36,130 nucleotides of DNA from Clostridia bacterium. GTDB taxonomy: Bacteria; CBDUZB01; JAGLHV01. The notes below the pieces were generated by a model that searched no databases, had not been told where the DNA came from, and worked only from the letters and a program-made list of their open reading frames with translations. This document shows positions 1-36,130 of this stretch, in pieces; the stretch's first letter is position 1, and each line of letters opens with the position of its first letter. Both the position numbers and the translations under genes were made by a program. Location: assembly GCA_030595925.1 (NCBI GenBank), contig JAUVLC010000014.1, positions 1 to 36,130 of the forward strand, read 5' to 3'.

Positions 1-2
1 TT

Positions 3-230
3 AATTACTGGAGAACAAAGTCTGATGCCGAGGTTGATTTTGTCTTATTAGAAGAAGGGAATAATATTGCTATAGAGGTAAAGTCTACATTAAATTCAAA
101 TAGAATTGGTAAAGCGTTACTAAGTTTCAAAGAAAAATATTTTCCGCACAGGATAGTTATAGTTTCTGAGAACTATTCTTCTTTTGAAAAGACAAGTAAT
201 ATTCTTTTTATGCCGATATTTCTTGTTTGA
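3..230 (+). CDS. C-terminal fragment of DUF4143-type ATP-binding protein
   Basis: The reading frame is open from the window edge and ends at TGA 228-230, leaving 75 residues. It begins with YWRTKSDAEVDFVL and continues with IAIEVKST. This is the pattern of the C-terminal DUF4143 (restriction-endonuclease-like) domain found in AAA ATPases annotated as ATP-binding proteins. The E..D and E.K residues correspond to the degenerate PD-(D/E)xK core of that domain. The ATPase half lies outside the window. The cellular role of this family is not well defined; members are frequent in accessory regions and have been discussed as toxin-antitoxin-like or mobile ATPases. The family call is fairly secure, the function is not. 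Confidence 0.7.
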   Translation, partial: NYWRTKSDAEVDFVLLEEGNNIAIEVKSTLNSNRIGKALLSFKEKYFPHRIVIVSENYSSFEKTSNILFMPIFLV

Positions 231-496
231 TTAATCCTATTTGGCCTGGTATAAATATGGGATGCAATGGTAATGAATAGTAAATTAAGTAATAGAAAAA
301 AGGGACTAGATATAAATTATCGGATAGTTCCGAGATGACAAATAAGATTCCTTAAAAAAGGTACTTGTTTTTAGGAGAAACAAGTAAAACTTATCTCCTT
401 TATTTTTAATGGGTTTGGATGTTTTTACTTGTTTTTTAAGCAATTTTCCGCAAATTGTTTAAAGAATTGACCCCAAAAACAACGAAGAGGAGAATT
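231..496. other. Intergenic leader with a short hairpin
   Basis: No coding sequence is evident here. An 8-bp inverted repeat (acttgttt at 363-370 and aaacaagt at 378-385, 7-nt loop) is followed by a second tttttacttgtttttt-like stretch near 423-437. This could be the terminator of the upstream gene or a structured 5' leader of the zinc-ribbon gene at 497. The sequence alone does not decide between them. Confidence 0.35.
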
Positions 497-973
497 ATGA
501 AAAAATTATTCAAGCGTAAGGAACGACCGAAGAAGGATCAAAATGAGCCGGATTTTTTAACTCTGCTTCAAGAAATACAACAACAGCTTGTTTTTCTGGA
601 GAAAAAGATTGACGCCTTAAGCAGTCAGCCCCAAAAAAGGAACCGTGAAAGTTCTTATAGTCACGACAGAAGCGATAGGAAAGGTGGATTTAGAGAAAAA
701 AAATTTACGAAGGCGGTTTGCGCACAGTGTCATAAAGAATGTGAAGTGCCGTTTAAACCCACAGATAACCGCCCTGTATATTGTAGTGATTGTTTTTCAA
801 AGCGTAGCGAAGGTGGTTCGTTTGAAGGCAGGCGAGATCGTAAGCCAAGAAGTGGAGGTTTTGCTCAGGAAGACCATAGTGGGCGCCATTTTGATAAGCC
901 CCAAGGTGGGAAAAGTCGAGAGTTCGGTAAAAGAAAACCAACAAATTTCCGAAAACGCAAAGAAAAAGTATAA
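497..973 (+). CDS. Basic CxxC-x17-CxxC zinc-ribbon protein
   Basis: This is a 158-residue protein. I chose ATG 497 over the in-frame ATG at 455 because a GAGGAG ribosome site sits a few bases before it. Residues 20-42 form a short amphipathic, possibly coiled-coil helix. A single zinc ribbon follows, with C75-x2-C78 and C96-x2-C99 separated by exactly 17 residues, as in the CxxC-x17-CxxC family (TIGR04272 type). The rest is rich in Arg, Lys, Gly and Ser (GGF, RRDRKPRSGG), as in RNA- or DNA-binding tails. Family members are common in uncultivated bacterial phyla and have no established function; nucleic-acid binding is my inference. The EVPFKP segment inside the ribbon recurs as EVPLKP and EVPFKA in the two small ribbon proteins at 1273 and 9423. 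Confidence 0.75.
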   Translation: MKKLFKRKERPKKDQNEPDFLTLLQEIQQQLVFLEKKIDALSSQPQKRNRESSYSHDRSDRKGGFREKKFTKAVCAQCHKECEVPFKPTDNRPVYCSDCFSKRSEGGSFEGRRDRKPRSGGFAQEDHSGRHFDKPQGGKSREFGKRKPTNFRKRKEKV

Positions 974-1173
974 TTGGAAGATAGAAGGGTTTTAGGTTAA
1001 TTGGAACCAGGTGAAAAAAAACAGGGGGATGGGGTTGCACTTAGTTGACTTATGCAAGAATGCAAGAGCATTTCCCAATTTTTTATTTTGTAAAAATAAG
1101 CTGGGGGATTCGCCTAACAAACCGGCGGACAAGCAGGCAAATAGTCAAACATTATCGGATTTTTTTTGAATAA

Positions 1174-1203
1174 TTGACGTTTCTGGATAATTTAAAGTAA
1201 TAT
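1174..1203 (+). promoter_or_regulatory. Candidate sigma70 promoter for the 1273 gene
   Basis: TTGACG at 1174-1179 and TAATAT at 1198-1203 are separated by 18 bp and lie about 70 bp upstream of the small zinc-ribbon gene. This is a pattern match only; AT-rich DNA gives such matches by chance. Confidence 0.35.
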
Positions 1204-1272
1204 AAAAACGAATCAAAACTAAAGCCAATTGGGTCAATAAATAATAAATAAACTAATAGAGGTAAACATACA

Positions 1273-1482
1273 ATGCAGAGAAACGGACAAAATCCAATCA
1301 GAGCAGCAAAGATTTATGGACATGGTTCCAACAAGGGAAATGAGAAATCAAAAGTCAATTCTCAAACACCAAATATTGCCGGGATTTGCTCTGCCTGCCA
1401 AACAGAAGTGCCACTTAAACCAGGTTTCCGGGTTTCATCGTTAAAGTGTCCCAAATGTGGCAAGCTTATGGGGAAGAAGTAA
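1273..1482 (+). CDS. Small zinc-ribbon protein, copy A
   Basis: This is a 69-residue protein with an agaggt ribosome site before the ATG. The N-terminal 38 residues are polar and basic and look disordered. The C-terminal part is a zinc ribbon with C39-x2-C42 and C59-x2-C62 (16 residues between the pairs), ending CPKCGKLMGKK. Copy B at 9423 is identical at 56 of 69 positions, and its flanking DNA is related too. I recognise no named family beyond generic zinc ribbon. The shared EVPLKP motif relates it to the longer ribbon protein just upstream. Function is unknown; binding of RNA or DNA is a guess from the fold and charge. Confidence 0.7.
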   Translation: MQRNGQNPIRAAKIYGHGSNKGNEKSKVNSQTPNIAGICSACQTEVPLKPGFRVSSLKCPKCGKLMGKK

Positions 1483-1556
1483 CTAAAAACGAACCAAAGG
1501 AAATAGAAATAATAATTAGTTCCTAAAGTACGCAACGTCCCCTAGAAGGATTGATG

Positions 1557-1575
1557 TTTGTTTGTTTGTTTGTTT
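1557..1575. repeat. Short TTTG tandem repeat
   Basis: Four to five units of TTTG lie immediately beyond the stop codon of the RND pump (which reads on the minus strand). The run is outside the coding frame, so slippage would not alter the protein. Confidence 0.6.
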
Positions 1576-4500
1576 ATTTGTTAGTGTGTTTGATGCTGAT
1601 TTTACTGGCATAGCGGAACAGTACCGGAATAAGAAAAAAAGTGAAAAATATCGAAGCTAACATACCTCCGATGATAACTGCCCCAATAGATGCTTTTCCC
1701 TCAAACTGGTCAAATATCTGTGGCAGAGCACCGAATACAACAGCAAGTGAGGTCATTAATATCGCTCTGAATTTTACAGATGCCCCAAGCCATAGTGCCT
1801 CTCTTACTTCTTTGCCTTCACTAATTCTGCCCAGCGTATAATCCAACATAAGTATTGCATTGTTGACAACAAGCCCAACGACCATAACCATAGCCATCAT
1901 AGAGCCTATATTAATAGAAAACTCTAAAAAGAAGAGAATAAAAAATACACCCACAAAGGCTGTTAATACAGAGGTAAGTATTACAAAAGGATAGCGGAAT
2001 GAATTCATAATAGCTACAAGCAGCATATACGTAAATATAACCGCAAGAAGAAATGCTTTTGATATTTCTCTGGCAGATTCTTCCTGCATCTCTGCCATTC
2101 CGACGTATTCATATCCATATCCTTCGGGTAAATTTATAGCTTTAAATTCTTCATCAAGAATTATCTGCACCTGGCCGGATGTTGATTTTGATAGATATCC
2201 GTCAATTTGTATAACCCTTTTCTTATTCCGTCTCATTATGGTAGAATATCCCTGCTTTTTTACAACCTTGCCCAGTTTGGAAATAGCAATAAGGCCGTCT
2301 TTTGACATTACCGGTATATTCTTTAGGTCATCTATTGTTTTTTTATAAATGTCATCAATCTCTATATTTATCTTATACTCCTGCCCCTTTTCTTTATAAA
2401 GATTATCGGTGTTACCACTGACCGAAAATTTTATTACATCGCCAACCAGGGAATTATATACACCTGCGGTTATCATTTTGTTGTCATTGGGGATAAAGCG
2501 TATCTCTTCTTTTGGCGTTTTATATGAGGAATTAACCGAACGGAAATAACCGGTTTTTAACATTATCTCCTTCATTTTCTTTGATATGTCTATCATTGTT
2601 CTGTAGTCTTTTCCGGATAAATTAATAGATACATCTCCGCCGAACATACTGCTTCCTTGCTTCACAACACGTGTAAACCCTATGTCCGCACCGGGAATTT
2701 TGGCTGCTACAGGAATAAGAGAATTTATTATTTCCATATCTGTTCTCTGCCTGGTTTTATGCGGTATAAGATTTACAGTAACAGAAGCTTTTTCTGCACC
2801 ATCTATACCTATGTACGATAAGTAACTTCCTGTTTCCGGTACACTTTTTACTATATCCTCTATATTCCTTACAACGCTCAAGGTTTTATTGAGCGTACTT
2901 CCCTGCGGCAGATCTATATCTGCACTGATTACATCCTGATCTGATGAGGGCATAAACTCATTTCCGATGTATTTAAGACAGAAAAAGGTGCTGATGACCA
3001 TAATAGAAGATAGCAATAAAGCCGATTTTGGATGTTTTAAAATTTTATTAAAAATAATTTTATATTCACCGAGCAGATTTTTCTGAAGTTTCTGAGGAAA
3101 ATAAAAAATTTTTTTAAATAAATTTCCATTTTTTCCGTTTGATTCTTTTTTATCTCTGGGCTTGAGTAATAAGGCGCAGAGCATTGGGGTAAGACTGAAT
3201 GAGGCAAGTATTGAAAATACTGTTGCATAAATAATTGTTAGTCCAAACTGTTTCATAAACTGTCCGACCATTCCGCCCATAAAAGCAATTGGTGTAAAAA
3301 CTACAAGATTTGTACCTGCAGAAGCAAGTACTGCGACTGAAGCCTCTTTTGTTCCTTTAATTGCCGCATTTACCGGATCAAGTCCGGCATTAAGTTTCTG
3401 GTCAACACTTTCCAATACAACCAATGCATTGGCGATAAGTGTTCCCAGTGACGTAGCAATAGCTAAAAGGGTTATAAAATTAATTGAGAAATGTGAAAAT
3501 GACATAGGAAAAAACGCAGAGATAAGTGATGTCGGTATAACTATAGCTGCGATGAAAGTAACCCTGAGATTCTCAAGGAATAAGAATAAAATAAGCACGG
3601 TTAATACAATACCTATAAGTATGTTGACCAGGGTATTATTTGTTTCCGTCAATAGATTGATTGTAGAATCATAAGCTATTACTAATTCCATATTTTCGGG
3701 TAATTTCTTTTTAATTTTTTCAAGTGTTTTTCTTATCTTTTTTATTATACTTACCGCATCTCCGTCTGATAGCTTTTTAACCGAAAGACCGACGGCATCC
3801 CTGCCGTTATAACGGGTATAGGTCTCTATTTTTTTGTAAGAATCTTTTACTGTTGCTATATCTGAAAGCTTCAGCCGTATGCCTTCTCTTGATACAAGCT
3901 CCATTTGTGCTATATCGTTGATATTTTCAAATTCTCCGAGAAACCTTATATTCTCTTTTGTTACATCGGTCTCTATAGTTCCTCCGGGCACATTTATATT
4001 TCGACCGCTTACTGTATTTACAACGTCCTCTATCGATATAAAATATTTCTTCATTAGCTGGCTGTCTAATTTGACATTGATCTGACGTTCTTTACCGCCG
4101 TACACATCAACAGAAGCAACCCCTTCGATGACAGTGAGCATATTTTTAAGATTTTTATCAGCATATTCGTATAGTTGGAGACTATCGGTTTGTTTATCCC
4201 CGACAAGGACAAGATCTATTACGGGTTGAACCAGCGGGTCATATTTGCTGACAACAGGCTTGTCTGCATCCCTGGGCAATTGATTTGTAATAGATTCGAC
4301 TTTGTCTTTTACTTCAATAGCCTTTAAATTAGCATCCGTTCCCATTTCAAATTCAATAAGCACAAATCCGAAACCTTCATAAGAATAAGACTGAATTTGT
4401 TTAATCTGTGATATTTCGGCAACAGCATCCTCTATCTTTTTTATTATCTGTGTTTCTATCTCAACAGGGGATGCCCCGTTATACATAGCTTTTACCGTTA

Positions 4501-4627
4501 CAAAAGGAAAATCCATTTTAGGTGTCGATTCAATAATTATACTATTGAAGGAAACTATACCCATAACAACAAAAACAAGCACTAACATAATTGTCATAGC
4601 AGGTCTTTTTACAAATATATCAATCAT
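1574..4627 (-). CDS. RND efflux pump inner-membrane subunit (AcrB/HAE family)
   Basis: At 1017 residues this is full length for an AcrB-type pump that exports small molecules across the envelope with an adaptor and a TolC channel. It opens with IDIFVKRP and the first membrane helix, has two large periplasmic regions, and carries membrane clusters at about residues 335-480 and 845-1005, the usual duplicated RND layout. FRAILMTSLA in the last cluster is a typical family block. The residues aligning with AcrB D407 and D408 in TM4 are A399 and N400 (segment GTLIANALVVLE). The residue aligning with K940 in TM10 is N922 (GLVVNNAILMLDY). The usual proton-relay triad is therefore absent. The gene overlaps the adaptor gene by 4 bp (ATGA), so the two are translationally coupled. 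It is the last gene of the tetR-led operon. Substrate is unknown. Confidence 0.92.
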   Translation of the reverse strand: MIDIFVKRPAMTIMLVLVFVVMGIVSFNSIIIESTPKMDFPFVTVKAMYNGASPVEIETQIIKKIEDAVAEISQIKQIQSYSYEGFGFVLIEFEMGTDANLKAIEVKDKVESITNQLPRDADKPVVSKYDPLVQPVIDLVLVGDKQTDSLQLYEYADKNLKNMLTVIEGVASVDVYGGKERQINVKLDSQLMKKYFISIEDVVNTVSGRNINVPGGTIETDVTKENIRFLGEFENINDIAQMELVSREGIRLKLSDIATVKDSYKKIETYTRYNGRDAVGLSVKKLSDGDAVSIIKKIRKTLEKIKKKLPENMELVIAYDSTINLLTETNNTLVNILIGIVLTVLILFLFLENLRVTFIAAIVIPTSLISAFFPMSFSHFSINFITLLAIATSLGTLIANALVVLESVDQKLNAGLDPVNAAIKGTKEASVAVLASAGTNLVVFTPIAFMGGMVGQFMKQFGLTIIYATVFSILASFSLTPMLCALLLKPRDKKESNGKNGNLFKKIFYFPQKLQKNLLGEYKIIFNKILKHPKSALLLSSIMVISTFFCLKYIGNEFMPSSDQDVISADIDLPQGSTLNKTLSVVRNIEDIVKSVPETGSYLSYIGIDGAEKASVTVNLIPHKTRQRTDMEIINSLIPVAAKIPGADIGFTRVVKQGSSMFGGDVSINLSGKDYRTMIDISKKMKEIMLKTGYFRSVNSSYKTPKEEIRFIPNDNKMITAGVYNSLVGDVIKFSVSGNTDNLYKEKGQEYKINIEIDDIYKKTIDDLKNIPVMSKDGLIAISKLGKVVKKQGYSTIMRRNKKRVIQIDGYLSKSTSGQVQIILDEEFKAINLPEGYGYEYVGMAEMQEESAREISKAFLLAVIFTYMLLVAIMNSFRYPFVILTSVLTAFVGVFFILFFLEFSINIGSMMAMVMVVGLVVNNAILMLDYTLGRISEGKEVREALWLGASVKFRAILMTSLAVVFGALPQIFDQFEGKASIGAVIIGGMLASIFFTFFLIPVLFRYASKISIKHTNK

Positions 4628-5292
4628 TGACGGAATTCCTCCCTGCGGATCATAACACGATCACCTTCTTCCAGTTTATTTAACCCATTTATACAGACGA
4701 CATCATTATTGGAAAGCCCTTTTTTTACTTGTATACAACCGCCATACGAAATTCCCGGCTTAATTATTTTCTTTACAACGATATTATCTTTAACAACCCA
4801 GCAAAAACTGTGAGAGTTATCAATAGCGACAGCACTTTCCGGTATTCTTAAAACATTTTTTAACGCTTTAATTTTAACGTTGGCAACAATAATTGTTTTT
4901 ACCGGGAATCTATTTTTTGAACTAATTCGAAGTCTTACTTTATATAATCCCGTCAGGATATCTCTTTGCTCACTGATATATGTAATATAACCTGAAATTT
5001 TTTCGGCGTTTTTTTCTGCGGTAAACGTCTGCCCCTGCTTCAATTTATCAGCAACCTCTGCCGGTACTTCCCCCTCCAGAATTCTTTCTTTATCTAAAAT
5101 TCCCGATACTTTTTCTATACAATAAATATTACCTCTGGCAACGTTTGCAACATCAACGGGCTTACCGTGTTCACTCCATTCCCCGGCCATACTTACTATC
5201 TCTTTTTGCTCTTTTAATTTAATGACCTGGGCTTTATGCAAAACACTCCAGATAACTACGGCAAGTATTAAAAGATATATCAGTTTTCTCAT
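4624..5292 (-). CDS. Short RND periplasmic adaptor (membrane fusion protein)
   Basis: This 222-residue protein has an N-terminal membrane helix or uncleaved signal (residues 4-18). It sits between the outer-membrane channel and pump genes, as adaptors do. The C-terminal two thirds fit the adaptor pattern: a beta-barrel-like segment with KLKQGQTFTA and a G.I.YIS stretch, LRIPESAVAI, then the membrane-proximal domain ending in GLSNNDVVCINGLNKLEEGD. Typical adaptors are 350-420 residues long. Here the VSG strand near residue 63 runs directly into the barrel, so the lipoyl (barrel-sandwich) domain and the helical hairpin that normally contacts TolC are missing. The frame is intact and the gene is coupled to the pump gene, which suggests a genuine compact form rather than decay. 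No second adaptor gene is visible here. Confidence 0.8.
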   Translation of the reverse strand: MRKLIYLLILAVVIWSVLHKAQVIKLKEQKEIVSMAGEWSEHGKPVDVANVARGNIYCIEKVSGILDKERILEGEVPAEVADKLKQGQTFTAEKNAEKISGYITYISEQRDILTGLYKVRLRISSKNRFPVKTIIVANVKIKALKNVLRIPESAVAIDNSHSFCWVVKDNIVVKKIIKPGISYGGCIQVKKGLSNNDVVCINGLNKLEEGDRVMIRREEFRQ

Positions 5293-5348
5293 AATTTATT
5301 TCCCTGTTATTTTTTTGATTTTAACAATTACTGTTATTTCTTTCTTTA

Positions 5349-5372
5349 CGCAGACTAAAGTCTGCGGCTACC
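5349..5372. repeat. REP-like palindrome, single unit
   Basis: CGCAGACT and AGTCTGCG form a perfect 8-bp stem around a 2-nt loop (5349-5366), followed by GCTACC. The same architecture (stem with CTAAAG at the centre, then GNCTACC) occurs at 7651-7674 and, in degenerate form, at 16061-16148 and 33571-33647. It sits in the gap between the channel and adaptor genes of the efflux operon. Confidence 0.75.
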
Positions 5373-5404
5373 GGATTTTCACAATTACTCTGAGTTTTTT
5401 CATT

Positions 5405-6724
5405 TTATTTTTGGCACTGTACAATAAGTTTATCTATCTTTGCCACAAGTAAATTAATCTCATAAAGAGTGGATAGGGTATTCAATTTAGCTGCGGTCAA
5501 TTGTAAATCGACATCGTTTAACATTGTTTGTGATACCACTCCCGATTTAAAACTTGACAAGGTTACTCTATATGATTCTTCAGCAAGTTTTTCGGCGTTA
5601 ATACAGGCTCTATATGTTTCAATTAATGCATTATATTTTGAAAGTGTGGATTTAAGTTCGACTTCCAGTTCGTTAATTTTTTTCCGATATTCTATTTCTG
5701 CAATATTTTTATCGTTTAAAGCTTTTCTATGAGCACTTAAACGCAAACCACCATCCCATAATGAAAAATTAAACCTCAAACCGGCAATAATTTCTTTGGA
5801 CATGTCATCTGTATAAAAAATGTTTTCTGAAGTACCTGTGTAATTATACGTAGCAAACCCTGTCAGGGTTGGATAGAACTGATATTTCCTGTGTTTCACA
5901 ACCAACTCATTTAAGTCTATCCTATTATTCAGTATTTTCACTATAGGCTCTCTTGTAAGCATCTTTGCTTTAACCTGCTGGAAATCATATTTAGGAAAAT
6001 TTGTAGTAAAATCATCCTTCAGAATTACACTTGTTTTTTCCTTTAAACCCAGAAGATCTTTTAACGCTATGGTAGCCTGGTCAAGAGAAGACCTTGCCCG
6101 CATTACCGGTGGTATCCTGCCGGCAACATCTGCTTCCATCTTTACATTATTAACCATAGATATTCTTCCGCTTTTAAACCTTGTCTTGAGCGCAACTTTA
6201 TTCTTCAATGCATTTTCATAAGAACGTTCTGCTATCTTCGCTGTTTTCTGTGCCAAAAGCATTGTGTAATATGCCATTTTTACGCCATATCCAAGTTCGT
6301 TCTCGGTAGCTTCTATTGATAATCTTTCCAAACCGATAACCCTTTTGGCAATTTTTATTGCATTAAATACCTTTCCAAAAGACCACAAAACCTGAGAGAC
6401 CGTTATGCTTGCCCTGGAATCCCATTCCTGTTTGAGAGGCATTTCTATCTCTTCCTCGTCAAAATTGATTTTCAAAACAGGTGACTCAATATACCTATCA
6501 AGGCCAATTTCACCTCCAATTTGTGGAAAGACAGAAGCACGGATTTCTTTATAAGTATTATTCATTTTATCCAGCTTCTGTTGTCCGATTTTAAGTTCCT
6601 CGCTGGTATTTACTGCTAAAGCTACGGCATTTTTAATAGTAAGAACCTTTCTTTTAATATCTCCTGCATAAACAAAGAGGGTTAACGTACACAATAAAAT
6701 GATACAGATTACTAATTTTTTCAT
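5405..6724 (-). CDS. TolC-family outer-membrane efflux protein
   Basis: This 439-residue protein has a signal peptide (residues 1-20, ending VYA-G). It shows the duplicated long-helix layout of TolC/OEP proteins, with helices such as AYYTMLLAQKTAKIAERSYE in the first half and AEKLAEESYRVTLSSFKSG in the second. It would form the outer-membrane exit duct for the pump and adaptor encoded downstream. It starts 3 bp after the TetR gene, so the two are co-transcribed. A gap of about 110 bp holding a palindrome separates it from the adaptor gene. The length is normal for the family and I see no missing segment. Confidence 0.9.
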   Translation of the reverse strand: MKKLVICIILLCTLTLFVYAGDIKRKVLTIKNAVALAVNTSEELKIGQQKLDKMNNTYKEIRASVFPQIGGEIGLDRYIESPVLKINFDEEEIEMPLKQEWDSRASITVSQVLWSFGKVFNAIKIAKRVIGLERLSIEATENELGYGVKMAYYTMLLAQKTAKIAERSYENALKNKVALKTRFKSGRISMVNNVKMEADVAGRIPPVMRARSSLDQATIALKDLLGLKEKTSVILKDDFTTNFPKYDFQQVKAKMLTREPIVKILNNRIDLNELVVKHRKYQFYPTLTGFATYNYTGTSENIFYTDDMSKEIIAGLRFNFSLWDGGLRLSAHRKALNDKNIAEIEYRKKINELEVELKSTLSKYNALIETYRACINAEKLAEESYRVTLSSFKSGVVSQTMLNDVDLQLTAAKLNTLSTLYEINLLVAKIDKLIVQCQK

Positions 6725-6727
6725 AAT

Positions 6728-7315
6728 TTATATTTTCCCTGCAAACGAAAGCTTTAAGACTTTTACTACTATTGCTGAAATATATGCGGGACTTTTTTTG
6801 TCGCGCTCTACTAAAATCTTTTTAAGCATTCCTCCTATTACTATCATACATAACTCTGCATGTTCTTCATTAGTAAAATTTTTATTTGCAATACCGTTTT
6901 TTCTATTCATTTTAAATAGAGTTTCAAATTTTTTTCTTTTTGATTCACGCAGCTGGAGTATTTTTGTTCTTGCCTTAGAATTAATACCAAATAACAATTC
7001 TGAACCGATCATTATTTTCAATGCGTCTTTATTGCTATTGAAATATACAACAATTTGTTTAACTGCTCCTTCAAGTGTAGCCCAGATATCATTTTCTGTA
7101 AAGAAAAAATTTTCATTTAGTATTTCATCCATTCTATCTGCTAAAGCTAATAAAAGCTCAATATATAAATCTTCTTTATTCTTAAAATAAAGATACATTG
7201 TGCCCTGTGCGATGCCGGCTTGTTTAGCTATTTCTTTTATGCTGGCTGAAGAAAACCCTTTATTAGCAATTACCTTTCTTGCACTTCTTAATATTTTTTC
7301 TCGTGTATCAATCAT
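6728..7315 (-). CDS. TetR/AcrR-family transcriptional regulator
   Basis: This 195-residue protein starts at ATG 7315, which has a GGGAGAAG ribosome site. The longer in-frame start at 7354 would overlap the promoter and operator, so I reject it. Residues 1-50 form the TetR helix-turn-helix: REKILRSARKVIANKGF, then IKEIAKQAGIAQGTMYLYF, then NKEDLY. The remainder is an all-helical ligand and dimer domain. It is the first gene of the operon whose other members form an efflux pump, so it most likely represses its own operon and is released by a pump substrate. The ligand is unknown. Confidence 0.9.
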   Translation of the reverse strand: MIDTREKILRSARKVIANKGFSSASIKEIAKQAGIAQGTMYLYFKNKEDLYIELLLALADRMDEILNENFFFTENDIWATLEGAVKQIVVYFNSNKDALKIMIGSELLFGINSKARTKILQLRESKRKKFETLFKMNRKNGIANKNFTNEEHAELCMIVIGGMLKKILVERDKKSPAYISAIVVKVLKLSFAGKI

Positions 7316-7335
7316 TAATCTTCTCCCGCAATAAA

Positions 7336-7353
7336 TGAATGAGCGTTCGTTCA
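7336..7353. promoter_or_regulatory. Palindromic operator for the TetR regulator
   Basis: TGAATGAGCGTTCGTTCA is an imperfect palindrome (TGAATGA and TCGTTCA arms, 6 of 7 paired) of the size and style bound by TetR-family dimers. It starts directly after the -10 box and spans the expected transcription start, which suits direct repression. Assignment to this regulator is by position. Confidence 0.7.
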
Positions 7354-7381
7354 TAATACTTTATATTACAGTACTTGTCAA
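7353..7381 (-). promoter_or_regulatory. Sigma70-type promoter of the efflux operon
   Basis: Read on the minus strand, TTGACA (7376-7381) and TATTAT (7353-7358) are separated by 17 bp, matching consensus in the -35 box and five of six in the -10 box. It lies about 40 bp upstream of the chosen TetR start codon. Confidence 0.75.
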
Positions 7382-7561
7382 GAATCTTTCCCCAAAAACA
7401 AATAAATACAAAAACCACTTATTGACAAACCAAAGACAAACATAGGGGACAGGCCTCAAAAATAGAAAATAATTGACAGAAGGAGGATAAAAAGATAAAG
7501 TAAAAGACATTAGGGATGAGGGTTGGGTGAAGGGACATGGTTTAAAGGTTTAAAGTGTTAA

Positions 7562-7584
7562 CTTATTATCTTAAGACCGTTCCC
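7562..7584. repeat. Dispersed repeat, copy 1
   Basis: The segment CTTATTATCTTAAGACCGT followed by TCCC matches the reverse complement of 25434-25455 except for one extra T. A looser copy (TTATTATCTTGAAACAGTCCC pattern) occurs near 15847-15867. Confidence 0.6.
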
Positions 7585-7609
7585 CAAATTACCCCCATAT
7601 TTTTATGTG

Positions 7610-7674
7610 GTAGCCGCAACCTTTAGGTTGCGTTATCGTCGGAACTTTTCCGCAGGCTAAAGCCTGCGACTACC
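7610..7674. repeat. REP-like inverted pair
   Basis: There are two palindromic units. CGCAACC/GGTTGCG (7615-7632) has a 4-nt TTTA loop. CGCAGGCT/AGCCTGCG (7651-7668) has a 2-nt loop. The pair is bounded by GTAG at the left and CTAC at the right, so the whole 65 bp can fold as a BIME-like cloverleaf. Such elements are normally spread by REP-associated Y1 transposases acting in trans. Confidence 0.75.
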
Positions 7675-7802
7675 AAAAAGGCAATTGTGATACAGTTTGT
7701 GCGCAGGAATGACCTGCCTTAAGAATTGTCGGGCAGGCAATAAAGGTAAAAAGGCTATTTTGCAGAAGTCTAATTACTAAATTTTAAAGAAGGAGCATAA
7801 GG

Positions 7803-9275
7803 ATGAAGGCCAAGGTCGTTGTAGCTATTGATTTGGGGACCACCGGTAACCGGGTTATAGCCTTTTCCCGGGAAGGTACGATAATAGCCAAATCTTATTA
7901 TGAGTTTCCCCAGATATTTCCTCAGTCCGGATGGGTAGAACATAATCCTTTTGATATTTTAAATACCACTCTTGATGCCCTGAGGGATGTTGTCAAAGTA
8001 ATCGGCGTAAATAATGTTACTTCTATCGGTATTACCAATCAAAGAGAGACCACGATATTATGGGATAAATTTACCGGCAAACCGGTCTATAACGCCATTG
8101 TCTGGCAATGTAGAAGAACAGAGAATATTTGCCGGGATTTAAAACAGTACAACAAAGTAATTAAGGAAAAAACCGGTTTAGTTCTGGATCCGTATTTTTC
8201 CGCTACCAAAATAAAATGGATCATTAAAAATGTTCCTGATATAAAGAAGAAAATTTTTGAAGGTAAAATTATTTTCGGTACTCCGGAAACATGGATATTA
8301 TGGAATCTAACCGTAGGTAACGTTCACTGCACAGAGCCGAGCAATGCCTCCCGGACGATGCTTTTTAACATCAGGACTTTGGAGTTTGACCCGAAATTAT
8401 TGAAAATTTTTGCTATACCCGGTCAGATCTTGCCGGAGGTTAAAAATTCCGATTCAACATTTGGCGTTATGGATAAAAAAATTCTGGGAAAGGAAATTCC
8501 GCTTGTTGGTATTTTGGGTGATCAGCAAGCTTCCTTGTTTACACAATGCGGTTGGAAAAAGAATATGATAAAAGCTACTTACGGGACGGGTATTTTTATA
8601 ATGACCAATATTCTAAAAAAACCGGTTATTTCAAACAAACTGCTGACCACTATTGCCTGGAAAATTGGCGATGAGGTAAATTATGCGATGGAAGGAAGCC
8701 TGTTTATAGGCGGGGCTGCAATCCAATGGTTGAGAGATAATTTAAAGATTCTGAAATCAGCTGCAGATAGCGAAAATATGGCTGCTTTGCTCAAGGATAA
8801 TGAAGATGTCTATTTTGTGCCGGCGCTTCAGGGATTAGGTGCTCCTTACTGGGACCCGGACGCTCGCGGACTGCTAATCGGGTTGACCAGAAAGACAACG
8901 ACAAAAAATATTGTTCGAGCTGTTTTAGAATCGTTGGCTTATCAGACCAGAGATGTAATCGAGGAAATGGAGAAAAATCTCCAATTTAAATTTAAAGTCT
9001 TGTGCGTCGATGGAGGAGCGACCGTTAATAATTTCTTAATGCAATTCCAATCCGATATTTTATCTTTACCCGTTGAACGCTTGGTGAATATCGACAGCAC
9101 TGCCTTGGGAGCGGCTGGGATCAGTGCGATTACGACAGGATTCTGGACCAAAGAACAGTTTGAAAAAATGAAAACAATTGATAAAGTTTTTAAACCGATA
9201 ATGAATAAAAAAAATTCCAACTTTTATTACGCTAAATGGAAGGAAGCCGTAAAAAGATGTTTGAAATGGAAATAA
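7803..9275 (+). CDS. glpK: Glycerol kinase
   Basis: This 490-residue enzyme phosphorylates glycerol with ATP to sn-glycerol 3-phosphate in the cytoplasm. The FGGY-kinase blocks are in order: DLGTTGNR (7-14), SGWVEHNP, GITNQRETTILWD, NAIVWQCRRT, SNASRTMLFNI, the catalytic-Asp block GDQQASLF (about 239-246), YGTGIFIMTN, LQGLGAPYWDPDARG and VDGGATVNNFLMQFQSDIL. Length and order are normal for GlpK. AGAAGGAG lies about 10 bp upstream of the start. No glycerol facilitator or glycerol-3-phosphate dehydrogenase gene of the GlpD type is adjacent, so the gene stands alone. A phosphodiesterase that could supply glycerol 3-phosphate lies 6 kb downstream. Confidence 0.95.
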   Translation: MKAKVVVAIDLGTTGNRVIAFSREGTIIAKSYYEFPQIFPQSGWVEHNPFDILNTTLDALRDVVKVIGVNNVTSIGITNQRETTILWDKFTGKPVYNAIVWQCRRTENICRDLKQYNKVIKEKTGLVLDPYFSATKIKWIIKNVPDIKKKIFEGKIIFGTPETWILWNLTVGNVHCTEPSNASRTMLFNIRTLEFDPKLLKIFAIPGQILPEVKNSDSTFGVMDKKILGKEIPLVGILGDQQASLFTQCGWKKNMIKATYGTGIFIMTNILKKPVISNKLLTTIAWKIGDEVNYAMEGSLFIGGAAIQWLRDNLKILKSAADSENMAALLKDNEDVYFVPALQGLGAPYWDPDARGLLIGLTRKTTTKNIVRAVLESLAYQTRDVIEEMEKNLQFKFKVLCVDGGATVNNFLMQFQSDILSLPVERLVNIDSTALGAAGISAITTGFWTKEQFEKMKTIDKVFKPIMNKKNSNFYYAKWKEAVKRCLKWK

Positions 9276-9292
9276 GTAAATGATACGGAAGA

Positions 9293-9351
9293 GGGGAAGA
9301 AGTAAATAAAAATGAACCGGAAGTAACACAAATAATAATTAGTTTTTAAAG
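9293..9351 (+). repeat. Relic of the 3' flank of a zinc-ribbon gene copy
   Basis: These 59 bp align without gaps to 1470-1528, with 49 of 59 bases identical by my count. The start, GGGGAAGAAGTAA, is the end of the small zinc-ribbon gene (the GKK-stop codons) at 1470-1482. The sequence directly after glpK is therefore a decapitated tail of another copy of that gene plus its downstream flank, placed just before copy B. Confidence 0.7.
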
Positions 9352-9422
9352 GATGTTCCCATAAATTTCCTAAAATTTCTCAGAATTCTTAATAAATAAA
9401 CTAAAGGAGGTAAATACATACA

Positions 9423-9632
9423 ATGCAGAGAAACGGACAAAATCAAATCAGAAAAATAAAGACTTTTGAACATGGTTCCAACAAGGCAAATGAGAAATCA
9501 AACGTCAATTCTAAAACAGCAAATATCGCCGGGATTTGCTTTGCCTGCCAAACAGAAGTGCCGTTTAAAGCAGGTTTCCGGGTTTCATCGTTAAAGTGTC
9601 CAAAATGCGGGAAGCTTATGGGCAAAAAATAA
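9423..9632 (+). CDS. Small zinc-ribbon protein, copy B
   Basis: This 69-residue protein is a paralogue of the one at 1273, sharing 56 of 69 residues, the same MQRNGQN start and the same CPKCGKLMGKK end. The ribbon cysteines are at 39, 42, 59 and 62. The ribosome site AAAGGAGG is stronger than that of copy A, and the leader ending GTAAATACATACA-ATG is nearly the same as in copy A. The N-terminal basic region is the most diverged part while the ribbon is preserved, which suggests selection on the ribbon. Function is unknown. Confidence 0.7.
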   Translation: MQRNGQNQIRKIKTFEHGSNKANEKSNVNSKTANIAGICFACQTEVPFKAGFRVSSLKCPKCGKLMGKK

Positions 9633-9752
9633 ACTCTGCACAAGAGGAAATCCGGAAAGGAGGAAAGAAATATTTCAATAAGTTAAAACCTTAAGTAATG
9701 TTTCCTGAAACCAAAAAGTCCCTTTATTTTTTTAATCAAAAAAGGAGGAAAA

Positions 9753-10346
9753 ATGACTAAGAAAAAGACAATCATAATTATCTTGTTAAATTTATTTTTA
9801 TCGTTATTTTTGGGTTGTGGAAAAACCCAGGAAAATATTTCACTGGAAACATTGTTTTCTGAATTGGTTGGTTGCGGTTTTGAACAACAAAAAATAATTG
9901 TATGGAACAAAGAGCAGCTTGATGAAATGACTAATAGTATTTCACAACAATTTGGTCTTAATGTTTCTGTTAAAAACATGGAAAAATCTATGTCTGAACA
10001 GTTTCCGGTGGGTAGAATAGTAGCAGTATATAAAAAAAACAATAGAACGGTTGTTATAATGATGGATGAATTTAAAAGTAAAAAAGCTGCGAAGAAAGAA
10101 ATTGAGCGTCGAGTTAAAAACTCTGAAGATCTTCAGTCAGGAGTGCATTCTTTTACTCATACATTAAAGGAAATTAAAATAAACGAAAATACTGCTTATT
10201 ATCAGGTTTTTGGTTCTTCTTCTACTGAAAAATATGAAACAAAGGTTTTTTGGTCAAAAGGGATGTATATATTTGAGGTGACTTCCCGTGGAGATATTTG
10301 GGCGGAAGAAGAAGCTGTAAATATAGCAGAAAAAATTAAATATTAA
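9753..10346 (+). CDS. Lipoprotein, family of unknown function (paralogue 1)
   Basis: This is a 197-residue protein. The start has AAAGGAGG upstream. A basic-hydrophobic signal ends in LFLGC (Cys24 region), a good lipobox, so the mature protein should be lipid-anchored in the envelope. The mature part is mixed alpha/beta with conserved landmarks LFSELVGCGFE, QFPVGRIVAVYKK and the C-terminal FWSKGMYIFEVTSRGDIW ending NIAEKIKY. The last block and the overall order recur in the lipoprotein at 28801-29400 on the other strand, so the two are paralogues. I recognise no named family. No operon partner is obvious; the CvfB-like gene begins about 50 bp downstream. Confidence 0.75.
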   Translation: MTKKKTIIIILLNLFLSLFLGCGKTQENISLETLFSELVGCGFEQQKIIVWNKEQLDEMTNSISQQFGLNVSVKNMEKSMSEQFPVGRIVAVYKKNNRTVVIMMDEFKSKKAAKKEIERRVKNSEDLQSGVHSFTHTLKEIKINENTAYYQVFGSSSTEKYETKVFWSKGMYIFEVTSRGDIWAEEEAVNIAEKIKY

Positions 10347-10394
10347 ATTTCTAAAAAAATATAGCGAAGATACGGGACGGAGGATAATTTATAT

Positions 10395-11255
10395 ATGGTT
10401 GAGACAGGAAAATTAAATAAGTTAAGAGTGATCAAAAAAGTTGATTTTGGAATTTATCTTGAAGGAGAAGAGGCTGGTGAAATTTTACTTCCCCTTAGGT
10501 ATGTGCCGGAAAATTGTGAAGTTGACGACATTATAGAAGTTTTTATCTATTTTGATTCTGAAGACCGTATTATTGCCACTACTGAAAAACCTTATGCTAT
10601 GGTGGGTCAGTTTGCTTTGTTAAAGGTTATTTCAGTTAATTCTGTTGGGGCATTTATTGACTGGGGTTTACCAAAAGATCTACTGGTACCTTTTCGTGAA
10701 CAAAAGCAAGAAATGGAAGAAGGCAAATCATATGTTGTTTTTATCTACCTTGATAAAAGTAAACGTATTGCTGCTTCTTCGAAACTGGATAAATTTTTTG
10801 ACACTCTGCCGATTAGTTTTCAGGAAGGGCAGGAAGTGGAATTGTTAATATGCTATCAAACCGATCTTGGTTATAAAGCAATTATTAACGGATGCTATGG
10901 TGGTGTCCTTTATAAAAACGAAGTGTTTCAAGTATTAGAAAAAGGACAGAAAATAAAAGGGTTCATTAAAAAAGTGAGAGATGATAAAAAAATAGATCTC
11001 TGTCTGCATAAACCCGGCTATAAAAAAGTTGATGATTTGTTGGAAAAAATTATTGACACCCTGAAAAAACGAGACGGGTTTATTCCTGTGGGTGATAAAA
11101 GTTCTACGAAAATTATTTATGAGTTGTTTGGGGTAAGTAAGAGAACATACAAAAAGGCAATAGGCGTTCTTTTCAAAAAAAGGTTGATAACTTTTGAGAA
11201 TAACGGCATAAAACTAAAAGAAAAAATACGGAAAAAGGGGGGGATTGTTAAATAA
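10395..11255 (+). CDS. cvfB: CvfB/YitL-like S1-domain RNA-binding protein
   Basis: This 286-residue protein has the organisation of CvfB: a degenerate S1-like domain (about 1-62), a central S1 domain with GAFIDWGLPKDLLVPFREQ (about 80-96), a third S1-like domain (about 145-205) and a C-terminal winged helix (about 210-275, including YELFGVSKRTYKKAIGVLFK). The family binds RNA and affects expression of virulence and stress genes in firmicutes; the role here is unknown. The last codons, reading KKGGIVK-stop, are made of GGGGG..ATTGTTAAATAA. That resembles the left end of the mobile element at 16533, so the native C-terminus may have been replaced. Confidence 0.8.
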   Translation: MVETGKLNKLRVIKKVDFGIYLEGEEAGEILLPLRYVPENCEVDDIIEVFIYFDSEDRIIATTEKPYAMVGQFALLKVISVNSVGAFIDWGLPKDLLVPFREQKQEMEEGKSYVVFIYLDKSKRIAASSKLDKFFDTLPISFQEGQEVELLICYQTDLGYKAIINGCYGGVLYKNEVFQVLEKGQKIKGFIKKVRDDKKIDLCLHKPGYKKVDDLLEKIIDTLKKRDGFIPVGDKSSTKIIYELFGVSKRTYKKAIGVLFKKRLITFENNGIKLKEKIRKKGGIVK

Positions 11256-11260
11256 TTTAA
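11237..11260 (+). repeat. Element-end-like sequence at the 3' end of cvfB
   Basis: GGGGGGGATTGTTAAATAAT resembles the left terminal inverted repeat at 16535-16555 (GGGGGACATTGTTAAATAGT), differing at three of the first 20 bases. Both are preceded by GGAAAAA. No matching right end is visible downstream, so this may be a solo remnant. Confidence 0.45.
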
Positions 11261-11428
11261 CTAATTGAAAAGAAGTTGTTATAATTGAGTAGTATCGAGA
11301 CAAGCGAGAATAAAAATATCAGGATTATTGTTGTACCGTCGGGAAACAAGTAGGTTGTAGGGAAGGTGAAATAAATTAGCTATCGAAAACAAGTGATTCA
11401 TTAAGCAAATAGTGGGGTAAGTTTTAAA

Positions 11429-13288
11429 ATGGAAGAAACAGCAGGTGATACATTAACTAATCAGAATAAGGGACAAATCTATACGGTTTTACGGCAATAC
11501 TGGGGATATAATTCTTTTTTGCCATTACAGGAAAATGCAATTTTGTCTATACTGGAAAACGAAGACAGCTTGACGGTGTTACCTACAGGAGGTGGTAAGT
11601 CTTTATGTTTTCAATTACCGGCTTTATTGAAGAAAGGGATGGTTGTAGTTATTTCTCCCTTAATTTCTCTGATGAATGACCAGGTGGACAACCTTAAAGA
11701 TATGGGAATAGCTTCCTGTTATTTAAATTCTACTCTGTCTTTTAAACAACAGAGATTCTTAATTGAGCGAATTAGGGAAGGAAAGATCAAATTATTATAT
11801 ATATCTCCCGAAAGATTAAAGAATAAGGAGACAATAGATTTATTAATTTCTGTCAGGCCTTCCTTCTTTGTGATTGATGAGGCACATTGTATAAGCCATT
11901 GGGGACATGATTTTAGAGAGAGTTATCGCCATCTTCATATGATTAAAGAGAGGTTTAAGTCTGTAAGTGTCCATGCCTTTACTGCTACAGCTACCAAAGA
12001 AGTGCAACTGGATATAATAAAGCAATTAAGGTTAAGCAATCCTAAAATTCATGTTGGCGGGATAGACCGTCCTAATTTAAGCTACCGGGTAATACCGCGT
12101 AATCAGGTTTTAAATCAAATCATGGAGGTTTTAACAAAGCATGCCAATGAAGCCGGTATTATATATTGTTTACGTCGTAAAGATGTGGAAGTTGTTTCGG
12201 ATGGGTTAAAAAGTTTCGGTATTGATAATGTTGGTTACCATGCCGGTATGTTAGACAAAGAGCGATATATAGCACAGGAAAGATTTGCCCGTGAAGAAGT
12301 AAATATTGTTGTTGCTACGGTAGCCTTTGGAATGGGGATTGATCGTTCTAACATTCGTTTTATTGTTCATGCGGGTATGCCCGGAAGTATCGAACATTAT
12401 CAACAGGAAACAGGTCGTGCCGGAAGGGATGGACTTCCTGCTTTTTGTTATATGTTTTATGGTGGTGCAGATTTTCGCTTATGGAGTTTTTTCGCAGAAA
12501 AGTCCTCTGAGCGGGAAATAATGATGAAAAAAATAAAAATTATGTACAATTTTTGTACTCAGCCTCAATGCAGACACAAGCTTTTGGTAAATTATTTCGG
12601 GCAGGATTACCGAAGACGCTCTTGCAATGCTTGCGATTATTGCTTAAAGGAACTTGATATGGTTGATGATGCACTTGTTGTCGGGCAAAAGATATTATCC
12701 TGTGTAATTAAGGTAAGGCAAAATCGTTATGGATTTGGCACGGGACATGTGGTAAATGTATTAAAAGGAAAACTAACAGAGAAAATAAAACAGATGAGAC
12801 AGCATACCCTGTCAACGTTTGGTATAATGCAAAAGGAATCAGAGGTGTTTATAAGGCATATGATTGAACAATTAATCGGACAGGGTTTTTTATTTAAAGA
12901 GGGGGAATTTTTAACTCTTTCAGTAACGGATACAGGAAAACAGTTGTTGCTCGGAGAAGTATCTCCAATATTGGCGATGCCTTTGCTTGCCGCTAAGAAA
13001 AAAGAGATTACAAAAAAAACCATTGAAAGAAGAGATAAAGAATGGTCGGAAATAGATCAATCATTATTTCAAATATTACGCGAAGAGCGGACAAATCTTG
13101 CACACAAAAAAAGTGTTCCGGCATATATTATATTCAGTGATAAAACGTTGAGAGATATAGCTGCAAAAAAACCTGTAACTAAAGAGGCCTTTTCGGACAT
13201 TTATGGCGTAGGAAAAAACAAATTGGAATCTTACGCAGATATATTTATTAATATTGTTAAGAAATATCTGAGGGAGACTGTTAAGTAG
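11429..13288 (+). CDS. recQ: RecQ-family ATP-dependent DNA helicase
   Basis: This 619-residue enzyme is a 3'-5' DNA helicase for recombination and repair. Motif I (TGGGKSLCFQLP) is near residue 53, motif II DEAH at 150-153 followed by CISHWGHDFR, motif III FTATAT, and the motif V/VI region VAFGMGIDRSNIRFIVH with QQETGRAGRDG. The RecQ zinc site (CRHKLLVNYFG, then CNACDYC) is at about 378-402. A winged-helix RQC region follows, and an HRDC domain occupies about 540-615. Length and domain order match bacterial RecQ. It starts about 170 bp after the cvfB-like gene; no shared operon is evident. Confidence 0.95.
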   Translation: MEETAGDTLTNQNKGQIYTVLRQYWGYNSFLPLQENAILSILENEDSLTVLPTGGGKSLCFQLPALLKKGMVVVISPLISLMNDQVDNLKDMGIASCYLNSTLSFKQQRFLIERIREGKIKLLYISPERLKNKETIDLLISVRPSFFVIDEAHCISHWGHDFRESYRHLHMIKERFKSVSVHAFTATATKEVQLDIIKQLRLSNPKIHVGGIDRPNLSYRVIPRNQVLNQIMEVLTKHANEAGIIYCLRRKDVEVVSDGLKSFGIDNVGYHAGMLDKERYIAQERFAREEVNIVVATVAFGMGIDRSNIRFIVHAGMPGSIEHYQQETGRAGRDGLPAFCYMFYGGADFRLWSFFAEKSSEREIMMKKIKIMYNFCTQPQCRHKLLVNYFGQDYRRRSCNACDYCLKELDMVDDALVVGQKILSCVIKVRQNRYGFGTGHVVNVLKGKLTEKIKQMRQHTLSTFGIMQKESEVFIRHMIEQLIGQGFLFKEGEFLTLSVTDTGKQLLLGEVSPILAMPLLAAKKKEITKKTIERRDKEWSEIDQSLFQILREERTNLAHKKSVPAYIIFSDKTLRDIAAKKPVTKEAFSDIYGVGKNKLESYADIFINIVKKYLRETVK

Positions 13289-13299
13289 ATTGATAACTA

Positions 13300-13332
13300 T
13301 AGGAAAAAAGTATTAAGGGAATAGTAAGTCAA
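13300..13332 (+). repeat. 33-bp direct repeat, copy 1
   Basis: This segment, including AAGTATTAAGGGAATAGTAA, recurs at 13734-13766 with one mismatch. The two copies bracket the small membrane-protein gene at 13376. A third diverged copy is at 21034-21068. Confidence 0.7.
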
Positions 13333-13375
13333 TTATACATGAACCGGTTTATTTAACGAGTTGAAAGGAGAAAAG

Positions 13376-13687
13376 ATGGGGAAGAAAAGATTAATCGTCT
13401 TATTAGTACAGATAGTAATATTTGTACTAGTTTTGGTTTTATTTACTGCAGCTACAGGAGATAAAACTTTACAGGCGAGGATAAAATTCGGTGGTCTATT
13501 TTTAGTATTTGGATTAATTACATTAACTTTTAAAAAACCTATCGCAGAATGGACATATAAACGACAAGTTGGGGCGATGAAAGAACGTTCATCAATAGAG
13601 AAAACTATAGAGGGTTTTAATCATGGCGGGATACTTTTGTCTTCTGTTGGAGCTATTTTAATTTTGTTTGGATTAATTTTTAGATAA
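13376..13687 (+). CDS. Small integral membrane protein
   Basis: This is a 103-residue protein. ATG 13376 is preceded by AAAGGAG and is preferred to ATG 13361. It has three hydrophobic segments (about 5-26, 33-50 and 80-101) with a basic loop (KRQVGAMKERSS) between the second and third. No recognised family and no catalytic motif. It stands alone between recQ and the FAD oxidoreductase, and is flanked on both sides by copies of a 33-bp direct repeat. Confidence 0.6.
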   Translation: MGKKRLIVLLVQIVIFVLVLVLFTAATGDKTLQARIKFGGLFLVFGLITLTFKKPIAEWTYKRQVGAMKERSSIEKTIEGFNHGGILLSSVGAILILFGLIFR

Positions 13688-13733
13688 GCAACGACTATTA
13701 GAAATATTCAATATTAATATTATAGTTCCAAAG

Positions 13734-13766
13734 TAGGAAGAAAGTATTAAGGGAATAGTAAGTCAA
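13734..13766 (+). repeat. 33-bp direct repeat, copy 2
   Basis: This is the partner of 13300-13332 (one mismatch by eye). It continues into CAACCAAG, which is also present in the diverged third copy at 21034-21068. Confidence 0.7.
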
Positions 13767-13829
13767 CCAAGACTTCTTCCCTTCCATTCCCAAATCTTTC
13801 CCCCGTTTTTATTTTCTCCATTCCACTGC

Positions 13830-13858
13830 TTGACAAATGAAAAAATCTGGGATAAATT
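13830..13858 (+). promoter_or_regulatory. Candidate sigma70 promoter for the oxidoreductase gene
   Basis: TTGACA at 13830-13835 and TAAATT at 13853-13858 have a 17-bp spacer, giving a leader of about 120 nt before ATG 13985. The -35 box is perfect, the -10 box imperfect. Confidence 0.4.
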
Positions 13859-13984
13859 TATTAATGTTTCCTAAATTTGTCCTGAAGATAGTTATTAGGG
13901 GAAATAGATTATAATTTAAAAATCAGATCCTACAAACAGCAATTCTATTATAAAAGAAGAAAGGGATGAATTTACCAGGACATT

Positions 13985-15106
13985 ATGGAAAAGACAAAAA
14001 TCACTATTGTGGGTGCGGGAATTATTGGATTAGCAATTGCCGCAGAGCTTTCTAAAGAGTGTAATGATATTGTGGTAATTGAAAAAAATTCCTCTTTTGG
14101 ACAGGAAACAAGTTCTCGGAATAGTGAGGTTATCCATGCAGGAATTTATTATCCCGGGGATTCTTTAAAAGCGAGGTTGTGTGTAGAGGGAAAGGAATTG
14201 CTTTATAAGTATTGTGAAAAGTACAATATTGGGAATAAAAGAATCGGAAAATTAATTGTAGCTACTAATACTAATGAGGTCGATAGATTAGAAACTCTTT
14301 TTAAACATGGTATAGAAAATGGAGTTACGGATTTAACACTCTTATCTGCAGAGGAAATAAAAAAATTAGAACCCCACATAAAAGCGATGGCGGCTATACA
14401 TTCACCTTCAACAGGAATTATGGATTCGCATGGGCTGATGAAGAATCTTGTTTTAGAGTCTAAGAAGTGGGATGTTCTGATTGCCTATGCTACGGAGTTA
14501 AAAAGTGTTGAAAAGCATAAAGATGGTTTTAAGGTCTCAGTCAGGGATGAGCGGGAAGGAAGTTTTGTTTTTCTAACGGAAATTTTTATTAATGCCGCAG
14601 GACTTTGTTCCGATAAGGTTGCCGGGATGATAGGTATTAACAAAAAGGAATATACGTTGAAATATTGTAAAGGGGATTATTTCCGGGTGCATAATAATAA
14701 AGCAACATTTATTTCTCATCTCATTTACCCTGTCCCGTCGGAACACAGTGTCAGTTTAGGTATACACACAGCATTAGATTTAGCCGGTGGTTTGCGATTG
14801 GGACCTGACGCTGAATATGTAGATAAGGTTGACTACAATGTTGATGAGTCAAAGAAGGAAGCTTTTTATGAGAATACAAAATGTTTTTTACCGTTTATTG
14901 AATTGCAAGACCTTGGCCCGGATATGGCAGGGATAAGGGCAAAATTGCAGGGACAGGGAGAAGACGTCAGAGATTTTTTAATAAAAAATGAAAGTGATAA
15001 CGATTTAGCAGGATTTATAAATCTTATTGGTATTGATTCTCCGGGTCTTACCTGTTGTCTTTCTATTGCCAAAAAGGTAAAAGAGCTCGTAAAGGATTTT
15101 TTTTAG
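13985..15106 (+). CDS. lhgO: LhgO-like FAD-dependent 2-hydroxyacid oxidoreductase
   Basis: This 373-residue protein of the DAO fold carries the FAD-binding dinucleotide motif VGAGIIGLAIAAEL (9-22). It also has the family block ETSSRNSEVIHAGIYYPG near residue 40, in which the histidine is characteristic of L-2-hydroxyglutarate dehydrogenases/oxidases and related enzymes. Further blocks are INAAGLCSD in the middle and IRAKLQGQGEDVRDFLI near the C-terminus. The expected reaction is oxidation of L-2-hydroxyglutarate or a similar hydroxyacid to the 2-oxoacid, with electrons passed to the membrane. Glycerol-3-phosphate dehydrogenases share the fold, so substrate is uncertain. The phosphodiesterase gene begins 17 bp after its stop, implying co-transcription. 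Confidence 0.8.
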   Translation: MEKTKITIVGAGIIGLAIAAELSKECNDIVVIEKNSSFGQETSSRNSEVIHAGIYYPGDSLKARLCVEGKELLYKYCEKYNIGNKRIGKLIVATNTNEVDRLETLFKHGIENGVTDLTLLSAEEIKKLEPHIKAMAAIHSPSTGIMDSHGLMKNLVLESKKWDVLIAYATELKSVEKHKDGFKVSVRDEREGSFVFLTEIFINAAGLCSDKVAGMIGINKKEYTLKYCKGDYFRVHNNKATFISHLIYPVPSEHSVSLGIHTALDLAGGLRLGPDAEYVDKVDYNVDESKKEAFYENTKCFLPFIELQDLGPDMAGIRAKLQGQGEDVRDFLIKNESDNDLAGFINLIGIDSPGLTCCLSIAKKVKELVKDFF

Positions 15107-15123
15107 GGGAGGGAAGGAAACAA

Positions 15124-15804
15124 ATGGTCTTGAGAATAGGACACAGGGGTGCTTCAGGGTATGAACCGGAAAATACATTGCTTTCATTTCAGAGGGGACT
15201 CCGGTTACAGGTGGATTTAATAGAGTTAGACGTGCAGGTATGTAGTACAGGGCAAGTAGTTGTGATTCACGACGCTAAAGTTGATAGAACAACAAACGGA
15301 ACAGGGTATGTTGAGGAAAAGTCATTCCGGGAATTAAGGGCATTAGATGCGGGCAAATGGCAAAAAATTCCTACTCTTCAGGAAGTGCTGGATATAATAG
15401 ATAGAAAAGTAAAAGTAAATATTGAAATTAAAGGGGAAGGTGCATCAAAGTTGGTTTTTGATATCATAGAAATGTATATTAGTAAAAGAGGATGGGAATG
15501 GGATGATTTTATTATTTCTTCATTCAATCATTATGAATTACTGGAATTTAATCGATTAACATCCAAGGTTAAAATCGGGGCAATAATTGCAGGTATACCG
15601 ATTGGTTATGCAGAGTGTGCAGAAAAACTAAATGCCTATTCGCTGCATCCGTCTAAAGAATTTATAAATAAAATTATGGTTGACGATGCTCACAAAAGAG
15701 GGTTGAAAGTATTTTCCTATACGTTAAATGAACCGGAGGATATAGAGAGAATTAAGTCATTAGGGGTTGATGGTATCTTTTCCGATTTTCCGGATAGGAT
15801 ATAA
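15124..15804 (+). CDS. Glycerophosphodiester phosphodiesterase
   Basis: This is a 226-residue protein. ATG 15124 follows GGGAGGGAAGG. It matches the GDPD TIM barrel: HRGASGYEPENT (catalytic His and the ENT signature) at the start, LIELDVQV with the metal-binding Glu and Asp, VVIHDAKVDRTTNGTG with the second catalytic His, NIEIKGE, and near the end FSYTLNEPEDIERIKSLGVD. The enzyme hydrolyses glycerophosphodiesters to sn-glycerol 3-phosphate and an alcohol. No signal peptide is seen, so it is probably cytoplasmic (the UgpQ-like form). It lies just after the FAD oxidoreductase. Confidence 0.92.
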   Translation: MVLRIGHRGASGYEPENTLLSFQRGLRLQVDLIELDVQVCSTGQVVVIHDAKVDRTTNGTGYVEEKSFRELRALDAGKWQKIPTLQEVLDIIDRKVKVNIEIKGEGASKLVFDIIEMYISKRGWEWDDFIISSFNHYELLEFNRLTSKVKIGAIIAGIPIGYAECAEKLNAYSLHPSKEFINKIMVDDAHKRGLKVFSYTLNEPEDIERIKSLGVDGIFSDFPDRI

Positions 15805-16034
15805 GGGAGAAAAGGGGAAAGAATACTTGAGCAAAAAGTATTAATTTATTATCTTGAAACAGTCCCTCTTTTTTTTCAAAAATTTGTTAATGTTAAATAG
15901 ACGGAAAAGAAATTATTTTTTCCTCTTCTTAATCTTTCCTTCCTCAAAGGAAAAAAGAGAATAGTTGTATGGATTCTTGCTTGTCAAACTGTGTCACAAC
16001 TCTGATTTTTAAAACAATTGTAGTAACGACATTT

Positions 16035-16165
16035 AGAGATTGTTGGAAAATACAAATTTTGTAGTCGCAAACTTTAGTTTGCGTGAAAACGTGGTAATAT
16101 TTGGTAATAATAAGCAAAAAAAATCGCCGGCTGAAGCCGTCGGCTACCGTTCTTCAACAATCTCT
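16035..16165. repeat. Nested palindromic repeat with REP-like core
   Basis: The outer arms AGAGATTGTTG (16035-16045) and CAACAATCTCT (16155-16165) pair perfectly. Inside lie the REP-like units GTAGTCGCAAACTTTAGTTT.. (16061-16083) and CGCCGGCTGAAGCCGTCGG.. ending CTACC (16125-16148). These are the diverged counterparts of the pair at 7610-7674. Confidence 0.65.
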
Positions 16166-16303
16166 TTATGACGCCCGTCGGAAAAGGTGTTCATTAGCCC
16201 AATTATCCAAATTAACGATAGACAAGTAAATTGGGCAACTACATTGATTGTGACAGAGTTTCTACGCAGGAATGACAAAGAAAGTAAAGTTTCTTCGCTT
16301 TGC

Positions 16304-16461
16304 TTAGGATAACACAAGATTTTTTTTGTAATATTTATAAGCTTTTATAACAATATTCTTACTAACATTAAAACTTTTAGCTGTTTTTTTAAAAGACATC
16401 TTTAATAAATACAATTTCGTTGCTTTTTGAGTTGTTTTTTGGTACAAGGGAAGATGTTGAG
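16304..16461 (-). pseudogene. Relic of an IS transposase helix-turn-helix region
   Basis: Translating the minus strand gives LYQKTTQKATKLYLLK, then MSFKKTAKSFNVSKNIVI, then a stop. This is the pattern of the helix-turn-helix after the zinc ribbon in IS1/IS-like transposases (typically ..KA..LYL.GLSFRKIAK.LGVS..TV). A stop lies immediately upstream and nothing of the catalytic domain remains. A second, more damaged copy is at 31304-31405. Element family is uncertain. Confidence 0.45.
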
Positions 16462-16532
16462 CTTAATAAGTGCGGTTATTTCTCTTGTGCGTTGAATTGG
16501 TTGCAACCGGGAGAATTAGGACTATGGGGAAA

Positions 16533-16974
16533 AAGGGGGACATTGTTAAATAGTTAAATAACTATTAACATAACTTTGAACAATAGAGTAATATTGATTT
16601 ATGCATAGAAAAGTCAGAATAGATATACCGGAGAAGATGTTAAGCAATATTCTGTATATTGTTCCAAAATAGATTAAGTAAAAAAATATCCACGCTTAAA
16701 GACTTAATCGATCTGATAACCAAAAAATTAGTAGTTGAAGTAGTAAAATTAAAAGGAAACAGAAGGGGTGAAAAAATAGCTAAAGCCAGAGCTTTAATAT
16801 TATACATCGGGCAAAGATATTTGGGGGAGCAGGGCGCTGCAGTAGGCTTAAAATTAAACAAGAGCAGTGCCAGTATAAGTGTAGCATATAATAGAGGGAA
16901 GAAAATAATAGAGAAGGATGCAGGGGCGAAAAGTATTCTTAATGACATTTTAACTACTTAACAACGTCCCCCTT
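16533..16974 (+). mobile_element. About 440-bp element with 26-bp terminal inverted repeats
   Basis: The left end, 16533-16558 (AAGGGGGACATTGTTAAATA and on), and the reverse complement of the right end, 16949-16974 (AAGGGGGACGTTGTTAAGTA and on), agree at 24 of 26 bases. Between them is the remnant of a transposase-type helix-turn-helix domain. No target-site duplication is evident. It looks like an internally deleted, non-autonomous derivative of a Y1 (IS200/RAYT-like) transposon whose transposase carried a C-terminal DnaA-like domain. The element separates a plausible ribosome site and start codon at 16509-16526 from the rest of the propeller gene. Confidence 0.7.
16659..16961 (+). pseudogene. 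C-terminal DnaA-like HTH remnant of a Y1-type transposase
   Basis: The open frame encodes up to 100 residues with no good start site. The block KIAKARALILYIGQRYLG followed by AVGLKLNKSSASISVAYNRG matches the C-terminal helix-turn-helix often fused to REP-associated or IS200-like transposases (..ARsl..Yla.r.lG.s..evg..l..s.ssVS.a..RG..). The catalytic HUH domain that should precede it is absent. It lies wholly inside the inverted-repeat element and ends next to its right terminus. Confidence 0.6.
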
Positions 16975-18718
16975 GTGCTTACTTGGAATTGTTCTTGTTT
17001 TTTCATTTAAAGCTTGGGCAGTAGGTACATTGATTTCCATTTCTTCGGCTACTTATAATAGCCCTGCGGATGGTGATGATAATGCTTTTGGAGTAGTGGT
17101 AGACGGAGATGGAAATATTATTGTTACTGGAAGTAGTTCTAACGGAACAAATCATGATTATTATACCATCAAGTATAATAATGATTTTTCCTTAGTGCTT
17201 GCTTCGGCTACTTATAATGGCCCTGCGGATGGTGATGATTATGCTCTTGGAGTAGCGGTAGATGGAGATGGAAATATTATTGTTATTGGATATAGTCACA
17301 ACGGAACAAATCATGATTATTATACCATCAAGTATAATCCTAACCTTTCCTCGGTACTTGCTTCGGCTACTTATAATGGTTCTGCTAATGGTGATGATTA
17401 TGCCCGTGAAGTAGCGATAGATGGAAATGGAAATATTATTGTTATTGGATATAGTCACAACGGAACAAATTATGATTATTTTAGCATAAAGTATAATAAT
17501 GATTTTTCTTTAGTGCTTGCTTCGGCTACTTATAATAGCCCTGCGGATGGTGATGATAATGCTTTTGGAGTAGTGGTAGACGGAGATGGAAATATTATTG
17601 TTACTGGAAGTAGTTCTAACGGAACAAATAATGATTATTTAAGCATCAAGTATAATAGTGATTTTTCTTTAGTACTTGCTTCGGCTACTTATAATGGTTC
17701 TGCGAATGGTTTTGATATGGCGTATGGAGTAATAGTAGACGGGGAGGGTAATATTATTGTTACCGGAAACAGTTTTAATGGAACAAATCATGATTATTAT
17801 ACCATCAAGTATAATAATGATTTTTCCTTAGTGCTTGCTTCGGCTACTTATAATGGCCCTGCGGATGGTACGGATGTTGCTATTAAAGTAGCGGTAGATG
17901 GAGATGGAGATATTTTTGTCACCGGATATAGTTCCAACGGAACAAATTATGATTATTATACCATCAAGTATAATAATGATTTTTCCTTAGTGCTTGCTTT
18001 GGCTACTTATAATGGCCCTGCGGATGGTACGGATGTTGCTATTAAAGTAGCGGTAGATGGAGATGGAGATATTTTTGTCACCGGATATAGTCCCAACGGA
18101 ACAAATCATGATTATTATACCATCAAGTATAATGGTTCACCACAAATATTTTCTCTCTCTCCTTCCTTTGGTCGACCAGGGGAAACATTAGACCTTATTA
18201 TCAATGGTTCAAACTTCTATTCCGGTGCAGATATTTCTTTTAGTGATTCCGGAATAATTGTGAATTCTGTTAATTTTATTAGTGCAATGGAAATTAGGGC
18301 AAATATTACTATTGCGCAAGCTGTAGTGCCGGGTAACAGGGATGTAGTGGTTACTAATATTGATGAAGCAAGAGGAGTAATGGCCGGAAGATTTGAAATT
18401 AGAGAGAATATTGGGTACCAGGTAGAAGCTGATTTTCGTTTAGTGAAAGTAAGTCCTAGAATATTTACGCCTAATGGGGATGGGATAAATGATGTGGCTA
18501 ATTTTATTTTTGAGAATTCCCAAAACGAAGAGGTAACAGGTATGATATTTGATTTATCGGGTAGTATAGTGCGGGATGTTTTAGTGCAGAACAGTGATAC
18601 TTCTTTAATGTGGGATGGCAGGGATAATAATGGAAATATTGTTAGCGGTAAAGTATATATTTATCAGATTAAAGCCGGAAATAAGTTGTTAAACGGGACA
18701 GTAGTCTTAGCTAAATAG
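16973..18718 (+). CDS. Exported seven-repeat beta-propeller protein, 5' end disrupted
   Basis: The 581-residue frame is open from TTG 16973. It starts with the hydrophobic core of a signal peptide (CLLGIVLVFSFKAWA) but has no ribosome site and no ATG. Seven 53-residue repeats (about 25-388) have the pattern ATYN.PADG.D.A..V.VDG.GNI.VTG.S.NGTN.DY..IKYN, as in SBBP/Kelch-like propeller blades. Seven units would close a propeller. An IPT/TIG-like Ig domain (about 390-480) and a C-terminal domain beginning FTPNGDGINDVANF and containing WDGRDNNGNIVSGKVYIY follow; the latter is of the FlgD-like/gliding C-terminal type used in surface sorting. The inverted-repeat element ends exactly at the first codon. 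Deleting 437 or 440 bp joins ATG GGG AAA A.. in frame to give MGK..CLLGIVLVF, so insertion probably decapitated this gene. The binding target is unknown. Confidence 0.7.
   Translation: MCLLGIVLVFSFKAWAVGTLISISSATYNSPADGDDNAFGVVVDGDGNIIVTGSSSNGTNHDYYTIKYNNDFSLVLASATYNGPADGDDYALGVAVDGDGNIIVIGYSHNGTNHDYYTIKYNPNLSSVLASATYNGSANGDDYAREVAIDGNGNIIVIGYSHNGTNYDYFSIKYNNDFSLVLASATYNSPADGDDNAFGVVVDGDGNIIVTGSSSNGTNNDYLSIKYNSDFSLVLASATYNGSANGFDMAYGVIVDGEGNIIVTGNSFNGTNHDYYTIKYNNDFSLVLASATYNGPADGTDVAIKVAVDGDGDIFVTGYSSNGTNYDYYTIKYNNDFSLVLALATYNGPADGTDVAIKVAVDGDGDIFVTGYSPNGTNHDYYTIKYNGSPQIFSLSPSFGRPGETLDLIINGSNFYSGADISFSDSGIIVNSVNFISAMEIRANITIAQAVVPGNRDVVVTNIDEARGVMAGRFEIRENIGYQVEADFRLVKVSPRIFTPNGDGINDVANFIFENSQNEEVTGMIFDLSGSIVRDVLVQNSDTSLMWDGRDNNGNIVSGKVYIYQIKAGNKLLNGTVVLAK
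17045..18136 (+). repeat. Seven 159-bp in-frame tandem repeats
   Basis: The units start at multiples of 159 bp from 17045. Units 1 and 4 are almost identical in DNA, and so are units 6 and 7, while others differ more. This indicates recent duplication or gene conversion among units rather than simple age-ordered divergence. Confidence 0.85.
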
Positions 18719-18808
18719 AAAAGAGTAGTGAAATAGGGGACATACTACTAATCTTTTAGGCAGAAAAGAAAGTTTTATTAATAGCGATTTTCAATAGGAA
18801 TATTAATT

Positions 18809-20980
18809 ATGAAAACTAAACTAAAAATTGGTTTAATTTATGCTTTGGTAATTGTGATTATTTTGACAGTTGGTTGTTTAGAAGAAGAACGAAAACCAAT
18901 AGTTCAAATGAATTTTTCGTTAAAGAACCCGATAACCAGTTCCGTAAAGGTAATGGAAAGTATTCCAAGACTCCTTGTTGATAATAAAACAATACCGATA
19001 AGCGGTATTTTTATTTATCAGGATTTATATGTTAAACCAAAACAGGTAACTAAGCAGATTGATTGTGCGGCAGAAAATGGTTTTAGCTTTGTGATTGTTT
19101 CTATGTGGTGGTTTGCAATGGATACTGAAAAAAAACTTGATGAATTTCCGGAGGATGCTGCCAGGCGTATAAACTGGAAAAAATTAGATGAGGTTTTTGA
19201 TTATGCGGCAAGCAAAGGGGTCTATGTTATACCTGCATTTCGGTATTATTGTTCTCCACCTGCATGGTGGTATACAACCAAAGATGATAGAAACAAATAT
19301 TATGCCCAAACCAATGAAAAAGGAAAAACAACCTGGATGCCGAGTTTTAATGTAGAATTTCACGAAAAATACGCAGATCAGGTGATTACATACATGGTGA
19401 ACAGGTATAAAAACCATCCGGCATTATTAGGATGGGAACTGGGCTTTGGATGGACAGTAGAAAATAATTATCCCTCGGGTTATGGAGCAAAAGGATGGTA
19501 TGATTATTCACCTTTTTGTAAAGAGCAATTCAGGAATTGGTTAAAAAAAGCATATAAAGAGGATATTTCTAAATTAAGAGATGCGTGGGGTAATAATACG
19601 GTTACATTTAAGAATGCGGAAATGCCACAGCTATTATCTCATTGCAGGGACCTGAATAATAGAGGTGTCAATAGCGCCGGCGATAAAAGAAGGCAATTCT
19701 ATGATTGGCAATTGTTCAGATTGCAAGAGAAAAAAAAGAGCAGAAATCATTTTGCCAAACTTTTCAAGCAATTAGATTCAAATCATGTTCTTTTCGCTAA
19801 TTCCGGTGGTGGTCCTTTATCTTCCGGAGCGTTAGGGGAATCTGCTTATACTTTGAATTTAGATTATTATGATTATGCCTCGTCACCATATATAGATGGA
19901 GTCTTTTCTTGTCCCGGATTTAGAGATGACCAAAAAATAAATAATATTTATGAAACCGCAATCCGTGATTTGATAAATTATATGCATAGAAGAGGCAAAG
20001 CTACATTTATAGCATGGGAAAACTGGGGTGTTAATAAATCGGAAACGTTGCAGTACATCATTAAAATTACGGCTGATACAGGTACGGGTATGGTATTGGC
20101 GACAGGGGATATAAAAGGGCCTGGCGGTGAATTGGAATATGCATATTCTGATAAGCAGATAGAAGAAATTGCCGGAAATTTATATTTACTCAAAAACCCT
20201 CCAAAAGTTAAGAAGAAAAAATTTGCCTTTATAGATTTTTCTTTTCTTTCTGCAATAGATTATCAAAAGATGGGTTATTATGAGGGAGAATATTATCTTT
20301 CACAATATAAAAGCAAAGATGCATATTGTACAGCAATATTATTTAGGGACACTGGTTTAGACTATGACATATTGAGTATTGAGGAAATAATAAAAGAGCC
20401 GGGGATTCTAAACGAGTATCTTGCTGTTGGCATAGTAGATTTGTTTAGAATGAATGACGAATTAAAAGATGTGTTAGTAAACTACCGAAATCGGGGAGGT
20501 GGTTTATTTATAGTTGGGAGAAGCGCTGTTTTCGATAAATACGGAAATTACAATTCAACTTATTTACAGCAACTTCTCAATGTTTCATCACCAATAACGG
20601 AATATAATCTTAAATCATCTGTATTTGATGCAGACAGTTCATGGAATTTTGTTTCAGAAGATAAAAGCGGGCTAATAGAAGAGATAGAAAGTAAACAAGG
20701 AGATGGTAGGAGTTGTTACAATCTTTTCAATATTCCGGTATTTGATTATGCAAAGGAAGATTATAAAGTAATCGGACATTTAACATCTAATAATAAAATA
20801 GCGACTCTTGGTTACAAAGGAAGAACAGTTTTTTGGTTTCCCAGGATTGGGATGCAGATCTATGATAGGAGTGATACTGAACTCAAAATCACGCTAAAGT
20901 TTTTGGAAAATTTATACGTGTTTTATAAAAAACAATTTCAAACTTATAGGAAAAAAGGATTAGATTTAAATAAAAATTAA
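18809..20980 (+). CDS. Lipoprotein glycosidase-like protein (GH42-type TIM barrel)
   Basis: This is a 723-residue protein. A signal with lipobox LTVGC puts the lipidated Cys at 23. Residues about 55-460 resemble a GH42/clan GH-A barrel: SGIFIYQD, VIVSMWWFAMD, the CPPAWW-like SPPAWWYTTKD, NHPALLGWELGFGW (about 203-216), FCKEQFRNWLKKAYK with LRDAWGNN (the typical GH42 block after strand 4) and IAWENWGV near 402. A second region (about 475-715) resembles the trimerisation/glutamine-amidotransferase-like domain of GH42 enzymes, including YRNRGGGLFIVG. The usual catalytic NE after GWEL-G is replaced by FG, so the acid/base Glu is not where expected, while Glu403 in AWENW could be a nucleophile. 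It is probably a cell-surface glycan hydrolase or a non-catalytic glycan binder. Confidence 0.7.
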   Translation: MKTKLKIGLIYALVIVIILTVGCLEEERKPIVQMNFSLKNPITSSVKVMESIPRLLVDNKTIPISGIFIYQDLYVKPKQVTKQIDCAAENGFSFVIVSMWWFAMDTEKKLDEFPEDAARRINWKKLDEVFDYAASKGVYVIPAFRYYCSPPAWWYTTKDDRNKYYAQTNEKGKTTWMPSFNVEFHEKYADQVITYMVNRYKNHPALLGWELGFGWTVENNYPSGYGAKGWYDYSPFCKEQFRNWLKKAYKEDISKLRDAWGNNTVTFKNAEMPQLLSHCRDLNNRGVNSAGDKRRQFYDWQLFRLQEKKKSRNHFAKLFKQLDSNHVLFANSGGGPLSSGALGESAYTLNLDYYDYASSPYIDGVFSCPGFRDDQKINNIYETAIRDLINYMHRRGKATFIAWENWGVNKSETLQYIIKITADTGTGMVLATGDIKGPGGELEYAYSDKQIEEIAGNLYLLKNPPKVKKKKFAFIDFSFLSAIDYQKMGYYEGEYYLSQYKSKDAYCTAILFRDTGLDYDILSIEEIIKEPGILNEYLAVGIVDLFRMNDELKDVLVNYRNRGGGLFIVGRSAVFDKYGNYNSTYLQQLLNVSSPITEYNLKSSVFDADSSWNFVSEDKSGLIEEIESKQGDGRSCYNLFNIPVFDYAKEDYKVIGHLTSNNKIATLGYKGRTVFWFPRIGMQIYDRSDTELKITLKFLENLYVFYKKQFQTYRKKGLDLNKN

Positions 20981-21033
20981 ACAAGTAAATTAAAGAAGAG
21001 AAATGTTATTACAGAAAATGGTAACCAGGTTTT

Positions 21034-21068
21034 AAAGAAAATATTAGGGGAATAATGAGTCAACCAAG
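21034..21068 (+). repeat. Diverged third copy of the 33-bp repeat
   Basis: These 35 bp match 13737-13771 at 30 positions, and all differences are purine transitions. The ATTAGGG at 21043-21049 has a partner CCCTAAT at 21080-21086, so this copy may lie within a small hairpin element. Confidence 0.55.
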
Positions 21069-21172
21069 TCAATTTTGTTCCCTAATGCTAATGTTTTTCT
21101 TATATGCTGTTATCAACAACGGCTTGCTGAATTGAATGTGGAAAAAACATTGCTTATTAAGGATATGAATAA

Positions 21173-21934
21173 ATGAATATTATAGAATCGAAGTCCAATC
21201 CTAAAATAAAAAATTTAAAAAAACTGATTGCAGATAGAAAATACAGGTATTCGAATAAAGAATATGTTATCGAGGGTATTCGGGCGCTCAAGGATGTGGA
21301 TGTTATCAAGGAAATATTTGTTTGTGAGGGAAGGGCTATACCTAAGGTAGTAGCGGGAAAAACTTATATTGTAGAGAAAAATTGTTTTAAATATATATCT
21401 TCAACAGAAAACAGTCAGGGAGTGCTCGCGGTTGTTCCTCTAAAGGTGCTGAACAGTTCGGAGATTAGAAAAGATTTGAAATATGTTTTATTGGATCGCT
21501 TACAAGATCCGGGAAATATGGGAACAATTATTCGTACTGCAGCCGCATTCAACTTAAACGGTATAATCCTTACTCCGGGGTGCGTTGATCCGTTTTCTCC
21601 CAAGACGGCAAGGGCATCGGCAGGCTGTATAACCAAAACAAACGTGATAAATATCAAAAAGATGGATGAAATTAAAGGTTTTAATATAATCGGTGCTGAT
21701 TTGAAAGGAGAAGATATTGCAGGGTTTCAATGGCCTAATGGCTACATTCTTTGTATTGGCAATGAATCAGTAGGGTTGTCTGCTGAGGTAAAAGTTTCTG
21801 CTAAAGTATTGGTTTCTATTCCTATTTCGAATTCTGTAGAATCGCTCAATGCCGGTATTTCTCTGGGAATTATTTTATATTGTGCCACCATGGGAAAAGG
21901 GGGACAAAGCCAGAAACAGATAAACTTGACTTAA
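21173..21934 (+). CDS. TrmH/SpoU-family RNA 2'-O-methyltransferase
   Basis: This 253-residue enzyme transfers methyl from SAM to a ribose 2'-OH in rRNA or tRNA. The N-terminal L30-like substrate domain begins IIESKSNPKIKNLKKL and contains YVIEGIRALKD. The C-terminal SPOUT knot carries motif 1 (RLQDPGNMGTIIRTAAAF, about 117-134), motif 2 (CIGNESVGLS, about 197-206) and motif 3 (VSIPISNSVESLNAGISLGI, about 215-236). Length and N-terminal domain fit the 23S rRNA group (RlmB/YsgA/TsnR-like), but the target base cannot be told from the sequence. It is a single gene, with no close partner. Confidence 0.92.
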   Translation: MNIIESKSNPKIKNLKKLIADRKYRYSNKEYVIEGIRALKDVDVIKEIFVCEGRAIPKVVAGKTYIVEKNCFKYISSTENSQGVLAVVPLKVLNSSEIRKDLKYVLLDRLQDPGNMGTIIRTAAAFNLNGIILTPGCVDPFSPKTARASAGCITKTNVINIKKMDEIKGFNIIGADLKGEDIAGFQWPNGYILCIGNESVGLSAEVKVSAKVLVSIPISNSVESLNAGISLGIILYCATMGKGGQSQKQINLT

Positions 21935-22072
21935 GCTATTTACGCCATTATTCTACTTGGCGGCATTAATAACCAAAAGAGGTGGAAGAGATGTCTATCC
22001 GACCAATTTATAATTGGTAACCAGTGAATAGCAAAAGAGTTTTTGTTTCGTTTAATGTTTTTGGGGGGATAA

Positions 22073-23206
22073 ATGAAAAGTTATGATTATTTGGTCGTAG
22101 GAGCCGGATTTTTTGGAGCGGTTATTGCAGAAAGATTAGCAAATGAGCTTGGGCAGCGTGTATTAGTTATTGATAAACGAGATCATATTGGAGGAAATTG
22201 TTATTCAGTTGTTGACAAGAAAACAGGTATTGAATTTCACAAATATGGCACACACATTTTTCATACATCAGACCGGAAAGTTTGGGATTATATAAATGGA
22301 TTTACTGAATTTAATGGATATAGACATCAGGTATTGACAACATACAGAAACAAAACATACCAATTGCCAATCAATTTGGAAACAATAAATGCTTTCTATG
22401 ATATAAATCTCAAGCCTTATGAAGCGGAAAAGTTTTTAAAGGCGGAGATAGCAAAGAGTAAAATTAAAAACCCTAAAAATCTTGAAGAAAAAGCAATATC
22501 TTTAGTCGGTAGGCGTCTTTATGAAGCATTTATTAAAGAGTATACGATTAAGCAGTGGAAAAGAGATCCTAAAAAAATTCCTGCGGGTATTATAGCCAGA
22601 TTGCCCGTTAGATATAATTATAATGAAAGTTATTACAGAGATATTTGGCAGGGTATTCCTTTGCGGGGCTATTCAAGAATATTTGAAAGGATGTTAAATC
22701 CGGAGAATATTAATGTTGAATTAAATACGGATTATTTTCAGATTAAAGATTTAATTAAAGTTAAAAAGAAAGTAATATATTCCGGGCCGGTTGATAGATT
22801 TTTTGATTATACCTTTGGAAAATTAGAATGGAGGACTGTTTCTTTCCAAAAGGAAATAATTAATGTTAAGGATTTTCAAGGGACTTCTGTTATGAATTAT
22901 AGTGAATTGAAAGTACCATATACAAGAATTCATGAACCAAAACATTTGCATGAAGAGCGTAATTACGCGGGAAATAAAAGTTTAATATTAAGAGAATTTT
23001 CTTGCGAAGATCACGGAGAAGATCCTTATTATCCAATTCCGGATAAAAGAAATAAGAATACCTATAAGTGTTATAAAAACTTAATGAAAAAAGAAAAAAA
23101 AGTTATTTGGGGAGGCAGATTAGCTGATTATGAATATTACAATATGGATCAGGTAATAAGTAATGCGTTATCTGTTTTCGAAAAAATCCAAAGAAATCAA
23201 CTTTAA
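22073..23206 (+). CDS. glf: UDP-galactopyranose mutase
   Basis: This 377-residue flavoenzyme interconverts UDP-galactopyranose and UDP-galactofuranose, the donor for galactofuranose in surface glycans. Diagnostic blocks are VVGAGFFGAVIAERLA (7-22), DKRDHIGGNCYS, FHKYGTHIFHTS (substrate His), RHQVLTTYRNKTYQLPINL, VIYSGPVDRFFDY, RIHEPKHLHEER, YYPIPDKRN and GGRLADYEYYNMDQVI at the C-terminus. All are in place and the length is normal. GGGGGGAT precedes the start. A GT2 glycosyltransferase begins 10 bp after its stop, so the two are co-transcribed. Confidence 0.95.
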   Translation: MKSYDYLVVGAGFFGAVIAERLANELGQRVLVIDKRDHIGGNCYSVVDKKTGIEFHKYGTHIFHTSDRKVWDYINGFTEFNGYRHQVLTTYRNKTYQLPINLETINAFYDINLKPYEAEKFLKAEIAKSKIKNPKNLEEKAISLVGRRLYEAFIKEYTIKQWKRDPKKIPAGIIARLPVRYNYNESYYRDIWQGIPLRGYSRIFERMLNPENINVELNTDYFQIKDLIKVKKKVIYSGPVDRFFDYTFGKLEWRTVSFQKEIINVKDFQGTSVMNYSELKVPYTRIHEPKHLHEERNYAGNKSLILREFSCEDHGEDPYYPIPDKRNKNTYKCYKNLMKKEKKVIWGGRLADYEYYNMDQVISNALSVFEKIQRNQL

Positions 23207-23216
23207 AGGGTATTAA

Positions 23217-23915
23217 ATGTTGGACCTAACTGTAATTATCCCGGTATATAATGAAGAAGAAATCATCCAAGAAGTTATAAAGACATGGTTATTGGTGTTA
23301 AAGGATTTAAGTATTAATTTCGAGATGAAAGTTTTTAATGATGGTTCTACCGATGATACATTATCAAAATTGAAAGAGATAGTAAGGGATGAGAGAAGGT
23401 TAACAATTATTGATAAACCAAATTCAGGGCACGGGCCTACTATTCTTGAAGGTTATAAATCGGCTGATAGCAAATGGATATTTCAAGTTGATTCAGATAA
23501 TGAAATTAGCCCTGTTTTTTTCCCGAAATTATGGGCAAACAAAGATAACTTAGATTTGATTATAGGTTTAAGAAAAAATAGAAAATCTCCGTTTATCCGA
23601 AAAGGGGTAACATTGGTAGCTCAATTGATAGTAAAAATATTTTATGGCCGGGAAATTAAGGATACAAACTCTCCTTATCGACTTTATAGAACGGATAAAT
23701 TTCGTAACGTTTTTAATATGATACCATCAGACATATTTGCCCCAAATGTAATTCTTTCCGGATATGCAGTGAAAAAAAAATTGAGGGTTTTAGAAATACC
23801 CGTAGATTTTAAACAAAGAACTACCGGTAATGTTTCAATTAGAAAATTTAAACTGTTAAAAGCATCTTGTAAATCACTTGTACAAACTATAAAGTGTAGT
23901 TTTCTGGTTAGATAA
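23217..23915 (+). CDS. Family 2 glycosyltransferase (DPM-like)
   Basis: This 232-residue protein has a GT-A fold: LTVIIPVYNEEEIIQEVI at the N-terminus, the nucleotide-binding VFNDGSTDDT (about 41-50), DKPNSGHGPTILEGYKSA, and FQVDSDNEI (DXD-like, about 90-98). It has no long C-terminal membrane helices, unlike many DPM synthases with GtrA domains. The family transfers a sugar from a nucleotide donor to a polyprenyl phosphate or a glycan. Position directly after glf and before a multi-spanning GT-C-type protein suggests it makes a lipid-linked sugar for that protein or extends the same glycan. Confidence 0.85.
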   Translation: MLDLTVIIPVYNEEEIIQEVIKTWLLVLKDLSINFEMKVFNDGSTDDTLSKLKEIVRDERRLTIIDKPNSGHGPTILEGYKSADSKWIFQVDSDNEISPVFFPKLWANKDNLDLIIGLRKNRKSPFIRKGVTLVAQLIVKIFYGREIKDTNSPYRLYRTDKFRNVFNMIPSDIFAPNVILSGYAVKKKLRVLEIPVDFKQRTTGNVSIRKFKLLKASCKSLVQTIKCSFLVR

Positions 23916-24083
23916 TTTTAAAAAAGTTTATAACTGGAAATATCGGGTAAGTTTCCTATATTTATTTGACACGATGTTTTTTCCTGATAGAAGTTGTGTT
24001 GCGATAATGTTTGCTCTTCTGAGGAAGCAATGTATTTAATTGTGTCTTGAGAGTAGGTCAATTTATAAAAAAAAGGTAAATTG

Positions 24084-25451
24084 ATGATTAATACAAAGAA
24101 AATGAACACGCTATTGGCTTTTACTTTATTAATCTTGATTGCAAGCCCTCTCGTGTTAAAATTGATTAGTAATATTTATAAATCAGAAACATTTGTTTTT
24201 ATTTTCAACATTGTAAAGTATCAAGGACATCCTTTGCCGTACTATCCTATTGAGAAAATTATGGAATGGGCGAAGATGATGTTGGTGAATGGCTCATCGC
24301 TATTGATTTCTTTCGTGAGTATACTGCTTTTTTTAAAGTATCGCGAGGAAAAAATAAAACCGGAAAACAGTATTCTTTGGTCAATCACTTTAATATTTTT
24401 CATCGGAACTATAATTAGATTGCTTCTGGCATGTATGTGTTACGGAAACACTGATATGCAATCATATGAAATAGTTGCTGATATTGTAGAGAGAGGCGGT
24501 AATGTGTATGCGGAGACCAGGAGATATAATTATTCTCCAATATGGTTTATGCTGATAGGTATTTTAAAAAGGATACAGCTTCAATTTCCATCTTTTTCGT
24601 TCCATTTTGTGGTAAGGTCTTTTTTATGTGGGGTTGACCTGGTTACCTTACTTTTCCTTTTGCTTATAGCTAAAGAGGAGAAAATTTCAAAAATTAAAAC
24701 AGCGTTATTTTTTTATTTGAATCCTGTATCGTTTCTTATAACTGGTTATCACGGGCAATTTGAAAATTTGGCAATTCTTATGGTGACCACTGGAATTTTT
24801 GGTTATATTAAATTAAAAAACAAACCTATTGGGAGAAAAATTATCCTTTGGCTTTTTGCAACGTTAGGCATGATTGTTAAGCACAATATTTTTTATGAGG
24901 TTATTATCTGTTTGAACTTTGTTAGAAAACGTTTTTGGATGAAAGTATTTTTATTTGCAATCTCTTCATTGATTTTTATGTTGTTTTTTATCCCGTATTG
25001 GAGCATTGGTAATAAAGGAATAATACAGAATGTGTTTTTGTATTCGTCAGACGTTAGATTTTATGGAATATCTTCATTATTTAAATTTCAACTACTGAAA
25101 TATTTATTTATTCTTGGATTATTTATTTACCCTTGTTATATAAAAAGTCAGGATATTATTAAACAGTGTTTGTTGGGCGTGTTGTTTTTTCTAGTGTTTA
25201 CTACTGGTATAGGTGTTCAATATTTTGTGTTACCGATTGCTTTTGGTACATTGCGTCCCTCAAAAGGGTTTATATTTTATTCTATAGTCGGTACGTTGTT
25301 TATATTAGGATCCCCTGATAATGTTCATATACCAATATTTTCTGGTTTTGGCTGGAATACTGTGTGGATTGGTGCGATATATTGGTTTATTATAGAAAAT
25401 GTTAGGCAGACAGGACAGAATACGGAAGAATACGGGACGGTCTTAAGATAA
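24084..25451 (+). CDS. Multi-spanning GT-C-type glycosyltransferase
   Basis: This is a 455-residue protein. ATG 24084 is taken after AAAAGG. It has around ten hydrophobic helices. Between the second and third lies NTDMQSYEIVADIVERGGNV, an acidic first loop of the GT-C type, then YNYSPIWFMLIG. Further on comes GYHGQFENLAIL, resembling the GQFD-type loop of ALG6/ALG8 and bacterial mannosyltransferase-like proteins. Such enzymes use lipid-linked sugars as donors on the outer side of the membrane, which fits the GT2 gene upstream. The final residues (EEYGTVLR) are encoded by the dispersed repeat at 25434-25455, so the C-terminus may be newly made. Confidence 0.75.
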   Translation: MINTKKMNTLLAFTLLILIASPLVLKLISNIYKSETFVFIFNIVKYQGHPLPYYPIEKIMEWAKMMLVNGSSLLISFVSILLFLKYREEKIKPENSILWSITLIFFIGTIIRLLLACMCYGNTDMQSYEIVADIVERGGNVYAETRRYNYSPIWFMLIGILKRIQLQFPSFSFHFVVRSFLCGVDLVTLLFLLLIAKEEKISKIKTALFFYLNPVSFLITGYHGQFENLAILMVTTGIFGYIKLKNKPIGRKIILWLFATLGMIVKHNIFYEVIICLNFVRKRFWMKVFLFAISSLIFMLFFIPYWSIGNKGIIQNVFLYSSDVRFYGISSLFKFQLLKYLFILGLFIYPCYIKSQDIIKQCLLGVLFFLVFTTGIGVQYFVLPIAFGTLRPSKGFIFYSIVGTLFILGSPDNVHIPIFSGFGWNTVWIGAIYWFIIENVRQTGQNTEEYGTVLR

Positions 25452-25455
25452 TAAG
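25434..25455. repeat. Dispersed repeat, copy 2 (overlaps 3' end of a CDS)
   Basis: GGGACGGTCTTAAGATAATA and the next two bases are the reverse complement of the segment at 7562-7584 apart from one base missing. The repeat provides the stop codon of the GT-C gene. GATACGGGACGG also occurs at 10372-10382 upstream of the cvfB-like gene. Confidence 0.6.
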
Positions 25456-25510
25456 ATAATAAGATAACAGACAAAAGGGAAAAAATAATAAAAAAGGATG
25501 AGGGGGTAAA

Positions 25511-26335
25511 ATGCAATTCATTGATTTGAGCTCGACAATTAGTAATGAAACAATAGAACCTGTTTCCCCAAAAATTAAATATATAAAGCATAAAAAGGGA
25601 GGAACACTTTTAGGTTTAGCAAGTCTCCTTTCGAAAAAGTCATTTTTATATACGTTAAGAAATCTCATCCTTTATTGTTTTAGGATAAATAGAGTAAGAG
25701 CAAAAGATTTTCCCGATGGTATGGGATTAGCCTGGGAAAATATGAAATTAGGAACGCATACAGGTACCCATCTTGATGCTCCCTGGCATTTTGGACCATC
25801 TTGTGATGGCAAACCTGCTAAAACTATAGATGAAGTGCCGCTTGAATGGTGTTACGGAAATGGTGTTGTTTTGGATTTGACGAATAAACGGACCGGGAGT
25901 TTAATAACAAAGGAAGATATTAAATTAGCATTGCAAAATATAAATTATGATGTAAAAAAGGGAGACATAGTTCTTATAATGACTGGTGCAAGAAGGTATG
26001 CATGGGATAAAAAATATCTTCTTGCTCATCCGGGAATGAGTAGGGAAGCAGTGTTGTGGCTTGTAGAAAAGGGAGTAAAGATAATTGGTACTGATGGATG
26101 GGGATTTGACCGTTCTTTCAGACGGATGATAAAGGAATATTCAAAGACAAAGGAAAACAAACATTTATGGCCGGCCCATCTGGCGGGAAGAGAAAAAGAA
26201 TATTGTAATATTGAAACGATGGCTAATCTTGATAAGATTCCTAAACCCTATGGTTTTAAAATAATCTGTTTTCCAATAAAACTCAAAGCCGCAAGTGCTG
26301 CGTGGATAAGACCTGTGGCAATAATAGAAGAATAA
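25511..26335 (+). CDS. Cyclase-family metal-dependent hydrolase
   Basis: This 274-residue protein belongs to the cyclase/kynurenine-formamidase family (PF04199 type). It starts FIDLSSTISNETIEP. The metal site appears as LGTHTGTHLDAPWHFG (about 77-92, the HxGTHxDAPxH signature), and later blocks are IVLIMTGARRYAW, HPGMSREAVLWLVEKGVKIIGTDGWGFDR and HLAGREKEYCNIETMANLDKIP (final metal/catalytic residues). Family reactions include N-formylkynurenine hydrolysis and isatin hydrolysis; the substrate here is unknown, and no tryptophan-degradation genes are near. The enzyme is cytoplasmic. The gene lies about 60 bp after the glycan block but is not clearly part of it. Confidence 0.85.
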   Translation: MQFIDLSSTISNETIEPVSPKIKYIKHKKGGTLLGLASLLSKKSFLYTLRNLILYCFRINRVRAKDFPDGMGLAWENMKLGTHTGTHLDAPWHFGPSCDGKPAKTIDEVPLEWCYGNGVVLDLTNKRTGSLITKEDIKLALQNINYDVKKGDIVLIMTGARRYAWDKKYLLAHPGMSREAVLWLVEKGVKIIGTDGWGFDRSFRRMIKEYSKTKENKHLWPAHLAGREKEYCNIETMANLDKIPKPYGFKIICFPIKLKAASAAWIRPVAIIEE

Positions 26336-26562
26336 AAGATATAGTGCAAAAATGATTAATTTTAAAGAAAGAATTGGAACCGGGTTTTTACATTTAAAAG
26401 ATATATTTATTGAGATTATTAAAAGAGGAAAATGAAAATTATATTAAAAAAGTACAATATTTTTTTCTCGGGTGTAATCGTTTATTCTTAATGGAGTTGC
26501 TTTTTAATTTAATTTTTGATATAAAATAGATTAATAATATGGTGTTTTTTTGTAGAGGATGA

Positions 26563-26667
26563 TTGAAGAGTAAAAAATGTTTATTTTTTTTTATTTTATT
26601 TAGCGTAATAGTTTTTATAGGAAATATTTTTTCTTTCAAAGTAAAAAAAGGGGGCAACAAAAAATGA
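26563..26667 (+). CDS. Possible 34-residue signal/membrane peptide
   Basis: TTG 26563 follows AGAGGA and reads KSKKCLFFFILFSVIVFIG, then NIFSFKVKKGGNKK. It ends at TGA 26665-26667, which overlaps the ATG of the next gene (ATGA). It has a basic start, a long hydrophobic stretch and a basic tail, like a signal peptide or tiny membrane protein, and could couple translation to the downstream gene. In such AT-rich DNA it may be chance. The rest of 26336-26562 shows only AT-rich sequence and a 19-codon frame at 26432. Confidence 0.25.
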   Translation: MKSKKCLFFFILFSVIVFIGNIFSFKVKKGGNKK

Positions 26668-27170
26668 AATGTCCGAAATGTGGTTATGAAAATAAAGATG
26701 ATGTGTTGTTTTGTGGATTATGTTATACTGTTTTAAAGAAAGAAACGTTACAAAATACTCAATTGAATACGGAAGAATCTTTAGAAAACAATTCGGATAA
26801 GTATGTGGATGATTTTACTAGAAAATTTAAAGTTACCTGGAAATATTATCATTTATTTTTTGCTGTTTTTATGATTAGTGCAATTATCATAGGCAGAAAA
26901 AGTGGGCCATATAGTTTTTGGAGTTATTTAGCAACACAGCCTTTAGAAGCGTTTTTTCTTATAATATCCTCACTTGTATGGATGGGTTATGTCTATTATA
27001 TGTCAACTATTCTTAGGTGCCCTAAATGCGATTTTCAAATATTTACTGTTTATATTCAGAAAATTCGTTTCTGGAGATTAATTAAGACAAATAGTTGTCC
27101 GAATTGTAAAACTAAACTTTTGAAAATGGATGATGCCTGGAGAATATTGAAATGGATTCCCCCTTTTTAA
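26664..27170 (+). CDS. Zinc-ribbon membrane protein
   Basis: This is a 168-residue protein. It opens with a zinc ribbon, MKCPKCGYENKDDVLFCGLC (C3, C6, C17, C20). A charged linker follows, then two hydrophobic helices (about 62-79 and 88-110). A second ribbon follows, with LRCPKCDF (about 116-123) and NSCPNCKTKLL (about 142-152). The double-ribbon, two-helix layout is common in uncharacterised inner-membrane proteins. No enzyme motif is present. GGGGGC ahead of the ATG may serve as ribosome site, or translation may be coupled to the short frame upstream. Confidence 0.7.
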   Translation: MKCPKCGYENKDDVLFCGLCYTVLKKETLQNTQLNTEESLENNSDKYVDDFTRKFKVTWKYYHLFFAVFMISAIIIGRKSGPYSFWSYLATQPLEAFFLIISSLVWMGYVYYMSTILRCPKCDFQIFTVYIQKIRFWRLIKTNSCPNCKTKLLKMDDAWRILKWIPPF

Positions 27171-27244
27171 GGAGTGGAAAGGGATAGGGTTAATTATTCC
27201 GTATTTTACCGCTCAAAAGGTATGTGGGATAAATCTTTGATTTC

Positions 27245-27260
27245 CCGCAGCTTGCTGCGG
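27245..27260. repeat. CCGCAGC/GCTGCGG hairpin
   Basis: A perfect 7-bp stem with a TT loop sits 75 bp after the zinc-ribbon gene. It has no downstream T-run of terminator type. It resembles the intergenic CCCGCAGC..GCTGCGG palindromes that recur in many bacterial genomes and is a different class from the GTAG..CTAC units in this window. Confidence 0.55.
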
Positions 27261-27376
27261 AATAGTTTATTTTCACAATAGAATGGGTAAGATTTAAGAG
27301 TAAATAGATGACATTACCTATATTTTATTCGGGGGACTAAGATATTAAAATTATTTTGGATGAGGAGAGTAATAAT

Positions 27377-28231
27377 ATGGGTAAACATAAAAAGGTTAAT
27401 TCAAAGGAAGTAGGATTGGAAATCGGTTTAGTTTTTGGTAAATATTTTTTAGGGATGGAACACCTGCATTACGGATATTGGACAGATGACCTTGAAGTAA
27501 ATATTCACAACTTATCACAGGCTCAAAAGAATTATTCCAGGTTTTTAATTTCGCATATTCCCAAGGGAACTAAAACCATTCTGGATGTTGGATGTGGTAA
27601 TGGCAGGCTTGCCCTGGAATTGGTAAATAAGGGATATCAAGTGGATTGTGTTTCTCCAAGCTCGATCCTTACCGAACATGCACATAGTATGTTACAGGGG
27701 AAAAGTCACATCTTTGAATGTTACTATGAAGAATTGGAAACGGAAAATCGATATGATTTAATTTTGTTTAGCGAAAGTTTTCAATATATCAAATTAGAGA
27801 AGGCATTAGAAAAATCACTCCGGCTTTTAAATAAAGATGGGGATCTCCTGATATGTGATTTTTTCAAAACAGATGCCGAAGGCAAGAGTATGCTTGGAGG
27901 AGGGCACAAATTAATTAAATTTTATGACCTTATTTCACAATATGCTTTTCATCCAATAAAAGATATTGATATTACCAAAGAAACACTCCCAAATTTAAAG
28001 GTTGTTAGTGATTTTTTCGAAGAGGTCGGAAATCCTATTTGGGATTTGGTTTTTTATTTTTTAAATAGTAATTATCCCCTGTCATCTAAGTTTCTTCAAT
28101 GGAAATATAAGAAAAAAATAGAAAAAATTGAGCGGAAATATTTTAGCGGTGGAAGAACTGCCGAAAATTTTTCAATTTTTAAATCATATCGCCTTCTTCA
28201 TTATAAAAAAAGCGTTCCTGATATTATTTAA
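27377..28231 (+). CDS. Class I SAM-dependent methyltransferase
   Basis: This is a 284-residue protein. ATG 27377 is preceded by GAGGAG and preferred to the TTG at 27356. HLHYGYWTDDL near residue 27 is the substrate-side block seen in tocopherol- and sterol-type methyltransferases. Motif I is ILDVGCGNGRLALELVNKGY (about 66-85), the acidic post-I residue lies in QVDCVSPSS, and motif II/III is LILFSESFQYIKLEKALEKS. The C-terminal third is helical and not diagnostic. A small-molecule or lipid substrate is likely, with no further resolution. The stop overlaps the ATG of the next gene by one base, so the pair is coupled. Confidence 0.85.
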   Translation: MGKHKKVNSKEVGLEIGLVFGKYFLGMEHLHYGYWTDDLEVNIHNLSQAQKNYSRFLISHIPKGTKTILDVGCGNGRLALELVNKGYQVDCVSPSSILTEHAHSMLQGKSHIFECYYEELETENRYDLILFSESFQYIKLEKALEKSLRLLNKDGDLLICDFFKTDAEGKSMLGGGHKLIKFYDLISQYAFHPIKDIDITKETLPNLKVVSDFFEEVGNPIWDLVFYFLNSNYPLSSKFLQWKYKKKIEKIERKYFSGGRTAENFSIFKSYRLLHYKKSVPDII

Positions 28232-28734
28232 TGAAAATAATTAGAATAATATTAAATTTATTACTAAATTTTTTTGTAATTATTACCTTTTTAACTACAT
28301 TTACAATGGATGGTTTAGCTCAAGAGCAGGTTGAAAAACGCCTAAAGATTTTAAAAGAAAATTCGTATTTTGAAGCAGGGGTGATTATCGGGTCGCCGTC
28401 TTTTTTAAATGGCAGTATTGGTTATTGGTTTGGTCCGGTTGGATTACGTGTTTCAGGAATGTATTCGGATAAATCTATCAACGGAATCCAATTCAATTTA
28501 GGATATAAATTAAAGAATAAAGCCGGGACTTTTCGCAGTTTAGGAATTGCAATCGGAAGAGCCCAGGATTTAGGTTGTGACTACTCGTATTTGGGGCCGG
28601 TTTATGATTGGAATTACAAAAGGGTCTTCCTGGAAATAGGAGTGGGAAAGATATTCAATGTCAAAAGAGGAGACTTTAGTTCTTTACCATATTGGGCCAT
28701 TTTTCAAATAGGTTATATGTTTCATTTTATTTAA
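28231..28734 (+). CDS. Exported small outer-membrane-like protein
   Basis: This 167-residue protein has a signal peptide whose hydrophobic core runs to about residue 27 and is followed by DGLA-QEQ, a plausible cleavage site. The mature part alternates hydrophobic and polar residues and is rich in Gly, Tyr and aromatic ends (GSIGYWFGPVGLRVSGMY, FQIGYMFHFI as the last strand with terminal aromatic), which suits a small beta-barrel. No named family is recognised. It overlaps the methyltransferase gene (TAATG). Confidence 0.65.
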   Translation: MKIIRIILNLLLNFFVIITFLTTFTMDGLAQEQVEKRLKILKENSYFEAGVIIGSPSFLNGSIGYWFGPVGLRVSGMYSDKSINGIQFNLGYKLKNKAGTFRSLGIAIGRAQDLGCDYSYLGPVYDWNYKRVFLEIGVGKIFNVKRGDFSSLPYWAIFQIGYMFHFI

Positions 28735-28742
28735 GAAACAAA

Positions 28743-28769
28743 AGAAACCTGTTTTTATTTACGGTTTCT
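28743..28769 (+). terminator. Weak hairpin between convergent genes
   Basis: AGAAACC (28743-28749) and GGTTTCT (28763-28769) pair perfectly across a 13-nt loop, just after the outer-membrane-like gene and before the convergent lipoprotein gene. The following sequence is only moderately T-rich, so terminator function is uncertain. Confidence 0.3.
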
Positions 28770-28800
28770 GTTTCAGCTCTCATTTCTTGTTTTGAAACGC

Positions 28801-29400
28801 TTAATATTTAATCTTTTCTGCTATTTTTATGGCTTCGCTTTCCGGCCAAATTTTTCCACGACAACTTAAATCAAATACATATTGTCCTTTTGACCAAAAA
28901 AGCTTAGTTTGATATTTTTGTTTTGCAGGCAGGCCTATAATTTGATAATAAGCGGTATGTTTATTTACTTTTACCTTTTTTATTGTCCATAATAAAGAGA
29001 GGTTGTCTTTCACAAAGGATTGTGTTCTTTTACTATCCCTGAGGCGGGAAGAAATTATTTTCATTGCAGCTATTTTTTTTCTAAGTGCGTAGATTACTAT
29101 AAAAATATCCATATTATCTTTTTTGTATGTTGCGAAGATGTTGCTTGCGGGAAAATCTTCAACGAGTTGTTTTTCTATGGCTGCGGCACGTTTTGGAAAC
29201 TTGGATTCTTGAGCAGCATTTTTATAGGATTTAGCAAGTGTTTCTTCAGTGAATTCCTTTGGAAATTCTTTTTCAAAACCGTAATCACTTAAATCAGGTA
29301 GTAAGTTTTTTAGTGGAATATTTACCTGATTTTTGCTACAGCAAAAGAAAGAGCCTGAGACGAAAATTAATAAAATAAACATAATTATTTTTTTCATCAT
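28801..29400 (-). CDS. Lipoprotein, family of unknown function (paralogue 2)
   Basis: This is a 199-residue protein, with ATG 29400 chosen because AAAGGA precedes it. The upstream in-frame ATG at 29457 would add a His-rich, non-signal segment. The hydrophobic signal ends SGSFFCCSK, a poor but possible lipobox. Landmarks shared with the protein at 9753 are LLPDLSDYGFEKE, DFPASNIFATYKK, IKKVKVNKHTAYYQIIG and the C-terminal FWSKGQYVFDLSCRGKIW ending IKIAEKIKY. The two copies lie 19 kb apart on opposite strands. It is probably an envelope-anchored protein of unknown role. Confidence 0.75.
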   Translation of the reverse strand: MMKKIIMFILLIFVSGSFFCCSKNQVNIPLKNLLPDLSDYGFEKEFPKEFTEETLAKSYKNAAQESKFPKRAAAIEKQLVEDFPASNIFATYKKDNMDIFIVIYALRKKIAAMKIISSRLRDSKRTQSFVKDNLSLLWTIKKVKVNKHTAYYQIIGLPAKQKYQTKLFWSKGQYVFDLSCRGKIWPESEAIKIAEKIKY

Positions 29401-29547
29401 TATTGTTTTCCTTTTTATATGATTGTGGTATTTAATATGAAAACAACAAAGACACATTTTATCTTTTTCTTGCCGGAGAACAAAAATAGAATGTATCCCT
29501 ATTTATCCTTAAATGCAAATGATATCAATAATGTTTTTTTGTTTCCT

Positions 29548-30297
29548 TTATCTCCATTCAAAACCAAAATGATAATCATCTTTGTCTGAGTAAGTGATTC
29601 TCAGGACAGCCGGTGAAAAAATTTGGATAGGAGGGGCAACGCTGCCGTTAGTGGTCAAATTTATGTCTCCGCCTACCCTGCTTGTAGCCGGATCACCTTC
29701 CCAATTAGTTTTGCCGATGGAAAAACCTGCATCTTTTAAATTACTTGCAAGTTCACTATCCGAAGGTTGAACCCAACCGGTAATTGTTTTTTTCCACCAC
29801 TCCCAGTCTATCTGACTTATTTTTCCGCTTATATCTATAGTGAGTTTTATAGCCGGTATGTAGATATTATTCAAGTCGGCAGTAATAGTTTTGGATGTTA
29901 CCCCGTTAAAGGTAAAGGTTTTTGGCGGGACATTTACCTGATAAGTGCCTGCAGGAGGTGTCGTCGGTGTTGTAGCGCTGCCTCCGCAATAAAAATTTAA
30001 AGTTCTTTCGTTTCCGTCAACCTGATTCCAACACTGCAGGATATCATTACCGCCATTTATGTTTACCGGAGAATGCAATTCGGCATTATCCCAGGGGAGA
30101 GAAGGTTTGTCCGGTTTTCTATGGAAATAATACATATATCCTTTGTAAGCTGTTAAGCTCTTTTCACTAAAAGCACCTTGAATGTCAGTAAAGCTTCCCC
30201 CCGGATTGAATTCATAATCAATACTTAAATGACTACAGGATGAAAACATAATTCCCAAACAAAAAAATAAAATAAACGAACAAAAAATTTTTTTCAT
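29548..30297 (-). CDS. Putative exported lipoprotein, no recognised family
   Basis: This is a 249-residue protein. ATG 30297 follows AAAGGAGGAAAA and is preferred to 30327. The signal ends GIMFSSC-S, a usable lipobox. The mature part is polar, aromatic- and Gly-rich, with YFHRKPDKPSLPWDN, TPTTPPAGTYQVNVPP and paired LTIDISGKI.. strands, giving a beta-rich impression. The last residues (DDYHFGFEWR) end in an aromatic-Arg pair. Some features recall DUF4249-like or pilus-associated surface lipoproteins, but I cannot assign a family. It is divergent from the lipoprotein at 30794 across a 500-bp gap. Confidence 0.6.
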   Translation of the reverse strand: MKKIFCSFILFFCLGIMFSSCSHLSIDYEFNPGGSFTDIQGAFSEKSLTAYKGYMYYFHRKPDKPSLPWDNAELHSPVNINGGNDILQCWNQVDGNERTLNFYCGGSATTPTTPPAGTYQVNVPPKTFTFNGVTSKTITADLNNIYIPAIKLTIDISGKISQIDWEWWKKTITGWVQPSDSELASNLKDAGFSIGKTNWEGDPATSRVGGDINLTTNGSVAPPIQIFSPAVLRITYSDKDDYHFGFEWR

Positions 30298-30318
30298 ATT
30301 CTTTTTCCTCCTTTTTTT

Positions 30319-30379
30319 GCCTAACACTAAGGCTCAGCGACAATGCATAGGCAGTGTTTACTGCAGCAGTTTGTTAGGT
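30319..30379. other. attC-like imperfect palindrome
   Basis: On the plus strand GCCTAAC (30319-30325) and GTTAGGT (30373-30379) bound 61 bp. These match the R-box consensus of integron attC sites (RYYYAAC and GTTRRRY). Inner boxes GGCTCAGCG and CTGCAGCAG pair as GCTCAG with CTG(C)AGC, one base bulging, as in L boxes. Read on the minus strand, the element lies 21 bp before the start of the lipoprotein at 29548. No integrase gene or second clear site is present, so resemblance may be coincidental. Confidence 0.35.
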
Positions 30380-30793
30380 TTATTCCCTTACATTATAAGT
30401 ATAAGGTCACAAAACATACATTTGGTTCCATTATCTTGAGACTACCATATTCTTAAAAATTATACAACAAAAATATTACGAAAATTTATTGGAATAAAAA
30501 GAAGTGTTTTTATTCCAATCTTATTGGATAGAGGATAGATGTAATTTTTTGATATAAGCATTTTCTGCGATATTAATTATTACAATAAAAAAATAAATTT
30601 TCACTTGTTTTTTAAAAAAAAGGTTTTGTATGATAGTTGAGCGGTGCTGTAATTATTTTACCAGGGGTAAATGATCGTGGTATTAACTACTTGAACAGTA
30701 AGTGGTAGTTCGCTTAGGTAATATAATAAAATCAACACTTTGTGTTTTCTACAAAAAATTTAAAAGCCCAAAAAAAAAGGAGGTGAAATAAAA
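30380..30793. other. Gene-free AT-rich region
   Basis: I see no coding sequence here. The only clear structure is the perfect hairpin at 30488-30519. The AGGAGGTG just before 30794 belongs to the next gene. Confidence 0.5.
30488..30519. repeat. Perfect 13-bp inverted repeat
   Basis: ATTGGAATAAAAA and TTTTTATTCCAAT flank a 6-nt loop (GAAGTG). The stem is perfect and AT-rich. It could be a bidirectional terminator or an operator, or the core of a small repeat. It lies midway between two divergent genes, where a terminator would be unexpected. Confidence 0.6.
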
Positions 30794-31108
30794 ATGAAAC
30801 GATTGATTGTTGTAGGATTAGCTTTAGTAATGCTTTGCGGTTGTGCAACGATAAAGGTTGAAAGTCCTGCTAATTCAAAAGTTTATTTAGGCACGAATGC
30901 TGAGCAAGGGTCTGTTGTTGCAAAGAAGCACGTTTTTTATGCTTTGTGGGGTCTTCTTCCTATTTCAGACAATAGTACAGCAATGATGATTTCCGGTCAG
31001 AAAGAAGTAACGGTAAAGACCTATCGTGATGTTGCTGATTTCTTGATAAGTGCTGTTTTAGGAATTGTCTCTGTAACAAGCCATTCAGTAGAAGTAAGAA
31101 GTGAATAA
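30794..31108 (+). CDS. Small Bor-like lipoprotein
   Basis: This is a 104-residue protein with AAGGAGGTG before the ATG. The signal ends MLCGC, a good lipobox. The mature part contains KKHVFYALWGLLPISDN and a C-terminal VADFLISAVLGIVSVTSHSV. These resemble the FxxWGL and terminal .LLG..T...V.V blocks of the Bor/VirB7-style small lipoproteins and of many uncharacterised lipoproteins of about 100 residues. Role unknown; the family includes a phage-encoded serum-resistance protein, but the similarity here is too weak to transfer function. Confidence 0.65.
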   Translation: MKRLIVVGLALVMLCGCATIKVESPANSKVYLGTNAEQGSVVAKKHVFYALWGLLPISDNSTAMMISGQKEVTVKTYRDVADFLISAVLGIVSVTSHSVEVRSE

Positions 31109-31184
31109 AGCGTGTCGGAATGTTTGTAAATAGGATAGCGGGATATTATCGGTTAAAGAAGAGAAGTAAAAACGTGTTAGTTTG

Positions 31185-31242
31185 AATAGGGATAGTGACT
31201 ATTTATTAATTTAAAGTGAAATAAATAATTGCTGTCCCTATT
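31185..31242. repeat. 58-bp palindromic element
   Basis: AATAGGGATAGTGACTATTT.. (31185-31207) pairs with AATAAATAATTGCTGTCCCT.. (31220-31242) at 19 of 23 positions around a 12-nt loop. The ends carry GGGA/TCCC like other repeats in the window. It is probably a small REP or MITE-like element. Confidence 0.65.
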
Positions 31243-31303
31243 TTAGTACCTATCTTATTTAAGGGATTTATTTCGGGGAAGACGGGTTTGACAAATTAAA
31301 TTT

Positions 31304-31405
31304 CTATAATTCATTTGTTAAAATTTGATTAGAATTATGAAAAAGTATCTTTTTATAGAAACTATTAAAATATAATTCAGTTGCTTTTTGAATTATTTTT
31401 TGGTA
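31304..31405 (-). pseudogene. Second, more damaged transposase HTH relic
   Basis: The minus strand reads YQKIIQKATELYFNSFYKK and then degenerates. DNA at 31381-31411 matches 16420-16450 at 27 of 31 bases, so both derive from the same element. Only this fragment is recognisable. Confidence 0.4.
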
Positions 31406-31507
31406 TAAAGGGGAATATTAAACAGAGAAAATGGGGATGTTTAGTGGGAATTTTTTAGTTAATAATAGAAATTTATGAAAAAAAGTTTTATCTAAACGGA
31501 GGATATG

Positions 31508-32494
31508 ATGGGAAATAAAAACAATGGTAATGAAAAAGACTCATGGGTAACTTATAAGCCCAAGATTAAGGTTTGCGACTGTACAATTCGGGACGGAGGA
31601 CTTATTAATGATCATTGCTATGATGATAAATTTGTGAAAGCCGTATATGATACCCTTGTCGCTGCAGGCATAAACTATATGGAGATAGGATATAAATCTT
31701 CCAAGAAACTTTTTGCTCCCGATCAATTTGGAAATTGGAAGTTTTGTGATGAAGATGATATGCGGCGTGTTATCGGGGAAAATAAGACTGATTTGAAAAT
31801 TTGTGCCATGGCTGATACCGGAAGAACCGACTATCACACCGACATATTGCCCAAAAAACAAAGTGTTTTGGATGCTATTCGCGTAGCCTGTTATATTCAT
31901 CAGGTTCCGGCGGCGTTGGATATTGTAAAAGATGTTGTTGATAAAGGTTATGAAGCCACGATGCAGCTTATGGCTATTTCAGTTGTACAGGATAAGGAAC
32001 TTAGTGATGGATTGGAACTTATTGCCAAATCACCGGTAAGTGCAGTGTTTTTAGTAGATAGTTTCGGGGCCCTTTATTCCGAACAAGTAAGGAAGCTGGT
32101 CAAAAAATATTTAAAAGTTCTTGAAGGAACAGGGAAGGAAGTAGGTGTACATTGTCATAATAATCAGCAGCTTGCTTATGCTAACACTATTGAAGCATTA
32201 ATACTTGGGGCAACCAGGCTTGATGCAACAATAAACGGCTTGGGACGCGGAGCGGGCAATTGTCCGTTGGAACTGCTTGTTGGTTTCTTAAAAAATCCAA
32301 GATTTAAGCTTCGTCCGATTATTGAATGTATAGAAAAGGAGATGCTTCCGTTAAAGGCTCAGCTTGATTGGGGACACAGTATCCCGTATATGATAACCGG
32401 TCAGCTTAATTGTCATCCCAGGGAAGCTATTAAATTAAGAAAGAGTCAGGAAAAAGACAGCTATCTGAAATTTTATGATGAAATGATGGAATAA
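31508..32494 (+). CDS. Aldolase-type (DRE-TIM) metallo-lyase/synthase
   Basis: This is a 328-residue protein. ATG 31508 has GGAGG at a 5-nt spacing and is preferred to the ATG 3 bp earlier. It is an HMGL-like TIM barrel: VCDCTIRDGG (about 22-31, the DxTxRDGG metal/catalytic block), a strand ending YMEIGYK, FLVDSFGALY and GVHCHNNQQLAYANTIEAL with the HxH metal ligands. INGLGRGAGNCPLELLVGFL then closes the site. The closest known groups are 4-hydroxy-2-oxovalerate aldolases and homocitrate/isopropylmalate synthases. The protein lacks a regulatory domain and is short, as in the aldolase subgroup. A radical SAM gene begins 49 bp after its stop, implying a shared operon. Substrate unknown. Confidence 0.85.
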   Translation: MGNKNNGNEKDSWVTYKPKIKVCDCTIRDGGLINDHCYDDKFVKAVYDTLVAAGINYMEIGYKSSKKLFAPDQFGNWKFCDEDDMRRVIGENKTDLKICAMADTGRTDYHTDILPKKQSVLDAIRVACYIHQVPAALDIVKDVVDKGYEATMQLMAISVVQDKELSDGLELIAKSPVSAVFLVDSFGALYSEQVRKLVKKYLKVLEGTGKEVGVHCHNNQQLAYANTIEALILGATRLDATINGLGRGAGNCPLELLVGFLKNPRFKLRPIIECIEKEMLPLKAQLDWGHSIPYMITGQLNCHPREAIKLRKSQEKDSYLKFYDEMME

Positions 32495-32543
32495 GAATAG
32501 CCTTTGTCAAAATATTTTTGTTTTTATTAGAAAGGGTTTTTAG

Positions 32544-33422
32544 ATGATTCCTTACCAGGGTGTTATAATAAGACCTCCCAGTGAGGCAAACAGCCTTATT
32601 TTTCAGATTACACTTGGATGTTCTGATAACCATTGCATTTTCTGTCCCGCCTATAAAGAAAAAAAGTTTAAAATTAAGGATTTGGAAGAGATTGAAAGAG
32701 AAATAAAATATGCTGCCCGAGTTTATCCTCAAACGAGAAGAATATTTTTCGCTGATGGGGATGCCCTGGTAATAGAACAGGGGAAGCTGGTACACATTTT
32801 TAAGTTCGTGCAGGATAACTTTCCAAAACTTACCAAAATCGGAATATATGGTTCCGTCAAAAGTCTGGAGAATAAATCGGTTAGTGATTTATCCGAACTT
32901 AAAAAAAATAAACTTGGTATAGTATATCTTGGTTTTGAAACAGGGGATGAGGAAGTATACAGGCAAATCAAAAAATATGGTTCACCTGCCGGGAATGTGG
33001 AAACCTGTATCAAGATAAAAGAAGCGGGAATAAAGGTAAATGTGACTGTAATACTAGGTCTTGGAGGAAAAGACCTGTCAGTTCAGCATAGTACAAATAC
33101 CGCAAAAATTTTAAATCTTGCTCAGCCGCAGCAAATAGCTGCTTTGACGTTGATGGTTGTTCCGGAAGCACCTCTTTATCAAATGATAGAAAAGGGTAAA
33201 TTTAAACAGCTTGAGCAATTTGGTTTTCTGCAAGAGCTTCGCCTTTTAATTGAAAAACTTGATGATTTCAAATGTTTGTTTTTTTCAAACCACGCCTCAA
33301 ATTATTATTCAATAAGTGCCCGCTTTCCTAAGGATAAATTTAGAATTTTGAAAGAACTTGATTGGGTAATTAAAAATAAGCAAGAGGATGTTCTGACCCC
33401 CGATTGCTTGAGGGGTTTGTAG
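32544..33422 (+). CDS. Radical SAM protein
   Basis: This 292-residue protein has its [4Fe-4S] cluster site at GCSDNHCIFCPAY, with C26, C31 and C34 spaced CxxxxCxxC, one residue longer than the usual first spacing. This spacing occurs in a known subgroup of Elp3/MiaB/NifB-like radical SAM proteins. The SAM-binding parts follow: FFADGDALV (about 68-76), IYLGFETGDEEVY, IKVNVTVILGLGG and ALTLMVVPEAPLYQMI. No B12-binding or TRAM domain is present. The protein is cytoplasmic. It follows the aldolase gene closely, so both probably act on one substrate or pathway. Reaction unknown. Confidence 0.88.
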   Translation: MIPYQGVIIRPPSEANSLIFQITLGCSDNHCIFCPAYKEKKFKIKDLEEIEREIKYAARVYPQTRRIFFADGDALVIEQGKLVHIFKFVQDNFPKLTKIGIYGSVKSLENKSVSDLSELKKNKLGIVYLGFETGDEEVYRQIKKYGSPAGNVETCIKIKEAGIKVNVTVILGLGGKDLSVQHSTNTAKILNLAQPQQIAALTLMVVPEAPLYQMIEKGKFKQLEQFGFLQELRLLIEKLDDFKCLFFSNHASNYYSISARFPKDKFRILKELDWVIKNKQEDVLTPDCLRGL

Positions 33423-33570
33423 AATAGTGGAATAATGGTATCATCTATAAAATGGATGTTGTTTCAGTTTAATGATAATTGGAAAGTATATAAGGTAGTG
33501 TCAAAAAAAGAATGAACGAAAAGCAGAAAGAAGTTTGTAGATAAAGGGAAAATATTCTGTAAATAGGGAA

Positions 33571-33647
33571 GGTAGCCGCAGGGCTTTCTTGTCTGCCTGT
33601 GGAGGAAGCCTGCGTTATCGTTGGAGATTTTGAAGTTTACGACTACC
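33571..33647. repeat. Degenerate REP-like pair
   Basis: It begins GGTAGCCGCAGG and ends GACTACC, the same boundaries as at 7610-7674. The first stem CGCAGG/CCTGCG (33577-33614) carries an insertion in its loop, and the second unit is barely palindromic. It lies in the 277-bp gap before the YwqK-repeat gene; nothing else of note is seen in that gap. Confidence 0.6.
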
Positions 33648-33699
33648 AAAAAATAAAATATTTTTGACATTACTATAAAAATATAGGAGGAGAACAGGA

Positions 33700-34971
33700 A
33701 TGAAAACAGTAAAAAATATAGTAAAAAAAATTATGGTTTTATTTCTAACAAGTTTGATGCTTCCTTTTGTTTTTTCTAAAGTAACAATCGCTGAAACATC
33801 CGATGCTATGATACGCCAATATTACAAGAGTGGTAAGCTTTGGAAGGAAGCAAATAACAAGGATGGTAAAACAGAAGGAATGCTTAGAGAATATTACGAG
33901 AGTGGTGAATTAAAGACAGAGTCAAGCTTTAAAAATGATCAACCGGAAGGGAAAATTACGGAATATTACCGGAACGGTAAGATCTTTAAAGAGGGAAACT
34001 ATAAGGATGGTAAAACAGAAGGAATAGTTAGGGAATACTATGAGAGTGGCAAATTAAAGGGAGAAGCAAATTTTAAAGGCAGTAAACCCGAGGGGCAGAG
34101 CAAGGAATATTACGAGAGTGGTGAATTAAATATAGAAACAATGTTTAAAGATGGTAAGCCGGAAGGAAAGAGTAAAGAATATTACCGGAGTGGGAAGATA
34201 TTTAGAGAGGGAAACTATAAGGATGGTAAAAGAGAAGGAATAGTTAAGGAATACTATGAGTGTGGTAAATTAGATAGAGAGGCAAATTTTGAAAATGGTA
34301 AACCGGAAGGGAAGAGTAAAGAATATTACGAGAGTGGAGAATTAAAGACAGAAGCAACGTTTAAAGATGGTAAGCCGGAAGGAAAGAGTAAGGAATATTA
34401 TCGGAGTGGTAAGCTGTTTAAAGAGGCAAACTATAAAAATGGTGAATTGAAAGGAAAGAGGAAAGAGTATTATGAGACAGGTAAGATAAAGATAGCGTTA
34501 AACTTTAAAAAGAATAAACTTGAAGGAAAGAGTAAGGCATATTACGAAACCGGTAAAATTAAAACAGAGTCGCGGTATAAAAATGGTAAGTTGAAAGGGA
34601 TAACTAAAGAATATTACGAAGATGGTAAATTGAAAATGGAGTCAATTTTTAAAGATGGTAAGCCGGAAGGAAGAAGTAGGGAATATCATGAAAACGGCAG
34701 GGTAAAAAGAGAATCAAATTATAAAAATGGTAAATTAGAAGGAATAACTAAGCAGTATTATGAGACCGGAGAATTAGGATATGAAGAAAATTATAAAGCA
34801 GGTAAAAAGGATGGTATTACTAAAATATATTTAAAGGGGCATTTAACGCCGACGTTAATAAATACATATAAAGATGGGCAACTAATTGATAATAAACAAA
34901 ATATTACGGAAGAAAAAAAACAGGAAAATAAGGGACGGATAAAATCAGGGGAGAAGCTAAAAAAGAAGTAA
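33700..34971 (+). CDS. Exported YwqK/MORN_2-repeat protein
   Basis: This is a 423-residue protein with ATAGGAGGAG upstream. The signal peptide (residues 1-34) has a hydrophobic core VLFLTSLMLPFVF and a probable cleavage near IAETSD. The rest is about sixteen tandem repeats of about 23 residues with consensus GKPEGKSKEYYESGKLKxEx.FKD, the MORN_2/YwqK pattern of beta-hairpins. It ends in a very basic tail (about 400-423). YwqK proteins in Bacillus are linked to antitoxin/immunity roles, but most such repeat proteins are uncharacterised and a surface or periplasmic scaffold role is equally likely. The repeats are similar in DNA as well, so unit number may vary between strains. Confidence 0.85.
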   Translation: MKTVKNIVKKIMVLFLTSLMLPFVFSKVTIAETSDAMIRQYYKSGKLWKEANNKDGKTEGMLREYYESGELKTESSFKNDQPEGKITEYYRNGKIFKEGNYKDGKTEGIVREYYESGKLKGEANFKGSKPEGQSKEYYESGELNIETMFKDGKPEGKSKEYYRSGKIFREGNYKDGKREGIVKEYYECGKLDREANFENGKPEGKSKEYYESGELKTEATFKDGKPEGKSKEYYRSGKLFKEANYKNGELKGKRKEYYETGKIKIALNFKKNKLEGKSKAYYETGKIKTESRYKNGKLKGITKEYYEDGKLKMESIFKDGKPEGRSREYHENGRVKRESNYKNGKLEGITKQYYETGELGYEENYKAGKKDGITKIYLKGHLTPTLINTYKDGQLIDNKQNITEEKKQENKGRIKSGEKLKKK

Positions 34972-35000
34972 AAAATTTTAAAAAAAAGAAATTGGGAAAA

Positions 35001-35366
35001 ATGGACAAAATAGCTTTTGAGAAATTGGTAAACACTTCTCTGGAGGATTTACCAAAAAAGTTTCTTCGGAAGATGGAGAATATTATAATTGTAGTTGAAG
35101 ATGTTCCATCGAGGGATGTTTTATTAAAATTTGGAATGAAAAATCCTCTGCATCTTTTGGGGTTATATCATGGTGTACCACTGGGGAAAAGGGGATCCAG
35201 ATATGGCAATGTTTTGCCGGATAAGATATCAATATATAAAAAACCCATAGAAGCCATATGTCGAACAGAAGAGGAGATATTACTGAAAGTACGGGAAGTG
35301 GTAATGCATGAAATTGGGCATTATTTTGGTATGAGTGAGAAAGAACTCAGGGACTTAAAAATATAG
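35001..35366 (+). CDS. Small zinc metallopeptidase (zincin-like)
   Basis: This is a 121-residue protein. ATG 35001 is preferred to the TTG at 34992; the ribosome site (TTGGGA) is weak. It matches the short metallopeptidase family with an ending of VVMHEIGHYFGMSEKELRDL. This gives the HExxHxxG zinc motif (HEIGHYFG, about 102-109) followed by the typical EKEL. The N-terminal part, KLVNTSLEDLPKKFLRKMEN, is also family-typical. The protein is cytoplasmic by lack of signal; substrates of the family are unknown. It begins 30 bp after the YwqK-repeat gene and may share its transcript. Confidence 0.88.
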   Translation: MDKIAFEKLVNTSLEDLPKKFLRKMENIIIVVEDVPSRDVLLKFGMKNPLHLLGLYHGVPLGKRGSRYGNVLPDKISIYKKPIEAICRTEEEILLKVREVVMHEIGHYFGMSEKELRDLKI

Positions 35367-35497
35367 AGGACACACGTAAAAGAATAAATAAATTAACAGG
35401 GAAATAAAATAATAACAGTAATTGTTTATTGAAAAAATAGAATAATTTTTGTAAAGTTTATAATGATATTGATTTAGTGGGTTAATAATTTATTTAT

Positions 35498-36130
35498 ATG
35501 TATAATAATTATTCACAAAAAAAGAATTTTTTGAAAAAGTATATTTTTTTAATATTATTCCTTTTTATAATGATTTTCACGATAGCACCCTTTTGTTCTA
35601 AAGAAGTTTTGTCGCCCTCTACCTTTTTTCGGAAAGTCTGTCAACTTTTTAAAAGGGATGTAGGGTTGAAAGAAAAAATAGGACAGATGATAATGATAGG
35701 TTTTTGCGGAACGGAGGTGTCGGAGAATTCCCATATTTTGAGGGTTATTTCCGATGTTAAGGTAGGAGGGCTAATATTATTCGATATTGATCTATTTTCT
35801 AATACTTTTCCACGAAATATTTTAAATCCCCGGCAAACTAAAAAACTTATTTCGGATTTACAAAGTTGTTCATCAACTCCATTGTTTATAGCTGTGGATG
35901 CAAAAGGAGGCAAGGTAAATCGCTTAAAAGAAAAGTATGGATTTTTTTCTGTTCCTTCAGCAAAAGAATTAGGGGACAGAGGAAAGGTTAAAATTACAGA
36001 GCAGGTAAGTGAAAAATTAGCTAAAGAATTAGCAATGCTTGGTTTTAATATGAATTTTGCACCGGTAGTTGATGTTGATATAAACAGCGAAAATCCTGTC
36101 ATTGGTGCATTTGGCCGTTCTTTTTCTTCA
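35498..36130 (+). CDS. GH3 glycosidase, N-terminal part (beta-N-acetylhexosaminidase-like)
   Basis: The gene runs off the window; 211 codons are visible. From ATG 35498 it begins MYNNYSQKKNFLKKYIFLIL and FLFIMIFTIAPF, a signal or membrane anchor. The GH3 barrel follows: LKEKIGQMIMIGF, VKVGGLILFDID, TPLFIAVDAKGGKVNRLKE (usually D.EGG.V.R) and LAMLGFNMNFAPVVDVDINS. The block order matches NagZ-like or bacterial GH3 N-terminal domains that remove beta-linked N-acetylglucosamine. The first Glu of the usual DQEGG is Lys here (DAKGG), so substrate contacts may differ. The catalytic Asp and the KHFPGHG block lie beyond the window. Confidence 0.85.
   Translation, partial: MYNNYSQKKNFLKKYIFLILFLFIMIFTIAPFCSKEVLSPSTFFRKVCQLFKRDVGLKEKIGQMIMIGFCGTEVSENSHILRVISDVKVGGLILFDIDLFSNTFPRNILNPRQTKKLISDLQSCSSTPLFIAVDAKGGKVNRLKEKYGFFSVPSAKELGDRGKVKITEQVSEKLAKELAMLGFNMNFAPVVDVDINSENPVIGAFGRSFSS

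Follow-up and report, generated by a model that had tools for sequence, protein, structure and literature searches.

An internally deleted TIRYT-type mobile element at the border of a propeller gene without its N-terminus

The interval 16533–16974 of the window (the whole analysed stretch of 36,130 nucleotides) is a real mobile element, a deletion derivative of an element of about 1.1 kb. At its right border lies a propeller gene whose first ~12 codons are not joined to the rest. The probable origin is insertion of an element of the TIRYT type (terminal-inverted-repeat-associated Y1 tyrosine transposase) into the 5' end of this secreted delta-60-repeat propeller gene or very close to it. The window element is a new instance of an already described kind of element, an ordinary insertion and not a new system. 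It serves as a specific example of a gene interrupted or beheaded by a TIRYT, in a genome where full-length and shortened copies coexist, and the mobility of TIRYTs has hardly been studied in the literature.

Results

The shortened element and its full-length relatives

The features of the locus are as follows.

16509–16532, + strand: possible original gene start, uncertain (GGGAGA at 16509–16514, nine nucleotides, then ATG GGG AAA A from 16524)
16533–16974, + strand (transposase orientation): internally deleted TIRYT-type mobile element, identified by its terminal repeats, its alignment to the full-length copy C155 and an end motif kept in relatives
16536 to 16971: core ends of the element (GGGGAC from 16536, GTCCCC to 16971), with outer borders uncertain by a few bases
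16533–16558, + strand: left terminal inverted repeat, matching the right repeat at 24 of 26 positions
16544–16570, + strand: palindrome TGTTAAATAGTTAAATAACTATTAACA inside the left end, hairpin-capable on one strand
16565–16594, + strand: possible element promoter TTAACA-18-TAATAT, pointing at the propeller gene
16601–16629, + strand: remnant of the first codons of the transposase gene (ATGCATAGAAAAGTCAGAATAGATATACC), 84% identical to the start of the C155 element
16659–16961, + strand: transposase C-terminal remnant with a DnaA-like helix-turn-helix domain
16949–16974, - strand: right terminal inverted repeat, overlapping the stop codon of the transposase remnant
16973–18718, + strand: propeller gene without its N-terminus, with a signal-peptide hydrophobic core, seven delta-60 repeats, and TIG-like and CHU_C/T9SS-type-B-like C-terminal domains

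The inverted repeats named in the original prediction are present, and extend more weakly to 16533–16577 and 16930–16974 (45 bases each, 78% complementarity in a repeat search). The 23-base end motif GGGGACRTTGTTAARTAGTTAAA has 20 matches in the own genome against none in the control (up to three mismatches). The proposed genome search with 16533–16974 returned about 17 other or partial copies, the best of them 92% identical over 308 bp, and the ends of the window copy coincide with the ends of other copies.

One copy in the own genome is full-length (G000:C155:932–2031) and encodes a 339-aa Y1/HUH transposase between the same ends. This protein matches PF01797 (Y1/IS200-like, E=1.3e-10) and carries an NHFH motif. 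In addition, it matches REP_Tyr_transpos (REP-associated tyrosine transposase; E=2.5e-20, just under the cut-off score) and Bac_DnaA_C (E=4.1e-6, below the Pfam curated cut-off score). Among solved structures, none matches the transposase by sequence. A second full copy, 95% identical, is found in the genus-mate G002.

The window copy consists of bases 4–97 and 792–1099 of the 1100-bp C155 copy. It thus retains the left end and the promoter region and, of the transposase gene, the initial codons and the last ~100, and is devoid of the Y1/HUH part of the transposase. The predicted C-terminal transposase remnant is real: its 100 codons are 89% identical to the end of the C155 transposase, and it matches PF08299 (Bac_DnaA_C) with E=5.6e-5, below the Pfam curated cut-off score. 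Nearly the same palindrome as TGTTAAATAGTTAAATAACTATTAACA is present in C155, and the DNA fold of the palindrome region (16525–16600) has z scores of −2.1 (+ strand) and −3.2 (− strand). G000 also contains at least six copies of another shortened form, with the junction 45|~813, and G001 contains one, which means that shortened copies either are old or have spread. The deletion in the window copy is a separate one and leaves a longer layout (97|792).

Among species genomes, a scan identified 80 transposase relatives (42–48% identity) in Deltaproteobacteria, Elusimicrobia, Omnitrophota, Nitrospirae and NC10. An inverted repeat surrounds the gene in 68 of the 71 relatives examined and nearly always contains GGGACG; the element is typically near 1.05–1.1 kb long, and within ~1.03–1.14 kb in nearly all. 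Transposition of the IS200/IS605-like (HUH) kind leaves no direct target duplication. None of the 55 relatives with clear motifs has a direct repeat at the GGGACG/CGTCCC borders, but the element truly ends a few bases beyond these. At the third base outside GGGACG the two sides agree in inverted orientation in 38 of these 55 (against 20.9 expected and at most 32 in 2000 shuffles), which indicates that the repeats reach a few bases beyond GGGACG and fits the originally predicted outer borders at 16533 and 16974. The exact borders are uncertain by a few bases, because no empty site fixes them.

A second, more decayed left-end copy is located at 11230–11298, at the 3' end of an S1-domain gene (10395–11255). 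The final codons of that gene and its stop come from this copy (KKGGIVK-stop; KKGDVVK-stop in G002). G002 shares the copy, and in G001:C412 a copy lies just ahead of recQ; the insertion after the S1-domain gene therefore looks ancestral.

The propeller gene begins inside its signal peptide

The propeller protein matches TIGR02608 (delta-60 repeats) in seven stretches with E=6.9e-36. Its frame is open from 16946, the first possible start is TTG 16973, and all 581 codons are intact. As originally noted, the frame begins at the right end of the element with a signal-peptide core, and neither an ATG nor a ribosome site was found in frame before TTG 16973.

Relatives from the same and two sister species have signal peptides of 26–29 residues starting M(K/G)(R/K)K(Y/H)L. 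Readable starts include MGKKYLKFWEATLVFVGIIFFLSTKVWAVG (C142), MKRKYLVLGKIGLVLIEIVFVFSFRAWAVG (C75) and six others; a ninth relative, G001:C35, appears frameshifted, and the comparison of starts rests on eight. A conserved position precedes AVG; it falls at residue 27 in six relatives and at residue 30 in two. The window sequence LCLLGIVLVFSFKAWAVG aligns to the relatives from residue 13, beginning at the right border of the element. Residue 13, which corresponds to TTG 16973, is Leu in six of the eight relatives and is preceded by 12 codons wherever the start is readable. Since homology begins at residue 13, right at the element border, TTG 16973 must be read as an internal Leu codon, which leaves the gene without an evident start of its own. 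Unlike its genus relatives, the window gene does not encode a full N-terminal signal peptide that opens with a start codon. This calls for caution in annotation, in that the predicted TTG start is an internal codon.

The paralog with the most similar start (positions 1246–2897 of L039, G000:C142) has an in-frame TAG, and a shortened element copy directly follows its stop codon.

The left flank resembles a gene start

On the left of the element, GGGAGA, nine bases and ATG GGG AAA A are present as described, and the flanking ATGGGGAAAAAG adjoins the element. Compared with the start of paralog C142 (MGKK), this site has a higher total score than all 119 background starts; nine paralogs were compared for start likeness, so that even the total score is only suggestive. 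The part upstream of the ATG, taken alone, is matched or beaten by 12 of the 119 background starts and is not significant.

The flank supplies three to four codons (at most MGKK), and about eight of the twelve codons are found in neither flank. Reading from ATG 16524 gives MGKKGDIVK and then a stop inside the left end of the element. Moreover, GGAAAAAG also stands to the left of two other copies, G002:C201 and the one following the S1-domain gene, and A-tracts similar to it are present beside copies C50, C157 and C113. GGAAAAAG therefore cannot be counted as propeller gene sequence; this stretch of the presumed start may be a piece of the element itself or of its preferred target.

In the original prediction, removing 437 or 440 bp rejoined the start to the core in frame. 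Such a removal does restore the frame, but one in three lengths does so and the exact 442 bp (16533–16974) does not. We rejected frame restoration as evidence for that reason. The predicted splitting of the gene was upheld as to a mobile element and a signal peptide interrupted or cut away exactly at its right end, the missing residues being kept in relatives. A seamless junction of ATGGGGAAAA with the CLLG core was not supported as proposed, given 12 codons in relatives against three or four in the flank and the recurrence of GGAAAAAG elsewhere. With about eight codons absent from both flanks, no clean empty site is implied, and insertion with some target loss, or an element-bounded deletion, fits better than a clean insertion.

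Gene order and the search for empty sites

No uninterrupted propeller ortholog was found among three genomes of the phylum, all of one genus. In G002 the interval between GDPD and GH42 holds a SpoU methyltransferase and no propeller gene, and the G001 contig ends just after GDPD. The G002:C201 and G000:C50 copies yielded no empty sites, with no ortholog at their immediate flanks. At the S1-domain gene none was found either, where G002 shares the copy and the G001:C412 copy lies before recQ.

Comparison of 15805–21934 with G002:C323 gives the order GDPD-propeller-GH42-SpoU in the window and GDPD-SpoU-GH42 in G002. Within this region, 15980–16290 is a mosaic of further dispersed repeats, present many times in this genome (for example, 92% over 224 bases at C183:28912). 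These have apparent inverted-repeat ends (AGAGATTGTTGGAAAATA ... TTCTTCAACAATCTCT) and probably represent another miniature element family. A short open frame on the − strand at 16304–16447, MYQKTTQKATKLYLLKMSFKKTAKSFNVSKNIVIKAYKYYKKN, resembles by eye the helix-turn-helix start of another transposase.

Discussion

Insertion, deletion or adopted 5' region

Four observations argue for insertion of the element into the gene: the interval recurs at ~17 places, a full-length Y1 copy exists, the ends are shared, and homology to the propeller relatives starts at the right border. The ribosome site and ATGGGGAAAA on the left, which resemble the C142 start, point the same way. The element would have entered between the start codon and the hydrophobic core of the signal peptide, and would either have lost most of its transposase gene at the locus or arrived shortened, moved in trans. 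ATG 16524 would then be the old start, insertion or a later event would have cost about eight target codons, and the gene would now be silent, or else expressed only weakly from TTG 16973. Uninterrupted, it would read GGGAGA-N9-ATG, ~12 codons, then LCLLGIVLVFSFKAWA. Against this scenario stand the codons found in neither flank, the presence of GGAAAAAG at other copies, the 12 of 119 background starts that equal the upstream likeness, and the lack of an uninterrupted ortholog. Several of these points suit a less likely course of events, in which the 5' end was lost by an element-bounded deletion or rearrangement (for example, recombination of two copies) and the ATG resembles the start of the propeller gene without ever having been part of it. 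The eight missing codons and the recurring GGAAAAAG agree with such a loss, as do the repeat patchwork at 15980–16290 and the gene order differing between species. However, a good ribosome site and ATG GGG AAA A stand at the exact place, like the MGKK start of C142, and both ends of a single element are present at the locus in normal orientation.

Compatible with either insertion or deletion, though improbable, is that the element now serves as a functional 5' region, its left-end promoter reading through to a gene that starts at TTG 16973 and is still used. The frame is intact over 581 codons, the promoter-like TTAACA-18-TAATAT at 16565 sits where the transposase promoter would be, and no terminator-like site was found in 16400–17060. 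But TTG 16973 has no ribosome site and matches an internal Leu codon, a signal peptide starting there would have no basic n-region, and the promoter is a consensus match near chance level, not clearly above that of shuffled sequence. The open frame means either that the loss is recent or that the gene is still used. That the interval is a conserved regulatory leader of the propeller gene, the outcome against which the original prediction was set, has a negligible probability. It does lie directly upstream of the gene, but propeller relatives have normal starts, and transposase coding remnants lie inside it; we rejected this reading on finding the same sequence repeated at unrelated loci and absent from the propeller relatives. 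More speculatively, and with low probability, TIRYT elements may insert beside purine tracts like GGAAAAAG, remove a couple of dozen target bases as they insert, and lend sequence to host genes. The last of these draws on the left end, which reads KKGD(I/V)VK-stop after the supposed ATG and also as the last codons of the S1-domain gene (in the window and in G002).

Comparison with known elements

Judged from sequence, the features of the element fit the TIRYT/TIRtron group and TnpA_REP subclass 2.1.2. TIRYTs carry an HUH-motif Y1 tyrosine transposase between long terminal inverted repeats starting with GGGG, and the genomes that hold them also contain shorter repeat families bounded by the same termini (Di Nocera et al. 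2013, PMC3733652). Correspondingly, C155 encodes a Y1 HUH transposase, long terminal inverted repeats are found in the window, in C155 and in 68 of 71 relatives, the ends start with GGGG, and shorter repeats with the same ends occur in the same genome. The window copy differs as a deletion derivative without an intact transposase. The published repeat motif GGGGWSAS occurs in most, not all, members (PMC3733652). The ends here, GGGGACRT, fit it only in the first six or seven bases: the left end GGGGACAT at seven of eight positions and the right end GGGGACGT at six of eight.

Members of TnpA_REP subclass 2.1.2 have a C-terminal Bac_DnaA_C or other helix-turn-helix domain and are associated with inverted repeats, not REP sequences (Quentin et al. 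2018, PMC6006769). The present element shares the C-terminal DnaA-like helix-turn-helix and the inverted repeats, and would be placed there by domain layout and ends alone. The short non-autonomous copies that keep both ends, including the 45|~813 subfamily, resemble bacterial MITEs, whereas the window copy, with its 97|792 layout, stands outside that subfamily.
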